This document shows positions 1-64,000 of a DNA stretch of 64,000 nt, piece by piece; within the stretch, counting starts at the first letter, position 1, and every line of letters begins with the position of its first letter. Source of the stretch: Streptomyces laurentii (GTDB lineage: Bacteria > Actinomycetota > Actinomycetes > Streptomycetales > Streptomycetaceae); contig AP017424.1 in the NCBI GenBank assembly GCA_002355495.1, positions 620,001 through 684,000 of the forward strand. The letters run 5' to 3'. A program made the translations under genes and the position numbers. The notes under the pieces were generated by a model that saw only the letters and a program-made list of their open reading frames with translations, ran no database searches and had not been told where the DNA came from.

Positions 1-720
1 GGTCAGCGTGTCGCCCTTGGGGAAGACCCAGCCGTAACTGCCCGGCAGCGGCCCCCAGTCGATGAGGACCCGGCCCTTCCAGTCCTCCGCCACGGACCGC
101 GGCACCGGGATCTCGGCCTCCAGGCCGAGGTCGACCTGGCCGAGCTTGACGCCGACGTGGGCGCCTATCCGGCCGGCGCTGCCGTCGGCCCCGACGACGG
201 CGCGGGCGAGCACGGTCTCGCCGTCGGCGAGGACCACGGCGACGGTACGGCGGTCGGGCACGGCCGGGCCGTGCTGCTCGACCCGGCTGACGGCGGCTCC
301 GGTCCGCAGCTCGGCGCCCGCCTTCTGCGCGTGCTCGACCAGGCGGGCGTCGAACTCGGGCCGGTTGACCAGGCCGAAGAGCATGCGCCGGGAGCGGCGG
401 GTGCGCGGGAAGCGGCCGTCCAGCTGGAAGGTGACGGCGTGCACGCGGTCGCTCAACGGCAGTTCGAAGCCGGGCGGCAGCGCGTCGCGCGAGGGGCCGA
501 TGATGCCACCGCCACAGGTCTTGTAGCGGGGCAGTTCGGCCTTCTCCAAGAGCAGGACCTTCCGGCCGGCGACGGCTGCCGCGTAGGCCGCCGAGGCCCC
601 GGCGGGTCCCGCGCCGACCACGACCACGTCCCACACCGGCTGTCCGCCGTCCGGGCCCGTCTCCCGCGCTCCGGCCGCTCCGTCCGCTGCCGCTCCGGCG
701 TCTGCGTTCTCGCTGCTCAC
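1..720 (-). CDS. FAD-dependent oxidoreductase, geranylgeranyl reductase family (3' end outside window)
   Basis: The N-terminal 240 codons of a flavoprotein; the rest lies left of the window. After a short Ala/Gly-rich leader comes the dinucleotide-binding motif VVVVGAGPAGAS at residues 32-43. A second stretch, YKTCGGGI, is typical of the geranylgeranyl reductase / FixC-like branch, which saturates isoprenoid double bonds or handles related quinone or lipid substrates. The GTG at 718-720 is chosen because AGGAG lies upstream, although the spacing of about 12 bases is long. The substrate cannot be read from the sequence. The family assignment is good, the exact role is not known. Confidence 0.75.
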   Translation of the reverse strand, partial: MSSENADAGAAADGAAGARETGPDGGQPVWDVVVVGAGPAGASAAYAAAVAGRKVLLLEKAELPRYKTCGGGIIGPSRDALPPGFELPLSDRVHAVTFQLDGRFPRTRRSRRMLFGLVNRPEFDARLVEHAQKAGAELRTGAAVSRVEQHGPAVPDRRTVAVVLADGETVLARAVVGADGSAGRIGAHVGVKLGQVDLGLEAEIPVPRSVAEDWKGRVLIDWGPLPGSYGWVFPKGDTLT

Positions 721-904
721 GATGTGCTTCTGCTCCTGATCAGACCGGTGGTTCCTGGTGTGGTCGCATCCTACGGCGCGGTAGGTAAACCGGGCCGCCC
801 CGCCCCGCGCCGGGAAACGACCGTAGGATCGGCCATGCGTTCGCCGGATCCACCGACAACCCGGCGTCGTCACGAACAACGTCGCACCCACCAGGAGCGT
901 GCCC

Positions 905-2272
905 ATGACCGCGAATCCGATCGCCGAGACCGTCGCATCGCTGATGCCCGCCGCGAAGGCGGAGCTGACGGAGCTGGTGGCCTTCCACTCGGTGGCGGAC
1001 GAGGCCGTCGCGCCGCGCAGCGAGTGCGAGGCCGCCGCCAATTGGGTGGCGGGCGCGCTGCGCGCCGAGGGCTTCGAGGACGTGGAGCTGCTCGACACCC
1101 CCGACGGTTCGCAGTCGGTGTACGGCGTGCTGCCCGGCCCGGCCGGCGCCCCGACCGTCCTGCTCTACGCGCACTACGACGTGCAGCCGATGCTGGTCGA
1201 GGCCGCGTGGCTGACCCCGCCGTTCCAGCTCACGGAGCGCGAGGACGGCCGCTGGTACGGACGGGGGACGGCCGACTGCAAGGGCGGCGTCATCATGCAC
1301 CTGCTGGCGCTGCGCGCCCTGAAGGCCAACGGCGGCGTGCCGGTCACGGTCAAGGTGATCGTGGAGGGCTCGGAGGAGCAGGGCACGGGCGGCCTCGAGC
1401 GGTACGCGGAGGCGCACCCCGAGCTGCTGACGGCGGACGCCATCGTCATCGGCGACTCGGGCAACTTCCGGGTGGGCCTGCCGACGGTGACGGCGACCCT
1501 GCGCGGCATGACGATGGTCCGGGTCACGATCGACACGCTGGAGGGCAATCTGCACTCGGGTCAGTTCGGCGGTGCCGCCCCGGACGCGCTGGCGGCGCTG
1601 ATCCGCGTCCTGGACTCGCTGCGCGCCGAGGACGGTTCGACCGTCATCGACGGACTGCCGACGGACGCGGAGTGGGAGGGCCTGCAGTACCCGGAGGCCG
1701 ACTTCCGCAAGGACGCGAAGGTGCTGGACGGGGTGGACCTGACGGGCACCGGCACGGTCGCCGACCGCATCTGGGCCCGCCCGGCCGTGACGGTCATCGG
1801 CATCGACGCGCACCCGGTGGCGGGCGCGACGCCGTCGATCCCGTCCACCGCCCGCGCGCAGATCAGCCTGCGGGTGCCGCCCGGCCAGGACGCGGCGAAG
1901 GCCACGGAGCTGCTGTTCGCGCACATCGAGAAGCACACCCCGTGGAACGCCCGGGTCTCCATCGAGCAGGTCGGCCAGGGCCAGGCGTTCCAGGCGGACA
2001 TCTCCAGCCCGGCGTACGCGTCGATGGCCGAGGCCATGCGGGTCGCGTACCCCGGCGAGGAGATGCAGGCCTCCGGCATGGGCGGCTCGATCCCGCTGTG
2101 CAACACGCTGGCGGCGCTCTACCCGGAAGCGGAGATCCTGCTGATCGGCCTGAGCGAGCCCGAGGCGCAGATCCACGCGGTCAACGAATCGGTGTCGCCG
2201 CAGGAGCTGGAGCGCCTGTCGGTGGCCGAGGCGCACTTCCTGGTGAACTACGCCCGCTCGAAGCAGGCCTGA
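905..2272 (+). CDS. M20-family dipeptidase / metallopeptidase
   Basis: A 455-residue zinc hydrolase of the M20 (ArgE/DapE/CPG2-like) family, probably a cytoplasmic dipeptidase that cleaves small peptides. The metal-binding pattern is present in order: AHYDVQP (first His/Asp ligands), GRGTADCKGG (bridging Asp) and EGSEEQGTGG (catalytic Glu-Glu). A dimerisation lid follows, with GNLHSGQFGG. The ATG at 905 is preferred over the in-frame GTG at 899, because AGGAG at 893-897 sits seven bases upstream of the ATG. The gene stands alone and ends before a strong hairpin. Natural substrates are not evident. Confidence 0.9.
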   Translation: MTANPIAETVASLMPAAKAELTELVAFHSVADEAVAPRSECEAAANWVAGALRAEGFEDVELLDTPDGSQSVYGVLPGPAGAPTVLLYAHYDVQPMLVEAAWLTPPFQLTEREDGRWYGRGTADCKGGVIMHLLALRALKANGGVPVTVKVIVEGSEEQGTGGLERYAEAHPELLTADAIVIGDSGNFRVGLPTVTATLRGMTMVRVTIDTLEGNLHSGQFGGAAPDALAALIRVLDSLRAEDGSTVIDGLPTDAEWEGLQYPEADFRKDAKVLDGVDLTGTGTVADRIWARPAVTVIGIDAHPVAGATPSIPSTARAQISLRVPPGQDAAKATELLFAHIEKHTPWNARVSIEQVGQGQAFQADISSPAYASMAEAMRVAYPGEEMQASGMGGSIPLCNTLAALYPEAEILLIGLSEPEAQIHAVNESVSPQELERLSVAEAHFLVNYARSKQA

Positions 2273-2293
2273 CCGGCCACTCGTCCCCGATCA

Positions 2294-2320
2294 CGCTCTG
2301 GGCGGAACTCGCCCAGAGCG
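2294..2320 (+). terminator. Hairpin terminator after the M20 peptidase gene
   Basis: A perfect 10-bp inverted repeat (arms CGCTCTGGGC and GCCCAGAGCG) encloses a 7-base loop, 22 bases after the stop codon. There is no T tract, as is common in high-G+C actinomycetes. Confidence 0.7.
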
Positions 2321-2364
2321 TAGGACTGTTCACCGGGGGCCGGGTGCCACGTACGGTCGCAGGC

Positions 2365-3051
2365 ATGGACCTCGTGGCGCTCGGCCCCCAGCTGCATCTG
2401 CTCCGTTTCCCCATCGGCCAGGCCTATCTCTGGCGGGACGGGGAGGACTCGACCCTGATCGACGCCGGATGGGCCGGTTCGGCGGCCGCGATCGAGACGG
2501 GGCTGCGCGAGGCCGGCCTCGATCCGTCCCGGCTGCGGCGGATCGTCCTCACCCACGCGCACCGCGATCACGTGGGCGCGGCCGGGGAGTTGGCGGACCG
2601 CTTCGGCGCCGAGATCCTGGCGCACCCCTTGGACGCGCCGATCATCCGGGGCGAACTCCCCGTACCCGAACCGGATTTGCTGGACTGGGAGCGGCCGCTG
2701 TACGAGCACGGGCTCACCGTCCCCGTCGCGCCGCCGACCCGGGTGGACCGCGAACTCGCCGACGGCGAGGTGCTGGACTTCGGCGACGGCGCGGTGGTCG
2801 TGCACACCCCGGGCCACACGCCCGGTTCGCTCGCGGTCCATCTGCCGCGCCACGGCGTGCTGTTCACGGGGGACACGGTGGCGTCGGTCCCGGATGTGAT
2901 GTTCGGGGTGTTCCATGTGGACCGGGCCGCGGCCCTCGCCTCGATGCGCCGGCTCGCCGCGCTCCGCCCGTCGGTGCTGTGCTGCGGGCACGGCGACCCG
3001 GTGACGACCGACACGGCGGAGCGGCTCGCGCGGGCGGCGGAGCAGGCTTAG
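2365..3051 (+). CDS. MBL-fold metallo-hydrolase
   Basis: A 228-residue protein of the metallo-beta-lactamase superfamily. The signature THAHRDHVG (HxHxDH) near residue 65 supplies the dinuclear metal site. Further His/Asp ligands follow in HTPGHTPG, FTGDT and CCGHGDP. The family includes glyoxalase II, lactonases and other thioester or ester hydrolases, and nothing here fixes the substrate. The start ATG follows the weak purine stretch CGCAGGC. The gene converges on the AAA-Nudix gene with only 20 bases between the stops. Confidence 0.88.
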   Translation: MDLVALGPQLHLLRFPIGQAYLWRDGEDSTLIDAGWAGSAAAIETGLREAGLDPSRLRRIVLTHAHRDHVGAAGELADRFGAEILAHPLDAPIIRGELPVPEPDLLDWERPLYEHGLTVPVAPPTRVDRELADGEVLDFGDGAVVVHTPGHTPGSLAVHLPRHGVLFTGDTVASVPDVMFGVFHVDRAAALASMRRLAALRPSVLCCGHGDPVTTDTAERLARAAEQA

Positions 3052-3071
3052 TGCCCAGTTCACGGCGGGGC

Positions 3072-4256
3072 TCAGCCCACCGGGACGCCCGCCTCCAGGT
3101 TGAGGACGGTGCCGCGTTCGCGGGCGCGCAGGGCCCAGCGGAGGCGGTCGTAGCGGACCGGGGGGAGCAGGTGGGCGGCCTCGGCCTCGGTGACGAAGCG
3201 CCAGCCGCGCAGTTCGGCGCCGGGCAGCAGCAGGCGTTCGGCGTCGGCGGCCGGCAGCCGGCCGCCGTCGAAGAGCAGGCGCAGACCGCCGTAGCCGGGG
3301 GGCTGGGGGCGTTCCCAGTCGACGAGGAGCAGCCGGGGTACGGCGTCGAGCCGGAGGCCGATCTCCTCGGCGACCTCCCGTATGCCCGCGCGCGTGGGCG
3401 ACTCGCCCGGTTCGACGATGCCGCCGGGAAACTCCCAGCCGGGCTTGTAGGTGGGGTCGACCAGAAGGACGCGGTCGTGTTCGTCGAAGAGCAGGACGCC
3501 GGCGGCCAGGGTCTCGCCGGTCGGTTCGGGCGTCTGCACGATGCCGCAGGGCGCGGCGCGGCCGGTCGCGACGGCGTCGGCGACGACGCGGGCGGTCTCG
3601 GCGGCGGTGAGCGTGGAGTTGTCGACGGGGTACGCGTCGGCGGCCAGCCAGCCGGCGAGCGCGTCCTGGAAGGAGCCGATGTGGTCGAGACACCAGCGGC
3701 GGGTCCGCGCGGCGGCCTCGGACTCGGCCGTCTCGAACCCGGACCCGGACTCGGTCTCGGACTCGGACTCGGGCCCCGCCTTGACTCCCGGCCCGGCCAG
3801 GGCCCCGGTTCTCGGGACGGGCACGACGACGCGGTCGCCCTCGGCGGTCACGGATTCCGGACCGGCCTCGGCCTCGATGGCGGCGCGGCGGTCGATCCGG
3901 TCGCGCAGGATCGTTTCGTCCGGGGTGAGGACGACATGCCTGACCTTGATCCTGCGAGCCGCGAGGGCGCCGAATATCTCGTCCCGGTACTCCTGGCGGA
4001 TCAGCGTCATCGGAACCACCAGGACCCCGTCCAGCTCGGCGAGGAGCGCCGCCGCCGTGTCGACGACGAGTCTGCGCCAGATGGGGAGGTCCTGGAAGTC
4101 GGCGACCTCCGCGAGCCGTTTGCGCGGGAGCAGCCGACGCATCGTGGCACCGGTGAACTCCGGGTCGTACAGCGTGCTGTTCGGGATCAGATCGACCAGC
4201 TCGCGCGCGGTGCAGGTCTTCCCCGCACCGAACGTCCCGTTGATCCAGACGATCAC
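3072..4256 (-). CDS. Two-domain protein: P-loop kinase-like domain plus Nudix hydrolase
   Basis: A 394-residue fusion. The N-terminal half is a small P-loop nucleotide kinase-like domain with Walker A GTFGAGKT at residues 7-14. The C-terminal half is a Nudix hydrolase whose box (Gx5Ex7REVAEEIG) lies at about residues 278-300. The kinase-like half is interrupted at about residues 156-180 by a Glu/Ser-rich repeat (PESESETESGSG). The GTG at 4256 is chosen because GGAGG lies about 10 bases upstream and the P-loop begins almost at once. Nudix enzymes cleave nucleoside diphosphates linked to another group; a joint role in nucleotide or cofactor repair is only inference. Confidence 0.85.
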   Translation of the reverse strand: MIVWINGTFGAGKTCTARELVDLIPNSTLYDPEFTGATMRRLLPRKRLAEVADFQDLPIWRRLVVDTAAALLAELDGVLVVPMTLIRQEYRDEIFGALAARRIKVRHVVLTPDETILRDRIDRRAAIEAEAGPESVTAEGDRVVVPVPRTGALAGPGVKAGPESESETESGSGFETAESEAAARTRRWCLDHIGSFQDALAGWLAADAYPVDNSTLTAAETARVVADAVATGRAAPCGIVQTPEPTGETLAAGVLLFDEHDRVLLVDPTYKPGWEFPGGIVEPGESPTRAGIREVAEEIGLRLDAVPRLLLVDWERPQPPGYGGLRLLFDGGRLPAADAERLLLPGAELRGWRFVTEAEAAHLLPPVRYDRLRWALRARERGTVLNLEAGVPVG

Positions 4257-4451
4257 GATTCCCCCCTCCCGGGCAGCCCCCGGTGGACCGCCCCCACCAC
4301 CCTGCCACGGAAACCCCGGGGGCGGGCGGGGCGAACCGGCGCACGCCCGGCGCGCGTTCGCGCCCCCACTGTGTCCGCTCACATCCCGCCACATCCCGCT
4401 ATGTCACCCCCGTAGCGCAGCCTGGCTCCGCCGGTGACGAGACGGGGCGCC

Positions 4452-5402
4452 TCACTCCCGTACGGGATCGCCCGCCCCGCCCGCCGTCGCGGCCGCCGCC
4501 GCGCCCAGCAGCCCGGCGTCGGTGCCGGTCAGGGCGGGGACGACGGTGAGGCCGCGGACGAAGGAGAGCGTGGCGTACGTCCGCAGGCCGCGCCGCAGCG
4601 GTGCGAACAGAACCTCGCCCGCGCCCGCCACTCCCCCGCCCACGACCGCGATGTCGATCTCGACGAGGGAGGCGGTCGCGGCGATCCCGGCGGCCAGTGC
4701 CTGCGCGGCGCGCTCGAAGGAGGCGACGGCCACCGGGTCGCCGGCCCGGGCGGCGGCGGCCACCGCGGCGGCGGAGGTGTCGCCGTCGGGCCCCGGGCGC
4801 CAGCCGTTCGCCAGGGCACGGCGGGCGATGTGCGGGCCGCTGGCGATGCGTTCGACGCAGCCGCGGCCGCCGCAGGCGCACGGGTCGCCGTCGAGGTCGA
4901 CGCTGATGTGGCCGAGGTGACCGGCATTGCCGGTGGGACCCGTGTGGAGACGCCCACCGAGGACGAGACCGCCTCCGACACCTGTGGAGACGACGAGGCA
5001 GAGCGCGTTGTCGTAGCCGCGCGCGGCGCCCTGCCAGTGCTCGGCGGCCGTCATGGCGACGCCGTCGCCGACGAGGGTGACGGGCAGTCCGCCGGTTGCC
5101 CGGCGGACCCGCTCGACCAGCGGGAAGTCGCGCCAGCCGGGCACGTTGACCGGACTCACGGTGCCGGCGGAGGCGTCGACCGGACCGGCGCTGCCGATGC
5201 CGACGGCCGTCACCGCGGCCCACAGCGGGGAGGCGGCGAGCTCCGCGAGGACGGCCTCCACCTGCCGTACCACCGTCTCGCCGGACTCCTGGGCGGGCGT
5301 GGGCCGCTGGGCGCGCAGCAGAATCCGGCCGTCCGCGCCGACCAGCGCCCCGGCGATCTTGGTGCCGCCGAAGTCGAGGGCGGCGACGAGGTCAGTGCGC
5401 AT
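4452..5402 (-). CDS. ROK-family sugar kinase
   Basis: A 316-residue sugar kinase of the ROK family (glucokinase / N-acetylmannosamine kinase type), which phosphorylates a hexose with ATP. It shows the phosphate-binding motif LDFGGTKIAGAL at the N terminus, VGGGLVLGGRLHTGPTGNAG in the middle, and the zinc-binding ROK signature CACGGRGCVE. There is no helix-turn-helix, so it is a kinase rather than a ROK repressor. It is divergent from a LacI regulator with a palindromic operator between them, which suggests sugar-controlled expression. The sugar itself cannot be named. Confidence 0.9.
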   Translation of the reverse strand: MRTDLVAALDFGGTKIAGALVGADGRILLRAQRPTPAQESGETVVRQVEAVLAELAASPLWAAVTAVGIGSAGPVDASAGTVSPVNVPGWRDFPLVERVRRATGGLPVTLVGDGVAMTAAEHWQGAARGYDNALCLVVSTGVGGGLVLGGRLHTGPTGNAGHLGHISVDLDGDPCACGGRGCVERIASGPHIARRALANGWRPGPDGDTSAAAVAAAARAGDPVAVASFERAAQALAAGIAATASLVEIDIAVVGGGVAGAGEVLFAPLRRGLRTYATLSFVRGLTVVPALTGTDAGLLGAAAAATAGGAGDPVRE

Positions 5403-5461
5403 GAGTGAACGGTTCTCCGGGGAACGACGGGTGTGCTGCGGGTCCAGTCTCCCGGTCGCGT

Positions 5462-5473
5462 GACAACGTTGTC
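5462..5473. promoter_or_regulatory. LacI-type palindromic operator
   Basis: The perfect 12-bp palindrome GACAACGTTGTC with central CG matches the usual form of LacI-family operators in actinomycetes. It sits 60 bases before the ROK kinase start and 135 bases before the LacI gene start, so one site could control both divergent genes. Confidence 0.75.
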
Positions 5474-5607
5474 CAGGGCCTATGCTCGACGGCAACGCGT
5501 TCGAAATCCACCTGGCCCGGTCGGGCGGCCCCGCCCCGAAGGCCCCCGGCGGACGGACGCCGCCCAGGTCGGACCCCGGACCCCTGACGACGGAGGAACC
5601 GCGCACC

Positions 5608-6645
5608 GTGGCCGAGATCGCCCGCCGCTCCGCACACCGCTACGGCCACCGGCCCACGATGAAGGACGTCGCCGCCCGCGCGGGTGTCGGTCTCAAGACC
5701 GTCTCCCGGGTCGTGAACGGCGAGCCGGGCGTCACCGCCGACACCGAGCGGCGGGTCCAGGAGGCCATCGCGTCCCTCGGCTTCCGCCGCAACGACAGCG
5801 CGCGGGTGCTCCGCAAGGGGCGTACGGCGTCGGTCGGGCTGGTCCTGGAGGATCTGGCCGACCCGTTCTACGGGCCGCTCAGCCGGGCGGTGGAGGAGGT
5901 CGCGCGGGCCCACGGGGCGCTGCTCATCAACGGTTCCAGCGCGGAGGACCCGGAGCGCGAGCGGGAGCTGGCCCTCGCCTTGTGCGCGCGGCGGGTCGAC
6001 GGGCTGATCGTCATCCCCGCGGGCGACGACCACCGCTATCTGGAGCCGGAGATACGGGCGGGCGTCGCCACGGTCTTCGTGGACCGGCCGGCGGGCCTGA
6101 TCGAGGCCGACGTGGTCCTGTCCGACAGTTTCGGCGGGGCCCGCACGGGCGTCGCGCATCTGATCGCCCAGGGCCACCGCCGGATCGGTTTCGTCGGCGA
6201 CCGGCCCCGGATCCACACGGCGACGGAACGGCTGCGCGGCTACCGCGCGGCCATGGAGGACGCGGGCCTCCCCGTGGACGAGGCCTGGGTGTCCCTGGGC
6301 CCGACCGACCCGGAGCACGTCGCGGCGACGGTCGCGGCGACGCTGTCCGGACCGGAGCCCGTCACGGCGCTCTTCGCGGGCAACAACCGGGTGACCGTCA
6401 CCGCCGTACGGGTCCTCGCGGGCCGCGAACGCCCCGTCGCCCTGGTCGGGTTCGACGACATCGAACTGGCCGACCTGCTCGGCATCACGGTCATCGCCCA
6501 GGACGCCGCCGCGCTGGGCCGCACGGCGGCCCAGCGGCTGTTCCGCCGCCTCGACGGGACGGCCGAGGCGCCGGAGACGACCGTCCTGGGAACCACGCTG
6601 ATCACCCGCGGCTCGGGCGAGATCGCACCGCCCGAGGGCACCTGA
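5608..6645 (+). CDS. LacI-family transcriptional regulator
   Basis: A 345-residue repressor. The helix-turn-helix is TMKDVAARAGVGLKTVSRVV, followed by the hinge region and a periplasmic-binding-protein-like effector domain (for example GLVLEDLADPFYGPLSRAVE). The GTG at 5608 is chosen because GGAGGA at 5592-5597 lies ten bases upstream; a longer in-frame start at 5482 would add a low-complexity extension. It is probably the local regulator of the divergent ROK kinase and of itself through the palindrome at 5462-5473. The inducer is unknown. Confidence 0.9.
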   Translation: MAEIARRSAHRYGHRPTMKDVAARAGVGLKTVSRVVNGEPGVTADTERRVQEAIASLGFRRNDSARVLRKGRTASVGLVLEDLADPFYGPLSRAVEEVARAHGALLINGSSAEDPERERELALALCARRVDGLIVIPAGDDHRYLEPEIRAGVATVFVDRPAGLIEADVVLSDSFGGARTGVAHLIAQGHRRIGFVGDRPRIHTATERLRGYRAAMEDAGLPVDEAWVSLGPTDPEHVAATVAATLSGPEPVTALFAGNNRVTVTAVRVLAGRERPVALVGFDDIELADLLGITVIAQDAAALGRTAAQRLFRRLDGTAEAPETTVLGTTLITRGSGEIAPPEGT

Positions 6646-6669
6646 CCGGCCGTCGCGCGGAAGTGGCCC

Positions 6670-6699
6670 AGGGCGCCGGACCCCGGGGGCCGGCGCCCT
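6670..6699. terminator. Bidirectional terminator between LacI and DUF6986 genes
   Basis: Inverted repeat AGGGCGCCGG / CCGGCGCCCT with a 10-base G+C-rich loop. It lies in the 59-bp gap between two converging stop codons, so it can serve both genes. Confidence 0.7.
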
Positions 6700-6704
6700 C
6701 GGCG

Positions 6705-8003
6705 CTATCCCGCGTTCGCCGTCAGGTCGCCCCGGCGCGGGGAGGCGAAGCGGTCGAGGTCCGCGCGGGTCAGGCCGGTGAGGGCGTCGACCTCGGGGGC
6801 GTCCAGCGCCCCGCAGCGCAGGCCCCGCAGCAGGTAGGAGGCGAGGGCCTTGGCGGTGGCGGGCTCGTCCATGACGTCGCCGCCCGCGTGGTTGGCGTAG
6901 GCCGCGAGGCGCCGGGCGGCGGTCTCGAAGCCCTCGCGGTAGAAGGCGAAGACGGCCGCGTAGCGGGTGGGCAGGTGCCCGGGGTGCATGTCCCAACCCT
7001 GGTAGTAGGCGCGGGCGAGGGCGCGGCGGGTCAGGCCGTAGTGCAGCTTCCACGCCTCGTGGACCTGGGCGGTGGGGCCGACGGGCAGCACGTTGGTGGA
7101 GCCGTCGGAGACCCGGACGCCGGTACCGGCGGCGGCCACCTGCATGATCGCCTTGGCGTGGTCGGCGGCGGGGTGGTCGCTGGCCTGGTAGGCGGCGGAG
7201 ACGCCGAGGCAGGCGCTGTAGTCGAAGGTGCCGTAGTGCAGGCCGGTGGCGCGGCCCTCGGCGGCGCCGATCATCCGGGCGACGGTGGCGGTGCCGTCGG
7301 CGGCGAGGATGGCCTGGCTGGTCTCGATCTGGATCTCGAAGCCGAGCCGGCCGGCGTCGAGGCCGTGGGTCTTCTCGAAGGCTTCGAGGAGCCGGACGAA
7401 GGCGGTGACCTGCTCCGGGTAGGTGACCTTGGGCAGGGTGAGGACGAGCCCTTCGGGCAGGCCGCCGTGCTCCATGAGGCCGGTGAGGAAGACGTCGGTG
7501 GTGCGGATGCCGCGGTCGCGGACGGCCGCCTCCATGCACTTCATGCGGATGCCGGTGTACGGGGCGGCGGTGCCGTCCGCGTACGCCTCGGCGACGATAC
7601 GGGCCGCGCCGGCCGCGTCCCGGTCCTCGGCGGCGTCGCCGGCGCCCCCGTATCCGTCCTCGAAGTCCACCCGCAGGTCCTCGACGGGCTCGCGCTCCAG
7701 CTTGGTCCGCACCCGGGCGTACACGTCCTCGGCGAGGTCGTCGGCGAGGCCGAGGACGCGGGCGAAGGCGCCGGCGTCGGGGGCGTGTTCGTCGAGCGCG
7801 GCGAGGGCCTGGTCGCCCCAGGAACGGATCGTCCCGGCGTCGAAGAGGTCGCCGGGGACGTAGACGGTGTGCACGGGCTGGCGGGTGCCGGGATCGCCCG
7901 GGTAGCGGCGGTCCAGCTCGGCGTCCACGGCGGCGAGGGAGGCGCTGATGTCCTCGCTGACCGCGCCGGCGAGGCTCGTCGTCACCTGCTCCTGCTGACC
8001 CAT
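6705..8003 (-). CDS. DUF6986 family, HpcH/HpaI aldolase-like protein
   Basis: A 432-residue cytoplasmic protein related to the HpcH/HpaI aldolase / citrate-lyase-beta fold. Conserved stretches include LHYGTFDYSACLGV and MHPGHLPTRYAAVFAFYREG. The ATG at 8003 is supported by AGGAGGG seven bases upstream. The reaction is not established; relatives make or break C-C bonds of oxo-acids, and a link to glyoxylate or allantoin catabolism is a guess. The gene is alone behind a consensus promoter with an inverted-repeat operator. Confidence 0.78.
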   Translation of the reverse strand: MGQQEQVTTSLAGAVSEDISASLAAVDAELDRRYPGDPGTRQPVHTVYVPGDLFDAGTIRSWGDQALAALDEHAPDAGAFARVLGLADDLAEDVYARVRTKLEREPVEDLRVDFEDGYGGAGDAAEDRDAAGAARIVAEAYADGTAAPYTGIRMKCMEAAVRDRGIRTTDVFLTGLMEHGGLPEGLVLTLPKVTYPEQVTAFVRLLEAFEKTHGLDAGRLGFEIQIETSQAILAADGTATVARMIGAAEGRATGLHYGTFDYSACLGVSAAYQASDHPAADHAKAIMQVAAAGTGVRVSDGSTNVLPVGPTAQVHEAWKLHYGLTRRALARAYYQGWDMHPGHLPTRYAAVFAFYREGFETAARRLAAYANHAGGDVMDEPATAKALASYLLRGLRCGALDAPEVDALTGLTRADLDRFASPRRGDLTANAG

Positions 8004-8019
8004 CCCACACCCTCCTGTT

Positions 8020-8034
8020 TTCCGCTGAACGGAA
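8020..8034. promoter_or_regulatory. Inverted-repeat operator (IclR-like) before DUF6986
   Basis: TTCCG-N5-CGGAA lies between the promoter and the ribosome-binding site of the DUF6986 gene, roughly +12 to +26 from the predicted transcription start. The half-sites and spacing resemble operators of IclR-type repressors such as the allantoin regulator AllR. That assignment is inference. Confidence 0.5.
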
Positions 8035-8052
8035 TCGATCATCCGTATGGCG

Positions 8053-8081
8053 AAGCTAGTGGGCGTCGGGAGTCGCGTCAA
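8053..8081 (-). promoter_or_regulatory. Promoter of the DUF6986 gene
   Basis: On the minus strand TTGACG and TAGCTT are separated by exactly 17 bases, a good match to the housekeeping sigma consensus. The predicted start of transcription is near 8046. Confidence 0.65.
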
Positions 8082-8128
8082 TGGTGCCCGCCGGGAGGAC
8101 GCGCCCCGGCGGGAAGACGCCCGGAAAC

Positions 8129-8170
8129 GCCCGGGGGCCGCGCGGTGAGTGCACCACGCGGCCCCCGGGC
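8129..8170 (-). terminator. Hairpin terminator downstream of etfA
   Basis: A perfect 14-bp inverted repeat (arms 8129-8142 and 8157-8170) with a 14-base loop starts 18 bases after the etfA stop codon. Confidence 0.75.
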
Positions 8171-8187
8171 CGTACCGATCCGGTGGA

Positions 8188-9162
8188 TCAGCCCTTGCGG
8201 GCCTGGATCTCCTGGGTCAGCTGCGGGACGACGTTGAAGAGGTCGCCCACGACGCCGTAGTCCACGAGGTCGAAGATCGGGGCCTCGGCGTCCTTGTTGA
8301 CGGCGACGATGGTCTTCGAGGTCTGCATGCCCGCGCGGTGCTGGATCGCGCCGGAGATGCCGGACGCGATGTACAGCTGCGGCGAGACCGACTTGCCGGT
8401 CTGGCCGACCTGGTTGGAGTGCGGGTACCAGCCGGCGTCCACCGCGGCGCGGGAGGCGCCGACGGCCGCGCCGAGCGAGTCGGCGAGGGCCTCGATGATC
8501 GCGAAGTTCTCGGCACCGTTGACGCCGCGGCCGCCGGAGACCACGATCGCGGCCTCGGTCAGCTCGGGGCGGCCGGTCGACTCGCGCGGGGTGCGGGCGG
8601 TCACCTTGGTGCCGGTGGCCAGCGCGCCGAAGGAGACCGCGAGGGTCTCGACGGCACCGGCGGCCGGGGCGGCCTCGACGGGCGCCGAGTTCGGCTTGAC
8701 CGTGATGACCGGGGTGCCCTTGGAGACACGGGACTTGGTCGTGTACGAGGCGGCGAACGCCGACTGCGTGGCGACCGGGCCCTCGGCGCCGGCCTCGAGG
8801 TCCACGGCGTCGGTGATGATGCCGGAGCCGATGCGGACGGCGAGGCGGGCGGCGATCTCCTTGCCCTCGGCGGAGGACGGGACGAGCACGGCGGCCAGGG
8901 AGCCCGCGGCGGACAGCGCCTCGTACGCGGCCTGGAGCGCGTCGACCTTCGGGACGACGAGGTAGTCGGCGAATTCCGCGGCCTCGGCGGTCAGGACGCG
9001 GGTCGCGCCGTGCTCGGCGAGGGTGGCGGCGGTGCCGGCGGCACCGTTGCCGAGGGCGACGGCGACCGGCTCGCCGAGGCGGCGGGCCAGCGTCAGCAGC
9101 TCCAGGGTGGGCTTGCGGACGGCTCCGTCGACGTGGTCGACGTAGACGAGAATCTCAGCCAT
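8188..9162 (-). CDS. etfA: Electron transfer flavoprotein subunit alpha
   Basis: A 324-residue FAD-binding subunit of the soluble electron transfer flavoprotein. With EtfB it accepts electrons from acyl-CoA dehydrogenases and passes them to ETF-quinone oxidoreductase. The N-terminal Rossmann-like domain begins [15 protein letters not shown]. The C-terminal FAD domain carries the family pattern [18 protein letters not shown] ... [20 protein letters not shown]. Length is normal. It lies downstream of etfB in the same direction, but 274 bp separate them and most of that gap is a MITE-like repeat, so co-transcription has to cross a long hairpin. Confidence 0.96.
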
Positions 9163-9272
9163 GGGACTTCAATCTCCTGCGGAAGAAACGGGGGAGGCCA
9201 AAGGGGCGGCGCGGTGCGCGAGCCCTCAGTCGCGGCGCCGGTCCCGGGGATGCCCCGGGACGGCGGTGGCGA

Positions 9273-9440
9273 CTAGTGCTGCGACCGGGAAGGTTTGCCG
9301 GGTGGCTCGCGGCGTCCGGTGCGGTGCATCGCAAGGCGGAGAATCGCCCTCGTACTGGATGTACTTGGGTGATGCGACAACGCGGCGAGGTGCCGTGCCG
9401 GGCGTCGCGAGCCGGTGAACCTTTCCGGTCGCAGCACTAG
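9273..9440. repeat. MITE-like inverted-repeat element between etfB and etfA
   Basis: A 168-bp element has terminal inverted repeats of 23 bases (9273-9295 and 9418-9440) that match at 22 positions. The ends begin and finish with CTAG, and an imperfect repeat extends inward, so the whole unit can fold into a long hairpin. It has no coding capacity. The right end supplies the TAG stop codon of etfB. The size, ends and lack of a transposase fit a non-autonomous miniature element. Which transposase moves it is unknown. Confidence 0.75.
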
Positions 9441-10231
9441 ATGAACTTCTGGCTCGCGAGGAACTCGGCGAGCCGCTTGCCGCCCTCGCCCTCGTCCGTG
9501 ACGATCGTGCCCTTGGTGCGCGCGGGGCGCTCGTCGGCCGAGTCGACCTTGGTCCAGGCGGCCTCCAGGCCGACCTCGTCGGCGTCGATGCCGAGGTCGT
9601 CCAGGTCCAGGGACTTCACCGGCTTCTTCTTGGCGGCCATGATGCCCTTGAAGGACGGGTAGCGGGCCTCGCCCGACTGGTCCGTCACGGAGACGACGGC
9701 CGGCAGCGAGGCCTGCAGCTGCTCGGAGGCGGTGTCGCCGTCACGGCGGCCGGTGACCGTACCGTTGGGGCCGCCCTCGACCTTGACCTCGGAGAGCAGG
9801 GTGACCTGCGGGACGCCCAGGCGCTCGGCCAGGATCGCCGGGAGGACACCCATGGTGCCGTCGGTGGAGGCCATGCCGGCGATGACGATGTCGTAGCCAG
9901 TCTCCTCGATCGCCTTGGCGAGCACCAGCGAGGTGCCCATGACGTCGCTGCCGTGCAGGTCGTCGTCCTCGACGTGGACGGCCTTGTCGGCACCCATGGA
10001 CAGTGCCTTGCGCAGGGCGTCCTTGGCGTCCTCGGGACCGACCGTGAGGACGGTGACCTCGGCCTCGTCCGCCTCCTCGGCGATCTGGAGCGCCTGCTCG
10101 ACCGCGTACTCGTCGAGCTCCGAAAGGAGACCGTCGACGTCCTCACGGTCGACCGTCAGGTCGTCGGCGAACTTCCGGTCGCCAGTGGCGTCCGGCACGT
10201 ACTTCACACAGACAACGATCCTCAAGCTCAC
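9437..10231 (-). CDS. etfB: Electron transfer flavoprotein subunit beta
   Basis: A 264-residue AMP-binding subunit of the electron transfer flavoprotein, partner of EtfA in fatty-acid and amino-acid oxidation. It begins MSLRIVVCVKYVPDATGDRK, and the ETF-beta signature VIAGMASTDGTMGVLPAILA lies in the middle. The GTG start at 10231 follows AGGAG at a seven-base distance. The last codon is followed directly by a stop contributed by the CTAG end of the repeat at 9273-9440, so the insertion may have slightly changed the C terminus (now SQKFI). Confidence 0.96.
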   Translation of the reverse strand: MSLRIVVCVKYVPDATGDRKFADDLTVDREDVDGLLSELDEYAVEQALQIAEEADEAEVTVLTVGPEDAKDALRKALSMGADKAVHVEDDDLHGSDVMGTSLVLAKAIEETGYDIVIAGMASTDGTMGVLPAILAERLGVPQVTLLSEVKVEGGPNGTVTGRRDGDTASEQLQASLPAVVSVTDQSGEARYPSFKGIMAAKKKPVKSLDLDDLGIDADEVGLEAAWTKVDSADERPARTKGTIVTDEGEGGKRLAEFLASQKFI

Positions 10232-10340
10232 GCCGGCTCTCCTACTGCATCGTCATAACTGGGCTGCGGTTGTTGCTCGCAGCATAGGCGCCTGAAGGGC
10301 GGGTTTCCGGTCGGGGCGGCTGACGCCCCTGCCGGAATAT

Positions 10341-10352
10341 TACTCGTCAGTA
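10341..10352. promoter_or_regulatory. Possible TetR-type operator upstream of etfB
   Basis: TACT-CGTC-AGTA is a small inverted repeat about 110 bp before the etfB start. Such TACT/AGTA dyads occur at TetR-controlled fatty-acid oxidation genes. The site is short and could be chance. Confidence 0.3.
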
Positions 10353-10431
10353 CAGCCAGTCCGTTACCCGTGAGCAAGCGCTCACCCCTGTGAGCTTGCC
10401 AACGCCTCCGGACCGGCCCGTACGGGAACTC

Positions 10432-11028
10432 TCAGTCACGCAGCGCGTTGAAGCGCCCCCGGTGGTACAGGAGCGGACGGCCCGCGCCGGCGGGGTCGCC
10501 GGCGACGGCCTCGGCGATGACGATCCGGTGGTCCCCGGCCGGGATCTTCGCCCGCACCCGGCACACCAGCCAGGCGAGCACGCCGTCGAGGACCGGGACG
10601 TCCTCGGGGCCGTGGTGCCAGCGGGTGGGCGGGGCGAACCGGTCGGCGCCGCCGCGGGCGAAGGTGGCGGCCAGCTCCCCCTGATGCTCGCCGAGTATGT
10701 GGACGCCGATGTACTCGGCCTCGGCGAGGACGGGCCAGCTGGAGGATCCCGTACCGGCACCGAAGGAGATCAGCGGCGGTTCGGCGGCTACGGAGTTGAC
10801 CGAGGTGGCGGTGAAGCCGACGGGCCGGCCGTCCCCGTACGCGGTGACGACCGCGACGCCGGCGGCGTGCCGGCGGAAGACCGCCTTCAGCAGCTCCGGC
10901 GAGCCCGGCCACGGCGCGGCGGGGCCGCCGGGGACGTCACCGGCGCCCGCCGGGGCGGGGAGGTCGTCGGCCGCGGCACGGGGCTCGGGAGCCGTCGGAA
11001 GCGTACGGAGCTGGGACGAGACCGTCAT
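10432..11028 (-). CDS. Flavin reductase family protein (FMN-binding split barrel)
   Basis: A 198-residue protein with the flavin-reductase-like split-barrel domain from about residue 45: LLKAVFRRHAAGVAVVTAYG, then VGFTATSVNSVAAEPPLISF. These proteins reduce FMN or FAD with NAD(P)H, usually for a partner monooxygenase. No oxygenase partner is adjacent. The ATG at 11028 follows AAGGA at seven bases. The same frame stays open upstream and would encode a Cys-Cys-containing stretch (ACCRN), so a longer GTG start at 11193 cannot be fully excluded. Confidence 0.85.
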   Translation of the reverse strand: MTVSSQLRTLPTAPEPRAAADDLPAPAGAGDVPGGPAAPWPGSPELLKAVFRRHAAGVAVVTAYGDGRPVGFTATSVNSVAAEPPLISFGAGTGSSSWPVLAEAEYIGVHILGEHQGELAATFARGGADRFAPPTRWHHGPEDVPVLDGVLAWLVCRVRAKIPAGDHRIVIAEAVAGDPAGAGRPLLYHRGRFNALRD

Positions 11029-11176
11029 GGAGTTGTCCTTCTGCGGGGTGGCGGGCAGGGGGGTGCGGGGCGTCGAGGGTGCGTCAGACTCGGACACCCG
11101 GACCACACGCGCGCGCCGTGCGGACCGGGCCTCGCGGGGCCTGACCGGGAAGAAGGAGTTCCGGCAGCATGCCGTC

Positions 11177-11206
11177 AGCCTGACGATCGCCACCGTGCGC
11201 AGTCAA
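11177..11206 (-). promoter_or_regulatory. Promoter between the thioredoxin and flavin reductase genes
   Basis: On the minus strand TTGACT and CAGGCT are 18 bases apart. Transcription from here gives a leader of roughly 140 bases before the flavin reductase. Six bases after the -10 box an ATG opens a 28-codon frame ending at 11084. Confidence 0.45.
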
Positions 11207-11240
11207 GCGCGCACCGGCATCTGGGAGATGCGTCACCGCG

Positions 11241-11552
11241 TCACACCGCCTGCCCGAGCGCGGCGATGACGTCGGCTTTACGGGGCTGTCCGGAGGCTCT
11301 GCGCACGATCCGGCCGGCCCGGTCGAGGACCAGCACCGTGGGCGTACGGACCACGCCGAGCGCGCGGACGAGCTCCAGGCGCTCCTCGGCGTCGATCTCG
11401 ACGTGCGCGACGCCGTCGACCAGGGCGGCCACTTCGGCGAGGACGCGGCGGGTGGCACGACAGGGCTGACAGAAGGCCGTGGAGAACTCCACCAGGGTGG
11501 CCCGCTCCCCCAGCTCCGCGCCCAGCGTCGCCGCGTCCAGGAACCCGGTCAT
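11241..11552 (-). CDS. Thioredoxin family protein
   Basis: A 103-residue thioredoxin-fold protein with the redox motif FCQPC (Cys28 and Cys31) and a cis-proline loop in VRTPTVLV. It is a cytoplasmic disulfide reductase or a more specialised relative, since classical thioredoxins carry CGPC. The ATG at 11552 follows GGAGG at seven bases. It precedes the flavin reductase on the same strand with a 212-bp gap that holds its own promoter. Confidence 0.88.
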   Translation of the reverse strand: MTGFLDAATLGAELGERATLVEFSTAFCQPCRATRRVLAEVAALVDGVAHVEIDAEERLELVRALGVVRTPTVLVLDRAGRIVRRASGQPRKADVIAALGQAV

Positions 11553-11787
11553 CTCCCCTGCCTCCACTCGTCGGTCCACAAGGAATGCAGCGGCCCGGGG
11601 CGCCGATCGATTCCCGCCACGGCCGACTTCGACCACCCGGAGTGACGAGAATCTCCCCTCACGACGGCGTCTGGACTGGTCAGGGGCTCTCACATAGGGC
11701 ACGATCTGCCCAAAGCCGAAAACCTACGGCCGCGTAACTTCGCCGGGAGAACCCTCCCCGGGCACACACGTAAGGGGTTCCTCCCAG

Positions 11788-12513
11788 ATGGCAGAACTCG
11801 TCTATCGACCGGTCATCGGCGCCGCACTCACCATGTTCAAGGCGCTGGACCTGAAGATCGACACCCAGGGGTCGCACCACATCCCCCGCCAGGGCGGGGC
11901 CGTGCTGGTCAGCAACCACATCAGCTATCTGGACTTCATCTTCACCGGCCTGGCCGCACTGCCGCAGAAGCGCCTGGTGCGCTTCATGGCGAAGGAGTCG
12001 GTTTTCCGCCACAAGGTGTCGGGGCCCCTCATGCGCGCCATGAAGCACATCCCGGTGGACCGCGCGCAGGGCGAGCACGCCTACGAGCACGCGCTGAAGG
12101 CGCTGCGCTCGGGCGAGATCGTCGGCGTGTTCCCGGAGGCCACGATCTCCCAGTCGTTCACGCTCAAGGGCTTCAAGTCGGGCGCGGCGCGGCTGGCGCA
12201 GGAGGCCGGGGTGCCGCTGATCCCGATGGCGCTGTGGGGCACCCAGCGCGTCTGGACCAAGGGCCGGCCGCGCAACTTCAAGCGGGACCACATCCCGGTG
12301 ACGATCCGGGTCGGCGAGCCGGTGGAGGCGCCGGCCGACCAGTACGCGGGCGCCATCACCCGGCGGCTGCGCGAGCGGGTCCAGGAGCTGCTCGAGGCGG
12401 CGCAGCGCGCGTATCCCGTACGCCCCAAGGACGCGGCGGACACCTGGTGGATGCCGGCGCACCTCGGCGGCACGGCCCCGACGCCGGAGGAGCTGAAGGC
12501 CGCCGGCAAGTAG
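11788..12513 (+). CDS. 1-acyl-sn-glycerol-3-phosphate acyltransferase family protein
   Basis: A 241-residue PlsC-type acyltransferase that transfers an acyl chain to lysophosphatidate or a similar acceptor at the membrane. It shows the catalytic block SNHISYLDF (the NHx4D motif), KxSVFRHKVSGPL, and the substrate-binding block GIVGVFPEATIS. The ATG at 11788 has a weak AAGGGG upstream. The gene is followed by a strong hairpin. The acceptor cannot be deduced; the core fold is certain. Confidence 0.92.
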   Translation: MAELVYRPVIGAALTMFKALDLKIDTQGSHHIPRQGGAVLVSNHISYLDFIFTGLAALPQKRLVRFMAKESVFRHKVSGPLMRAMKHIPVDRAQGEHAYEHALKALRSGEIVGVFPEATISQSFTLKGFKSGAARLAQEAGVPLIPMALWGTQRVWTKGRPRNFKRDHIPVTIRVGEPVEAPADQYAGAITRRLRERVQELLEAAQRAYPVRPKDAADTWWMPAHLGGTAPTPEELKAAGK

Positions 12514-12546
12514 GCGCGCGGCAGCCCGGCTTCCGTGACATCCCGC

Positions 12547-12577
12547 GGACCCCCGACGCGACAGGCGTCGGGGGTCC
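12547..12577 (+). terminator. Hairpin terminator after the acyltransferase gene
   Basis: A perfect 13-bp inverted repeat (GGACCCCCGACGC and its complement) has a 5-base loop, 34 bases after the stop codon. Confidence 0.8.
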
Positions 12578-12611
12578 GTCGTGTTTCGTGGAGTTTTCGG
12601 AGGCCGATCCG

Positions 12612-12640
12612 TTTACAGGGAATTGACGCAGCCCTATCGT
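12612..12640 (+). promoter_or_regulatory. Promoter of the LPMO gene
   Basis: TTTACA and TATCGT are separated by 17 bases. The predicted transcription start at about 12647 coincides with the first base of the CebR-like palindrome. Confidence 0.55.
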
Positions 12641-12646
12641 CCGGAG

Positions 12647-12660
12647 TGGGAGCGCTCCCA
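12647..12660. promoter_or_regulatory. CebR box (cello-oligosaccharide repressor operator)
   Basis: The sequence TGGGAGCGCTCCCA is a perfect 14-bp palindrome. It is identical to the known consensus bound by CebR, the LacI-type repressor of cellulose utilisation in Streptomyces, which is released by cellobiose or cellotriose. It lies at +1 to +14 of the predicted LPMO transcript. Confidence 0.9.
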
Positions 12661-12760
12661 TCGATTCACGTATGTCATGCCCACGCCAGACTACGGCCTC
12701 CGCTCGTCCCGAGGGCCGCGCTCCGGCTCCTCGGCATGACCGGCGAAAGGTCAGCGATCC

Positions 12761-13927
12761 ATGGTCAGACACACCACGTCCGGAGCCGGCACGGCCGGAC
12801 GCGTCAAAGCCGGCCTCGCCAAGGCCGGGCATGTGAAAACGGCGGTGCTCGCCGCCGCGGCGATGCTGGTCTCGGCACTGGGCTTGCTCTTCCTCGGCCA
12901 GGGCTCCGCCGAGGCGCACGGCGTCGCGATGACACCGGGCTCCCGTACCTACCTCTGCATGAAGGACGCCATCACCGACACCGGCGCGGTCTCCCCGACC
13001 AACGCCGCCTGCGCGGCGGCCATCGCGCAGAGCGGCGCCTCGTCCCTCTACAACTGGTTCGCGGTGCTCGACTCCAACGCCGGCGGCCGGGGCCAGGGGT
13101 ACGTCCCCGACGGCACGATCTGCAGCGCCGGCGACCGCTCCCCGTACGACTTCCGGGGCTACAACCTGGCCCGTTCCGACTGGCCCCGGACCCACCTGGC
13201 CTCGGGCTCCACGATCCAGATGAACTACAGCAACTGGGCCGCCCACCCGGGCGACTTCCGGGTGTACATCACCCGCCAGGGCTGGTCCCCGACCGCCCAA
13301 CTAAAGTGGTCCGACCTGGAGCAGGTCCACACGGTCACCAACCCGCCGCAGACCGGCTCGCCCGGCACCGACGGCGGCCACTACTACTGGAACACCCCGC
13401 TGCCCTCCGGCCGGTCCGGTGACGCGCTGCTGTTCGTCCAGTGGGTGCGGTCGGACAGCAACGAGAACTTCTTCTCCTGCTCCGACATCGTCTTCGACGG
13501 CGGTCACGGCGAGGTGACCGGCATCCGTGGCAGCGGCACCACGCCGCCCACGAACCCGCCGACCACACCTCCCACCACCCCGCCCACCACACCCCCGACC
13601 ACTCCCCCGGCCGGGGACGGCAGCTGCATGGCGCAGTACAAGATCGTCGGCTCCTGGGGCGGCGGTTTCCAGGGCGAGGTCGAGGTCATGAACCACGGCA
13701 CCAGCCCCCTGACCGGCTGGCGCGTCGGCTGGACCCCGGGCAGCGGCACCACGCTCACCAGCGTCTGGAACGGCACCCTGGGCAGCGGCTCGAACGGCGC
13801 GGTCACCGTGTCCAACGCCGCCTACAACGGCACCGTCCCCGCGAACGGATCCACCACCTTCGGCTTCACGGCCGACTCGACCGGCAACAACCTCCCGGTC
13901 GGATCCGTGTCCTGCACCGTCTCCTAG
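12761..13927 (+). CDS. Secreted lytic polysaccharide monooxygenase (AA10) with CBM2
   Basis: A 388-residue secreted copper enzyme that oxidatively cleaves crystalline cellulose or chitin. A long signal peptide ends at SAEA, leaving the N-terminal His53 (HGVAMTPGSR) that forms the copper histidine brace; His162 in WAAHPGDFRVYIT is the likely second ligand. The AA10 domain covers about residues 53-250. A Thr/Pro repeat linker (257-286) follows, then a family 2 carbohydrate-binding module (288-388) with paired Cys near its ends. The CBM2 and the CebR operator point to cellulose as substrate. Confidence 0.95.
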   Translation: MVRHTTSGAGTAGRVKAGLAKAGHVKTAVLAAAAMLVSALGLLFLGQGSAEAHGVAMTPGSRTYLCMKDAITDTGAVSPTNAACAAAIAQSGASSLYNWFAVLDSNAGGRGQGYVPDGTICSAGDRSPYDFRGYNLARSDWPRTHLASGSTIQMNYSNWAAHPGDFRVYITRQGWSPTAQLKWSDLEQVHTVTNPPQTGSPGTDGGHYYWNTPLPSGRSGDALLFVQWVRSDSNENFFSCSDIVFDGGHGEVTGIRGSGTTPPTNPPTTPPTTPPTTPPTTPPAGDGSCMAQYKIVGSWGGGFQGEVEVMNHGTSPLTGWRVGWTPGSGTTLTSVWNGTLGSGSNGAVTVSNAAYNGTVPANGSTTFGFTADSTGNNLPVGSVSCTVS

Positions 13928-13951
13928 GCCGGCGCGCACAGGACACGGAAA

Positions 13952-13990
13952 GCGGCCGGAGGGAAAGTCGGCGACTTTCCCTCCGGCCGC
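13952..13990. terminator. Very strong bidirectional terminator between LPMO and threonine aldolase genes
   Basis: A perfect 19-bp inverted repeat (13952-13970 and 13972-13990) is separated by a single base. It lies between two converging genes, 24 bp from each stop codon. Confidence 0.85.
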
Positions 13991-14013
13991 ACGTCCGTAC
14001 AGCCGCCGAGTGG

Positions 14014-15093
14014 CTAGCGGGACATCTCTTCCTTCAGCGCCTGGAGGAACGCGTCGACGTCGTCCTCCGTCGTGTCGAAGGAGCACATCCAGCGCACGTC
14101 GCCGGCCGCCTCGTCCCAGAAGTAGAAGCGGAAGCGCTGCTGGAGCCGCCGGCTGACCTCGTGCGGCAGCCGCGCGAAGACCGCGTTGGCCTGCACCGGG
14201 TAGAGGATCTCCACCCCGTCCACGCCCTGGACGCCGTCCGCGAGGCGCCGGGCCATCGCGTTGGCGTGGCGGGCGTTGCGCAGCCACAGGTCCTTGGCGA
14301 GCAGCGCCTCCAGCTGCACCGACACGAAGCGCATCTTCGACGCGAGCTGCATGGACAGCTTGCGCAGGTGCTTCATGTGGCTGACGGCGTCCGGGTTGAG
14401 GACGACGACGGCCTCGCCGAAGAGCATGCCGTTCTTGGTACCGCCGTACGACAGGACGTCGACGCCCACCGCGTTGGTGAACGCCCGCATCGGGACGTCG
14501 AGCGAGGCCGCCGCGTTGGCTATCCGGGCGCCGTCGAGGTGGACCTTCATGCCCTTGGCGTGGGAGTGGTCCACGATGGCGCGGATCTCCTCGACCGTGT
14601 ACACGGTGCCCAGCTCGGTGTTCTGGGTGATCGAGACGACCTGGGGCATGGCCCGGTGCTCGTCCTCCCAGCCCCAGGCCTGCCGGTCGATCAGCTCGGG
14701 GGTGAGCTTGCCGTCCGGGGTGGGCACGGTGAGCAGCTTGAGGCCGCCCATCCGCTCCGGGGCACCGCCCTCGTCCACGTTGATGTGCGCGGACTCGGCG
14801 CAGATCACCGCGCCCCAGCGGTCGGTGAGCGCCTGCAGGGCGGTCACGTTCGCGCCGGTCCCGTTGAAGACCGGGAACGCTTCGGCCGTGGGGCCGAAGT
14901 GGCTGTGCATGATCCGCTGGAGGTGCTCGGTGTACTGGTCCTCGCCGTAGGAGACCTGGTGGCCTCCGTTGGCGAGCGCGATGGCCGCGAGGATCTCCGG
15001 ATGCGCTCCGGCGTAGTTGTCGCTGGCGAAGCCCCGGACCGACGGGTCGTGGTGACGACGGGCGTCGGTCCTGGGGCCCAGGGCCGCGGTCAC
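14014..15093 (-). CDS. Low-specificity threonine aldolase (beta-eliminating lyase family)
   Basis: A 359-residue PLP enzyme of [25 protein letters not shown] fold that splits threonine or related beta-hydroxy amino acids to glycine and an aldehyde. Landmarks are VRGFASDNYAGAHPEILAAI, the PLP-Asp region VHLDGARIANAAASL, and the Schiff-base lysine in DVLSYGGTKNGMLFGEAVV. The GTG at 15093 overlaps the SDR stop by four bases (GTGA), so translation is probably coupled; an in-frame GTG at 15111 is possible. It is the last gene of a DUF6421-SDR-aldolase operon. Confidence 0.88.
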   Translation of the reverse strand: MTAALGPRTDARRHHDPSVRGFASDNYAGAHPEILAAIALANGGHQVSYGEDQYTEHLQRIMHSHFGPTAEAFPVFNGTGANVTALQALTDRWGAVICAESAHINVDEGGAPERMGGLKLLTVPTPDGKLTPELIDRQAWGWEDEHRAMPQVVSITQNTELGTVYTVEEIRAIVDHSHAKGMKVHLDGARIANAAASLDVPMRAFTNAVGVDVLSYGGTKNGMLFGEAVVVLNPDAVSHMKHLRKLSMQLASKMRFVSVQLEALLAKDLWLRNARHANAMARRLADGVQGVDGVEILYPVQANAVFARLPHEVSRRLQQRFRFYFWDEAAGDVRWMCSFDTTEDDVDAFLQALKEEMSR

Positions 15094-15851
15094 GGCTTGG
15101 GGGTCAGCCACAGGCGCTGTCCATTCACTTCCTGTGCGGGCTGGTCCCAGAGTCCGGCGATGGCCTCGGCCAGGTCCTTGACGTCCGTGAAGCCCGCGAA
15201 CTTCGCATTCGGGCGCTCGGCGCGCATCGCGTCGTGCACCAATGCCTTGATCACCAGGATGGCAGCAGCCGCCTGCGGGCCGTCGTCGCCCCCCAGCTTG
15301 CGGAAGGAGTCCGCCATGGCGAGGGTCCACGCCTCGGCGGCGGCCTTGCCGGCGTTGTACGCGGCGTTGTTGGCCACCGGCTTGTGCGCGCCCGACTGGC
15401 TGATCAGCACGTACCGGCCGCGGCCGTCGCCGCGCAGCAGCGCGTCGTGGAAGGCGAGCGAGGTGTGCTGGACCGTACGGACCAGGAGCTTCTCCAGGAA
15501 GTCCCAGTCCTTGAGGTCGGTGTCGGTGAAGGTCTTGCTGCCGCGCCAGCCGCCCACGAGGTGGACCAGGCCGTCGATCCGGCCGAACTCCTTCTCGGTC
15601 TTCTCCGCCCACTCGCGGGTGGCGCCGAGGTCGAGGAGGTCTACGGTGTCGCCGGTGACCGTGGCGCCGCCGTGCGCGTAGCGGGCGGCGTCGACCGCCT
15701 CCGCCAGGCGCGCCGGGTCGGCGTCGGCCGCGACGACGGTGGCGCCCGCCTCGGCCAGGCGCAGGAGGGCGGCCCGGCCCGCGGGCCCGGCCGCGCCCGC
15801 GACCGCGATGACGGCTCCGTCCAGGTTGCCGCCGTTCCCGTTGCCGATCAT
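15090..15851 (-). CDS. SDR-family oxidoreductase
   Basis: A 253-residue short-chain dehydrogenase. The nucleotide-binding loop is VAVAGAAGPAGRAAL rather than the classical TGxxxGIG. The catalytic Ser and YxxxK appear in LISQSGAHKPVANNAAYNAG followed by K. The ATG at 15851 is chosen because AGGAGG precedes it closely; a GTG at 15947 overlapping the upstream stop would add a Pro/Ala-rich extension. It sits between DUF6421 and threonine aldolase, so its substrate may be a hydroxy-acid or amino-alcohol made in the same route. That is inference. Confidence 0.85.
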   Translation of the reverse strand: MIGNGNGGNLDGAVIAVAGAAGPAGRAALLRLAEAGATVVAADADPARLAEAVDAARYAHGGATVTGDTVDLLDLGATREWAEKTEKEFGRIDGLVHLVGGWRGSKTFTDTDLKDWDFLEKLLVRTVQHTSLAFHDALLRGDGRGRYVLISQSGAHKPVANNAAYNAGKAAAEAWTLAMADSFRKLGGDDGPQAAAAILVIKALVHDAMRAERPNAKFAGFTDVKDLAEAIAGLWDQPAQEVNGQRLWLTPKP

Positions 15852-15943
15852 GGTCGTCTCCTCCTGCTCCGTCGCCTGTGCGGGCACGGTCGCCCCGGGG
15901 GCGGGGGCCGGACCGGCCCCCGCCGTCGTACCTGCCGTGTCGG

Positions 15944-17350
15944 TCACGCGGCGGCCTTGTCGGCCTGCGTGGTCCCTGCACGGCGAATGCCCTCGGTCGA
16001 GGCGATCACGCCCTTGAGCTTCTTGGCAAGGGCCTCATAAAACATGCTGAGCGGAAACTCGTCCGCAAGCACGTCGTCGACGAGCTTGCGCGGCGGCAGC
16101 GACAGGTCGAGGGCGTCGGGACCCTTGGCCCAGGTGGAGCCCGGGTGCGGGGCGAGGTAGGTGGAGACCAGCTCGTACGCCTTGAACCAGTGGACGAGCT
16201 TCGGACGGTCGATGCCGTCGCGGTACAGCTTCTCGATCTCGCCGCACAGCTGGTTGGTGATCTCGGGAGCGCGATCCCAGTCGATCTTCAGCTTGTTGTC
16301 GGTCCAGCGCACCACGTCGTGCTTGTGGAGGTACGCGAAGAGCAGCTGGCCGCCGAGACCGTCGTAGTTGCGGGTGCGGTCGCCGGAGACCGGGAAGCGG
16401 AACATCCGGTCGAACAGCACCGCGTACTGCATGTCACGGCCGTGCGGGTTGCCCTCGGCGTCGAGCTTCACGGCCTCCTTGAAGGCGGTGAGGTCGCAGC
16501 GCAGCTCCTCCAGGCCGTACATCCAGAACGGCTGGCGCTGCTTGATCATGAAGGGGTCGAACGGCAGGTCGCCGTGGCTGTGGGTGCGGTCGTGGACCAT
16601 GTCCCACAGGACGAACGCCTTCTCACAGCGCTCCTGGTCCTGGACCATCGCGGCGATGTCCTCGGGCAGCTCGATGCCGAGGATGTCGACGGAGGCCTCG
16701 GTGACCTTGCGGAAGCGGGCCGCCTCGCGGTCGCAGAAGATGCCGCCCCAGGTGAAGCTCGCGGGGGCCTCGCGGACCGCGACGGTCTCGGGGAAGAGCA
16801 CCGCCGAGTGCGTGTCGTAGCCGCCGGTGAAGTCCTCGAAGGTGATGCCGCAGAACAGCGGGTTGTCGTAGCGGGTCGCCTCCAGCTCGGAGAGCCACTC
16901 CGGCCACACCATGCGCAGCACGACCGCTTCGAGGTTGCGGTTCGGGTTGCCGTTCTGGGTGTACATCGGGAAGACGACGAGGTGCTGGCGGCCGTCCAGG
17001 CGCTCGGCGGCCGGCTGGAAGGCGAGCAGCGCGTCCAGGAAGTCGGGCACCTCGAAGCCGCCCTCGGCCCACGTACGCAGGTCGGCGACGAGCGCGCGGT
17101 GGTACGCGGCGTCGTGCGGGAGCAGCGGGGAGAGCCGCTCGATCGCGGCGACGATGCGCTCCACGGTCTGCCCGGCGTACGCACGGGACGGCGCGCCCTC
17201 GGCCTCGAAGTCGATGGAGCCGTCCGCGCTCTGCCAGGGGCGGAGCTCCTCCACGGCATTCTTGAGCTCGGGCCAGGCAGGGTGCTCGATCACACGAGCG
17301 TCGGCGGATATCCCCCCACCGGTCACATCCTGCACAAGAATTTCCGTCAT
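15944..17350 (-). CDS. DUF6421 family protein
   Basis: A 468-residue cytoplasmic protein of the actinobacterial DUF6421 family; function unknown. It has no signal peptide or membrane segment. Conserved, mainly aromatic stretches include FPMYTQNGNPNRNLEAVVLR and VLWDMVHDRTHSHGDLPFDP, where several His and Asp could bind a metal. The ATG at 17350 has GGAGG seven bases upstream. It is the first gene of an operon with an SDR and a threonine aldolase, behind a recognisable promoter, which suggests a small-molecule enzyme pathway. Confidence 0.8.
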   Translation of the reverse strand: MTEILVQDVTGGGISADARVIEHPAWPELKNAVEELRPWQSADGSIDFEAEGAPSRAYAGQTVERIVAAIERLSPLLPHDAAYHRALVADLRTWAEGGFEVPDFLDALLAFQPAAERLDGRQHLVVFPMYTQNGNPNRNLEAVVLRMVWPEWLSELEATRYDNPLFCGITFEDFTGGYDTHSAVLFPETVAVREAPASFTWGGIFCDREAARFRKVTEASVDILGIELPEDIAAMVQDQERCEKAFVLWDMVHDRTHSHGDLPFDPFMIKQRQPFWMYGLEELRCDLTAFKEAVKLDAEGNPHGRDMQYAVLFDRMFRFPVSGDRTRNYDGLGGQLLFAYLHKHDVVRWTDNKLKIDWDRAPEITNQLCGEIEKLYRDGIDRPKLVHWFKAYELVSTYLAPHPGSTWAKGPDALDLSLPPRKLVDDVLADEFPLSMFYEALAKKLKGVIASTEGIRRAGTTQADKAAA

Positions 17351-17385
17351 GCCACTTCCTCCACAGGAGAACCTTTCGTACAGCC

Positions 17386-17415
17386 ACCGTAACCATGGGC
17401 AGTTCGCCCCCACAA
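17386..17415 (-). promoter_or_regulatory. Promoter of the DUF6421 operon
   Basis: On the minus strand TTGTGG and TACGGT are 18 bases apart, giving a leader of about 30 bases. The spacer contains the dyad GGGC-N5-GCCC (17397-17409), a possible operator. Confidence 0.5.
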
Positions 17416-17419
17416 GAGG

Positions 17420-17802
17420 AGCGAGAGAAATTGTCCTGCGGACCCCGGGGTGGAACCGCGAATTTTCCTGTCGAGGTGGGGTAGGGGGCTGAGGAATACG
17501 TCCTTCCTTCGCCAACTCCCTGTTGCGGCCCCGCGATCGGGGCGGGCCGGAAGCGGCCGGGACGGAAGGCATCAGGCAGGTACAGGACGGTGCGGGAGGG
17601 TGCAAGCCGGGGCCTTACGGGGCGAGCCCTGCCCGTACGGGGCAAGCCGGGGTCGTCCGGGTTTCCACGGGGCAGGACGGGGCGAGTCCGGCCGGTCCGG
17701 GCGAAGCGGGTCGGTCCGGGCGAAGCGGGTCGGAGGCGGTCGGCCGGGCCCGGGTGGGGCAGGCTGACCGGGCCGGATGCCGTCGAAGGAAGCGAGAAGG
17801 TC
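17420..17802. other. Non-coding G-rich intergenic region with tandem repeat
   Basis: No gene is supported here. The top strand is strongly G-rich, with many loosely repeated units of the type ACGGGGCAAGCCGGGG. A 19-bp unit (GGTCCGGGCGAAGCGGGTC) is exactly duplicated in tandem at 17694-17712 and 17713-17731. Open frames through this stretch look like by-products of composition. Confidence 0.6.
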
Positions 17803-18486
17803 TTGAGTCTGCTCACCATCGGTCACCGCGGGGTCATGGGCGTGGCGCCCGAGAACACCCTGCGTTCCTTCGTCCACGCCGAGAAGGCGGGCCTGGACGT
17901 CATCGAGCTCGACCTCCATCTGAGCGAGGACGGCGCGCTCGTCGTCATGCACGACGCCACCGTCGACCGCACGACGGACGGCACCGGGCCGATCTCCGGC
18001 AAGACCCTCGCGGAGCTGCGCACGCTCGACGCGGGCGACGGCGAACGGGTACCCGTCTTCGAAGAGGTCCTGGACGCGATCACGGCGCCGATCCAGGCCG
18101 AGATCAAGGACGTCCACGCGGCCCGGGCCCTGGCGTCCGTGCTCGACGAGCGGGATCTGACCCGGCGGGTGCAGGTGATCTCGTTCCACGACGAGGCCCT
18201 GGCGGAGGTACGCGAGCTGGTGCCGGGCGTACGCACCGCGCTCGTCGCCGACGAGCGGCAGGCCGACGTGGTGGAGCGCGCCCTCGTGGTGGGTGCGACG
18301 GCGCTGGTGCTCAATATCCGCCGGCTCACCCTGGACACCGTCGAGCGGGCGCACGCGGCGGGCCTGTGGGTGGGTGGCTGGGTGGTCAACACCCGGGAGG
18401 AGCTGCGGCTCGCACGGGCTCTGGGGCTCGACGGGGCGACGACGGACCGGCCGGAGATCCGGCTGACGGAGCACCCGGCGGACTGA
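17803..18486 (+). CDS. Glycerophosphodiester phosphodiesterase
   Basis: A 227-residue TIM-barrel enzyme that hydrolyses deacylated phospholipids such as glycerophosphocholine to glycerol-3-phosphate and an alcohol. The signature begins almost at the N terminus: GHRG (catalytic His8, Arg9), PENTLRSF, then VIELDLHLSEDGALVVMHD with the metal-binding Glu/Asp and second His. There is no signal peptide, so it is cytoplasmic. Start: TTG at 17803; no ATG or GTG precedes the catalytic HRG in this frame within the conserved part, and GAAGGA lies about 12 bases upstream. Confidence 0.88.
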   Translation: MSLLTIGHRGVMGVAPENTLRSFVHAEKAGLDVIELDLHLSEDGALVVMHDATVDRTTDGTGPISGKTLAELRTLDAGDGERVPVFEEVLDAITAPIQAEIKDVHAARALASVLDERDLTRRVQVISFHDEALAEVRELVPGVRTALVADERQADVVERALVVGATALVLNIRRLTLDTVERAHAAGLWVGGWVVNTREELRLARALGLDGATTDRPEIRLTEHPAD

Positions 18487-18511
18487 GCGGGGCGGACCTG
18501 GGGATGCGCGG

Positions 18512-18538
18512 AGGCCCGAGCCGGGAGGGCTCGGGCCT
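18512..18538. terminator. Hairpin terminator between GDPD and GNAT genes
   Basis: A perfect 11-bp inverted repeat (AGGCCCGAGCC / GGCTCGGGCCT) has a 5-base loop between convergent genes. Confidence 0.75.
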
Positions 18539-18594
18539 GCGGGGCGGGGATGACGCCTGCGAGGCGGGCGTGCGGGCCGCCTGCGGGCATCGGG

Positions 18595-19146
18595 TCAGAC
18601 GAGGTCCTTGACCAGGAGCTCGAACGCCAGGTCGTCGCGCTGGGGGACGCCGAAGCGCTCGTCGCCGTACGGGAAGGGGGTCATCTCGCCCGTACGTCGG
18701 TAGCCGCGCCGCTCGTACCAGGCGATCAGCTCCTCGCGGACGGAGATCACCGTCATGTGCATCTCGCGCACGTCCCACAGCTCGCGGACGCGGCGCTCGG
18801 CCTCCTCGATGATCTGCCGGCCGAGACCCTCGCCCTGGAACTGCGGGCGGACCGCGAACATGCCGAAGTAGGCGATGTCGCCGCGGTGTTCCAGCTGGCA
18901 GCAGGCGACGAGCTCGCCGTCCCGCTCGACCGTCATCAGCCGGCTGCCGGGGGCTGTGATGACCTCCCGGACGCCCTCCGGGTCGGTGCGCTGCCCGTGG
19001 AGCATGTCCGCCTCGCTGGTCCAGCCGGTCCGGCTGGAGTCGCCTCGATAGGCGGACTCGACGAGCGGTACCAGGGCCGGGACGTCGTCGAGGACGGCGT
19101 CACGATAGGTGAGCGGGGCGGTGTGCCGGGGTGCGGCGGTGTCCAT
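18595..19146 (-). CDS. GNAT-family N-acetyltransferase
   Basis: A 183-residue acetyltransferase that moves acetyl from acetyl-CoA to an amine. The CoA-binding motif A is MFAVRPQFQGEGLGRQIIEE (R/QxxGxG/A), followed by WYERRGYRRTGE at the C-terminal side. The ATG at 19146 is used; a longer frame exists but its extra residues look like intergenic sequence. The substrate is unknown. It converges on the glycerophosphodiesterase gene. Confidence 0.85.
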   Translation of the reverse strand: MDTAAPRHTAPLTYRDAVLDDVPALVPLVESAYRGDSSRTGWTSEADMLHGQRTDPEGVREVITAPGSRLMTVERDGELVACCQLEHRGDIAYFGMFAVRPQFQGEGLGRQIIEEAERRVRELWDVREMHMTVISVREELIAWYERRGYRRTGEMTPFPYGDERFGVPQRDDLAFELLVKDLV

Positions 19147-19315
19147 GGTGGTGCGGTCTCCCCTCGGGCGGTGCGGATCGCTGGACGCGATCGGTCCGAG
19201 CCTAGCGCGCGCCCCGCACACCCCCCTCGTACATCCGTGCGCCCGCGTGGGCCCGGCGGGGCCGGGCATGGACCCGGAGGGGACGGGCGAGGACGGGCCG
19301 GAGGGGGTGGGCGGC

Positions 19316-20034
19316 GTGCACGGACCGACGGTGTCCGGGTGGCTGCTGGTCGTGCTGTGCGGGGCGAGCGGGGTCTACTGCCTGGCGCGGATGGCACGGA
19401 TGACGCGGCTCTCCCGGGGGCGGGACGGGCACCCGGCGCGGGAACCGGCCGAGGCCGGGAGCGAGGCCCTGATGGGCTTCGGGATGGCGGCGATGGCGCT
19501 GCCCGCGGCCGTGCTCACCCCGCCGGCGTGGAGCTGGGCGGTGTACGCGGTGGTCTTCGGGCTGACGGCACTGTACGGGCTCGCGGCCGTGGCGTGGTGG
19601 GGCGGGACGCGCCGCCGACGCGACCGGCACGGCGGGTACGGCACGTACGGCGGCGGCTCCGGCCGGTTCTACGGTCACCATCTGCACCATCTGGTCGGGT
19701 CGTTGGCGATGGTCTACATGGCGGTGGCGATGGCCCCGGCCGCGGGAGCGGGCGCGCAGGGGGCCACGGGGGGCATGGCGGGGGCCACGGCGACATGGCC
19801 GCCGTCGGCGGCATACCTCTGCTCACCGGCGTCCTGCTCGTGTACTTCGCCGGGTACGCGCTGCTTTCTGGCACGCGGCTGGTGCCGGTGCCAGTGGCGG
19901 CGCCGGCGGGCGGGGGCGGGGCAGGATCCGGGACGTTCGGGGCCGGAGGGTCCGGGTCCGGGGTCGCGGAGCTGATGCGGGTGTGCCGGCTGACGATGGC
20001 GCTCGCGATGCTGGCGATGCTCGTCGCCCTGTGA
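19316..20034 (+). pseudogene. DUF5134 family membrane protein, reading frame broken by one base
   Basis: The N-terminal part, from GTG 19316 (MHGPTVSGWLLVVLCGASG), runs to about 19760 and matches the DUF5134 start. It has several membrane segments and the His-rich loop GHHLHHLVGSLAMVYMAVAM. The family's C-terminal half (GHGDMAAVGGIPLLTGVLLV up to LAMLAMLVAL) continues in another frame to the TGA at 20032-20034. The switch fits loss of one G in the G runs near 19755-19790. It is either a genuine frameshift or a base-calling error. Family function is unknown; the His/Met-rich loops suggest metal binding. An M56 peptidase gene follows. Confidence 0.7.
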
Positions 20035-20066
20035 ATCGCTCTGTGAATCGCTCTGTGAATCGCTCT
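20031..20066. repeat. Three tandem copies of a 12-bp unit over the DUF5134 stop codon
   Basis: GTGAATCGCTCT is repeated three times exactly. The TGA of the first copy is the stop codon of the preceding gene, so the extra copies lie in the untranslated tail. Confidence 0.85.
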
Positions 20067-20170
20067 GCGAACCCCCGGGGACGCCCCTATCGGGCAACCA
20101 AACCGTGGCGTACGTCACTTGGCCCGCACGGGCATACCCCGGCGCGGTACCCCGCTTCTAGGCTGGCGGC

Positions 20171-21109
20171 ATGTCGGTCTCCCTCACCCTGCTCGCGCTC
20201 GGCATCCTGACCGCCGCCGTCGCGCCACGCCTGCTGGCACGAGCCGACTGGGTGGAACGAGAACCGGTGGTCGCGCTGTGGGTGTGGCAATGCGTGGTGG
20301 CGGCGGTGCTGGTGAGCTTCGCGCTGTCGATGACCTTCAGCGCGGCGGCGGCCTGGAAGGCCGTCCGCGGTCAGGTGTTCGCGCCCGCGCCGAACGCGGT
20401 GGTCGAGGCCTACGAACTCGGCACCGGCCGGTCGTGGTCGGCGGCGCTCGCCGTACTGCTCGCGGCGGGCGGACTGTGGAGCGGGGCGATGCTGGGCCGG
20501 GAGATCGGCCGGGCACGCGCGCGCCGTAAGCAGCGCCGAGGCGAACTCCTGCTGCGGGCACCTCTGTTGCCGGGCGAGAAGCCGTCCGGCAGCGCCCGCT
20601 TGGTGGTGCTGGAGGGTGAGCGTCCGGGGGCCTGGTCGCTGCCGGGCGGGACGCCGCGCCTGGTCGTCACCACGGCCGCGCTGCGCCGGCTCAAGGGCCG
20701 TCAGCTCGACGCCGTACTCGCGCACGAGCAGGGTCACGCCCGGGCCCGGCACGACTGGCTGCTGCACTGCGCGACCGCGCTCGCGGCGGGCTTCCCGGGA
20801 GTGCCGGTGTTCGCGGCCTTCCGGGGCGAGATGCACCGCCTGGTGGAACTGGCGGCGGACGACGTGGCGTCCCGCCGGTTCGGCCGGCTGACGATCGCCC
20901 TCGCCCTGGTGGAACTCAACGAGGACCGGGGCGTTTTCGGCCCCGGCCAGGCCCCGGACGCCGACCTCCCCCAGCGCGTCAACCGCCTCCTCACCGCCAC
21001 CCCGCGCCTGACGGCGGCCCGCCGGCTGCGCCTCACGGCCGCGGCGGCCATGGTCCCGGTGGTCCCGATCCTGATCGCGTTCGTTCCGGCTCTCCGGGCG
21101 CTCGGTTAG
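20171..21109 (+). CDS. M56 family metallopeptidase (BlaR1/MecR1-like membrane protease)
   Basis: A 312-residue membrane protease. Two N-terminal membrane segments (about residues 4-20 and 34-58) and another at 88-107 come before the zinc site HEQGH (His185-His189), with Glu in VELAADDVASRR as probable third ligand. A last hydrophobic segment ends the protein. BlaR1-type proteases cleave a repressor such as BlaI, but no BlaI gene lies next to it. In actinomycetes such stand-alone copies often sit beside DUF5134 as here. Confidence 0.88.
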   Translation: MSVSLTLLALGILTAAVAPRLLARADWVEREPVVALWVWQCVVAAVLVSFALSMTFSAAAAWKAVRGQVFAPAPNAVVEAYELGTGRSWSAALAVLLAAGGLWSGAMLGREIGRARARRKQRRGELLLRAPLLPGEKPSGSARLVVLEGERPGAWSLPGGTPRLVVTTAALRRLKGRQLDAVLAHEQGHARARHDWLLHCATALAAGFPGVPVFAAFRGEMHRLVELAADDVASRRFGRLTIALALVELNEDRGVFGPGQAPDADLPQRVNRLLTATPRLTAARRLRLTAAAAMVPVVPILIAFVPALRALG

Positions 21110-21273
21110 GGCGTTCTCCGCCTTCCGTCCGCGTCGCGGGGCGGGGACAAGAACCGCCTCGGACCGGTCTGTCGAGAGTCCGTCCGAGTCGGGTGGTGGT
21201 GACCCGCACCATCGGCCTGGCCTCGGCCGCGTGTCCCTTCTTCTGCTGCGTGATCCACTTCGTTCGGGGGATC

Positions 21274-21453
21274 ATGAACTTCACGCGTTGTCGCAGACCG
21301 CTGCCGCGCATGCCCTTGGCCGTCACGACGCTCGTCGCCGGAGTCCCGGTCCTGTTGATCGGCAGCTTCGTCTCCGCGGTGTCCGGCGGCTCGGTCAAGG
21401 AGGTGGAGACCGCTTCGGCTCCCGGCCGCGACGACCGCGCCGGCTGGTCGTGA
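21274..21453 (+). CDS. Small membrane-anchored protein of unknown function
   Basis: A 59-residue frame with strongly biased third positions and one hydrophobic helix (MPLAVTTLVAGVPVLLIGSF). An in-frame GTG at 21193 would add a Cys-rich hydrophobic extension. The TGA at 21451-21453 overlaps the GTG of the next frame (GTGA). The two frames may be coupled genes, or one gene split by a single lost base. No family was recognised. Confidence 0.45.
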   Translation: MNFTRCRRPLPRMPLAVTTLVAGVPVLLIGSFVSAVSGGSVKEVETASAPGRDDRAGWS

Positions 21454-21719
21454 CGCTGGGACACGATCTCGACCCCATCTGGTGCGTCGGCCTCCGCCAG
21501 GGGAACCCGCCGCTGGAACGCCAGTGGGCCGTCGGCTGCTTCAACGGCGACTCCGAGGACAGTGCACTCCGCGAGACCGTGTGGACGGCCCCCGACCGGA
21601 TCCGCATGACCACCCGGGGAGGAATGGTCCACGAGGTGACCATCACCCCAGGCGGCCGGCCCGACCGGTCCGTCCGTGTCGGCCAGAATCCGAGCCGACT
21701 TGCTCCCCGCCCGCCGTGA
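21450..21719 (+). CDS. Small hypothetical protein (possibly the C-terminal part of the preceding gene)
   Basis: An 89-residue frame with coding-like third positions. It contains WAVGCFNGDSEDSALRETVW and MTTRGGMVHEVTITPGGRPD, which look like a compact soluble beta-rich domain. It starts with a GTG that overlaps the stop of the preceding membrane-anchor frame. Function unknown. Together the two would make a single-pass protein with an extracytoplasmic domain. Confidence 0.45.
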   Translation: MTLGHDLDPIWCVGLRQGNPPLERQWAVGCFNGDSEDSALRETVWTAPDRIRMTTRGGMVHEVTITPGGRPDRSVRVGQNPSRLAPRPP

Positions 21720-21769
21720 ACCCCATGGGGGTGGTCCGGGCGGCCGGGGGCTTCGGGCAGGATCAGGGG

Positions 21770-22450
21770 ATGCGCATCTCCGCCGCCGTGTCCGGCGCCC
21801 TGGCCGTGCTGTTGCTCGTACTCGTGGCCGTGGGCTGGTCACCGTTGCTCTCCTTCGACCGGGACGTGGCCGAGGCGCTGCACCGCAGCGCCGTCGCGCA
21901 TCCCGGGTTCACCCACCTCAACCGGGTCCTGACGGACTGGGTCTGGGACCCGTGGACCATGCGGGCCCTCACCCTGGTGGCGGTCGGGCTGCTGTGGTGG
22001 CGGCGCGAGCGGCGGCTCGCGCTGTGGGTGGTGGGCGCGTCCCTGGTCGCCTGGGGCCTGCAGCAGGGCCTGAAGGCCGTGGTGGACCGGCCGCGCCCGA
22101 CGTGGCCGGATCCGGTCGACTCCGCGTCCTTCGCGTCCTTCCCGTCCGGCCACGCGATGACGGCGATGGTCACCTGCGGGCTGCTGCTCTGGGTGCTGGC
22201 GCTGCACTGGCGAGCGACCTGGCGGGGCTGGGGGACGATCACGGGCGTGGCCGTCGTGTCGGTGCTCGGGGTCGGCTGGACGCGGCTCTATCTGGGCGTC
22301 CACTGGCCGTCGGACGTGCTGGCCGGCTGGCTGTTCGGCTGGTGCTGCGTGGCCGTGGCGATCGACGCGTACCGCCGGCTGGAGACCCGTACCCGTACCG
22401 CTCCTGCTGTCACCTCCGGGGCCGCGGGCGGCAAGGAAGGGGCGGCATAG
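21770..22450 (+). CDS. PAP2-family phosphatase
   Basis: A 226-residue integral membrane phosphatase of the type 2 phosphatidic-acid phosphatase family, acting on lipid phosphates or pyrophosphates at the outer face of the membrane. The three motifs are in order: KAVVDRPRP, SFPSGHAMT and TRLYLGVHWPSDVLAG. About five membrane helices are visible. The ATG at 21770 follows AGGATCAGGGG. Nothing in the context fixes the lipid. Confidence 0.92.
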   Translation: MRISAAVSGALAVLLLVLVAVGWSPLLSFDRDVAEALHRSAVAHPGFTHLNRVLTDWVWDPWTMRALTLVAVGLLWWRRERRLALWVVGASLVAWGLQQGLKAVVDRPRPTWPDPVDSASFASFPSGHAMTAMVTCGLLLWVLALHWRATWRGWGTITGVAVVSVLGVGWTRLYLGVHWPSDVLAGWLFGWCCVAVAIDAYRRLETRTRTAPAVTSGAAGGKEGAA

Positions 22451-22547
22451 TGCCGGCCGTCCTGGACGATCCCCCGTGTCGCCCAGGACGGACGACAGGT
22501 CCCGCCGCCGGCCACACGGGCAGGACGACAGGACACGCTGAGTATAT

Positions 22548-22560
22548 TGGCTCCAAGCCA
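22548..22560. promoter_or_regulatory. Possible TetR autoregulatory operator
   Basis: TGGCT-N3-AGCCA directly follows a -10-like TATATT (22543-22548) and lies 20 bp before the TetR start, where an autorepressor would bind. Confidence 0.4.
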
Positions 22561-22579
22561 GTCAACGCAGGAGTCCAGC

Positions 22580-23263
22580 ATGTCCCCGCGTAGCCCATCG
22601 GTCAATCAAGAGCTTCGGCGGCGCTCCCGCGAGCGCATCCTGCAAGCCACCGTGGACCTCGTCGACGAACGGGGCTACGAGGCGGCGACCCTCGGCGACA
22701 TCGCCGCGCGGGCCGGTTCGGCGCGCGGGCTCGTCTCGTACTACTTCCCCGGCAAGCGCCAGCTGCTCCAGTCCGCGGTGCACCGGCTGATGCACCGCAC
22801 CCTGGCGGCGGCGCTGGACCGCGAGCCGCGGACCGAGGACGGTCCGGAGCTCCTGGCGCGGGCGATCGACGCGGTGCTCGGGCTCGCCGGGGACCATCCG
22901 GTCCTCATGCGGACGCACATGGCCGGGATCCTCCAGGCGGAGGGTTTCGTGCGGTGCTCGGAGCAGCAGCGGCTCGCCGCGCTGCTGCGCGACACCGTGG
23001 CCCGTGCCGGCTCCGCGGACCCGGACACCGACTATCCGCTGCTGCGGGCCCAGCTCATGGGGACGGTGTTCGCGCTGCTGCTGCCCGGGGCGCCGATGCC
23101 GCTCGCCCCGCTGCGGGCCGAGCTGTTCCAGCGGTACGGACTCGCCTGGGAACGCGGCATGCCGCCGGACGGCGCTCCGCCCGGCGGCATGTCCCTGATG
23201 GTGCGTACGGCGTCAGGCGACACCGCGGCGCGGGTGGCTCCGGATCAGTCGTCCTCGCCCTGA
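22580..23263 (+). CDS. TetR-family transcriptional regulator
   Basis: A 227-residue regulator. The N-terminal DNA-binding domain reads RERILQATVDLVDERGYEAA, then LGDIAARAGSARGLVSYYFP. The all-helical ligand domain follows. The ATG at 22580 has AGGAG six bases upstream. Its 3' end overlaps that of the convergent LVIVD gene by 19 bp. Targets are unknown apart from the likely operator in its own promoter. Confidence 0.9.
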   Translation: MSPRSPSVNQELRRRSRERILQATVDLVDERGYEAATLGDIAARAGSARGLVSYYFPGKRQLLQSAVHRLMHRTLAAALDREPRTEDGPELLARAIDAVLGLAGDHPVLMRTHMAGILQAEGFVRCSEQQRLAALLRDTVARAGSADPDTDYPLLRAQLMGTVFALLLPGAPMPLAPLRAELFQRYGLAWERGMPPDGAPPGGMSLMVRTASGDTAARVAPDQSSSP

Positions 23264-24795
23264 TCGTCCTGCGCGTCGCCGAAGTCGGCGAAGTAGTCGG
23301 GCTGCGTCTGGACGTTCAGCTCGTCCATCCGGACCCCGGCCGCCTTGTCGGTGCGCTTGTCGGAGAGCTTCAGGACGTCGAAGCCCTTGGCGATGTCGTT
23401 CGAGTAGATGTGGCCGTTGTAGTAGTACGCGGACCAGGAGCCGCCGATGTCGAGGGTGGTCGCGGAGAGCGGGCCGCGCTCGAAGTAGGCGATCTCCTTC
23501 GGCTTGCGGGAGTCGGTGAAGTCCCAGACGGAGACGCCGCCCTGGTACCAGGCCTGGACCATGAGGTCCTTGCCCTTGACCGGGATCAGCGAGCCGTTGT
23601 GGGCGACGCAGTTCTCGGTGTCGGCCTGGTGGCGCGGGATCTTGAAGTAGCTGCGGAAGACCAGCTTGCGCTTGTCGCCCTTGCCGGTGATGTCGTAGAT
23701 GCCGTCGGCACCGCGGTTCGGGCCGACCTCGGCGTTGCAGGTGGGCGCGCCGCCGCCGCCGAGCTCGTCGGTGAAGACGACCTTGTCGGCCTTCTGGTTG
23801 AAGGTCGCGGAGTGCCAGAACGCGAAGTTGACGTTGTCCTGGACCCGGTCGATGACCCGGGGGTTCACCGGGTCCTTGATGTCGAAGAGGATGCCGTCGC
23901 CCATGCAGGCGCCGGCGGCCAGGTTCTCGCGCGGCAGCACGGTGATGTCGTGGCAGCCGGTGGTCTTGGAGACGCCCGGGTTGGTGGGCGCGCCCGGGTT
24001 GCCGCCGCCGTCGGGGCCCTCGCCCGGGAAGAGGACGGGGAAGTTCACGACCTTGGCCTGCTGCGGCGCCTTGCGCGGGACCTTGATCACGGAGATGCCG
24101 TCGTGCGGCGGCCGGCAGTCCGGGAAGGCCGCGCTGGGCGAGTACGAGGAGACGTAGACGTACACGTCGTCACGCTTGGGCACGAGGGTGTGGGTGTGGG
24201 AACCGCAGTTGGTCTCGACGGAGGCGACGTACTTCGGGTTGGTGACGTCGCTGATGTCGAAGACCTTCATGCCCTCCCAGGACTCCTTGACCGAGGCCGG
24301 CTGCGGCACGCTGGCGCACGAGTCGTCGCTGCGGGAGGAGTCGGTGGACAGGAAGAGGAGGTCGCCGGAGACCGACACGTCGTTCTGGGAGCCCGGGCAG
24401 AGCACCTGGGCCACGGACTTCGGGGACTTCGGGTTGCTGATGTCGAAGATCCGGAAGCCGTCGTAGTTGCCGGCGAAGGCGTACTTGCCCTGGAAGGCCA
24501 GATCGGTATTGAGGCTGGGGAGGGTGTCCTTGGGGATGTTGGCGAGCTGCTTGATGTTCGAGCTGTGGACGATCTCGTCCACGCCGGGTATCTCGCCCGC
24601 GGCGATGGCGGCGCGGGCGTCGGCCCGCTGCTCGGCCGTGACACCGCTTCGCGCCGGGGCGTCACCCGGATCGGGGGTGGCGGCCGCGGGGCCGGCGGCG
24701 ACGAGCATGCCGAGCAGGAGGCCGGCCGCGGCGCCTGCCGCTCCCCTGCCTCGGAACCGTCTGTGCGGGGTACTCGTGATGCGCAACGAAGTCAC
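23245..24795 (-). CDS. Secreted LVIVD-repeat protein
   Basis: A 516-residue exported protein with an N-terminal signal peptide (hydrophobic GAAAGLLLGMLVAAGPAAAT). LVIVD-type propeller repeats follow, recognisable as GFRIFDISNPKSPKSVAQVL, MKVFDISDVTNPKYVASVE and ILFDIKDPVNPRVIDRV. The function is unknown; such propellers probably bind ligands or protein partners outside the cell. The GTG at 24795 is the likely start. It is divergent from a DUF305 lipoprotein gene, and the tail overlaps the TetR gene by 19 bp. Confidence 0.85.
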   Translation of the reverse strand: MTSLRITSTPHRRFRGRGAAGAAAGLLLGMLVAAGPAAATPDPGDAPARSGVTAEQRADARAAIAAGEIPGVDEIVHSSNIKQLANIPKDTLPSLNTDLAFQGKYAFAGNYDGFRIFDISNPKSPKSVAQVLCPGSQNDVSVSGDLLFLSTDSSRSDDSCASVPQPASVKESWEGMKVFDISDVTNPKYVASVETNCGSHTHTLVPKRDDVYVYVSSYSPSAAFPDCRPPHDGISVIKVPRKAPQQAKVVNFPVLFPGEGPDGGGNPGAPTNPGVSKTTGCHDITVLPRENLAAGACMGDGILFDIKDPVNPRVIDRVQDNVNFAFWHSATFNQKADKVVFTDELGGGGAPTCNAEVGPNRGADGIYDITGKGDKRKLVFRSYFKIPRHQADTENCVAHNGSLIPVKGKDLMVQAWYQGGVSVWDFTDSRKPKEIAYFERGPLSATTLDIGGSWSAYYYNGHIYSNDIAKGFDVLKLSDKRTDKAAGVRMDELNVQTQPDYFADFGDAQDDQGEDD

Positions 24796-24845
24796 TCCGT
24801 CCTCTGCGAGGTCTGTCCAGGATTGAACGACGGATGGACTCCGGC

Positions 24846-24873
24846 AGTATGGTCCTCGACATGCTCATCTCAA
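24846..24873 (-). promoter_or_regulatory. Promoter of the LVIVD gene
   Basis: On the minus strand TTGAGA and CATACT are 16 bases apart, about 50 bp before the start codon. Confidence 0.4.
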
Positions 24874-24977
24874 CAGATGGCAACAAGAAAGTCATGAGAA
24901 TTCCTCGCATCGCAACACCGTCGTCGTCCGAGTGACCGAGTGACCGAGTAGCCCAAGTTCTCGTGGAGGTCGTGTTG

Positions 24978-25640
24978 TTGATCAGCCGTGTCCGTGGAAC
25001 CGCCGCCGTGGCCCTGTGCGCCGTCGCCGTACTCGCCCTGTCCGCCTGCGACTCGGGACAGGAGGAGGGGAAGGCGACGACCAAGTCCGAGCAGAGCGCC
25101 AGGGGTTCGGGCGGACTCGTGGTGGCCCCCGGAAGGCCGGGCGAACCCGCGAAGCGGGTCTCCCCCGAGGAGGCGGCCCGGATGCTGCCGGACGAGAAGC
25201 CCAACAGCGCCGACTTCCGGTACATACAGATGATGATCGAGCACCATCGGCAGGCCCTCACCATGACCGCGCTGGTGCCGGAGCGGGCCGCCTCCCCTCA
25301 GGTGAAGAAGGTCGCCGAGCGCATCTCCTCGGGGCAGGGGCCGGAGATCAGCGCGATGCAGGGCTGGCTGACGAAGAACGGCGGTCCGCGCCCGCAGACC
25401 GGGCACGACCACCACACCATGCCGGGCATGGCGACCGAGGCCCAGCTCGCCGAACTGAAGGCCGCCCGGGGCAAGGCCTTCGACGACCTCTTCCTGTCGC
25501 TGATGATCAGGCATCACGAGGGCGCGCTGACGATGGCGGGTGAGCTGCTGACCCAGGGCAACAACGTGCTGGTGGAGGAGATGGCGAACGACGTGATCGC
25601 CCAGCAGACGGCGGAGATCGAACGGATGCGGTCGCTCTAG
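24978..25640 (+). CDS. DUF305 family lipoprotein
   Basis: An exported lipoprotein of about 220 residues. The signal sequence ends in the lipobox LSAC, so it should be anchored at the outer face of the membrane. The DUF305 domain is a ferritin-like four-helix bundle with paired histidines in MMIEHHRQALTM and MIRHHEGALTMAG, plus a His/Met-rich loop (GHDHHTMPGM). These features suggest metal (copper) binding, which is inference. GGAGG at 24965-24969 favours the TTG at 24978 (or 24975) over the GTG at 24963. Confidence 0.88.
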   Translation: MISRVRGTAAVALCAVAVLALSACDSGQEEGKATTKSEQSARGSGGLVVAPGRPGEPAKRVSPEEAARMLPDEKPNSADFRYIQMMIEHHRQALTMTALVPERAASPQVKKVAERISSGQGPEISAMQGWLTKNGGPRPQTGHDHHTMPGMATEAQLAELKAARGKAFDDLFLSLMIRHHEGALTMAGELLTQGNNVLVEEMANDVIAQQTAEIERMRSL

Positions 25641-25709
25641 CCGCACACCACCGTACGCACCGGCCGGCCGGTCATGCCCGGGCCGTCCGGTGCGTCGGCG
25701 TGCCCGGGG

Positions 25710-26063
25710 TCAGCTGTCGCCGAGGCGGACGGCCTGGGAATCCGCCGCCGTGAGGACGGCGTCGAGGAGGCCGGGGAAGAGCGCGTCGAGGTCGTCGCGG
25801 CGCAGCGAGCTGAGCTTCGCGGTGCCCTGGTAGGTCTGCCGGATGACGCCGCTCTCGCGCAGCACGCGGAAGTGGTGCGTGGTGGTCGACTTGGTGACCG
25901 GGAGGTCGAAGTACGAGCAGCTGAAGCCCCCGCTTCCGCCACGGGCCATCTCCCGGACGATCCGGAGCCGTACGGCGTCGGACAGGGCGTGCAGCACGCC
26001 TTCGAGCCGGATCTCCTCGCGCGCGGGATGGGCCAGGGCGCGGGGGTTGGTCGCGGTCGTCAC
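25710..26063 (-). CDS. ArsR-family helix-turn-helix regulator
   Basis: A 117-residue winged-helix repressor. The DNA-recognition part is LPVTKSTTTHHFRVLRESGV, preceded by LEGVLHALSDAVRLRIVREM. There is no clear metal-binding Cys pair near the recognition helix, though one Cys lies in FSCSYFDL just before it. So it is probably a redox or ligand sensor. It is divergent from an Old-Yellow-Enzyme gene with several palindromes between them, and is very likely its repressor. Confidence 0.88.
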   Translation of the reverse strand: MTTATNPRALAHPAREEIRLEGVLHALSDAVRLRIVREMARGGSGGFSCSYFDLPVTKSTTTHHFRVLRESGVIRQTYQGTAKLSSLRRDDLDALFPGLLDAVLTAADSQAVRLGDS

Positions 26064-26104
26064 GGCTGCGGCTCCACGGCTCTCGGGGACGGGTCGGTGA
26101 CCCC

Positions 26105-26161
26105 ATTGTACGAGGATTCTCGTAGTTTGACAGACGTCGTACTACGACGAGTATCGTACGA
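26105..26161. promoter_or_regulatory. Divergent promoters with three palindromes between ArsR and OYE genes
   Basis: The plus-strand promoter has TTGACA at 26127-26132. The minus-strand promoter has CTGTCA and TACAAT 17 bases apart. Dyads: TACGAG-N4-CTCGTA (26109-26124) in the ArsR promoter spacer, CGTCGTA-N-TACGACG (26135-26149) in the OYE promoter spacer, and TCGTAC/GTACGA (26138-26143, 26156-26161). All share TCGTA-like half-sites, as expected for one regulator. Confidence 0.7.
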
Positions 26162-26200
26162 AGCACGTCACCTCCCCGGCTGCCCCGAAACGGAGTCCGC

Positions 26201-27292
26201 ATGAGCGCCGTCCCCGCCCTCTTCGAGCCGTACACCCTCCGGTCCGTCACGGTCCCGAACCGGGTCTGGATGGCCCCCATGTGCCAGTTCTGCGCGGAGC
26301 CGGCCGGCCCGGCCGCGGGCATGCCGACCGACTGGCACTTCGCCCACTACGCGTCCCGCGCCACCGGGGGCGCCGGGCTGATCCTGCTGGAGGCGACCGC
26401 GGTCACGCCCGAGGGCCGGATCAGCCCCTTCGACCTCGGACTCTGGGACGACGCGCAGATCGACGGCCTGCGCCGGATCGCCTCCTTCCTGGCGGCGCAG
26501 GGCACCGTTCCCGGCATCCAGATCGGGCACGGAGGGCGCAAGGCGTCGACCCAGCAGCCCTGGGTGGGCCGCGGCCCCGTCGCCCCCGAGAGCGGTCTCG
26601 CCTGGCAGCCGGCCGGGCCGAGCCCCGTCCCCTTCGCCGAGGGCTACCCCGTACCGGCCGAGCTGACGGTGGCGGAGATCCACGAGCTCACCGCCCGCTT
26701 CGCCGACACGGCGCGGCGCGCGCTGGCCGCCGGCTTCCAGGTGGTCGAGGTGCACGGCGCCCACGGCTATCTGCTCGGCGAGTTCCTGTCCCCGCACAGC
26801 AACCGGCGCACCGACGCCTACGGCGGTTCCTTCGAGAACCGCGTCCGCTTCGCCCTGGAGGTCGTCGACGCCGTGCGCGCCGTCTGGCCCGAGGAGCTGC
26901 CGCTGTTCTTCCGGATCTCCGCCACCGACTGGCTGGAGGAGCAGGGCTGGACCGCCGACGAGACGGTCCGCCTCGCCGCCCTCCTCCACGCGCACGGGGT
27001 GGACCTGCTCGACGTCTCCACCGGCGGCAACGGCGGCCCGGCCGACATCCCGGTCGGCCCCGGCTACCAGGTGCCCTTCGCCGCCCGCGTCAAGGCGGAG
27101 ACCGGGATGCCGGTCGCGACCGTCGGCCTGATCACCGAGAGCGCGCAGGCCGAGAAGATCCTCGCCAACGGGGAGGCGGACGCCGTGCTGCTCGGCCGCG
27201 AGCTGCTGCGGGACGCCTCGTGGCCGCGCCGCGCGGCCCGCGAGCTGGGCGCCGAGATCCCCGCCCCGGCCCCGTACTCCTGGGCCATCTGA
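26201..27292 (+). CDS. NADH:flavin oxidoreductase, Old Yellow Enzyme (YqjM-like)
   Basis: A 363-residue FMN-dependent TIM-barrel ene-reductase that reduces alpha,beta-unsaturated carbonyl compounds with NAD(P)H. It carries the YqjM-type active-site Cys28 (WMAPMCQF), the substrate-binding His pair in VEVHGAHGYLLGEFLSPHSN, and YGGSFENRVRF. The Cys at this place is typical of the thermophilic-like OYE class and can make the enzyme redox-sensitive. It is transcribed away from an ArsR repressor and is probably induced by electrophiles. Confidence 0.94.
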   Translation: MSAVPALFEPYTLRSVTVPNRVWMAPMCQFCAEPAGPAAGMPTDWHFAHYASRATGGAGLILLEATAVTPEGRISPFDLGLWDDAQIDGLRRIASFLAAQGTVPGIQIGHGGRKASTQQPWVGRGPVAPESGLAWQPAGPSPVPFAEGYPVPAELTVAEIHELTARFADTARRALAAGFQVVEVHGAHGYLLGEFLSPHSNRRTDAYGGSFENRVRFALEVVDAVRAVWPEELPLFFRISATDWLEEQGWTADETVRLAALLHAHGVDLLDVSTGGNGGPADIPVGPGYQVPFAARVKAETGMPVATVGLITESAQAEKILANGEADAVLLGRELLRDASWPRRAARELGAEIPAPAPYSWAI

Positions 27293-27303
27293 GTCCGGCA
27301 ACA

Positions 27304-27321
27304 CGCCCCTGACCAGGGGCG
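27304..27321 (+). terminator. Short hairpin after the OYE gene
   Basis: CGCCCCTG and CAGGGGCG are separated by two bases, 11 bp after the stop codon. Confidence 0.55.
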
Positions 27322-27402
27322 CGTCGGCTCCCGGACGCTGTTGTCCGCGGTGCGGTGCAGACTGGCCCGTATCCGCGACAACGGCGTCCTGGAGGTGTCG
27401 GC

Positions 27403-28491
27403 ATGACCGACGTGCTACTGACCGTGGGAACCCGTAAGGGTCTGTTCACCGCCCGCCGGCAGAACGGCCGGTGGAGTGCGTTCGACGCACCGCATTTCAA
27501 CGCCCAGGCGATCTATTCGATCGGGATCGACACCCGCCGCGCCCGCCCCCGGATCCTCGTCGGCGGCGACAGCGCGCACTTCGGTCCCTCCGTCTTCCAC
27601 TCCGACGACCTGGGCGCGACCTGGACCGAACCGCCCAGTCCGGCGGTCGGATTCCCCGAGGACACCGGGGCCTCGGTGGAACGGGTGTGGCAGCTGCACC
27701 CGGCGCCCGCCCACTCCCCCGACGTCGTGTACGCGGGGACCGAGCCGGCCGCGCTCTTCCGGTCGGCGGACGGCGGCGAGTCCTTCGAGCTCGTACGCCC
27801 CCTGTGGGAACACCCCACCCGCGACCAGTGGGTGCCGGGCGGAGGCGGCGAGGCGGTGCACACCGTGGTGACCGACGCGCGCGACCCCGACGCGGTGACG
27901 GTGGCGGTGTCCGCGGCCGGTGTCTTCCGGTCCCGCGACGGCGGCGCGAGCTGGGATCCCGCCAACCGGGGGGTGTCGGCGGTCTTCCTGCCGGACCAGT
28001 ACCCCGAGTTCGGGCAGTGCGTGCACAAGGTCGCGCAGGACGCCGGCGACCTGGACCGGCTCTATCTGCAGAACCACTGGGGCGTGTTCCGCAGCGACGA
28101 CGGCGGCACCGCGTGGACATCCATCGGCGACGAACTCCCCTCCGACTTCGGCTTCGCCGTCGTCGCCCACCCCCACCGGCCGGACACCGCCTACGTGTTC
28201 CCCATCAACGCCGACATCGACCGGGTCCCGGCCGGCCGGCGCTGCCGCGTCTACCGGACCTCCGACGCCGGGGCCACCTGGGAGCCGCTCACCCGGGGTC
28301 TGCCGGAGGGCGACCACTACGGCACGGTGCTGCGCGACGCGATGTGCGCCGACGGGGCCGATCCGGCGGGCCTCTACTTCGGCAACCGCAACGGCGAGGT
28401 GTACGCGAGCGCCGACGACGGCGACAGCTGGCAGCTGCTCGGCGAGCACCTGCCGGACGTGCTGTGCGTACGGGCCGCGGTCCTCGGCTGA
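27403..28491 (+). CDS. BNR/sialidase-like beta-propeller protein
   Basis: A 362-residue soluble protein made of repeated blades with Asp-box motifs (SDDLGATWTE, SADGGESFEL, SRDGGASWDP, SDDGGTAWTS, TSDAGATWEP, SADDGDSWQL). These occur in sialidases, photosynthesis-stability factors and Vps10-like propellers. It has no signal peptide and lacks the sialidase Arg triad in any obvious form, so an enzyme role is doubtful. The ATG at 27403 has GGAGG seven bases upstream. Function unknown. Confidence 0.85.
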   Translation: MTDVLLTVGTRKGLFTARRQNGRWSAFDAPHFNAQAIYSIGIDTRRARPRILVGGDSAHFGPSVFHSDDLGATWTEPPSPAVGFPEDTGASVERVWQLHPAPAHSPDVVYAGTEPAALFRSADGGESFELVRPLWEHPTRDQWVPGGGGEAVHTVVTDARDPDAVTVAVSAAGVFRSRDGGASWDPANRGVSAVFLPDQYPEFGQCVHKVAQDAGDLDRLYLQNHWGVFRSDDGGTAWTSIGDELPSDFGFAVVAHPHRPDTAYVFPINADIDRVPAGRRCRVYRTSDAGATWEPLTRGLPEGDHYGTVLRDAMCADGADPAGLYFGNRNGEVYASADDGDSWQLLGEHLPDVLCVRAAVLG

Positions 28492-28558
28492 CCGTTCCGA
28501 CGGCCGCCCGCCGGGACGGGACTCCGCTCCGTCGGGCGTGACTGTCGTACTGCGCCAG

Positions 28559-28573
28559 TAGAGTGACGCCGTG
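28559..28573 (+). promoter_or_regulatory. Likely leaderless start of ung
   Basis: A -10-like TAGAGT ends six bases before the GTG at 28571 and no ribosome-binding site is present, so transcription probably begins at the start codon. No good -35 box was seen. Confidence 0.45.
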
Positions 28574-29248
28574 GCAGCACGACCGTTGAACGAAATCGTC
28601 GAGGCCGGGTGGGCGCACGCGCTCGCGCCGGTGGCCGAAAACATCGCCGCGATGGGCGACTTCCTCCGGCAGGAGATCGCCGCGGGGCGTACCTACCTGC
28701 CGTCGGGGGCGAACGTCCTGCGGGCGTTCCAGCAGCCCTTCGACGAGGTGAGGGTCCTCATCGTCGGCCAGGACCCCTATCCCACGCCCGGGCACGCCGT
28801 GGGCCTGAGCTTCTCGGTGGCCCCGGACGTGCGTCCGGTGCCGCCGAGCCTGGACAACATCTTCCTGGAGATGCACCGCGACCTGGGCCATCCGCGGCCC
28901 TCGAACGGTGACCTGACGCCGTGGACCCGGCAGGGCGTCCTGCTTCTCAACAGGGCGCTCACCACGGCCCCGCGCAAGCCCGGCGCGCACCGCGACAAGG
29001 GCTGGGAAGCGGTCACCGAGCAGGCCATCCGGGCCCTCGCCGCGCGCGGCAAGCCGCTGGTGTCGATCCTGTGGGGCCGCGACGCCCGCAATCTGCGGCC
29101 ACTGCTCGGCGACCTGCCAGCCATCGAGTCCTCGCACCCCTCGCCGATGTCGGCGGACCGCGGCTTCTTCGGCTCCCGGCCGTTCAGCCGCGCCAACGAC
29201 CTGCTGCTCCGGCAGGGTTCCCAGCCGGTGGACTGGCAGTTGCCGTGA
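28571..29248 (+). CDS. ung: Uracil-DNA glycosylase
   Basis: A 225-residue family 1 uracil-DNA glycosylase that removes uracil from DNA in base-excision repair. The water-activating loop is [18 protein letters not shown], with the catalytic Asp68. The uracil-binding NRALTT, and [20 protein letters not shown] with the catalytic His and Leu-loop equivalent, are intact. Length is normal. The next gene starts inside the stop codon (GTGA), so the two are translated together. Confidence 0.97.
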
Positions 29249-30258
29249 CGTCCCCGGCGTCCCCCGTCCCCCCGGCGCCGCCCGGCCGCCCCGGTCTCGT
29301 CGTCGGGGTCGACTCCGGCGGCTCCGGACTGCGGATCGCGCTCGCGGTCCGGCGGGACGACTCCGCCGAGACCGTGGAGACGACGGCCTCGGCGGAGCCG
29401 GTGCGCACCGGGGCGGGCGGGATCGACGCCGGACACCTGCTGGAACGGCTGATTCCGGCCGTCGACGCGATGCGGCGGCGGGCGGGTGACGGTCCGGTCG
29501 AGGCCGTCGCCGTCGGGGCGGCCGGCATGGCGACCCTCGGCGACCGGCTGCGGGCCGAACTGCCCGAGGCGCTCGCCCGGGCCTGGGGCGTGCGCCGGCT
29601 CGCGCTCGCGGCCGACGCCGTCACCGCGTACGCCGGGGCGCTCGGACAGCGGCCCGGCGCGGTGGTCGCCGGCGGCACCGGCCTCATCGCGCTCGGCACC
29701 GATCTGTCCGGCTGGCGCCGGGCCGACGGCTGGGGGCATCTGCTCGGCGACTGCGGCAGCGGCGCGTGGATCGGGCGGGCCGGACTCGAGGCCGCGATGC
29801 GCGCGTACGACGGCCGGCGCGGTGGTTCGGCCGCGCTGCTGGCGTACGCCGAGCGGCGGTTCGGCCCGGCGGTCGGGATCCCCGGAGTGCTCTACCCGCG
29901 TACGGACCGGCCCGCCGTCCTCGCCTCCTTCGCCCCGGACGTCGCGGCCTGCGCCGGTGCGGACGACCCGGTGGCGACCGGGATCCTGACGCGGGCCGCC
30001 CGGCGGATCGCGGAGGCCGCGGAGGCCGTCTGCCCCGCTGGCACCGCGGCGGAAGTCGCGCTGACGGGCGGACTGTTCCGGATGGGCGCACCGCTCCTCG
30101 GGCCGCTGCGCGCGGACTTGGAGACGCTCCTCCCCCAGGCGCGCGAAGTCCCCGCCTCGGGCGACCCGCTGACGGGTGCGGTGACCCTCGCGGCCGCCCT
30201 CGCGGCGGACGCGCTGCGGCTGCCGGAGGATCCGCTCCTGCTGCAACTCACCAGGTGA
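29245..30258 (+). CDS. BadF/BcrA-type ATPase, N-acetylglucosamine kinase-like
   Basis: A 337-residue sugar kinase of the ASKHA fold, close to bacterial and eukaryotic N-acetylglucosamine kinases. The phosphate-1 loop is [14 protein letters not shown], the phosphate-2 region is [18 protein letters not shown], and [20 protein letters not shown] is the family signature. It starts with a GTG overlapping the ung stop by four bases. The exact sugar is inferred from the family only; its pairing with ung may reflect simple operon packing. Confidence 0.85.
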
Positions 30259-30358
30259 ACGGCGGTCCGTCGATCGTTTCGGACATAGGGGGACAGATGA
30301 CGCCCGCTCGTACCCTCGCCGAACGGACCGATGGTCAAAACCAGTAGCATGCGGCGAC

Positions 30359-31279
30359 ATGAGCTCCCCCACTGGGCCTACTCCCGGCCTGCCCGTACGA
30401 ATGCCGCGTCCCCGCCAGTCCGGGCGGCACCGTCGCCCTGAACCCGTGGCGGCGCCCGAGGGCGCTCCCGCGCTGGTTCTCGCCGTTCCCGGCACGCCGA
30501 CGCCCGCCATACGCTCGCTGGCCGAGGAGGTCCTGAGCATCACCCGCTCGGAGCTGCCCGGCCTGGAGGCCGTGGTCGGTTACCTGGACGGTGACGACGA
30601 CGCGTACCCCACCCTGTCCACCGTCCTGACGAACGCGGACGCGCTGCGCACCCAGCGGTACGAGATCGCCGTGGCCGCCGGCCGCGAGGTCGCCGCCCCC
30701 GAGGGCCCGGCCGCCATCGTGGTCCCGCTGCTCGCGGGGCCCGACAGCGCGCTGATGCGCCTGGTCCGCCAGGCCGTCATGGACTCCGGCAACACCGCCG
30801 AACTGACCGAGGTGCTCGGCCCGCACCCGCTGCTCGCCGAGGCCCTGCACGTCCGGCTGTCCGAGGCCGGTCTGGCCCGCGCCGACCGCGCCCGGCTGTT
30901 CACGGTCGCCACGGCGGCCGACGGCATCATCCTGGCCACGGTCGGCGGCGAGGAGGCCGTGCAGGCCGCCGGGATCACCGGCATGCTGCTCGCGGCCCGC
31001 CTGGCGGTGCCGGTGATGGCGGCGGCGCTGGACCAGGAGGGTTCCATCGCCGCGATCGCCGAGCAGCTGCGCAACGCCGGCGCGGAGCAGCTGGCGCTCG
31101 CCCCGTACCTGATCGGTCCCGAGCTGGCCGAGGGGCTGCTCGACGTGGCCGCGAAGGAAGCGGACTGCGCGGCGGCCGAGCCGCTGGGCGCGTACCCGGC
31201 GATCGGCCGGCTGGCGCTCTCGCAGTACATGGCCACGCTGGGCATCACGCCGCAGCAGCAGGGGACGCCGGCCCGCTGA
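30359..31279 (+). CDS. Sirohydrochlorin chelatase (CbiX) family protein
   Basis: A 306-residue protein with two repeated CbiX-like halves (ALVLAVPGTPTPAIRSLAEE, and VVPLLAGPDSALMRLVRQAV). In the family this fold inserts Fe or Co into sirohydrochlorin for siroheme or cobalamin. The usual catalytic HG near the N terminus is replaced by PG here, so activity is uncertain. The ATG at 30359 lies eight bases after a -10-like TAGCAT without a clear ribosome-binding site, so it may be leaderless. The gene ends at a strong hairpin. Confidence 0.75.
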   Translation: MSSPTGPTPGLPVRMPRPRQSGRHRRPEPVAAPEGAPALVLAVPGTPTPAIRSLAEEVLSITRSELPGLEAVVGYLDGDDDAYPTLSTVLTNADALRTQRYEIAVAAGREVAAPEGPAAIVVPLLAGPDSALMRLVRQAVMDSGNTAELTEVLGPHPLLAEALHVRLSEAGLARADRARLFTVATAADGIILATVGGEEAVQAAGITGMLLAARLAVPVMAAALDQEGSIAAIAEQLRNAGAEQLALAPYLIGPELAEGLLDVAAKEADCAAAEPLGAYPAIGRLALSQYMATLGITPQQQGTPAR

Positions 31280-31299
31280 CCCCAGGGTCGTGACGGGAC

Positions 31300-31332
31300 G
31301 GGCCCGTACCGGACGCACTCCGGTACGGGCCC
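31300..31332. terminator. Bidirectional terminator
   Basis: A perfect 14-bp inverted repeat (31300-31313 and 31319-31332) with a 5-base loop lies between converging genes. Confidence 0.8.
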
Positions 31333-31365
31333 CTTCGCTTTCCCGCGTGCTGCCGGGCGCTCGGG

Positions 31366-32454
31366 TCAGCCGAAGACGACGCAGGAGGCGGCGGGGGCGG
31401 GCACCGATCCGGCGCGGGCGGGCAGGCCGGTCGCGGCGTCGACGGTGAACCAGGTGACGTCGCCGGAACGCTCGTTGGCCACGTACAGGTGCCGGCCGGA
31501 GGGCGCGAGCGCGAGGTCGCGGGGCCAGCGGCCGCCGCACGGTACGGAGGCGACCAGCCGGGCGGTGTCGCCGCCGGTCTCCAGGGCGAGGACGGCGAGG
31601 GTGTCGGCGCCGCGGACGGCGGCCCACAGGTGACGGCCGTCGGGGGCGACGACGACCTCGGAGGGGTAGTCGGGCCCGGTGGCGTCCTCGGGGACGACTC
31701 GGGTCTCGCCGAGCGGGGTGAGGACCCCGGCCTCGGCGTCCCAGCGGCAGACGGTGAGCGTGGGCTCCAGCTCGTTCAGGACGTACGCGTGCGTACCGGC
31801 CGGATGGAAGGCGAGGTGCCGGGGACCGGTGCCGGGGCGCAGGACAGTGGTGCCGTGCGGGCGCAGCGCGCCGGTGGCGGGGTCGAGGACGCTCACGGTG
31901 ACGGAGTCCGTACCGAGGTCGACGGCGAGCACCCAGCGGCCGGTGGGGTCGGGCAGCACCTGGTGGGCGTGCGGGCCCCGCTGCCGGTCGGCGACCGGGC
32001 CCGAGCCGTGGTGGCGCGCCTGGTCGGCGACCGGGCCGAGGCGGCCGTCGGCGGTGCGGGCGAGCGAGGTGACGCTGCCGGAGGTGTAGTTCGCGGTGAG
32101 CAGGAAGCCGCCCACGAGCGCGAGGTGGGTGGGCCCGGCGGCGTCGACGGGGACGGGGGCGCCGAGCGGCCGGGGCGCGGGGCCGGTGACGCCGAAGACG
32201 GCCACGGCGCCCGGGTCGGCCTCGGAGACGGCGTACAGCACGTCCCCGTCGAGCGCGAGGAACGAGGGGTCGGCGACGGCGTCGCTCGCCCCGGTGAGCG
32301 TCAGGGCGCCGCTGCCCGGCGCGACGGTGGCGGCGAGCACCCCGGGGCCGCCGGCCGCGGTGAACGACCCGATGAACGCCCGCGTGCCCCCGGCATCCCG
32401 GCCGCCGGCCCGCCCCTGCTCCGTACCGTCCCGCTCCGCCCGCATGCCGTCCAC
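31366..32454 (-). CDS. Lactonase-family seven-bladed beta-propeller protein
   Basis: A 362-residue protein of the 6-phosphogluconolactonase / muconate cycloisomerase-like propeller family. Repeated blades include FLALDGDVLYAVSEADPGAV, RHLAFHPAGTHAYVLNELEP and RDLALAPSGRHLYVANERSG; the conserved His/Arg/Glu of the active site appear in GPHAHQ and VLNELEPTLTV. The enzyme class hydrolyses sugar lactones in the cytoplasm. The GTG at 32454 has GGAGG six bases upstream. It lies downstream of FUSC on the same strand. Confidence 0.86.
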   Translation of the reverse strand: MDGMRAERDGTEQGRAGGRDAGGTRAFIGSFTAAGGPGVLAATVAPGSGALTLTGASDAVADPSFLALDGDVLYAVSEADPGAVAVFGVTGPAPRPLGAPVPVDAAGPTHLALVGGFLLTANYTSGSVTSLARTADGRLGPVADQARHHGSGPVADRQRGPHAHQVLPDPTGRWVLAVDLGTDSVTVSVLDPATGALRPHGTTVLRPGTGPRHLAFHPAGTHAYVLNELEPTLTVCRWDAEAGVLTPLGETRVVPEDATGPDYPSEVVVAPDGRHLWAAVRGADTLAVLALETGGDTARLVASVPCGGRWPRDLALAPSGRHLYVANERSGDVTWFTVDAATGLPARAGSVPAPAASCVVFG

Positions 32455-32585
32455 GACGCCCCTCCCCTGTCCGGTGCGGCCGGTCCGGGCGGACCGGCCG
32501 TCGCCCGGCCGACGTTAGCAGGCGGTCTAGACCAAGTCCGTACGGCTGCGGGGCTGCGGGGTGGGCCGGGTGGCGTCAGGCGGCG

Positions 32586-34127
32586 TCAGGCGGCCGGGAT
32601 CAGCGGGGCGCTCGGGGCGGTGCGCAGCGGCGTGGCCAGATCGACGAGGGCGCGTTCGAGGCCGTGCAGGTGGGCGAGGGCCGCCTCCGCGCCCGGGTGG
32701 TGCGCGGGCACCCCGGCCGCCTTGGCGACGGGGCGGCGCGGCGCGACGACCGGGACGAGCGCGTGGACGGCGTCCTCGACGCGCCGGGCGGCGGCCGCGA
32801 GGCGGGCGTCGTGGGAGGCGTCCGGGTCGGCCGCGACCGCGGCGAGGCCCCGGATCTCGCGGGCGCAGTCGTCGAGCAGGGCGAGCACCCGGCGGGCCCG
32901 GGCCTTGCGGGCGCGCAGCGGGCTCAGCGGGTGGACCAGCGGGGCGAGGGTGAGCCGGGCGCGGGCCAGCAACAGGTCGAGGGCGGCGGCGTGGACGGCC
33001 GGGTCGGCGTCCGGGTCGCCCGCGAGCCGGCGGGCGGCGGCCGTGGTGCAGGCGTGCACACAGGCGACGGCGCGCTGGATCCAGGCGTTGGTGGCCGCGT
33101 GGGTGGTCACCGGCAGCAGGACCAGGCCGACGGCGGCGCCGAGCGCGCCGGCCGCGGTCTCCTCGAAGCGGAGCAGCAGCAGGTCCGGGTGCAGGACGCC
33201 GAGCAGCCCGTACAGGAGGGAGGCCAGGACGGTGACGAAGAACATCATCCAGCTGTACGAGAGCGGGGCGGTGTAGAAGAGGCCGAAGACGCACACGGCG
33301 ACGAGGACGGCCGTCGGGGCGGGCGCGCCGCCGACCGGGAGCGCGACGAGCAGTCCGGCGACGATGCCGGTGACCGTGCCGAGGACCCGGCGGAAACCGC
33401 GGACCAGGGTCTCGCCGCGCGAGGCGGTGTTGACGAAGATCCACCAGGCGGTGGCCACGGCCCAGTACCAGCGCTCGGGGGACACCAGGTGTCCGGCGAC
33501 GAGGGCCACGGCACAGGCGGCCGTGGCCTGGAACGCCTGCCGGGTGGTGGGCCGGGCGAGGCCGGTGCCGGGCAGCGGCGCGGGCGCGGCGGGCGGCGGG
33601 ACGCGCCGTTCGACGCACCAGACGCCGAAGCGGACGGCGCCGGCCGCGGCGAGCGCCAGGAGCACGGCCGCGTACAGCTCCGGCAGCTGCGCGGGCAGCG
33701 CGTGCAGGAACTGGGTGACGAAGAACTGCATGAAGGCGAAGATCCCGAGCGCGTGGCCGCGCGGTCCCCAGCGGCGCGCGTACACGCCGGCGAAGACGAC
33801 GAGCAGCCAGGACAGGTCGCGCGGGACCGGCAGGTCGTGCAGCGAGGCCGCGAGGGCGAGCACGGGGAAGCCGGCGAGCGGCAGCAGGGCGGTGGTGACG
33901 GCCTGGCCGCGGACGGTGGAGTCGCCCACGGTGAACAGGGCGAGCAGCGCGGCGAGGCCCGCGGTGAGGGAGGCCACCAGGGAGAACCCGGCCAGTCCGG
34001 TGAGCGTGACCGCCAGGCCGATGCCGACGACGGCGCGGGTGGCCACGCGCAGCCGCACCCGGCCCGGGTCGGGTGCCACGCACATCCGGCGCAGCGCGCC
34101 GCCGCAGGCCGATACTGCCTTCTTCAT
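32586..34127 (-). CDS. FUSC-family inner-membrane protein (aromatic acid exporter-like)
   Basis: A 513-residue membrane protein with two blocks of about five to six helices (residues 28-165 and 205-345), each followed by a cytoplasmic portion. This is the duplicated FUSC arrangement of efflux proteins such as AaeB/YccS. The second block contains RWYWAVATAWWIFVNTASRG and the FUSC-like RGFRRVLGTVTGIVAGLLVA. It is divergent from an AsnC regulator that may control it. A substrate, perhaps an organic acid, is inferred. Confidence 0.85.
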   Translation of the reverse strand: MKKAVSACGGALRRMCVAPDPGRVRLRVATRAVVGIGLAVTLTGLAGFSLVASLTAGLAALLALFTVGDSTVRGQAVTTALLPLAGFPVLALAASLHDLPVPRDLSWLLVVFAGVYARRWGPRGHALGIFAFMQFFVTQFLHALPAQLPELYAAVLLALAAAGAVRFGVWCVERRVPPPAAPAPLPGTGLARPTTRQAFQATAACAVALVAGHLVSPERWYWAVATAWWIFVNTASRGETLVRGFRRVLGTVTGIVAGLLVALPVGGAPAPTAVLVAVCVFGLFYTAPLSYSWMMFFVTVLASLLYGLLGVLHPDLLLLRFEETAAGALGAAVGLVLLPVTTHAATNAWIQRAVACVHACTTAAARRLAGDPDADPAVHAAALDLLLARARLTLAPLVHPLSPLRARKARARRVLALLDDCAREIRGLAAVAADPDASHDARLAAAARRVEDAVHALVPVVAPRRPVAKAAGVPAHHPGAEAALAHLHGLERALVDLATPLRTAPSAPLIPAA

Positions 34128-34400
34128 GACGGTCGTTCCGCCCCCGCTTCCGTACACGCACCCTCTTTCGCCGTGGATGGACTCGAAGCCCGTCCGGACC
34201 GGCCGGGCCGTGGACACGACGAAGGCGCCGCGGTCCGGGATCCGGCGTCCTCGCCGGTCCGGCGCTTGCGCGGCGCCTTCTGTCCAACTCTTCCGAAAGG
34301 AAAGCATCCCTGCGTACGACGGCTCAACCGAGGCTCGGATGACTGGGCCATTGGTACAGTCGATCCGTTGTCGGTACGGCCAGAAGGGAGCCAACGGACC

Positions 34401-34925
34401 ATGGCGGTGGACACACTGGACACTCGCATCCTGCGCCTGCTGATCGAGCAGCCGCGGACCAGCGTCCGGGAGTACGCGCGGATCCTCGGGGTGGCGCGGG
34501 GCACGGTGCAGGCGCGGATCGACCGGCTGGAGCGGGACGGGGTGATCACGGCGACGGGGCCGGTGCTGTCCCCGGCCGCGCTGGGGCACCCGGTGCTCGC
34601 GTTCGTGCACATCGAGGTCACCCAGGGGCATCTGGTCGACGTCGGGGACGCGCTGGCGGCGGTCCCCGAGATCGTGGAGGCGTTCTCGATCACGGGCGGC
34701 GGCGATCTGCTGACCCGGGTGGTGGCGCGGGACGCGGGTCATCTGGAGGACGTGATCCAGCGGCTGATCCAGCTGCCCGGCGTGGTCCGTACGCGGACCG
34801 AGATCGCGCTCCGCGAGCGGGTGGCGCACCGGCTGCTGCCGCTGGTCGAGGCGGTGGGCCGCGGGGCCGGCCCGGCGGACGACCGGGCGGAGCGGGCGGG
34901 AGAGCCGGGGCAGCCGCGCGGGTGA
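34401..34925 (+). CDS. Lrp/AsnC-family transcriptional regulator
   Basis: A 174-residue regulator with the N-terminal helix-turn-helix DTLDTRILRLLIEQPRTSVR and YARILGVARGTVQARIDRLE. An effector-binding RAM domain follows, with the conserved GGGDLLTRVVARD. Amino acids or related metabolites are the usual ligands. The ATG at 34401 has AAGGGAG ten bases upstream. It is divergent from the FUSC gene across 273 bp, so the exporter is a plausible target. Confidence 0.9.
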   Translation: MAVDTLDTRILRLLIEQPRTSVREYARILGVARGTVQARIDRLERDGVITATGPVLSPAALGHPVLAFVHIEVTQGHLVDVGDALAAVPEIVEAFSITGGGDLLTRVVARDAGHLEDVIQRLIQLPGVVRTRTEIALRERVAHRLLPLVEAVGRGAGPADDRAERAGEPGQPRG

Positions 34926-34958
34926 CCCGCAGATGCCAGGTACAAGATGCCAAGTGGA

Positions 34959-34988
34959 TTGCAGATGAGATCACGTTCGGCCTAATGT
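34959..34988 (+). promoter_or_regulatory. Promoter giving a leaderless mod-locus regulator transcript
   Basis: TTGCAG and TAATGT lie 18 bases apart, and the -10 box ends seven bases before the ATG at 34996. No ribosome-binding site is present, so the message should start at or next to the initiation codon. Confidence 0.6.
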
Positions 34989-34995
34989 GACGCAC

Positions 34996-35403
34996 ATGCA
35001 GTCCTATACCATCGGGCAGGCCGCGCGTCTGCTGGGCGTGAGCGCGGACACGGCGCGGCGCTGGGCCGACGCCGGACGGGTGCCCACCCACCGCGACGAG
35101 AGCGGCCGCCGGCTGATCGACGGCCGCGACCTCGCCGCCTTCTCCGTCGAGATCGCGCGCAGCGCCGCCACGGGCGGCGCGGGGGACGAGGAGGAGCCGT
35201 ACACCTCGGCCCGCAACGCGTTCCCCGGCATCGTCACGGCGGTCAAGCTCGGTGACATCGCCGCCCAGGTCGAGATCCAGGCGGGCCCGCACCGGCTCGT
35301 CTCGCTGCTCACCCGCGAGGCGGTGGAGGAGCTGGGCCTGGAGGTCGGCGTGCGCGCGACCGCCCGGGTGAAGTCGACCAACGTACACATCGACCGCGCC
35401 TGA
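34996..35403 (+). CDS. MerR-type HTH / Mop (TOBE) molybdate-responsive regulator
   Basis: A 135-residue protein joining an excisionase/MerR-like DNA-binding domain (SYTIGQAARLLGVSADTARR) to a C-terminal molybdate-binding Mop domain (SARNAFPGIVTAVKLGDIAA ... STNVHID). The combination senses molybdate (or tungstate) and is usual next to modABC. It is first in a co-directional group with modA and the modBC fusion, 93 bp before modA, and likely represses transport when molybdate is plentiful. Confidence 0.9.
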   Translation: MQSYTIGQAARLLGVSADTARRWADAGRVPTHRDESGRRLIDGRDLAAFSVEIARSAATGGAGDEEEPYTSARNAFPGIVTAVKLGDIAAQVEIQAGPHRLVSLLTREAVEELGLEVGVRATARVKSTNVHIDRA

Positions 35404-35496
35404 GCCCCCTCCCCCGCGGTCGCCCCGCGCACCGGCCGCCCCGCGCCGCCCTCGTCCCGCGCCGCCTTCGTCCCGTCATCCCGAGGAGTCCCGCCC

Positions 35497-36315
35497 ATGT
35501 CGTCCCTCTTCTCCGCGCGCCCCGGGCGCCGTGCCCTCGTCGCGGCCGTGACGGCCGGACTGCTGCTGCCGCTGGCGGCCTGCTCCGGCGGCGGTTCCGA
35601 CGCGGGTGACGGCGGCAAGGACGGCGGTGACGCGGCCGGCGGGAACCGTTCGGTGAAGATGACGGTCCTCGCCGCGGCCTCCCTGACCGACGTCTTCAAG
35701 ACCGCGGGCGCCGCCTACGAGAAGGCCCACCCCGGTACGAAGATCACCTTCTCCTTCGCGGGCTCGCAGGAACTGGTCGCGCAGGTCGCCCAGGGCTCGC
35801 CCGCCGATGTCCTGGTCACCGCCGACACGGCGAGCATGGACAAGGTCAAGGCGGACACCGAGACCCCGTCGGTCATCGCGAAGAACCGGCTCGTCATCGC
35901 CACGGTCCCGGGCAACCCGCACAAGGTCGCCGCCCTGAAGGACCTCGCCGACCCGAAGCTCAAGGTCGTCCTCGCCGCGCCCGAGGTGCCCGCCGGCAAG
36001 TACAGCCGGAAGGTCCTCGACGCCCAGAAGATCACCGTGAAGCCGGTGTCCCTGGAGCCGAGCGTGCGCGCCGTGCTCAGCAAGGTCCAGCTGGGCGAGG
36101 CCGACGCCGGCCTCGTCTACAAGAGCGACGCCCAGAGCGCGGCCGGCAAGGTCGACGCCGTCGCCATCCCCGACGCGCAGAACGCCGTCGCCGCCTACCC
36201 GGCCGCCGCCCTGAAGCAGTCGCCGAACGCCAAGGACGCCGCCGCGTTCGTGGCGTGGCTGAGCACCCCGGAGGCGCAGAAGATCCTCCGGGACGCCGGC
36301 TTCCAGCAGCCGTAG
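35497..36315 (+). CDS. modA: Molybdate ABC transporter substrate-binding lipoprotein
   Basis: A 272-residue lipoprotein with lipobox LAAC, followed by a Gly/Asp-rich spacer. The ModA domain reads LAAASLTDVFKTAGAAYEKA, FSFAGSQELVAQVAQGSPAD and VLVTADTASMDKV. It captures molybdate outside the cell and delivers it to the permease. GAGGAG upstream of the ATG gives a good start. The fused permease-ATPase follows 12 bp later in the same operon. Confidence 0.95.
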   Translation: MSSLFSARPGRRALVAAVTAGLLLPLAACSGGGSDAGDGGKDGGDAAGGNRSVKMTVLAAASLTDVFKTAGAAYEKAHPGTKITFSFAGSQELVAQVAQGSPADVLVTADTASMDKVKADTETPSVIAKNRLVIATVPGNPHKVAALKDLADPKLKVVLAAPEVPAGKYSRKVLDAQKITVKPVSLEPSVRAVLSKVQLGEADAGLVYKSDAQSAAGKVDAVAIPDAQNAVAAYPAAALKQSPNAKDAAAFVAWLSTPEAQKILRDAGFQQP

Positions 36316-36327
36316 GAACCGCGCGCG

Positions 36328-38292
36328 ATGCCGAACCGGCCCCGTACCCCCCTCGCCCTCGCCGTCCCCGCGCTGCTCGCGGTCGCCCTCCTGCTGCTGC
36401 CGCTCGCCGGCATCCTCGCCCGCACCGAATGGGGCGAGATCGGGACGCACCTGAGCCGGCCGGGCACGGTCGAGGCGCTGAAGCTGTCGCTGGTCGTCTC
36501 GTTCTGGGCGCTCGGGCTGTCCCTGCTGCTCGGGGTGCCGCTGGCGTGGCTCCTGGCGCGGGTGCCGTTCCGGGGCAAGGCGTTCGTCCGCAGTCTGGTG
36601 CTGCTCCCGATGGTCCTGCCGCCCACCGTCGGCGGCGTGGCGCTGCTGCTCGCCTTCGGGCGGCGCGGACTGCTCGGACCCTGGCTGGAGGACACCTTCG
36701 GCATCATCCTGCCCTTCCACACCTCCGGCGCGGTGCTCTCCGCGACGTTCGTGGCCATGCCGTTTCTGGTGATCAGCCTGGAGGGCGCGCTCGCCGGACT
36801 GCGCCCCCGGTACGAGGAGACGGCGGCGTCGCTGGGCGCCTCGCCGCTGCGGGTGTTCGGGACGGTGACGCTGCCGATGGTGGCGCCCGGGCTGCTCGCG
36901 GGCGCGGCGCTGACCTGGGCGCGGGCGCTCGGCGAGTTCGGGGCCACGATCACCTTCGCGGGCAACCTGCCGGGCACCACCCAGACGCTGCCGCTGGAGG
37001 TCTATCTGCTGCTGCAGGACGACCCGGAGGCGGCGACCTCGGTCTCGCTGCTGTTGCTCGTCATCGCGATGACGGTGCTGGTCGCGCTGCGCGGACGCTT
37101 CGCCGCGGCTCCCCGGTCGGGCCGGGCGGCCCCCGGGACCCCCGGCGCGGCCGACGTGCCCGGGGACCCGGCGGGCGCCGGGGTCGGAGCCGTACCCCTG
37201 CCGGACACTGCCCCGGCCCCGGACCCGGCCCCTGCTCCGGAGCCGGAGGCCGCGGGACGCTGGGCGCTGCACGCCGAGGTCGACGGCTTCGTCCGGCTCG
37301 TCCTGGACGCCGAGCCCGGCACCACGATCGCCGTCGTCGGCCCCAACGGCGCCGGGAAGACCACCCTGCTGCGCGCCCTGCTCGGGCTGACTCCGCGCGC
37401 CCATGCCGCCCTCTCCCTCGGGGACACCGACGTCACCGCGCTGCCGCCGCACCGCCGGCAGGTGGCGTGGGTGCCGCAGGACGGCGCGCTGTTCCCGCAT
37501 CTGACGGCGCTCGCCAACACCGCGTACGGCCTGCGGGCCCGCGGGGTGCCGCGCGCCGAGGCCCGGCATACGGCCCGGATGTGGCTGGACCGGCTCGGCG
37601 TCGGCGCGCTCGCCGAACGACGTCCGGCGCAGCTGTCCGGCGGGCAGGCCCAGCGGGTCGCGCTGGCCCGGGCGCTGGCCGCCCGCCCCCGGCTGCTGCT
37701 GCTCGACGAGCCGCTGGCCGCCCTCGACCAGACCACCCGCGCGCAGGTACGGCACGCCCTGCGCGGGCATCTCGCCGGGTTCGGCGGGGTCTGTCTGATC
37801 GTCACCCACGACCCGGTCGAGGCGGTGTCGCTCGCCGACCGGGTGCTCGTCCTGGAGGACGGGCGGGCGCTCCAGGACGCCTCGCCCGCCGAGGTCACCC
37901 GGCATCCGCGCTCGCCGTGGGTGGCCCGGATGCTGGGCCGCAACGCCTGGCCGGGCACGGCGACCGGCGACGGGCTGGCACTCGCCGACGGCGGCACGCT
38001 GGTGGCCGCCGAACCGCTGCCGGCCGGGGCGGCGGCGCTGGCGGTCATCCCGCCCGAGGCGGTGGCCGTGCACCGCGAACGGCCGGGTGGCAGCCCCCGT
38101 AACGTCTGGCCGGGCACCGTACGGGAGATCACCGCGAGCGGCAGCCGGCTGCGGGTCCTGGTCACCTCGGACCGGGTGCCGCCGCTGGTCGCCGAGATCA
38201 CCCCGCAGGCGGCCGCCGACCTGGGTCTCGCGGACGGCACGCCGGTGTGGACGGGCGTGAAGGCGACCGAGGTGACCGTCGTCCCGCTGTGA
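36328..38292 (+). CDS. modBC: Molybdate ABC transporter, permease and ATPase fused in one chain
   Basis: A 654-residue fusion. Residues 1-255 are a ModB permease with about five membrane helices and the EAA-like loop EETAASLGASPLRVFGTVTL. After a Pro/Ala-rich linker (about 255-310) comes the ModC ATPase: Walker A VGPNGAGKTT near 338, signature LSGGQAQRVALARAL near 437, Walker B LLLLDEPLAALD, and a His in VTHDPVEA. The C-terminal part (about 560-654) is a TOBE/Mop-like regulatory domain. The ATPase is shortened at its N terminus. Single-chain ModBC proteins are known in actinomycetes. Confidence 0.94.
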   Translation: MPNRPRTPLALAVPALLAVALLLLPLAGILARTEWGEIGTHLSRPGTVEALKLSLVVSFWALGLSLLLGVPLAWLLARVPFRGKAFVRSLVLLPMVLPPTVGGVALLLAFGRRGLLGPWLEDTFGIILPFHTSGAVLSATFVAMPFLVISLEGALAGLRPRYEETAASLGASPLRVFGTVTLPMVAPGLLAGAALTWARALGEFGATITFAGNLPGTTQTLPLEVYLLLQDDPEAATSVSLLLLVIAMTVLVALRGRFAAAPRSGRAAPGTPGAADVPGDPAGAGVGAVPLPDTAPAPDPAPAPEPEAAGRWALHAEVDGFVRLVLDAEPGTTIAVVGPNGAGKTTLLRALLGLTPRAHAALSLGDTDVTALPPHRRQVAWVPQDGALFPHLTALANTAYGLRARGVPRAEARHTARMWLDRLGVGALAERRPAQLSGGQAQRVALARALAARPRLLLLDEPLAALDQTTRAQVRHALRGHLAGFGGVCLIVTHDPVEAVSLADRVLVLEDGRALQDASPAEVTRHPRSPWVARMLGRNAWPGTATGDGLALADGGTLVAAEPLPAGAAALAVIPPEAVAVHRERPGGSPRNVWPGTVREITASGSRLRVLVTSDRVPPLVAEITPQAAADLGLADGTPVWTGVKATEVTVVPL

Positions 38293-38481
38293 CCGCGGCG
38301 GCTGCTGTGACTGACGACCGAGACCGACTACCGAGTCGGACCGCTGTGCCTCCGCGACAGGGCCGATCCCCCGCCACGCCCTCAAGGAACCTCCGGACCC
38401 GGTCACTTCGTTTCCCCACCGTCTTGATGAGTGGATCAGTGGGACGCGAAGATGCGGGTGGCATCGATACGAGGGGGTCCG

Positions 38482-39285
38482 GTGAGTCTGGGAACGGTGG
38501 CGGTGACAGGAGCCGCGGGCACGATCGGTTCCGCGGTGCGGGAGGCGTTGCGGCACGAGGCGGACCGGCTGGTCCTGCTCGACCGCGTACCGCTCACTCC
38601 GGAGACCGAGAACGAGGACGTGCGCACGGTGGACCTGCGGGACGCCGACGCGGTGGAGTCGGCCCTCGCGGGTGTCGACCGGGTGCTCCACCTGGGCGGC
38701 GTGCCCGACGAGGCGCCCCTGCCGGAGCTGCTCGAAGCCAACGTGCTGGGCACCCACCACGTCCTGGAGGCGGCGCGGCGGCTCGGGATCGCGCGCGTGG
38801 TGGTGGCGAGCAGCAACCGGGTGACCGGCTTCCACCCCGCCGGACATCCCACCGGCCCGCGGGAGCCGGTGCGTCCCGACGGCCTCTACGGGGTGAGCAA
38901 GGTGGCCGTCGAGGCGCTCGGACAGCTGTACGCCGACAAGTTCGGGCTGTCCGTGATCTGTCTGCGCATCGGCAGCTTCGAGCGCGTCCCGACCGAGCCC
39001 CGGCATCTGTCGACGTGGCTGAGCCCGCGTGACGCCGTCGGCTACATCCGGGCCGCGCTGGCCGCGCCGCCCACCACCCGCTTCGCCACGGTCTACGCCG
39101 TCTCGGCCAACACCCGCCGTTTCTGGGAACTTCCCGACCCCTCGGAGCTGGCGTACACCCCTGTCGACGACGCCGAACTCCACTCCGCCGGCATCCCCGG
39201 GTCGGATCTCCCGGTCGACGTGACCGCGCCGCAGGCCGGCCCGTACGCCGACCCCGAGTTCACCCTCAAGCACCTGCGGCGCTGA
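38482..39285 (+). CDS. NAD-dependent epimerase/dehydratase, uronate-dehydrogenase-like
   Basis: A 267-residue extended SDR enzyme. The NAD-binding motif is VTGAAGTIGSAVRE, the catalytic Tyr/Lys pair is YGVSK with the preceding SSN, and the fold ends with FELKxLRR-like residues. The compact size and LHLGGVPDEAP fit hexuronate dehydrogenases, which oxidise glucuronate or galacturonate to the lactone. The GTG at 38482 is chosen for the short distance to the Rossmann motif and GAGGGGG upstream; an ATG at 38452 is possible. Confidence 0.82.
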   Translation: MSLGTVAVTGAAGTIGSAVREALRHEADRLVLLDRVPLTPETENEDVRTVDLRDADAVESALAGVDRVLHLGGVPDEAPLPELLEANVLGTHHVLEAARRLGIARVVVASSNRVTGFHPAGHPTGPREPVRPDGLYGVSKVAVEALGQLYADKFGLSVICLRIGSFERVPTEPRHLSTWLSPRDAVGYIRAALAAPPTTRFATVYAVSANTRRFWELPDPSELAYTPVDDAELHSAGIPGSDLPVDVTAPQAGPYADPEFTLKHLRR

Positions 39286-39328
39286 CCTGCCCCGCTCTCC
39301 TTCCTTTCCCTTCTCCATAGGATGCGCC

Positions 39329-39958
39329 ATGGTGACCCCGCCCCGACTCGTCCCGCTCCTCGCGCAGTTCGACTTCGCGCGCGAGCGGCTGCTGAACCGG
39401 CTGACCGGGCCGGTACGGGACAGCGGGAACGGGATCGAGGTCCCGGTCGCCGGGCTGACCGACGAGGAGTACCGGTGGGAGCCGGCACCCGGCTGCTGGT
39501 CGGTGCGCCGGCGCACGAGCGGTCCGGGGCCCCGGGCCACGCTGCTGACCGGCGACCGTACGGGCGACTGGGGCCGGGACGCGACGCCGCCGCCGCATCC
39601 CGAGCCGGCGCCGTTCACCACGATCGCCTGGCGGCTGAGCCATCTGATCGAGATGTTCGAGCTGCGGACGGACCACACCGCCGGCAGCCGTACGCGCACC
39701 CGGGACGACGTGCGCGTGCACGGGGACGCCGACTCGGCCGTGACGGCGTTCGCCGCCGCTTCGGCGGCCTGGCGCGCGATGCTGACGACGGTGAGCGACA
39801 CCGATCTGGACACGGTGGGCTACAGCAGTTACCCGCACGGCAGCGACCCGGAGGACGTGTTCATGGACGTCGTCTGGTGGCTGAACCAGGAGCTTCTGCA
39901 TCACGGCGCGGAGATCGCGCTGCTGCGGGACCTGCACCGGGCGCGCGTGGGACGATGA
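39329..39958 (+). CDS. DinB-family protein
   Basis: A 209-residue protein with the DinB / mycothiol-maleylpyruvate isomerase-like four-helix bundle. The metal-ligand pattern is visible as AWRLSHLIEMFELR and WWLNQELLHHGAEIALLRDL. Such proteins are metal-dependent thiol transferases, often with bacillithiol or mycothiol. The function here is unknown. A small SRPBCC gene follows 40 bp later and may be co-transcribed. Confidence 0.82.
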   Translation: MVTPPRLVPLLAQFDFARERLLNRLTGPVRDSGNGIEVPVAGLTDEEYRWEPAPGCWSVRRRTSGPGPRATLLTGDRTGDWGRDATPPPHPEPAPFTTIAWRLSHLIEMFELRTDHTAGSRTRTRDDVRVHGDADSAVTAFAAASAAWRAMLTTVSDTDLDTVGYSSYPHGSDPEDVFMDVVWWLNQELLHHGAEIALLRDLHRARVGR

Positions 39959-39998
39959 GAAAGGAACCCTCCCTCCTCACGCACAGCAAGGAGGCGAC

Positions 39999-40460
39999 AT
40001 GTCCAGGATCGACGCCTCCGTCGACATCTCCCGCCGCCCCGACGAGGTCTTCTCGTACGTGACCGATCCCGCCCATCTGGCCGAGTGGCAGGAGAGCGTG
40101 GTCACGGCCCGTACGACGCGGGGCACCCCCGGCAGCGTGGGCTCGCAGGCCACGATCACCCGTCACCTGGGGAAGCGGGATGTCACCACGACCATGCGGA
40201 TGACGGAAGCGGACCCGCCGCACAGCTGGCACCTCCGCGGCGTCGACGGGCCGGTGCGCGGCGACGTCCGGGGCACCGTCGAACCGCTCGACGGCGGCGC
40301 TCGCTCGCGGCTGACGCTCTCCGTCGACTTCGAGAGTCACGGCCTCGGCAAGGTGATCGCGCCGCTGGTCGTCCGGCCCGCGGCCCGCAAGGAGATGCCG
40401 CGCAACGAACAGCATCTGAAGGACATCCTGGAGCACGGCACCCGCCCCACGGACACCTGA
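39999..40460 (+). CDS. SRPBCC family protein
   Basis: A 153-residue START-like helix-grip protein that binds small hydrophobic ligands. The start MSRIDASVDISRRPDEVFSYVTDPAHLAEW is typical in form (MSxIxxSVxIxxpPEeVFxyv). AAGGAGG lies close upstream of the ATG. The role is unknown; many such genes are stress-responsive. It converges with the phosphatase gene. Confidence 0.88.
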   Translation: MSRIDASVDISRRPDEVFSYVTDPAHLAEWQESVVTARTTRGTPGSVGSQATITRHLGKRDVTTTMRMTEADPPHSWHLRGVDGPVRGDVRGTVEPLDGGARSRLTLSVDFESHGLGKVIAPLVVRPAARKEMPRNEQHLKDILEHGTRPTDT

Positions 40461-40524
40461 CCCGGCCCCTTGACCTACCGGTCCCCCGGCGCCCTGACCG
40501 ACCGTTCCGCCGGCGCGCGGACCG

Positions 40525-42600
40525 TCACTCCGGCGTGCGCGGCGCGTCGGTCGTCGTACGGGCGAGCAGCATGGCCACGTCGTCCTGCCCCGGGCCCTCG
40601 GGCAGTCCGGCCAGCAGGCCCGCGCACAGGGCGTCCAGGGGACGGGCCGGATCGCTCAGTGTGCGGGCGATCCGGGCCATGCCCTGGTCGAGGTCGCGCT
40701 CGCGGGACTCGATGAGACCGTCCGTGTAGAGGACGAGCAGCCCGCCCGCGGGCAGGGCCACCTCTTCCGTACCGAACTCGTGCGCTCCGGTGCCGAGCGG
40801 CGTGCCCGGCGGGCCGTCGAGGAAGGTGACGGTGCCGTCCGGGGTGACGACGGCGGGCGGCGGATGACCGGCCCGGGCGATGGTCCAGCCGGCGCAGGCC
40901 GGGTCGTGGACGGCGTACACGCAGGTCGCCATCTCGTCCTCGCCCAGGTCGGCGACGACCGCGTCGAGGGAGCGCAGCATGTGCGTCGGCGGGATGTCGT
41001 GCCGGGCCAGGGCGCGGACGGCGGTGCGCAGCTGGCCCATGACGGCCGCCGCGTGGATGCCGTGGCCCATGACGTCGCCGATGACGAGGCCGGTGCGGCC
41101 GCCGGGCAGGGCGACCACGTCGAACCAGTCGCCGCCGACGTCGTGGACGCTGGCGGGGAGGTAGCGGCCGGTGAGTTCCAGGCCGGGGACCTTGGGCAGC
41201 GCGTTGTTGGTGAGGCTGCGCTGGAGGGTGCGGGCGGCCTGGCGCTGGGTGGTGTAGAGGCGGGCGTTGTCGATGTTGAGGGCGGCACGGGCCACGACCT
41301 CGTCGATGAGGACGCGTTCCTCGTCGTCGAAGGGCTCGCGGGTGCGCAGCCGGGTGACGGTGACGGTGCCGAGCACCGTGCCGCGGGCGACGAGCGGGAT
41401 GAGCCGGGCGGAGCCGATTCGGGTGGCGAGGTATCCGCGGAGGGTGTCGAGCCGGGGATCGCGAACGAGGGCGGGGATGTCCGCGCGGTGCAGGTCCATG
41501 GCACGGGCGTCGGTGATGACCCGCTCGTACACGGAGTCGTACGGGATCTGGAAGGTGCGGCCGACGGCGAGCGGCTGCACGGGGGCGCCCGGATCGGGGA
41601 AGGATCCGGCGAGGCGGCGCAGGACGTTGCGGGTGGCGGCGGTGGACTCGTCGGGCTCCAGGATCGCTTCGAGGAGCTGGAGGTCGGCGGAGTCGGCGAG
41701 CTGCGGAACGAGGAAGGACACCACTTCCTCGGCGGTCTGCCGCAGGTCGAGGGTGGTGCCGATGCGTTCGCCGGCCTCCGCGAGCAGGCTGAAGCGGTGC
41801 CGGGCGCGTTCCATCTCGATGTGCGCCTGCTGGCTGTCGGTGATGTCGATGACGGAGGCGATGAGACCGAGGGCGTGACCGGTGTGGTCGCGCAGCGGGG
41901 CGTAGGAGCTGGACCAGATGTGGTCGTGCTCGGGGTCGGCGGGGGTACGGCCGACCCGGCGGGCGTCGACGACGGCGGTGCCGCTGTCGAGGACGCCGCG
42001 CATGAGGTTTTCGAGGGCGCCGGCGTTGACGCCCGGCAGGACCTGGGAGAGCCGGCGGCCGACGTGGGCGGAGCGCGCGACGCCGTTCATCCGGGCGAGG
42101 GCGTCGTTGACGCGGACGAAGCGCAGGTCGAGGCCGAGAGTGGCGAGTCCGATGGGCGACTGGGTGAAGAGGGATTCGAGGGTGGCGAGGGATTCGCGCA
42201 TCGTGAGGACTTGGGAGGTCTCGAAGGCGATGAGCATGGCGCCGGGGCGGCCCTCCGGGTCGGCGGCGGGCACGATCCACATCTCCATGGTGATCGGGTG
42301 CCCGTCGCGGCGCAGGACGGGGAGGGTGCCGACCACGGTCTCGCCGGCGTGGACCTTGCGGGTCAGTTCGTCGGCGAGGCCCCGGTTGGCGGGCGGGACG
42401 AGCAGCGTGCCCGCCGCCTGGCCGAGGGCCTCCTCGGGGCGGAATCCGAGCAGGTCCTGGGCGGCCAGCGACCATTCGACGATCCGGCCGTGGGTGTCCT
42501 CGCGCCACAGCGCGATGGGCAGCAGGTCGTTGAGCACGCCCGCGTACCCGAGCGCCGCCCCGGGCGGCGGCGCGCTGCTCGGCGACTGGTGAGTGTCCAA
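40525..42600 (-). CDS. PAS-PAS-GAF-SpoIIE (PP2C) serine phosphatase
   Basis: A 691-residue signalling phosphatase. Two PAS domains (about 17-130 and 145-270) are followed by GAF (about 285-440), then a SpoIIE/RsbU PP2C domain (455-680). That domain has the metal-binding blocks GGDWFDVVALPGGRTGLVIG, DVMGHGIHAA, LYTDGLIES and GQDDVAMLLA. It should dephosphorylate an anti-sigma-factor antagonist in response to a signal sensed by PAS/GAF. No membrane helix is seen. The TTG at 42600 is the upstream-most start; a shorter one is possible. No adjacent kinase or antagonist gene was found. Confidence 0.9.
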   Translation of the reverse strand: MDTHQSPSSAPPPGAALGYAGVLNDLLPIALWREDTHGRIVEWSLAAQDLLGFRPEEALGQAAGTLLVPPANRGLADELTRKVHAGETVVGTLPVLRRDGHPITMEMWIVPAADPEGRPGAMLIAFETSQVLTMRESLATLESLFTQSPIGLATLGLDLRFVRVNDALARMNGVARSAHVGRRLSQVLPGVNAGALENLMRGVLDSGTAVVDARRVGRTPADPEHDHIWSSSYAPLRDHTGHALGLIASVIDITDSQQAHIEMERARHRFSLLAEAGERIGTTLDLRQTAEEVVSFLVPQLADSADLQLLEAILEPDESTAATRNVLRRLAGSFPDPGAPVQPLAVGRTFQIPYDSVYERVITDARAMDLHRADIPALVRDPRLDTLRGYLATRIGSARLIPLVARGTVLGTVTVTRLRTREPFDDEERVLIDEVVARAALNIDNARLYTTQRQAARTLQRSLTNNALPKVPGLELTGRYLPASVHDVGGDWFDVVALPGGRTGLVIGDVMGHGIHAAAVMGQLRTAVRALARHDIPPTHMLRSLDAVVADLGEDEMATCVYAVHDPACAGWTIARAGHPPPAVVTPDGTVTFLDGPPGTPLGTGAHEFGTEEVALPAGGLLVLYTDGLIESRERDLDQGMARIARTLSDPARPLDALCAGLLAGLPEGPGQDDVAMLLARTTTDAPRTPE

Positions 42601-42752
42601 CGCATCGACCTACGCATCGACCGGGCCCCGAGGGGCGCATTCCGCGCTGCTTACCGAATCACCCTATACGAGACATAAAGGACAGGTAGGGCGAGGGTGG
42701 CGGACCACCGCCGGGCGGGCCACCGGGTGAACCGGCGCCGAGGAAGGAGCCA

Positions 42753-42776
42753 CCCGGCGGCGGGCCCGCCGCCGGG
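42753..42776 (-). terminator. Terminator palindrome after the VC0807-like gene
   Basis: A perfect 24-bp palindrome of G and C begins one base after the stop codon of the membrane-protein gene. Confidence 0.7.
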
Positions 42777-42777
42777 G

Positions 42778-43506
42778 TCAGGCTCCGGCCGGGTCGGGAC
42801 CGGCGGCCGGCGCGCTCTCCGCGACCGCCGCGGCGGCCGCCATCCGGGCGTCACCGTCGGCGCGGGAGCGCTTGGCGGTGCGGATGGTCCACAGGGCGAG
42901 CAGGCCGAGGGTGCCGTAGATGAGGAAGGGACTGACGACCACCATCGTGTCGATGGAGAGCAGGTACGACAGGACGATGCGGACGATCGCCTCGACGACG
43001 TAGGCGACACCCCACACGACGGTCATGCGCCGCATGACGGCCCGGAAGCCCTCGAACCGCCACAGCCCGTTCCACCAGGCGGCACCCTCGGGCGTGCCGT
43101 CGGTGGCGAACCGGCGGCCGAAGTAGAACATCATCGGCTTGGACGCGAGCAGACTGCCGAGGAAGACCGCGCCGGACAGTCCGGTCACGGCGGAGTCCTT
43201 GACGATCAGGGCGCGGGCGGAGTGGGCGCCCACGAGCGAGACGACGGCCGTGAGGGCGAGGAAGATCAGGGTGACGATGGCGAACTCGTCGAGCTTGCGG
43301 TGCCAGACGAGACTGATGACGGTGTCGAGGACCGGCCACGCCCCGCTCAGGAGCAGGGCCGAGAACTCGGTCCAGCCATGGTCCGTGAGCGTGTTGTACG
43401 TGAGGATGGGCGCGAAGATGTTGAGGCCGATCGTGAGCACCCAGCCGATCGCGGCGGCGGATCTGGAGCAGGCCGGGACGCCGGGCTGCGGCTGTGGAGC
43501 GGACAT
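42778..43506 (-). CDS. VC0807-like integral membrane protein
   Basis: A 242-residue membrane protein with five to six predicted helices, for example AIGWVLTIGLNIFAPILTYN, EFAIVTLIFLALTAVVSLVG and MVVVSPFLIYGTLGLLALWT. The aromatic central loop FYFGRRFATDGTPEGAAWWN and the general layout resemble the VC0807 family; function unknown. The ATG at 43506 follows AGGGGGAA. It is transcribed away from the bisindole operon and is not clearly part of it. Confidence 0.72.
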   Translation of the reverse strand: MSAPQPQPGVPACSRSAAAIGWVLTIGLNIFAPILTYNTLTDHGWTEFSALLLSGAWPVLDTVISLVWHRKLDEFAIVTLIFLALTAVVSLVGAHSARALIVKDSAVTGLSGAVFLGSLLASKPMMFYFGRRFATDGTPEGAAWWNGLWRFEGFRAVMRRMTVVWGVAYVVEAIVRIVLSYLLSIDTMVVVSPFLIYGTLGLLALWTIRTAKRSRADGDARMAAAAAVAESAPAAGPDPAGA

Positions 43507-43583
43507 GACTTCCCCCTGATTGTTGCGGATCACCGCTGGTCGGCGCGCTGGTCGCGGCCTTTCGCGATGTGGTGCGGTTTCGC

Positions 43584-43612
43584 AAGCTAGGGCCGGGGCG
43601 CCGGAGCCACAA
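43584..43612 (-). promoter_or_regulatory. Promoter of the VC0807-like gene
   Basis: On the minus strand TTGTGG and TAGCTT are separated by 17 bases, giving a leader of about 70 bases. Confidence 0.5.
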
Positions 43613-43926
43613 GGGACGTTCGACAAAATGATCTTCAAGCGTCCCCAAAAGCGCGCTCCGGCCCCCGCGCGCGGGGGCGATACCCCCGGACGGCACCCCG
43701 CGATCCGGCGACGCGCCCCCTTAGCCGCGAGCCGTCACTCAAACAGCACACCTGATGCACACCGAGTCATATCGGCAGGTCGAATGCTTCCCGCGCCGGG
43801 CCGTACGCCCTGGCGAACGGTGATCATCCACGCGCACCCTGGGGAAATGCCGGACGGCCGGACCACACCGGATCCGTCCGGCACGCCGTAGGCCGCCGTC
43901 GCTGTCGCTGTGGGGAAGTGGGCCGT
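43613..43926. other. Upstream region of the bisindole operon
   Basis: There is no gene here. This stretch has a lower G+C part around 43613-43640 and 43730-43775, where operon promoters could lie, but no convincing -35/-10 pair was found on the plus strand. A 10-bp inverted repeat at 43848-43883 is the main structure. Confidence 0.55.
43848..43883 (+). promoter_or_regulatory. Inverted repeat before the bisindole operon
   Basis: TGCCGGACGG and CCGTCCGGCA enclose 16 bases, 43 bp before the first start codon. It could be an operator, or a transcript hairpin affecting the operon. Confidence 0.4.
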
Positions 43927-45616
43927 ATGCCGGATGTGGACGTGTGTGTGGTCGGAGCGGGGCCGGTCGGCCTCACCCTGGCGATCGCCCTGCGCGGGCT
44001 CGGGCTCGGGGTGCGGATCGTCGACCGCGCCCCGGCCGCCAAGCGTGAGGCGCGCGCCCTCGTCCTCTGGCCGCGGGCGCTCGAGGCCCTGGACTCCCTC
44101 GGGGTCGCCGGGATCCTGCGCCGCAACGCGGTGGAACTGGCCCGGGTCACCATCCACGGGCGCGGCCGGCGGCTCGGGGAGCTGACCACCGGCTGGCACC
44201 GCTCCGCGCACAACCGCCCCGTCAACATCGAGCAGCACGACATCGAGCGGCTGTTGTGCGCGGAACTGGCCGGCCGCGGCACCGAGGTCGAGTGGGACAC
44301 CGAGGTCACGGACGTCAAGGTGCACGAGGACCGGGCCGAGTTCACCCTGACCCGGCCCGACGGCACCGCAGAGTCGGGCACCGCCGCCTGGATCGTCGGC
44401 TGCGAGGGCACCGCGAGCGTGGTCCGCGACCGGCTGGGCATCCCCTTCGAGGGCCGGCGGCGCACCGGGCTCCAGGTCGTCCAGGGCAACGCGCACCCCG
44501 AATGGCCTCTCGGCGAACAGCAGGGCCACGGGCACATCTTCCTGGCCCGCGCCGCTCCCTCCTCGCCTTCCCGCTGCCCGACGGGGCGTACCGCTTCTTC
44601 TGCTTCCGCGACGACCCCGACCCCGCGCTGACCGCGCCGCCCACCCTGGACGAACTGCGCGACCTGGTGGCCGACACCGCGCGGATGCCGCGGCTGCGCC
44701 TCACACCCCCCGAGCGGCCCTGGCTGAACCGCGCCCGGTTCAGCGACCGGATCGCCACCCGGCTGCGGCACGGCCGCGGACTGCTCGCCGGGGACGCCGC
44801 GCACGCCTGGGCGCCCGTCGGCGGCCACGGCATGAACGTGGGCATGCTCGGGGCGCACAACCTCGCCTGGAAGCTGGCCGCCGTGCACCGCGGCGAGGCC
44901 GACGACCGGATCCTCGACACGTACGACACCGAACAGCGGGCCCTCGCCGTGCGCTACGTCCGCGAGATGCGGCTCAACTTCATGGAACTGCCGCTGCCTC
45001 CACTGGGCTACCGGGCCTTCTCCGCCACCGTGCCCGTCGTGCTCGCCCTGCGCGGCTTCCAGCGCCGGCTCGACCGTCAGCTGAGCGACCTCGGCCGCAA
45101 CCACCGCCACAGCGCCCTGTCCTGGCAGCGCTCCACGCCCGGACTCGTCCGGGAGCGCGGCCCCCGGGCCGGCGACCGGATGCCCGACATCCGGGTGCGG
45201 TCGGGCGGGCCGGCCGCGGGGCCCGTACGGCTGCACACGCTGCTGCGGTACGACGCGTGGACACTGCTCGTCGACGCGGCGCGGGCCGCCGACCCGGCCG
45301 TACGGCGCTCGCTGGAGGAACGGTGCCGGCGCGGCCCCGTCCCCCTCCGGCTGCTGCCCGTCACCCCCGCCGACGCCGCCGAGGCCCGGCTGTTCGGCCG
45401 CCCCGGCGACCTGCGGCTCGTCCGGCCGGACGGGTACGTGGGGCTGGTGGCGCCGGTGGCCCGGCCCGAGGCGCTCGACGCGTACCTGGTCACGCTCGCG
45501 CCCCGGCGCCCCGACGCCCATCCCCCCTCGGCCCCGTCCGCCCCCGGCGCCTCGTCCCCCAGTCGTTCTCGTCGCCCTCGCCTTCCTCCCCACCCCCCTC
45601 CGACACCGCTCAGTGA
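43927..45616 (+). pseudogene. FAD-dependent aromatic monooxygenase, frame broken twice as sequenced
   Basis: It encodes a p-hydroxybenzoate-hydroxylase-type flavoprotein of about 563 residues if repaired. Frame one gives VCVVGAGPVGLTLAIALRGL and the DG-like WIVGCEGTASVVRDRLGIPF. At 44548-44560 the homologous frame moves by one base to RSLLAFPLPDGAYRFFCF and GLLAGDAAHAWAPVGGHGMN. Near 45500-45550, in runs of C, a second shift is needed to reach the TGA at 45614-45616, where third-position bias is best. As written, the middle frame reads straight into the next gene. It is either decayed or carries two missed bases. It could supply an extra oxidation, as FAD oxygenases do in indolotryptoline clusters. 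Confidence 0.75.
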
Positions 45617-45629
45617 CGGGAGTCAGCCC

Positions 45630-47123
45630 ATGTCCCAGCAACGGACGCGCACCCGCGGCACCGTCACCGTCATCGGCGCGGGGATGGCCGGCCTGGTCGC
45701 CGCGTACGAACTCGAACGCCTCGGCCACCGCGTGGAGATACTGGAGGGCAGCCGCCGGCTCGGCGGCCGCGTCCGCACCCACCGCTTCGGCGCGCACGAG
45801 GGTGCCCCTTTCGTCGAACTCGGCGCCATGCGGGTCCCCACCGCCCACCACCGCACCATGGACTACATAGACCGGCTGGGGCTCGGCGACCAGGTGCGGC
45901 CGTTCGTCACCCTGCTGTCCGAGGAGAACGCCCTGCTCGCCACGAGCGGCGGCCACGTCCGGCTGCGGGACGCGCCCCGCCGGCTCATCGCGGACGTCCG
46001 CGCCTCGCTCGCCCGCGACGACTACCGGGACGAGACCGTGGTGTTCGGCGCCTGGCTGGCGGCCGTCGTCGACGCCATCGCGCCGCCCGCCCTGCGCACC
46101 GGGCTGCGCGCCGACCTCGCGCGCGACCTCCTCGACCGCGTCGAGCGGATCGACCTGACGCCCCATCTGCGCGGCGACCACAAGGACCGCATCGACGTGC
46201 ACGGCCTGTTCGCCGCCCATCCGGACATCCGCTCCGCGTGCGGCACCCGGCTGAACGGCTTCCTCGACGACATCCTCACCGAGACCAGCCCCGAGCTGAT
46301 CCGGCTCGCCTGCGGCATGGACCAGCTGGTGCAGCGGCTCGCCGCCCGGATACGCGGTCCGATCTGGCTCGGCCAGGAGGTCACCGGCGTGGAGGTGTCC
46401 GGCGACCAGGTGCGGCTGCGCATAGGGCGCGGCCCGCTGGCCGTCGTGCGCCCCGCCGACCTGGTGCTGTGCACGGTGCCGTTCTCGGTGCTCCGCGGGA
46501 TGGTCCTGCGCGGCTTCGACGAGGACAAGCTGTCCGTCGTCCGGGAGGTCGTCTACTGCCCTGCGACCAAGGTGGCCGTGCACGTCCGCGAGCCGTTCTG
46601 GGAGCGGGAGGGCATCCGGGGCGGCGCCTCCTTCAGCGGCGGGCTGATCCGGCAGACGTACTATCCCGCCGCCCCGGAGGACGGCGCGCACGACGCCGGG
46701 GAGCGGGGCGCCGCGCTGCTCGCCAGCTACACCATCGGGGAGGACGCCGACATCCTCGGGCGGATGCCGGTCCGCCGGCGGCACCGCGTAGTGCTCGACG
46801 AACTCGCCCGGATGCACCCGCAGTTGCTGCGCCGCGGGATGGTCCGGGGGGTGACCGGGGTGGCGTGGGGCGAGCATCCGTGGACGGTCGGCGGCTGCAC
46901 CATCCGCTGGGGGCGGGACGCGGCGGCCTGCGAGGAGGAGCGGCTGCGGGCGACGCGCCCGCAGGGGCGGCTGTTCTTCGCGGGCGAGCACTGTTCGTCG
47001 GAGCCCGCCTGGATCGAGGGTGCGGTGGAGTCGGCCCTGGTGGCGGTCCGGGCGATCGAGGGGCGTACCGGCGCCCGGTTCGCGTCCGGCCAGGGCCCGG
47101 AGATGTGGGAGGCGGCGGCGTGA
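45630..47123 (+). CDS. rebO: RebO/StaO-type FAD-dependent L-tryptophan oxidase
   Basis: A 497-residue flavin amine oxidase. In the bisindole pathway this enzyme oxidises L-tryptophan (or chloro-tryptophan) to indole-3-pyruvate imine. The ADP-binding motif VTVIGAGMAGLVAAYELERL covers residues 12-31, followed by GSRRLGGRVRTHR and the substrate-Arg segment FVELGAMRVPTAHHRTMD. The C-terminal FAD motif is RLFFAGEHCSSEPAWIEGAV. The ATG at 45630 has GGGAG seven bases upstream. The downstream synthase starts inside its stop codon. The context with RebD, RebC and RebP homologues makes the assignment firm. Confidence 0.92.
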   Translation: MSQQRTRTRGTVTVIGAGMAGLVAAYELERLGHRVEILEGSRRLGGRVRTHRFGAHEGAPFVELGAMRVPTAHHRTMDYIDRLGLGDQVRPFVTLLSEENALLATSGGHVRLRDAPRRLIADVRASLARDDYRDETVVFGAWLAAVVDAIAPPALRTGLRADLARDLLDRVERIDLTPHLRGDHKDRIDVHGLFAAHPDIRSACGTRLNGFLDDILTETSPELIRLACGMDQLVQRLAARIRGPIWLGQEVTGVEVSGDQVRLRIGRGPLAVVRPADLVLCTVPFSVLRGMVLRGFDEDKLSVVREVVYCPATKVAVHVREPFWEREGIRGGASFSGGLIRQTYYPAAPEDGAHDAGERGAALLASYTIGEDADILGRMPVRRRHRVVLDELARMHPQLLRRGMVRGVTGVAWGEHPWTVGGCTIRWGRDAAACEEERLRATRPQGRLFFAGEHCSSEPAWIEGAVESALVAVRAIEGRTGARFASGQGPEMWEAAA

Positions 47124-50100
47124 GCGTCTTCGACACCCCCCGGCTGTACTTCGCCGGCACCGCGCTCACCCGGCTGCCCACCGGTCCGCGCGGGGCGGCC
47201 GGGGCCGGTCTGCTCGATCTGGCCACGAACACGGTCCTGGTGCCGGACGGCCCGGCCGCGGACTGCCACGCGCTGCTGGCCGAACGGGGGGCGCGCGGCG
47301 GCCACTTCTCCGGCAACGGCCACTTCTCGGTGGACGCCCGGATCACGGCCGTGGAGGGGCCGGAGGGCCGCCCGGCGGACCCGGCGGACCCCGGCGGCGG
47401 TCCGGCCGGGGGCACGGCGGGGGCGGCCGATCCGCTGGTGGGGCGGGCCGTGGACCTGTGGGGGCACTACAACCCGTATCTGGGCACGACCGCGAACCGG
47501 GCGCGGGTCTTCGACGTCGACCCGGCCTCGGCCTGGACGACGACGCTGATGGCCGGCCGGTTCGCGCTCGGCCGGGAGGGCCGGTCGCACGACTCGGGGT
47601 ACGTGTGCCTGGGCGACGTGACGGGGTTCCAGCCGCCGCGCTGGCAGTCCTTCGCCCCGGTGCCGTCCGTACTTCACCAGTTCGCCGTGCCGGCGGGGCC
47701 CGCCCTCGACTGGCCGGACGGGCCGGCCGCCGGCTCCCCCGCGGCCGTCGCGCTGCGCGCCGCCGCCGGGCGACACGGCGGGCTCCTGGTGCAGTTCACA
47801 CTGGCCGCGGACGGGGAGCCGGGGACGCCCGGGCACGGGCACACGGGTCCCGGCGACGCCCCGCAGCGCTGGCGGCTGCACGGGGTGATCGCCCCCTGGC
47901 GCCCCGAGGAGCCGCGCACCCATCCGGCGGGCCGGCTGCTCGTCCCGTACGGCTGCGCGGGCTCGTCGGGTTCCGAGGGGGCCCCGGATCGCCCGGGCTC
48001 TTCGGGCTCTTCGGGCGGGGGCGCGCGGGGGCGGCGGGCGGGGATCTGCTCGGTGTGGGTGACATCCGACCGGGCCGTGCTCAACCTGCCGTTCGGCCGG
48101 CCCGGGACCGGTGACCTGGAACTGCGGACGACGGTGACGGACCGGCTGGTCGCGGTGGTGCGGGACACCGGCGCCCGGGGCCCCGGGGTGGTGACGGTGC
48201 CGGTCGCCGGGGCGGGCGCGGCCCGGGCGGACGACGAGGGGCTGTGCCTGGTCGGCGCGGACGGGACGGGGAGCGGCCGGGTGGTGTGGCTGCGGGAGCG
48301 CGAGACGGTCGTGGTCGTGGACGACGCCGCGCTGTTCGTCGAGCACCCGGACCGGGAGCGGGGCGAGGACCACGCCGTGGAGGTGGCGGTCCGGGCGTTC
48401 GTCCGGGGCCGGCCGGCGGCCGGACGGACGGTCGTCGTCCGGCAGTTCGCCAACCCCCGGGCCCTGCCCCGCGATCCGGTGGCCTCCGCGCCGGACGCGC
48501 GCAGTGGCCGGCTGCGGATCGTCGAGCTGCGTCCGGGGCGGCTCGCGGAGGGGGAGGCCGCGCCGGGGGCGGAGCCTGAGGCGGGACCTGAGGCGGGAAC
48601 TGAAGGAGCGGAGGGTGCCGGGGCCGGCGAGACCTCCGGGACTCCTGAGACCCCTGGGACTTCTGGGGCCGCTGAGGCTCCTGAGATTTCCGGGGTTCCT
48701 GAGACTGCCGACGCCCCCGGCGCGTCCGACACCACCGACGCCGCCGACGCCTTCGGCGAGCGGTGCCGGGTGGTGACCGACGAGCAGGGGTGCGGCTGGT
48801 TCACGCTGCGCGGGGCGCGGGCCGGGACGGCCCGGCTGCTGCTCGCGGCCGACACCGAGGACACCCCGCCCTGCCCGCTGGACGCCCCCGGTTCGGCCGC
48901 CGCCGCGTACGACGACGCGGACGCGCTGGGCTGGTGGGCGGGCGCGGGCGGGGCGCACGTCCGGGTACTCGCCGACGACTGGCACCTGGACGCCGTACCG
49001 AACGAGCAGGTGTCCTTCGAGCTGCTGCACCGGGAGGTCTTCGCCTGCTACGAGCAGCTGTATCCGTTCATGCGCGACGAGGTGTTCAGCCTTGAGGACC
49101 GGTGCAAGGTCGAGACGTACGCGAAGCTGATCTGGCAGATGTGCGATCCGGCGAACCGGGACCGCACGTACTACATGCCGCCGTCCCGGGACCTGACGCT
49201 GCCGAAGGCCCGGCTGCTCCTGACGTATCTGCGGACGCGGGCCGCCGCCGACGCGGTGCTCCCGGTCAGTACGCCCGCGGCGGCCTCGGCGGCGCCGCGG
49301 ATCACCACCCGGGCGCAGTTGCGGACGGCGCTGTGGCTGGCGGTCTCGGTGGAGCTGGCGACCTCGCTCCAGTACCTGTACGCGGGGTACTCGCTGCCGA
49401 CGCACGCGGCCGGGTTCGCGTACGTGCGGCGCGGGGTGTGGACGCCCCGGCAGCTCCGGCTGGCCTGCGGCGACGGTGGGGAGACGCTGCGCAAGGGGAT
49501 CCGGGACAGCGTGTTCGAGGTGGCCCGCGAGGAGATGATCCACTTTCTCGTCGTCAACAACATCCTGACGGCGATGGGCGAGCCGTTCCATGTGCCGGCG
49601 ATCGACTTCGGCGCGCCGGGACGGCTGCCGATGCCGCTGGACTTCGCCCTGGAGCCGCTGGACCTGGCGAGTGTGCAGCGGTTCATCGCCATCGAGCGGC
49701 CCGAGCGGCTGGCGGGCGGTGCCCAGGGTGCCGGCCCGGCGGAGGAGAGCGTATGGCCCGGCGGCTCGTCCGGCCCGGCCGGGCTCCTCGGCTCCGCCGG
49801 ATCCGCGGGTACGGGAGGCCGTGCCGTCTCCGCCAAGGAGGCGACGGCGACGCCCTTCGGTTCGCCGAGCGAGCTGTACACGGCGATCCGCGACGGGCTG
49901 ACCCGGGTCCCGGACCTGTTCCTGGTGGACCGGGGCCGGGGCGGCGGCGAGCACCATCTCTTCCTCGGCCGGACGGTGGACGCCCGGCACCCCGACTACC
50001 AGCTGGAGGTCGACGACCTGCCGAGCGCCCTGTTCGCGGTGGACTTCGTCACCGAGCAGGGCGAGGGCGGGGTGCTCGACGCGCCGGGTCCGGTGCCCGA

Positions 50101-50650
50101 GTCCCACCACGACACCTTCGTCCGGCTCGGCGAACTCCTCATGAGCGAGCGGGCGGACGGCCCCGGCGGGCAGGGCGCGCCGTGGAGTCCGGCGTATCCG
50201 GCGCTGCGCAACCCGACGCTGGACCCGACCCATCCGGGCCGGGCGACGATCCGCGATCCGCACGCCCGCGAGGTGACGCTGCTGTTCAACCGCTGCTACT
50301 TCCTGATGCTCCAGCTGATGGTGCAGCACTTCGCGGAGAGCCCGGACGCGAGTCTGCGGCGCTCGCCGCTGATGAACACGGCGATCGACGTGATGACCGG
50401 CATGATGCGCCCGCTGGCCGAGCTGCTCGTGACGCTGGACTCGGGCTGGCGGGGGCGTACGGCCGGTCCGTCCTTCGAACTGGAGGAGCCCCCGGTGGCC
50501 CTCCCCCGGCCCGACGTGGCCCGCCGGGCGTTCGCGATGCGCTTCGGGCATCTGGCCCGGATGGCGCGGGCGTGCGCCGGGGTGCCCGACCGGGTCCCCG
50601 AGTTGATGGCCTTCTACGCCGAGCGGTTCCGTGCGGAAGGAGAACGGTGA
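47120..50650 (+). CDS. rebD: RebD/StaD/VioB-type chromopyrrolic acid synthase
   Basis: A 1176-residue enzyme that couples two indolepyruvate imines to a bisindole (chromopyrrolate in rebeccamycin and staurosporine; an unstable dimer in violacein). It opens with SVFDTPRLYFAGTALTRLPT, typical of the family. The ferritin-like iron-binding part is visible at about 735-810 (LAVSVELATSLQYLYAGYSL, then VAREEMIHFLVVNN with EExxH). It is longer than RebD or StaD because of a Pro/Glu/Thr/Gly-rich insertion at about residues 476-547 and another Gly/Ser-rich one at about 865-913. The GTG start overlaps the rebO stop (GTGA). Confidence 0.93.
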   Translation: MSVFDTPRLYFAGTALTRLPTGPRGAAGAGLLDLATNTVLVPDGPAADCHALLAERGARGGHFSGNGHFSVDARITAVEGPEGRPADPADPGGGPAGGTAGAADPLVGRAVDLWGHYNPYLGTTANRARVFDVDPASAWTTTLMAGRFALGREGRSHDSGYVCLGDVTGFQPPRWQSFAPVPSVLHQFAVPAGPALDWPDGPAAGSPAAVALRAAAGRHGGLLVQFTLAADGEPGTPGHGHTGPGDAPQRWRLHGVIAPWRPEEPRTHPAGRLLVPYGCAGSSGSEGAPDRPGSSGSSGGGARGRRAGICSVWVTSDRAVLNLPFGRPGTGDLELRTTVTDRLVAVVRDTGARGPGVVTVPVAGAGAARADDEGLCLVGADGTGSGRVVWLRERETVVVVDDAALFVEHPDRERGEDHAVEVAVRAFVRGRPAAGRTVVVRQFANPRALPRDPVASAPDARSGRLRIVELRPGRLAEGEAAPGAEPEAGPEAGTEGAEGAGAGETSGTPETPGTSGAAEAPEISGVPETADAPGASDTTDAADAFGERCRVVTDEQGCGWFTLRGARAGTARLLLAADTEDTPPCPLDAPGSAAAAYDDADALGWWAGAGGAHVRVLADDWHLDAVPNEQVSFELLHREVFACYEQLYPFMRDEVFSLEDRCKVETYAKLIWQMCDPANRDRTYYMPPSRDLTLPKARLLLTYLRTRAAADAVLPVSTPAAASAAPRITTRAQLRTALWLAVSVELATSLQYLYAGYSLPTHAAGFAYVRRGVWTPRQLRLACGDGGETLRKGIRDSVFEVAREEMIHFLVVNNILTAMGEPFHVPAIDFGAPGRLPMPLDFALEPLDLASVQRFIAIERPERLAGGAQGAGPAEESVWPGGSSGPAGLLGSAGSAGTGGRAVSAKEATATPFGSPSELYTAIRDGLTRVPDLFLVDRGRGGGEHHLFLGRTVDARHPDYQLEVDDLPSALFAVDFVTEQGEGGVLDAPGPVPESHHDTFVRLGELLMSERADGPGGQGAPWSPAYPALRNPTLDPTHPGRATIRDPHAREVTLLFNRCYFLMLQLMVQHFAESPDASLRRSPLMNTAIDVMTGMMRPLAELLVTLDSGWRGRTAGPSFELEEPPVALPRPDVARRAFAMRFGHLARMARACAGVPDRVPELMAFYAERFRAEGER
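48546..48762 (+). repeat. Degenerate low-complexity repeat inside the chromopyrrolate synthase gene
   Basis: A G+C-rich degenerate tandem repeat of units like CCTGAGACC / GGGACTCCTG encodes about 70 residues of Pro, Glu, Gly, Thr and Ala. Codons ending in T are far more frequent here than in the flanking gene, which points to slippage expansion rather than selected protein sequence. The frame stays open. Confidence 0.75.
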
Positions 50651-50654
50651 GGCG

Positions 50655-52307
50655 ATGAACACGTACACGTACCACAGGCCGGGTGAGCGCGGCGGCTGGG
50701 AGACGGACGTCCTGGTCGTGGGCGGCGGTCCGGTCGGTCTGTCGCTCGCGCTCGATCTCGCCCACCGCGGGGTGGACTTCACCCTGATCGAGGCGGGCGA
50801 CGGCGTCCCGGCCGATCCCCGGGTCACCACGGTCGGACCACGTGCCATGGAGATGTTCCGCCGCTGGGGCGTGTCCGGCACGCTGCGCGCCGCGGGCTGG
50901 CCGGACGACCACTGTCTGGACGTGGCCTGGGTGACGGCGATCGGCGGACACGAGATCCACCGGCTGCCGTTCGGCACGGTCGCCACCCGCCCGCTGCCCG
51001 AGCACACCCCGGAGCCGGAGGCGATCTGCCCGCAGCACTGGATGGCGCCGCTGCTCCTCGACCGGCTGGGCCACTACCCGGCCGGGCCGGTGCGCACCCG
51101 CTGCCGGCTGCTCGGGTTCACCACCGCGCCCGGCGGGGTGACGGCGACGGTGGCCCGGGCGGACGGCACCCGCTCCGAGGTGCGCGCGCGGTATCTGGTC
51201 GGCTGCGACGGGGCGGGGTCGTCCGTGCGGAAGATCTGCGGGATCGACGTGCCCGAGCTGTATCCGCCCCGGATGCTGCGCAACATCGTGTTCCGGGCGC
51301 CCGAACTGCCGCGCCTGCTCGGCCCGGACGCCCCGCTGCTGTACTTCCTCACCTCGCCGACCGGGCTGCGCTATCCGCTGCGCGTGATCGACGGCCGGGG
51401 GACGTACCGGCTGACCGCCCCGGTGACCGCCGAGTCCGCGCTGACCATGGTGCGGCGGGCGGTGGGCCTCGACACCCCGCTGACGGTGGAGGCCGACGGG
51501 GCCTGGCATCTGACGCACCGGGTGGCCGACCACTACCGCTCCGGCCGGGTGTTCCTGGCCGGGGACGCGGCGCACACGCTGTCGCCGTCGGGCGGCTTCG
51601 GCATGAGTACGGGGGTGTGCGACGCGGCCGACCTCGGCTGGAAGCTGGCCGCGGCGCTGGCCGGCTGGGCGGGGCCGGGGCTGCTCGACTCGTACGAGAC
51701 CGAGCGGCGCCCGGTGGCCGTGGCCGGGATCACGGAGGCCAACGTGAACCTGCGCCGCACCCAGGAACGGCGGCTGTCGCCCGCGCTCCTCGACGACACT
51801 CCGATGGGCGAGCGGGCGCGGGCCGCGCTCCGCCGGGAACTGGCCGCCTCCGATGTGGGGCGCGAGTTCGACCGGCCGGAGATGCACTTCGCGTACCGGT
51901 ACGTCTCGCCGGTCGTCGCGGCCGAGTCCGCCGACGGGGCGGGGCCCTCATCCGGGGCCGGGGTGAACACGTCGGCCCTGCCCGGGGCGCGGGCCCCGCA
52001 CGCGTGGCTGGCGCCGGGGCGCTCCACCCTCGATCTGTACGGGCGGGACTTCGTCCTGCTGGCGTTCACGGACGCCGTCGCGGAGGGCGTGGGCGCGGCG
52101 GCGGGTGAACCGTACGGGCTGGCACGGGCGTTCGCGGAGCGGCGGGTCCCGCTCCATGTGGTCCGCTGCACGGTCCCGGAGGTCGCGCGGCGCTACGAGC
52201 TGCCGTACGTCCTGGTCCGCCCGGACGGGCATGTGGCCTGGCGGGGCACCCGCCCGCCACGCGACCCCGGCGCGCTGGTCGATCTGGTGCGGGGAGCGGG
52301 CCGGTGA
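50655..52307 (+). CDS. rebC: RebC/StaC-type FAD-dependent monooxygenase
   Basis: A 550-residue flavin monooxygenase. With the P450 it directs oxidative decarboxylation and ring closure of chromopyrrolate to the indolocarbazole. The FAD motif VLVVGGGPVGLSLALDLAHR lies near residues 19-38. The stretches VTTVGPRAMEMFRRWGVSGT and EPEAICPQHWMAPLLLDRLG are close in form to RebC and StaC. The second FAD site is RVFLAGDAAHTLSPSGGFGM near residues 298-317, and a thioredoxin-like C-terminal domain follows. Whether the product oxidation level is RebC-like (imide) or StaC-like (lactam) cannot be decided by eye. Confidence 0.9.
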   Translation: MNTYTYHRPGERGGWETDVLVVGGGPVGLSLALDLAHRGVDFTLIEAGDGVPADPRVTTVGPRAMEMFRRWGVSGTLRAAGWPDDHCLDVAWVTAIGGHEIHRLPFGTVATRPLPEHTPEPEAICPQHWMAPLLLDRLGHYPAGPVRTRCRLLGFTTAPGGVTATVARADGTRSEVRARYLVGCDGAGSSVRKICGIDVPELYPPRMLRNIVFRAPELPRLLGPDAPLLYFLTSPTGLRYPLRVIDGRGTYRLTAPVTAESALTMVRRAVGLDTPLTVEADGAWHLTHRVADHYRSGRVFLAGDAAHTLSPSGGFGMSTGVCDAADLGWKLAAALAGWAGPGLLDSYETERRPVAVAGITEANVNLRRTQERRLSPALLDDTPMGERARAALRRELAASDVGREFDRPEMHFAYRYVSPVVAAESADGAGPSSGAGVNTSALPGARAPHAWLAPGRSTLDLYGRDFVLLAFTDAVAEGVGAAAGEPYGLARAFAERRVPLHVVRCTVPEVARRYELPYVLVRPDGHVAWRGTRPPRDPGALVDLVRGAGR

Positions 52308-54253
52308 GCGCCGGGCCCGCCGAGGGAGGACTGCCGGCCTTCGATCCGGCCCGGCTGGACCTGGCCGACCCGTACCCCGTCTACCGGCGCTACCGGGAGG
52401 CCGGGCCGGTGCACGCGGTCCGCCCGGCGGTGGTCCCGTGCGGCACGCGCGGGCCGACGACCCGGTACGTCTTCGGGTACGCGGAGGTGGCGCGGGTCCT
52501 CGCCCGGCGGGAGTTCGGCAGGACGGCGCCGGGCGCCGGCTCGGCGGCGCCGCTGCCACCCGGGTACGCGGTGCTGCGCGCGGTCGTCGAGAACTGGCTG
52601 GTGTTCCTCGACCCGCCCCGGCACACGGCGCTGCGGTCGCTGGTGGCGCCCGCCCTCGCGGCCGGTCCGGTGGCGGCGCTGCGGCCCGCGATCCGGCGGA
52701 CCGCGGGGCGGCTCGTCGACCGGCTGATGACACGCGAGAGCGTCGATCTCGTGGGGGAGTTCGCGGCACCGTTCCCGCTCCTGGTCATATCGGGCGTGCT
52801 CGGGGTGCCGGAGGAGCGGCAGGGCTGGTTCCGGGAACGGGCGCTCGCGCTGCAACGGGCGGGCGGGGCGCGGGTGGACCGGACCCTGGCGGGCATGGTG
52901 GAGGCGGACCGGGCGGCGGCCGAGCTCACCGCGTACTTCCGGCGCGAACTGGACGCCCGGCGCGGGCCGGGCCGGGACCGGGGGGATCTGCTGTCGGCGC
53001 TGGTGCGGGCCGCCGACGAGGAGACCTCGCTGTCGCCCGAGGAACAGACGGCGACCTGTGTGCATCTGCTGACGGCGGGACACGAGACCACCACGGGGCT
53101 GCTGGGCAAGGCGGTGCTCGCCCTGCTCGGCCGGCCGGAGCTGCGGGGCGAACTCCGGGCGGATCCGGGGATGTTGCCGGGGGCGGTGGACGAGTTCCTG
53201 CGTCACGACCCGCCGGTGCAGATGGTCACCCGGTGGGCACTGCGCGACACCGAACTCGCGGGTCACGCGATCCCCGCGGGCGACCGGATGGTCCTGGTCC
53301 TCGGCGCGGCGAACCGGGACCCGGCGTACTTCCCCGACCCGGACCGGCTCGACGTCCGCCGGGACACGGTGCGGCACTGCGCGTTCGGGCTGGGCATCCA
53401 CTACTGCGCCGGGGCCGGCCTGGCCCGCGCGGAGGCCGAGGCCGGGCTGGCGGAACTCCTCGCCCGGCTGCCCGCTCTCCAACCGGGCGTACGGCCGGAA
53501 GTGTCCGTGCGCTACGCGCCGGACTGGGTGTTCCACGGGCCCGAGCGGCTCACCGTGACCATGCCGCAGGCGGGCCAGGCTACCCTGCGCCCCATGACGC
53601 GGGACGCACCGCGCGCCCACTGGCAGCGCATCTACCAGGAGAATCCCGGCATGTACGGGGAGGAGCCGTCGGCGCCCGCGCGGTACGCGGCCGACGTGTT
53701 CGCGGCGGCCGGCGCCCGGGACGTGCTGGAGCTGGGCGCGGGTCACGGGCGTGACGCGCTGTACTTCGCCAGGCGGGGCTTCGCGGTGCGGGCCGCCGAC
53801 TTCAGCACGGTGGCCCTGGGGCAGCTCGCCGCGCGTGCCGAGGCCGCGGGGCCGGCCGGCCGGGTGACCACCGCCGTGGTGGACGTACGCGAGCCGCTGC
53901 CGTTCGCCACCGGGTCGGCGGACGCCGTCTTCGCGCACATGCTGATGTGCATGGATCTGTCGACGCGGCACATCGAGGAGCTGGCCGGCGAGGTCCGCCG
54001 GGTGCTCCGGCCGGGCGGCACGTTCGTCTACACCGTGCGGCACACCGGCGACGCCCACTACGGCACGGGGGTCGCGCGCGGCGACGACATCCACGAGCAC
54101 GGCGGCTTCGCGGTGCACTTCTTCCCGCGCGAGCTGGTGGAGCGGCTGGCCGAGGGCTGGGAGCTGCGGGAGGTCCACGCCTTCGAGGAGGGCGAGCTGC
54201 CGCGCCGGCTGTGGCGGGTCACGATGAGCGTGCCGGCCGCGTCCGCCGGCTGA
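52304..54253 (+). CDS. rebP: RebP/StaP-type cytochrome P450 fused to a SAM methyltransferase
   Basis: A 649-residue open frame with two enzymes. Residues 1-430 are a P450: I-helix LLTAGHETTTGLL near 257, ExxR EFLR near 296, and heme loop FGLGIHYCAG at 361-370 with Cys368 as ligand. RebP/StaP couples the two indoles of chromopyrrolate by aryl-aryl oxidation. Residues 431-649 are a class I methyltransferase: motif I VLELGAGHGRDALYFARRGF from 474, and a later VLRPGGTFVYTVRH. No stop lies between them, and the ATG at 53594 has no ribosome-binding site. The start GTG overlaps the rebC stop. The methylated position is unknown. Confidence 0.88.
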   Translation: MSAGPAEGGLPAFDPARLDLADPYPVYRRYREAGPVHAVRPAVVPCGTRGPTTRYVFGYAEVARVLARREFGRTAPGAGSAAPLPPGYAVLRAVVENWLVFLDPPRHTALRSLVAPALAAGPVAALRPAIRRTAGRLVDRLMTRESVDLVGEFAAPFPLLVISGVLGVPEERQGWFRERALALQRAGGARVDRTLAGMVEADRAAAELTAYFRRELDARRGPGRDRGDLLSALVRAADEETSLSPEEQTATCVHLLTAGHETTTGLLGKAVLALLGRPELRGELRADPGMLPGAVDEFLRHDPPVQMVTRWALRDTELAGHAIPAGDRMVLVLGAANRDPAYFPDPDRLDVRRDTVRHCAFGLGIHYCAGAGLARAEAEAGLAELLARLPALQPGVRPEVSVRYAPDWVFHGPERLTVTMPQAGQATLRPMTRDAPRAHWQRIYQENPGMYGEEPSAPARYAADVFAAAGARDVLELGAGHGRDALYFARRGFAVRAADFSTVALGQLAARAEAAGPAGRVTTAVVDVREPLPFATGSADAVFAHMLMCMDLSTRHIEELAGEVRRVLRPGGTFVYTVRHTGDAHYGTGVARGDDIHEHGGFAVHFFPRELVERLAEGWELREVHAFEEGELPRRLWRVTMSVPAASAG

Positions 54254-54295
54254 CCCCTGCCCGACACCCGGCGGACACCTGGTGGACGCCGCTCC

Positions 54296-55045
54296 TCACG
54301 CCGCCCGGACCGCCGTCGTCCCCTCCAGCGCCGCCGCCGCTTGACCGGCGAGGTCGACGGCGACCAGGCGCGATTCCAGGGACGGCGGCGGGGAGCCGGG
54401 GGCGGGGGTGAGAAGGAAGCGGCCCTGGTAGTGCCCGCCCGCGACGGCCCGGAGTTCGACGGGGCCGTCCGGCCAGCCCTGCCGTTCCAGGTCCCAGATC
54501 CACCCGTCGACCTGGACGGTGCCGTCGGGGCGGAGCCGGGGCGGCCGACCGAGGAGCGTCCCGTACTCGAAGCGGCAGTCGGCGAGTCCGAGGAGCTCGA
54601 CGAGCTGGGAGCGGACGACCCGGACCAGGTCGTCGGGCGAGCGGCTGGATTCGGCCAGCCGGGTGGTGGTGTGCAGCCGCTCCAGATGGCGGGCGTCGCG
54701 GAGCGCGACGGTGCCGAGCAACCGGCCGCGGGCGCCGAGCCGGGAGACGATCAGCCCGACGAGCAGCAGCAGGACGGCGGTCTCGACGTCGGCCCGGCCG
54801 CGGATGTCGAGGCTCTGGTAGGGCGCCGTGAGGAAGAAGTCGAACCAGAAGGCCGCCGACAGCGCGGCGAGCGCGCCGGCCGGCCGGTGGCCGAGCGCGG
54901 CGACGGCGACGACCACGACGACCAGCAGCAGGGCCAGGTTGGTGGAGGTGAGGCCGGTGCGGACCGGTACGAGCGCGAGCGCGACGAGGAAGGGCGCGAG
55001 AACGGCGGCCGCGAGCGCGGCCACGTCCCGGAGCGGCATCCGCAT
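54296..55045 (-). CDS. DUF4118 (KdpD-like membrane sensor) protein without kinase domain
   Basis: A 249-residue protein. Three or four membrane helices (residues 8-105) form a KdpD-type DUF4118 domain (LAALSAAFWFDFFLTAPYQS is typical). A helical linker and a GAF-like cytoplasmic domain follow. There is no histidine-kinase or ATPase part, so it cannot phosphorylate by itself. The ATG at 55045 has GGAGG six bases upstream. It is divergent from a large APC permease across 228 bp. A potassium- or osmotic-sensing role next to that transporter is an inference from KdpD. Confidence 0.85.
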   Translation of the reverse strand: MRMPLRDVAALAAAVLAPFLVALALVPVRTGLTSTNLALLLVVVVVAVAALGHRPAGALAALSAAFWFDFFLTAPYQSLDIRGRADVETAVLLLLVGLIVSRLGARGRLLGTVALRDARHLERLHTTTRLAESSRSPDDLVRVVRSQLVELLGLADCRFEYGTLLGRPPRLRPDGTVQVDGWIWDLERQGWPDGPVELRAVAGGHYQGRFLLTPAPGSPPPSLESRLVAVDLAGQAAAALEGTTAVRAA

Positions 55046-55273
55046 GATCCACCTCCGACGGGCCGGAGTCCCGCGCGCCGGAGCGCACGGGCACGTACGC
55101 CCTCAGGTTGCGCCGGTTGTGAGCAGCGCAACGCCCGGCGGGGGGATCTTGACGGTTTCCTGACGCCAACGGCCGGGTTCCTTACGTGACCCTTGCATAC
55201 GCTGACTCGGCCGCCGTCCGCGTGATGGCCGAATTCCGACCCCCCACCGCCACAGCGGACAGCAGGAGCCTGG

Positions 55274-57325
55274 ATGTCCACCCCTCCCCCCACCCGTACC
55301 GACCGCCTCCGTGCCTGGATGCTGGAAGGGCTGTCCGACATGGGCAAGGGGCGGCCCGGCACCGCCCCGCCTCCCCCGGGCGGCCCGGCACCCTCCGAGC
55401 CTTCGGGAGCGAAGGAGGGCACCACGAGCGCGGAGAGCGCGACGGAGGGAACGACCGAGGGTGCCGGCGCGGCGTCCGGAACCGGCCACCAGGGCCAGCC
55501 CTGGTGGCGGGTGATGTGCCTGACCGGTGTCGACTACTTCTCCACCCTCGGCTACCAGCCGGGCATCGCCGCCCTCGCGGCCGGACTGCTCTCCCCCATC
55601 GCGACGGTCGTGCTGGTCGTCGTCACCCTCGTGGGCGCGCTGCCGGTCTACCGCCGGGTCGCGGAGGAGAGCCCGCACGGCGAGGGATCGATCGCGATGC
55701 TGGAGCGGCTGCTGTCGTTCTGGAAGGGCAAGCTGTTCGTCCTGACCCTGCTGGGCTTCGCCGCGACGGACTTCCTCATCACCATCACCCTGTCGGCCGC
55801 CGACGCCTCCACCCACCTCGTGGAGAACCCGCACCTGTCGGCCACCCTCCACGACAAGCAGATGGTGATCACGCTCGTGCTCATCGCGCTGCTCGGCGCG
55901 GTGTTCATGAAGGGCTTCCTGGAGGCCATCGGCGTCGCGGTGGCCCTGGTCGGCGTCTATCTCGCGCTCAACCTGGTGGTCGTGACGACCGGCATGTGGC
56001 ACGTCCTGACCGAACGGCACGTGGTCACGGACTGGACGACGGCCCTGACCGCGCAGCACTCCAATGTCTTCGCGATGGTCGGCGTGGCGCTGCTCGTCTT
56101 CCCGAAGCTGGCGCTCGGTCTGTCCGGCTTCGAGACCGGCGTGGCGGTGATGCCGCACGTCAAGGGCGATCCGGACGACACCGAGGCCCGCCCGACCGGC
56201 CGGATCCGCGGCGCGAAGAAGCTGCTGACGACGGCCGCGCTGATCATGAGCGTGTTCCTCATCTGCACCAGCTTCGTGACCACGGTCCTCATCCCGCACC
56301 AGGAGTTCGAGGCCGGCGGCCAGGCCAACGGCCGTGCGCTCGCCTATCTCGCCCACGAGTACCTCGGCAACACCTTCGGCACCGTCTACGACGTGTCGAC
56401 GATCGCGATCCTGTGGTTCGCGGGCGCCTCGGCGATGGCCGGACTGCTCAACCTGATGCCGCGCTATCTGCCCCGCTACGGCATGGCCCCGCACTGGGCA
56501 CGCGCCGTGCGCCCCATGGTGCTGGTCTTCACCCTGGTCGCCTTCCTCGTGACGTGGATCTTCGACGCGAACGTGGACGCGCAGGGCGGCGCGTACGCGA
56601 CCGGTGTGCTCGTGCTGATCTGCTCGGCGGCCATCGCCGTGACGATCGCGGCGCGCAAGGCCGGCCAGCGCCGCTGGACGATCGGCTTCGGCGCCATCTC
56701 GGCCGTGTTCCTCTACACCACCGTCGTCAACGTGATCGAGCGGCCCGACGGCGTGAAGATCGGTGCCTGCTTCATCGCCGGCATCATCCTCATCTCCCTG
56801 GCCTCCCGGCTGGCCCGCGCCTTCGAGCTGCGCGTCACCGACATGGACCTCGACCCCATGGCGGAACGATTCGTCCGGGACGTCTCGCACCGGACGGCGC
56901 GGTTCATCGCCAACAAGCCGGGCCGCCGGGACGCGGCCGAGTACCGGGAGAAGACCGAGCAGATCCGCGCCGACAACGACATCCCCGAGCACGAGGACCT
57001 CGTCTTCGTGGAGGTGACGGTCACCGACCCGTCGGAGTTCGAGGCGAGCCTGACGGTACGGGGCGAGGTGCTGCACGGCCGCTACCGGGTGCTCACCGTG
57101 GAGAGCGCGTCGGTCCCCAACGCCCTCGCGGCCCTGCTGCTGCACGTCCGGGACGCCACCGGCATCCGCCCGCACATCTACTTCGAGTGGACGGAGGGCA
57201 GCCCCTTCGCCAACTTCCTGCGCTTCTTCCTCTTCGGGCAGGGCGAGGTCGCGCCGGTGACGCGCGAGGTGCTGCGCGAGGCGGAGCCGGACCGGTCCCG
57301 GCGGCCCCGGGTGCACGTGGGCTGA
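55274..57325 (+). CDS. APC-superfamily permease with large cytoplasmic C-terminal domain
   Basis: A 683-residue membrane transporter. A low-complexity N-terminal tail of about 75 residues comes first. Then come about twelve membrane helices (80-530) beginning [20 protein letters not shown], and a soluble domain (530-683). The helix-1 pattern GxDxxSTLGYxxG and the C-terminal domain resemble KimA-type potassium importers of the APC superfamily more than amino-acid carriers. That would suit the divergent KdpD-like DUF4118 gene. The substrate is inferred. Confidence 0.83.
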
Positions 57326-57361
57326 CCGCCGCGCGCCGCCGCGTGGCCCGTCCTGCCGCGC

Positions 57362-57395
57362 AGCCCGTACGACGGTACGCCCGGTCGTACGGGCT
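57362..57395. terminator. Terminator between permease and amidohydrolase genes
   Basis: A 12-bp inverted repeat (AGCCCGTACGAC / GTCGTACGGGCT) with a 10-base loop lies between converging genes. Several further copies of CGCGTACGGGCC follow up to 57440. Confidence 0.7.
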
Positions 57396-57465
57396 ACGCG
57401 CGCGTACGGGCCGCGTGGCCTCCGCGCGCGTACGGGCCGGCCGGCACCGCCCGCGTACGGTCACG

Positions 57466-59100
57466 TCACACCGCGTGGACCCGGACCCCGCCGACGAAGG
57501 TCTGCTCCACGCGGGCCCCGGCGATCTCCCCGGGCGGCCCGGTGAGGATGTCGCGGTCGAGGACGACCAGGTCGGCGAGGTACCCCGGGCGCAGACTGCC
57601 CGCGTCGTCGTGGCCGTTCGCGTGCGCGGAGCCCGCCGTGTAGGCGGCGAGGGCGGTGGGGGGATCGAGGCGCTGCTCGGGCAGGAAGACCCGGTCGTCG
57701 GCCGCGTCGGGCTGGACACGGTTGACGGCGACGTGCAGCCCGGCGAGCGGGTCGGGGCTGCTGACCGGCCAGTCGCTGCCCGCGACCAGGGTGGCCCCGG
57801 CCCGTACGAGCGCGCCGAACGGGTACTGCCAGGCGGCGCGTTCCGGCCCCAGGAAGGGGATGGTCAGCGCGTCCATCTGCGGCTCGTGGGCGGCCCACAG
57901 GGGCTGGATGTTGGCGAGCGCGCCGAGCCGGGCGAAGCGGGTGAGGTCGTCGGGGTGGACGACCTGGAGGTGGGCCAGGTGGTGCCGGTTGCCGCGCCGT
58001 CCGTTGGCGGCGACGGCTGCCTCGATCGCGTCCAGGGCCTCGCGTACGGCCCGGTCGCCGAGCGCGTGGAAGTGCACCTGGAAGTCGAGGGCGTCCAGCC
58101 GGGTGACGTGCGCGCGCAGGGCTTCGGGGTCGACGAAGCTGAGTCCGGCGTTGGCGGTGGCGCAGCCGCAGGCGTCGAGATAGGGGCTGGTCATCGCGGC
58201 GGTGAAGTTCTCGGCGATGCCGTCCTGCATGATCTTCACCGACCCGGCCCGGAACCGGCCGTGACTCAGGGCCGCGCGCCGGGCCACCAGTTCGGGAATC
58301 TGCTCGGCGTCCCGCGCCCGGTCCCACCACAGCGCGCCGGTGACCCGGGCGGTGAGGCTGCCGTCCCGGGCGGCGGCGAGGTAGGCGTCCGAGGGGTCGG
58401 GCCGGCCGCTGAACTCGCCCAGGATCGCGTCCTGCCAGCCGGTGATGCCGAAGGCGTGCAGCAGTCGCTGGGCCCGCAGCAGTCCGGCGAGCCGGTCGGC
58501 GGGCGTGGTGGGCGGAACGAGCCGGGCGACGAGGGCGGTGGCGCCTTCCTGAAGCATGCCGGTGGGGACGCCGCCGGCGTCGCGTTCGATCCGCCCGTCG
58601 GCGGGGTCGGGGGTGTCGGCGGTGATCCCGGCGAGTTCCAGGGCCCGGGTGTTGGCCCAGGCGCCGTGGTGGTCGCGGTTGACCAGGAGGACGGGCCGGT
58701 CGGCGACCACGGAGTCCAGTTGACGGCGGGAGGGCAGGCCACCCTCGAAGCTGTCCATCGACCAGCCGCCGCCGGTGATCCACGGCTCGTCGGGGTGGGC
58801 GGCGGCGTACGCGGCGACGGCGCGCAGATATCCGTCGGCGTCGCCGGCTCCGGTGAGATCGCACTCGGCCAGTTCCATGCCGCCGAACACCGCGTGGATG
58901 TGCGCGTCCTGGAAGCCGGGGATCAGCAGCCGGCCGCCGAGGTCGACGACCTCGGTGCGGGGCCCGATGAGTTCCCTGACCTCGTCGTGGCCGACGGCGG
59001 TGATCCGCTCGCCGGTGACCGCGAGGGAGGAGGCCCGGGTGCGGGCCGGATCGCCGGTGAAGACGGGACCACCGGTGAAGACCAGGTCGGCCGTGCTCAT
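57466..59100 (-). CDS. Amidohydrolase family protein (YtcJ-like)
   Basis: A 544-residue metal-dependent hydrolase of the amidohydrolase-3 group. The metal ligands are seen as PGFQDAHIHA (His67, His69), the Lys-like site in GSVKIMQDGIAENF, HFHALGDRAV, HHLAHLQVVHP, and the Asp in VAGSDWPVSSPDPL. The group acts on cyclic amides, N-formyl or N-acyl compounds; the substrate here is unknown. The ATG at 59100 has AGGAG six bases upstream. No signal peptide is seen. Confidence 0.9.
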   Translation of the reverse strand: MSTADLVFTGGPVFTGDPARTRASSLAVTGERITAVGHDEVRELIGPRTEVVDLGGRLLIPGFQDAHIHAVFGGMELAECDLTGAGDADGYLRAVAAYAAAHPDEPWITGGGWSMDSFEGGLPSRRQLDSVVADRPVLLVNRDHHGAWANTRALELAGITADTPDPADGRIERDAGGVPTGMLQEGATALVARLVPPTTPADRLAGLLRAQRLLHAFGITGWQDAILGEFSGRPDPSDAYLAAARDGSLTARVTGALWWDRARDAEQIPELVARRAALSHGRFRAGSVKIMQDGIAENFTAAMTSPYLDACGCATANAGLSFVDPEALRAHVTRLDALDFQVHFHALGDRAVREALDAIEAAVAANGRRGNRHHLAHLQVVHPDDLTRFARLGALANIQPLWAAHEPQMDALTIPFLGPERAAWQYPFGALVRAGATLVAGSDWPVSSPDPLAGLHVAVNRVQPDAADDRVFLPEQRLDPPTALAAYTAGSAHANGHDDAGSLRPGYLADLVVLDRDILTGPPGEIAGARVEQTFVGGVRVHAV

Positions 59101-59272
59101 CTGGTGCTCCTGGAGGGGCTGGGGGCGGCCCGCGCGTACGGGCCCGCCGGGGCGGAACCGTACGGGACGCGTCATGCAACCGGCGCCGCCGGCCGGACGT
59201 CAAGAGCGTGGGCGTAACAGGCGAACGGAGGGAACGAAGGGTCCGCCCGAGCCCGCCCCGGTCTCCGCACGG

Positions 59273-59476
59273 TCAGGGACGCAGTTCCCTGGCCTCGAAG
59301 CGGCCCTCCCCCAGTACCAGGACGAAGGAGACCTGCTGCCCCTCGGAGAGCCCCTCGCCCTCGACGTCCTCGGCGCGGAAGTAGACCGGTTCCTCGGAGC
59401 CGATGGCGAGGACGAATCCGTAGCCGGCGCCGCGGTCGAAGGACTGGACGAAGCCGACGCTCCTGTCCGTATCCAT
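59273..59476 (-). CDS. Divergent cold-shock-domain protein
   Basis: A 67-residue protein with the five-stranded cold-shock layout. GFVQSFDRGAGYGFVLA corresponds to RNP1, and PVYFRAEDVEG to RNP2. The usual Lys/Trp of KWFN is replaced by QSFD and the protein is strongly acidic, so nucleic-acid binding may be weak or altered. The ATG at 59476 is preceded by GGAAGGA. It is a single gene. Confidence 0.75.
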   Translation of the reverse strand: MDTDRSVGFVQSFDRGAGYGFVLAIGSEEPVYFRAEDVEGEGLSEGQQVSFVLVLGEGRFEARELRP

Positions 59477-59574
59477 GGGGGGGAATCCTTCCGTCGCGCG
59501 GGGGTGGGTGTCTTCTCCTCGCTACCCCTCGCGGCGGCCGGGATCCCGCCGGTGCGCGGGATGCCACCGGAGTG

Positions 59575-59595
59575 CCCCGCGGATCACCCGCGGGG
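59575..59595 (-). terminator. Terminator after the protease gene
   Basis: CCCCGCGG and CCGCGGGG enclose a 5-base loop, 21 bp after the stop codon of the minus-strand protease gene. Confidence 0.65.
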
Positions 59596-59615
59596 CGGAA
59601 CCCCGGTCGCGGACG

Positions 59616-60668
59616 TCAGATCCCCGGGATCTGACGCGCCCGGAAGGCGGTGCGGACGGCGTCCGCCGCGCTCGTGCCGTACATGCGCTGCGCCGTCGTC
59701 ACGGTCTGCCGTGCCGCGTCCTCGAAGGAGGTGCCGGGCGCGAAGCCGAACTGGGCGTTCACGATGATCCGGTCGGCGGTCCTGGCCCCGAGCGCGCCGC
59801 GGATGTCCCACAGGGCGCGGGACCAGATCTCGCCGTCGGCGTGGACCTCGCCGACCCGGTCGGCGTACACCTTGGTGCCGTCGAGCCGGCGCAGACAGTG
59901 CGGGGTGCCGCTGTACGGGGTGGAGTCCCAGTCGGCGACGCAGGCGGCTTCGGTCTTGACGGCCCAGCCGTAGCGGCCGGCGGCGTGCGCGCCGACCTCG
60001 ACGGCCAGGTAGTCGCCGAAGGCCTCGCCGATCGCGCCGGCCTCCGGGGAGGTGCCGAAGCCGGGGACCTGGGCGTTGTGCACGGCGTGGCCGTACTCGT
60101 GGACGATCACCTCGGCGTCCTCGGCGTCGTCGACGCCGCCCTTGCCGAAGCGGATCTCGTTCTTCTTGTCGGTGAAGAAGGAGTTGTCCGCGCCCCACTG
60201 GTTGATCCGGATGGCCTGCGGGCGGTCGTTGGCGCCGGGCAGGTCGGAGCCGAAACCGAGGCCCTGGAGGTACTCCTGGGCCTCGTTGACCCAGAAGTAC
60301 GCCATGACCTGCTCGAACTGGTCGTCGCTCCGGTTGTACGAGCCGGCCGCGGCGAGCTTGGCGGCGGGGCCCGTCTCGGACTTCACGGAGGCCCAGCGGC
60401 CGGTGAGCGTGCCGCTGCCGTCGAGGTTGCGCAGCTCGGCGAGCGCGTACGCGGACGCGGGCACCGCGTCGGCGGCGTCCTTGGCGTCGGTGAGCGTCTG
60501 GTCTCCGGTGGCCTGGACCGGGTTGACCATGAAGATGCGGGCCTGCGGGCCGGTCGCCGCCGGGGCGGCGGGGGCCGGACCGGCCGCGGTGGCGGCACCG
60601 GCCGGGGCGATCAGCGCCACGGCGGCGGTGGCCGCGGCGATCAGGCCGCGGGATATGCGGCGTGCCAT
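59616..60668 (-). CDS. Secreted zinc metalloprotease (gluzincin, M4/M36-like)
   Basis: A 350-residue exported protein. The signal peptide covers about residues 1-29 (ARRISRGLIAAATAAVALIA). The zinc site is HEYGHAVHNAQ (His190, Glu191, His194), with the third ligand in GEAFGDYLA (Glu215). The order HExxH...Glu is that of gluzincins such as thermolysin and fungalysin, and AYFWVNEAQEYLQGLGF is also a fungalysin-like stretch. There is no large propeptide, so it may be a compact variant. The ATG at 60668 has GGGAGGA upstream. Confidence 0.85.
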   Translation of the reverse strand: MARRISRGLIAAATAAVALIAPAGAATAAGPAPAAPAATGPQARIFMVNPVQATGDQTLTDAKDAADAVPASAYALAELRNLDGSGTLTGRWASVKSETGPAAKLAAAGSYNRSDDQFEQVMAYFWVNEAQEYLQGLGFGSDLPGANDRPQAIRINQWGADNSFFTDKKNEIRFGKGGVDDAEDAEVIVHEYGHAVHNAQVPGFGTSPEAGAIGEAFGDYLAVEVGAHAAGRYGWAVKTEAACVADWDSTPYSGTPHCLRRLDGTKVYADRVGEVHADGEIWSRALWDIRGALGARTADRIIVNAQFGFAPGTSFEDAARQTVTTAQRMYGTSAADAVRTAFRARQIPGI

Positions 60669-60865
60669 CAACGTCCTCCCGTTGGGGATGCGAGGGTCGA
60701 GCGGGGGGTGGCGTGGTGCGGGCGTGATCATCGCGCAGGGGCGTGCCCCGCGTCGAGAGTCTTGGCGTATCGCCGTTCGGCTTCGCCGTCGCGCGGGAGC
60801 TTGGATTCCACTGTCTGCCGGGCCCACCAGCACGCGGCCGGGGCCAGGAAAGGGAGCGGACAGAA

Positions 60866-61123
60866 CTGAACCTGCCGATCACGCACTCGGACGTTCCCGA
60901 GGCGGCCTGCCGAACCGGCGGTCGTCCACCCAGCTTCGACGCGGAGGCATACAAGCAGCGCAACACCGTCGAGCGGTGCATCAACCGTCTCAAGCAGTGG
61001 CGCGGCCTGGCCATGCGAACAGACGAACTCGCCATCGCCTACGAGGGCGCACTCCACCTCGCAGCCCTCTTGATCTGGACGCGCCTTGGGAAGACCGAGG
61101 ACGGCCGCTCGCCAGGGACCTGA
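60866..61123 (+). pseudogene. IS5-family transposase remnant (C-terminal part)
   Basis: About 85 codons match the end of IS5-type DDE transposases: GGRPPSFDAEAYKQRNTVER and CINRLKQWRGLAMRTDELAI, then YEGALHLAALLIWTR. The final catalytic Glu lies in NTVERCINRLK. The front two thirds with the first two Asp residues are absent, so the copy is dead. G+C is visibly lower than in the neighbouring genes. No intact inverted repeats were found around it. Confidence 0.8.
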
Positions 61124-61501
61124 CTCAGGCCCCGGACGAGGCATCGACTGCTCTCACCCGGCAGTCCGAGCACCTCCCGGACCTCTTCGCGATGAACAGA
61201 TGCCGATAGACCGTCACCTGGCGCCGAGGAATGCCACAGAGCGTCGCCTCATCCGCCAGAGCGTGCTCCAGGACTGAGCCGCCTGTATCCCGGCATGCCG
61301 CGAAGCTCGTCGGAGCGAGTCCGCACGCGAATCTGAAGGACCGGAGACGATGACCAAGCTGCGGCATGGCCACCACCCTCGCACGTGGCCCGATCAACGT
61401 GAAGCCAAAGAGACAGGACCTAGTGGTGTTCGACGAAGCGAGCACAGAGCACCGGACACCGCACGGCCCGGCCTGACACCGCCCAGGACGGAACGCCGAG
61501 G
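61124..61501. other. Non-coding or decayed sequence beside the transposase remnant
   Basis: This stretch of lower G+C carries no convincing gene. On the minus strand an open frame (61125-61505) includes ADEATLCGIPRRQVTVYRHL and a CxxC, which may be the ruined end of a small zinc-ribbon protein. Its codon bias is poor, so it is not called. Confidence 0.5.
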
Positions 61502-62368
61502 TCACTCCTGGCGACTGCTGTCGTCCCGGAGCCAGGTGTCGAAGTCGCCGGACCGGATCGCGCGGCGCGCGGCGCGGCGGGCGACGAGGGCGGCGGTGAG
61601 GAAGACGACGAGGGCGGGCAGCAGGGTGGGGTCGGCGCGCAGCAGGGCGCGCAGGTCGCCGAGGCCGGTGCGGGCGGAGGGCGCGTCGGACGACCGTCCG
61701 GCGTCCGACTCCCTTTGTCTCCGCTCCAGTTGGGCGGTGGAGGTGGCCGCGCGGATCCGGCGGCGGATGAGGTCGCGCCAGGTGCGGGGCGGGCGGACGA
61801 CGACCCGGGCGGTACGGACCACGGTCCGCTCGCCGTCGGCGAAGGCGAGGGACGCGGCGAGGTCGTCGGCCATCAGGGGCGGCAGGGCGGCGATCCGGGC
61901 GTGGCCGGTGCCGGACACGGCGATCACCCCGCGGCCGAACAGGCCGCCTTGGACGGCGGGGAGCCGTTGCCAGACCCGGTAGTAGGCGCGGACGGGCCAG
62001 CTGCAGCCCGTCATCGGCAGGTGCCGTTCGGGCGCGGCGGCCAGGACCGGGTCCGGTCCGGTGAGGGCCGCGGCGAGGGCCCGTACGTCGGCGGCGCCGA
62101 GTTCGACGTCGGCGTCCACGTAGATCCGCGGGAAGCCGCGGGCATGCGTGTCGCCCAGGCGCAGCGCCTGGTGCTTGGACGGGACGGGGGTCTCGACGAC
62201 GCGGACGCGCGGGCCGTGGGCGGCGGCGACGGCGGCGGTGCCGTCCGTGCAGCCGTTGCAGACCACGAGGATGTCGAACTCGTCCTCGGCCGTGCCGCGC
62301 AGGAGTGTGGCGAGGAGCCGGCCGAGGGTGCGTTCCTCGTTGTGCGCGGGGATCACGATGCTGGGCAC
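61502..62368 (-). CDS. Family 2 glycosyltransferase
   Basis: A 288-residue GT-A glycosyltransferase. It starts directly with the fold's first strand, MPSIVIPAHNEERTLGRLLA. It has the nucleotide-sugar Asp in VVCNGCTDGT, the metal-binding DVD in RIYVDADVELG, and a C-terminal hydrophobic segment (LLPALVVFLTAALVARRA) that probably anchors it. The GTG at 62368 lies six bases behind a -10-like CATACT, so the message may be leaderless. With the following sugar-phosphate transferase it suggests a polysaccharide locus. Confidence 0.85.
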   Translation of the reverse strand: MPSIVIPAHNEERTLGRLLATLLRGTAEDEFDILVVCNGCTDGTAAVAAAHGPRVRVVETPVPSKHQALRLGDTHARGFPRIYVDADVELGAADVRALAAALTGPDPVLAAAPERHLPMTGCSWPVRAYYRVWQRLPAVQGGLFGRGVIAVSGTGHARIAALPPLMADDLAASLAFADGERTVVRTARVVVRPPRTWRDLIRRRIRAATSTAQLERRQRESDAGRSSDAPSARTGLGDLRALLRADPTLLPALVVFLTAALVARRAARRAIRSGDFDTWLRDDSSRQE

Positions 62369-62380
62369 GGCGTCAGTATG

Positions 62381-62722
62381 ACCGTCCTGTCCCTCTCCCG
62401 CGTTTCTTTCGCGTATCTCCGGGACTTTTCCACAACTCCTGGATGGGCTGCCCGAGTTGGTCTAGATTGAGCGCTGCCGGATCCGCCTGGGTCGCGACAT
62501 CTCTCTCGTCCTGGGCGGTTTCTGCGTTCTGTGCGGGCCTGGCCGCGGCTGGGGAGACTTGTGACCGGTCCGCACCGTTCAGTTCAGGCGGAAGAGCCGC
62601 GTACCCTCATCGGCCGCCGCCGTCCTTCCCCTGCCCGCGAACCGTCGCGTCCGTGGGCCGACCAAGGGGGATGGGGCGCGGCGGTGTCGGGGGTGCGCGC
62701 GAAGCGCCCTTGGGGGGAATGG
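62381..62722. other. Intergenic region between divergent glycosyltransferase and EPS genes
   Basis: No gene is supported. It must contain the promoters of both divergent genes, but only the -10-like CATACT of the left gene could be recognised. Confidence 0.5.
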
Positions 62723-64000
62723 ATGACCGTCCTGCCGGTCACGCATGAGCGGCACCGTGTCGAATCCTCGTATGCCGACCACTCCGGATCCGGCTTCCAC
62801 CGGCCGCGGTGGAAACGGAGACATCAACTCGTCCTGCTGGCCACGGACACCGTCGCGGCCGTCGTCGCCGCGCTCCTGGTGCTGCGCACCGGCGGCCACT
62901 GGCCGGCGGTGCTCTGCCTGCCGCCGGCCTGGACCGGCTCGCTCGCGGCGCACCACGCCTACGCGCCGGCCTCGTTCGGGTCCGGCGGCGGGCTGTACCG
63001 GCAGGTGCTGCGGGCCGCGCTCGTCGTGCCCGCGCTCGCCGCGGTACTCGGCTGGGGACTGACGGGCGAGGCGGAGCTGCCGCGCGAGATGATGCTCGCG
63101 CTGCCGGCCGCCGCCGCCCTGTCGCTGGCCGTCCGGTACGCGCTCCGGCGGCGACTGCGCGGCCTGTGGGCGCGCGGGCGGCACCGGACCACCGCCGTGC
63201 TCGTCGGCCCGGCCGCCGGGATAGGGCAACTCCTCGCCGCGCTCTTACGGGACAGCCGCGCCGGAGCTCCGGCCGCGGCCGTGTTCCAGGGCATGAACCT
63301 GGCCGGGGTGTGCCTGACCGACTCCGAGGACCCGCAGGCGGTGGACGTCTGCGGGGTCCCGATACTCGGCGGGGTCGGTGAAGTCCAGAGCGCGTTACGG
63401 ACGTTCGGGGGCGACTGCGCCGTCGTGGTGCTGCCGTCGCCCGACCTCGACCCGGCGCAGATGCGCCGTCTGTCCTGGAGCACCGCCGCCGCCGGGGGCG
63501 ACTTCCTCATCGCGCCCGGGTACGGCGACGTGTCGGCCGCGCGGCTGGCGGTACGGCCGGTCGGCGGGGTGCCACTGATACAGGTCCGGGCCCCCCGGCT
63601 GTCCCGCTGGGCCCGGCTCCCGAAGGACATGGCGGAGCGTCTGATCGCCGCCCTGCTCCTGCTGTTGCTGTCGCCGCTGCTCGGCGCGGTGGCGCTGGCG
63701 GTACGGCTCGGCAGCCGCGGCCCGACCCTGTTCCGGCAGGTCCGGGTGGGCCTGCACGGCAAGCCGTTCACCATGCTGAAGTTCCGTACGATGCGGACCG
63801 ACGCGGAGGACCGCCGCGCCGAACTCGCGCACGCCAACCACAACAGCGACGGCCTGCTGTTCAAGGTCCGCGACGACCCCCGGGTGACCCGGGTCGGCAC
63901 CACGCTGCGCCGCTACTCCCTCGACGAACTCCCGCAGCTCCTCAATGTGGTGACGGGTCGCATGTCGCTGATCGGGCCGCGGCCCCCGCTGCCCGAGGAG
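62723..64000 (+). CDS. Exopolysaccharide polyprenyl glycosylphosphotransferase (3' end outside window)
   Basis: The first 426 codons of a membrane enzyme that starts polysaccharide synthesis by moving a sugar-1-phosphate onto undecaprenyl phosphate. Several N-terminal membrane helices (about 35-130) are followed by a Rossmann-like region. After another helix (ALLLLLLSPLLGAVALAVRL) comes the WbaP/PglC catalytic domain: GPTLFRQVRVGLHGKPFTML, KFRTM, RRYSLDELPQLLNVV and GRMSLIGPRPP. The ATG at 62723 follows GGGGGGA. The frame is open to the window end; only a short tail should be missing. Confidence 0.93.
   Translation, partial: MTVLPVTHERHRVESSYADHSGSGFHRPRWKRRHQLVLLATDTVAAVVAALLVLRTGGHWPAVLCLPPAWTGSLAAHHAYAPASFGSGGGLYRQVLRAALVVPALAAVLGWGLTGEAELPREMMLALPAAAALSLAVRYALRRRLRGLWARGRHRTTAVLVGPAAGIGQLLAALLRDSRAGAPAAAVFQGMNLAGVCLTDSEDPQAVDVCGVPILGGVGEVQSALRTFGGDCAVVVLPSPDLDPAQMRRLSWSTAAAGGDFLIAPGYGDVSAARLAVRPVGGVPLIQVRAPRLSRWARLPKDMAERLIAALLLLLLSPLLGAVALAVRLGSRGPTLFRQVRVGLHGKPFTMLKFRTMRTDAEDRRAELAHANHNSDGLLFKVRDDPRVTRVGTTLRRYSLDELPQLLNVVTGRMSLIGPRPPLPEE

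Follow-up and report, generated by a model that had tools for sequence, protein, structure and literature searches.

A probable arcyriaflavin F-type operon in Streptomyces laurentii with a methyltransferase fused to its P450

A compact group of genes on the forward strand of a 64,000-nucleotide stretch of the Streptomyces laurentii genome (the window; positions 620,001–684,000 of a single-contig 8.03-Mb genome) encodes, in order, a flavin-dependent hydroxylase (X), a tryptophan oxidase (O), a chromopyrrolic acid synthase (D), a second flavoprotein (C) and a P450 (P) that runs on into a methyltransferase. The original prediction saw in it an indolocarbazole cluster with an unusual enzyme set. 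Which pathway does this locus represent, which of its parts are new, and what would it make?

The family membership of the core enzymes is clear. The RebO/StaO-type oxidase O (45630–47123, +) matches the amine oxidase family (Amino_oxidase, E 1e-51) and has its own ribosome-binding site, GGGAG. The best model for the 1,176-residue RebD/StaD-type synthase D (47120–50650, +) is VioB (NCBIfam TIGR04492, E 1e-175), with a Ferritin-like domain in addition. C (50655–52307, +) contains, like X, an FAD_binding_3 domain, and its closest PDB match by sequence search is RebC (2r0c, E 3e-185); that of the P450 domain (52304–53560, +), which keeps the heme-cysteine motif FGLGIHYCAGA, is the indolocarbazole synthase StaP (2z3t, E 6e-121). 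The complete O-D-P core characteristic of indolocarbazole pathways (tryptophan oxidase, chromopyrrolic acid synthase and StaP-type P450) is thus present. D falls in an actinobacterial clade far from the VioB-type proteins of Pseudoalteromonas, which separates the locus from violacein pathways. The coordinates agree with the predicted tight, co-directional packing from O onwards, with 4-base overlaps at O/D and C/P and a 4-base gap at D/C. Within D, a low-complexity insertion rich in Glu, Ala, Pro and Gly (48400–48760) was observed, which makes the protein ~90–110 residues longer than in other loci of the arcyriaflavin F (acf) type.

The enzyme set itself is not unusual. A scan by D alignment of 84,980 species, each represented by a single genome, yielded 78 loci, and the same X-O-D-C-P order recurs in 11 other Streptomyces-type loci: SKN60, Root431, NBC_00572, S. 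gardneri, S. narbonensis, CB02980, R302, Microtetraspora glauca NRRL B-3735, S. roseolus, G015 and G293. As in these, all five genes of the window are read from the same strand, and no sugar or halogen genes accompany them. Trees of O, D, C and P placed each protein with its indolocarbazole family, as the original prediction demanded, and in all five trees, including that of X, the window groups with the other X-O-D-C-P loci (support 1.0 for the acf clade in the O, C and P trees; a clade of 11 in the D tree of 80), with SKN60 as its sister. O is 74–81% identical to its acf-type counterparts. In 2024, Lai et al. reportedly described the gene order acfXODCP in Streptomyces venezuelae ATCC 10712, with AcfX said to be a C5/C5′ dihydroxylase; S. 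gardneri and S. narbonensis are presumably members of the S. venezuelae group. This paper on S. venezuelae and its arcyriaflavin F (ChemBioChem, doi 10.1002/cbic.202400357) is cited as ref. 27 in PMC13200232, and it is very probable that the window operon belongs to the same published family.

Some loci of the scan deserve mention. In S. roseolus JCM 4411 (L133), the D match begins only at residue 308 and that of the P450 is split, which may reflect a broken acf-type operon or errors in the draft. Cyanobacterial loci (Scytonema, Calothrix, Tolypothrix, Nostoc and Brasilonema; L088, L090, L091, L098–L104, L107, L119 and L129–L131) combine D with StaP-like P450s, often two of them, and sometimes a RebC-type C.

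The nature of C bears on the core of the product. From a shared intermediate, RebC directs the pathway to arcyriaflavin A and StaC to K252c (PMC10851217). In the window, C has Arg 239, Thr 241 and Leu 216 (RebC numbering). Position 239 is Arg in the window and in the acf-type loci, and Asn in all loci of staurosporine layout, including those of Salinispora. Goldman et al. (2012) are said to have found that F216 and R239 matter for the RebC/StaC product switch. The Leu at position 216 of the window protein differs from the Phe of RebC and from the Val or Phe found in relatives (Val in the other acf loci). Because C keeps the RebC-type Arg239, an imide (arcyriaflavin) core is predicted, in line with the acf product. 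Across 50 C proteins (L061–L138), Asn239, nearly always with Val241, marks clusters of staurosporine layout and a few others (L077, L124, L126 and L127), and Arg239 the rest; residues 239 and 241 may thus serve as a simple marker to predict K252c-type versus arcyriaflavin-type cores.

The truly unusual part of the cluster is the fused methyltransferase, an arrangement present in no other genome searched. As originally predicted, the fusion is real and in frame: a single open reading frame (52304–54253, +) leads from the P450 through a linker (53561–53593, +) into a 220-residue class I SAM methyltransferase (53594–54253, +; Methyltransf_25, E 4e-16) with an intact ELGAGHGRDA motif. When a junction query (1–367) was run against 247 Streptomyces genomes, both halves were covered in the window genome only, and a full methyltransferase was found in none of the 78 loci of the D scan. 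The nearest solved structure is CcbJ (E 4e-10), which is too distant to name a substrate.

The origin of this domain is illuminated by SKN60 (L061; NZ_JAHTMW010000016.1), which shares the window's neighbours on both sides (genes at 36328+, 39329+, 39999+, 40525−, 42778− and 55274+). Its X is intact, its P450 ends in TGA at the place matching the linker, and an ATG that abuts this stop (TGA-ATG) is followed in frame by a remnant of the methyltransferase motif, VDVLRLGAGHGRDA. This remnant differs from the window motif at 6 of 39 bases, whereas no other stretch in eight loci comes closer than 12 mismatches. Because the remnant lies directly after the P450 stop, the methyltransferase was recruited to the operon before the window and SKN60 lineages split. 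The alternative that the cluster inserted next to a methyltransferase gene already resident there was rejected, as the stand-alone homologues do not adjoin the flanking genes. A DUF4118 (KdpD-like) gene (54296–55045, −) also lies in the window between the operon and the permease gene at 55274; SKN60 lacks it there, and in NBC_00572 a DUF4118 gene and the orthologue of the permease gene are two genes apart, at a site removed from the operon.

Whether the domain serves the pathway is less certain. Stand-alone homologues (65–74% identity, the nearest 71–74%) occur in ~40 of the 247 Streptomyces genomes and adjoin unrelated genes in all six contexts examined; because of these scattered contexts, the role of the methyltransferase in the indolocarbazole pathway is putative. 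A mobile stand-alone gene may instead have landed after the P450 and been fused to it by chance as a passenger without a pathway role. This reading deserves real weight, short of an even chance: besides the dispersed homologues, the domain is absent from every other indolocarbazole locus found and has been deleted in SKN60. Set against it, the fused domain is intact and keeps nearly all residues that are invariant among the stand-alone enzymes, and no separate ribosome-binding site is visible, so the methyltransferase would be made whenever the P450 is made. At the other extreme, the fusion could be a bifunctional enzyme that closes and methylates the indolocarbazole. Its product would then be a methylated arcyriaflavin, a compound not known from this pathway, and methylation would have replaced ring hydroxylation in this lineage; we consider this bolder proposal rather unlikely.

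The original prediction took X to be an intact gene; it is split by a one-base deletion. The N-terminal fragment (43927–44631, +), an FAD_binding_3 hydroxylase of AcfX type, lies in a 237-residue open reading frame, leaves the frame of its relatives at 44548–44555 (+) and ends at a TGA. The C-terminal fragment (44556–45488, +), with the remaining FAD_binding_3 domain and Rng_hyd_C by Pfam, lies in a second frame. At the site of the lesion the window has 8 bases, CGCGCCGC, where 11 of 11 relatives have 9, coding for P-H/R-R; in these other acf-type loci, X is one open frame that reads GHIFLAP[HR]R[SA]LLVFPLP. Among 393 Streptomyces genomes, close matches to X are all full length, with the exception of the window's own, which matches only from residue 205. 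Pfam assigns FAD_binding_3 to positions 1–189 of the N-terminal fragment, which is 76–80% identical to X of other acf-type loci over residues 1–207, and the C-terminal fragment is 65–75% identical to its relatives.

Two ways in which the split X might still function were considered and rejected. Programmed frameshifting would call for a slippery heptamer, which is absent at the site, and the relatives differ by one base. The C-terminal half continues stop-free and in frame into the oxidase, where the relatives have a stop; a working X-O fusion protein is nevertheless discounted, as the frameshift lies upstream and O has its own conserved GGGAG and ATG.

With its frameshift, X has probably lost its function, or lost it recently. 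Neither half shows raised dN/dS against SKN60 (0.30 for the N-terminal and 0.36 for the C-terminal half; 0.22–0.38 for the other genes), and because of this the lesion would be an assembly error or have arisen only very recently. We regard a sequencing or assembly error as a substantial possibility, if somewhat below even: the lesion is a single one in a GC-rich run, the substitution ratios are those of intact genes, and X has an end branch in the window (0.12) no longer than in SKN60 (0.18). The quality of the genome speaks for a genuine deletion, with a single 8.03-Mb contig, 0.15% contamination and no further frameshift in ~10 neighbouring genes compared with SKN60. Were X to work after all, the product would be arcyriaflavin F, its methyl ether or an N-methyl derivative, of which a dimethoxy compound would be isobaric with chromopyrrolic acid; a hydroxylated product is expected only in the case of such an error. 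The extra oxidation that the original prediction allowed for is accordingly doubtful, since X is frameshifted here.

Relatives of X also occur elsewhere. In Streptoverticillium-like loci (L114 S. cinnamoneus, L116 S. mashuensis, L072, L110, L067, L106, L111, L113 and L120), one or two X paralogues, with 44–50% identity to acf X, lie convergent to O-D-C-P. Production of BE-13793C has been reported for S. cinnamoneus, with no hydroxylase gene identified in the bec cluster (PMC7024260); these paralogues are candidates for the C1/C11 hydroxylations.

Taken together, the locus is, with good confidence, a diverged arcyriaflavin F-type (X-O-D-C-P) operon to whose end this lineage added a methyltransferase, with a RebC-type C leading to the arcyriaflavin A imide, a probable loss of the X step and probable methylation. 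We infer the order of reactions from the enzyme families. O would convert tryptophan to an imine, two of which D would couple to chromopyrrolic acid; the P450 domain would join the indoles by aryl coupling, and C, with its Arg239, would turn the unstable product into the arcyriaflavin A imide. The X enzyme of relatives would then hydroxylate the indole rings, a step probably lost in the window through the one-base frameshift. The fused methyltransferase would probably methylate the indolocarbazole at the imide or an indole nitrogen, or at oxygen if X works. On sequence grounds, the operon is predicted to yield arcyriaflavin A, either as such or methylated. That the whole operon is decaying and makes nothing appears improbable: the frameshifted X, the loss of the methyltransferase from SKN60 and the apparent breaks in D and the P450 of S. 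roseolus JCM 4411 would fit such a course, but in the window O, D, C, the P450 and the methyltransferase all have uninterrupted reading frames, and the dN/dS of O, D, C and the P450 against SKN60 is 0.22–0.38.

An apparently novel cluster is hereby corrected to a known operon type, in which tailoring by fusion is the new element. The window and SKN60 form a pair in which a tailoring domain has been gained, fused and lost, and another tailoring gene broken, between close relatives, which offers a small and testable case of diversification in indolocarbazole pathways.

Comparison with known systems places these features in context. The cladoniamide and BE-54017 clusters (PMC3158105) likewise have an extra FAD oxygenase and a methyltransferase beyond the core. 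The window differs from them in having D inside the O-D-C-P block and a methyltransferase fused to the P450, and in lacking X2, a hydrolase, a halogenase and a LAL regulator; a cladoniamide-type pathway was rejected on the absence of the X2, hydrolase and halogenase genes. The O, D, C and P core is common to rebeccamycin (RebC-type) and staurosporine (StaC-type) clusters, and C of the window is RebC-type at position 239. Unlike those clusters, the window has no adjoining halogenase, glycosyltransferase, sugar genes or regulator; in agreement with the original prediction, a Pfam scan of the flanking genes found no halogenase, sugar or exporter genes. Neither the Asn239-type C of staurosporine and K-252a clusters nor their genes for a C–N linking P450 or glycosyltransferase were found. 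The acf cluster, with its reported gene content, matches the window in the X-O-D-C-P set and order and in having no sugar or halogen genes, and against the acf-type loci the window stands out by its frameshifted X, by proteins ~60–80% identical to theirs and by the methyltransferase fused to its P450.
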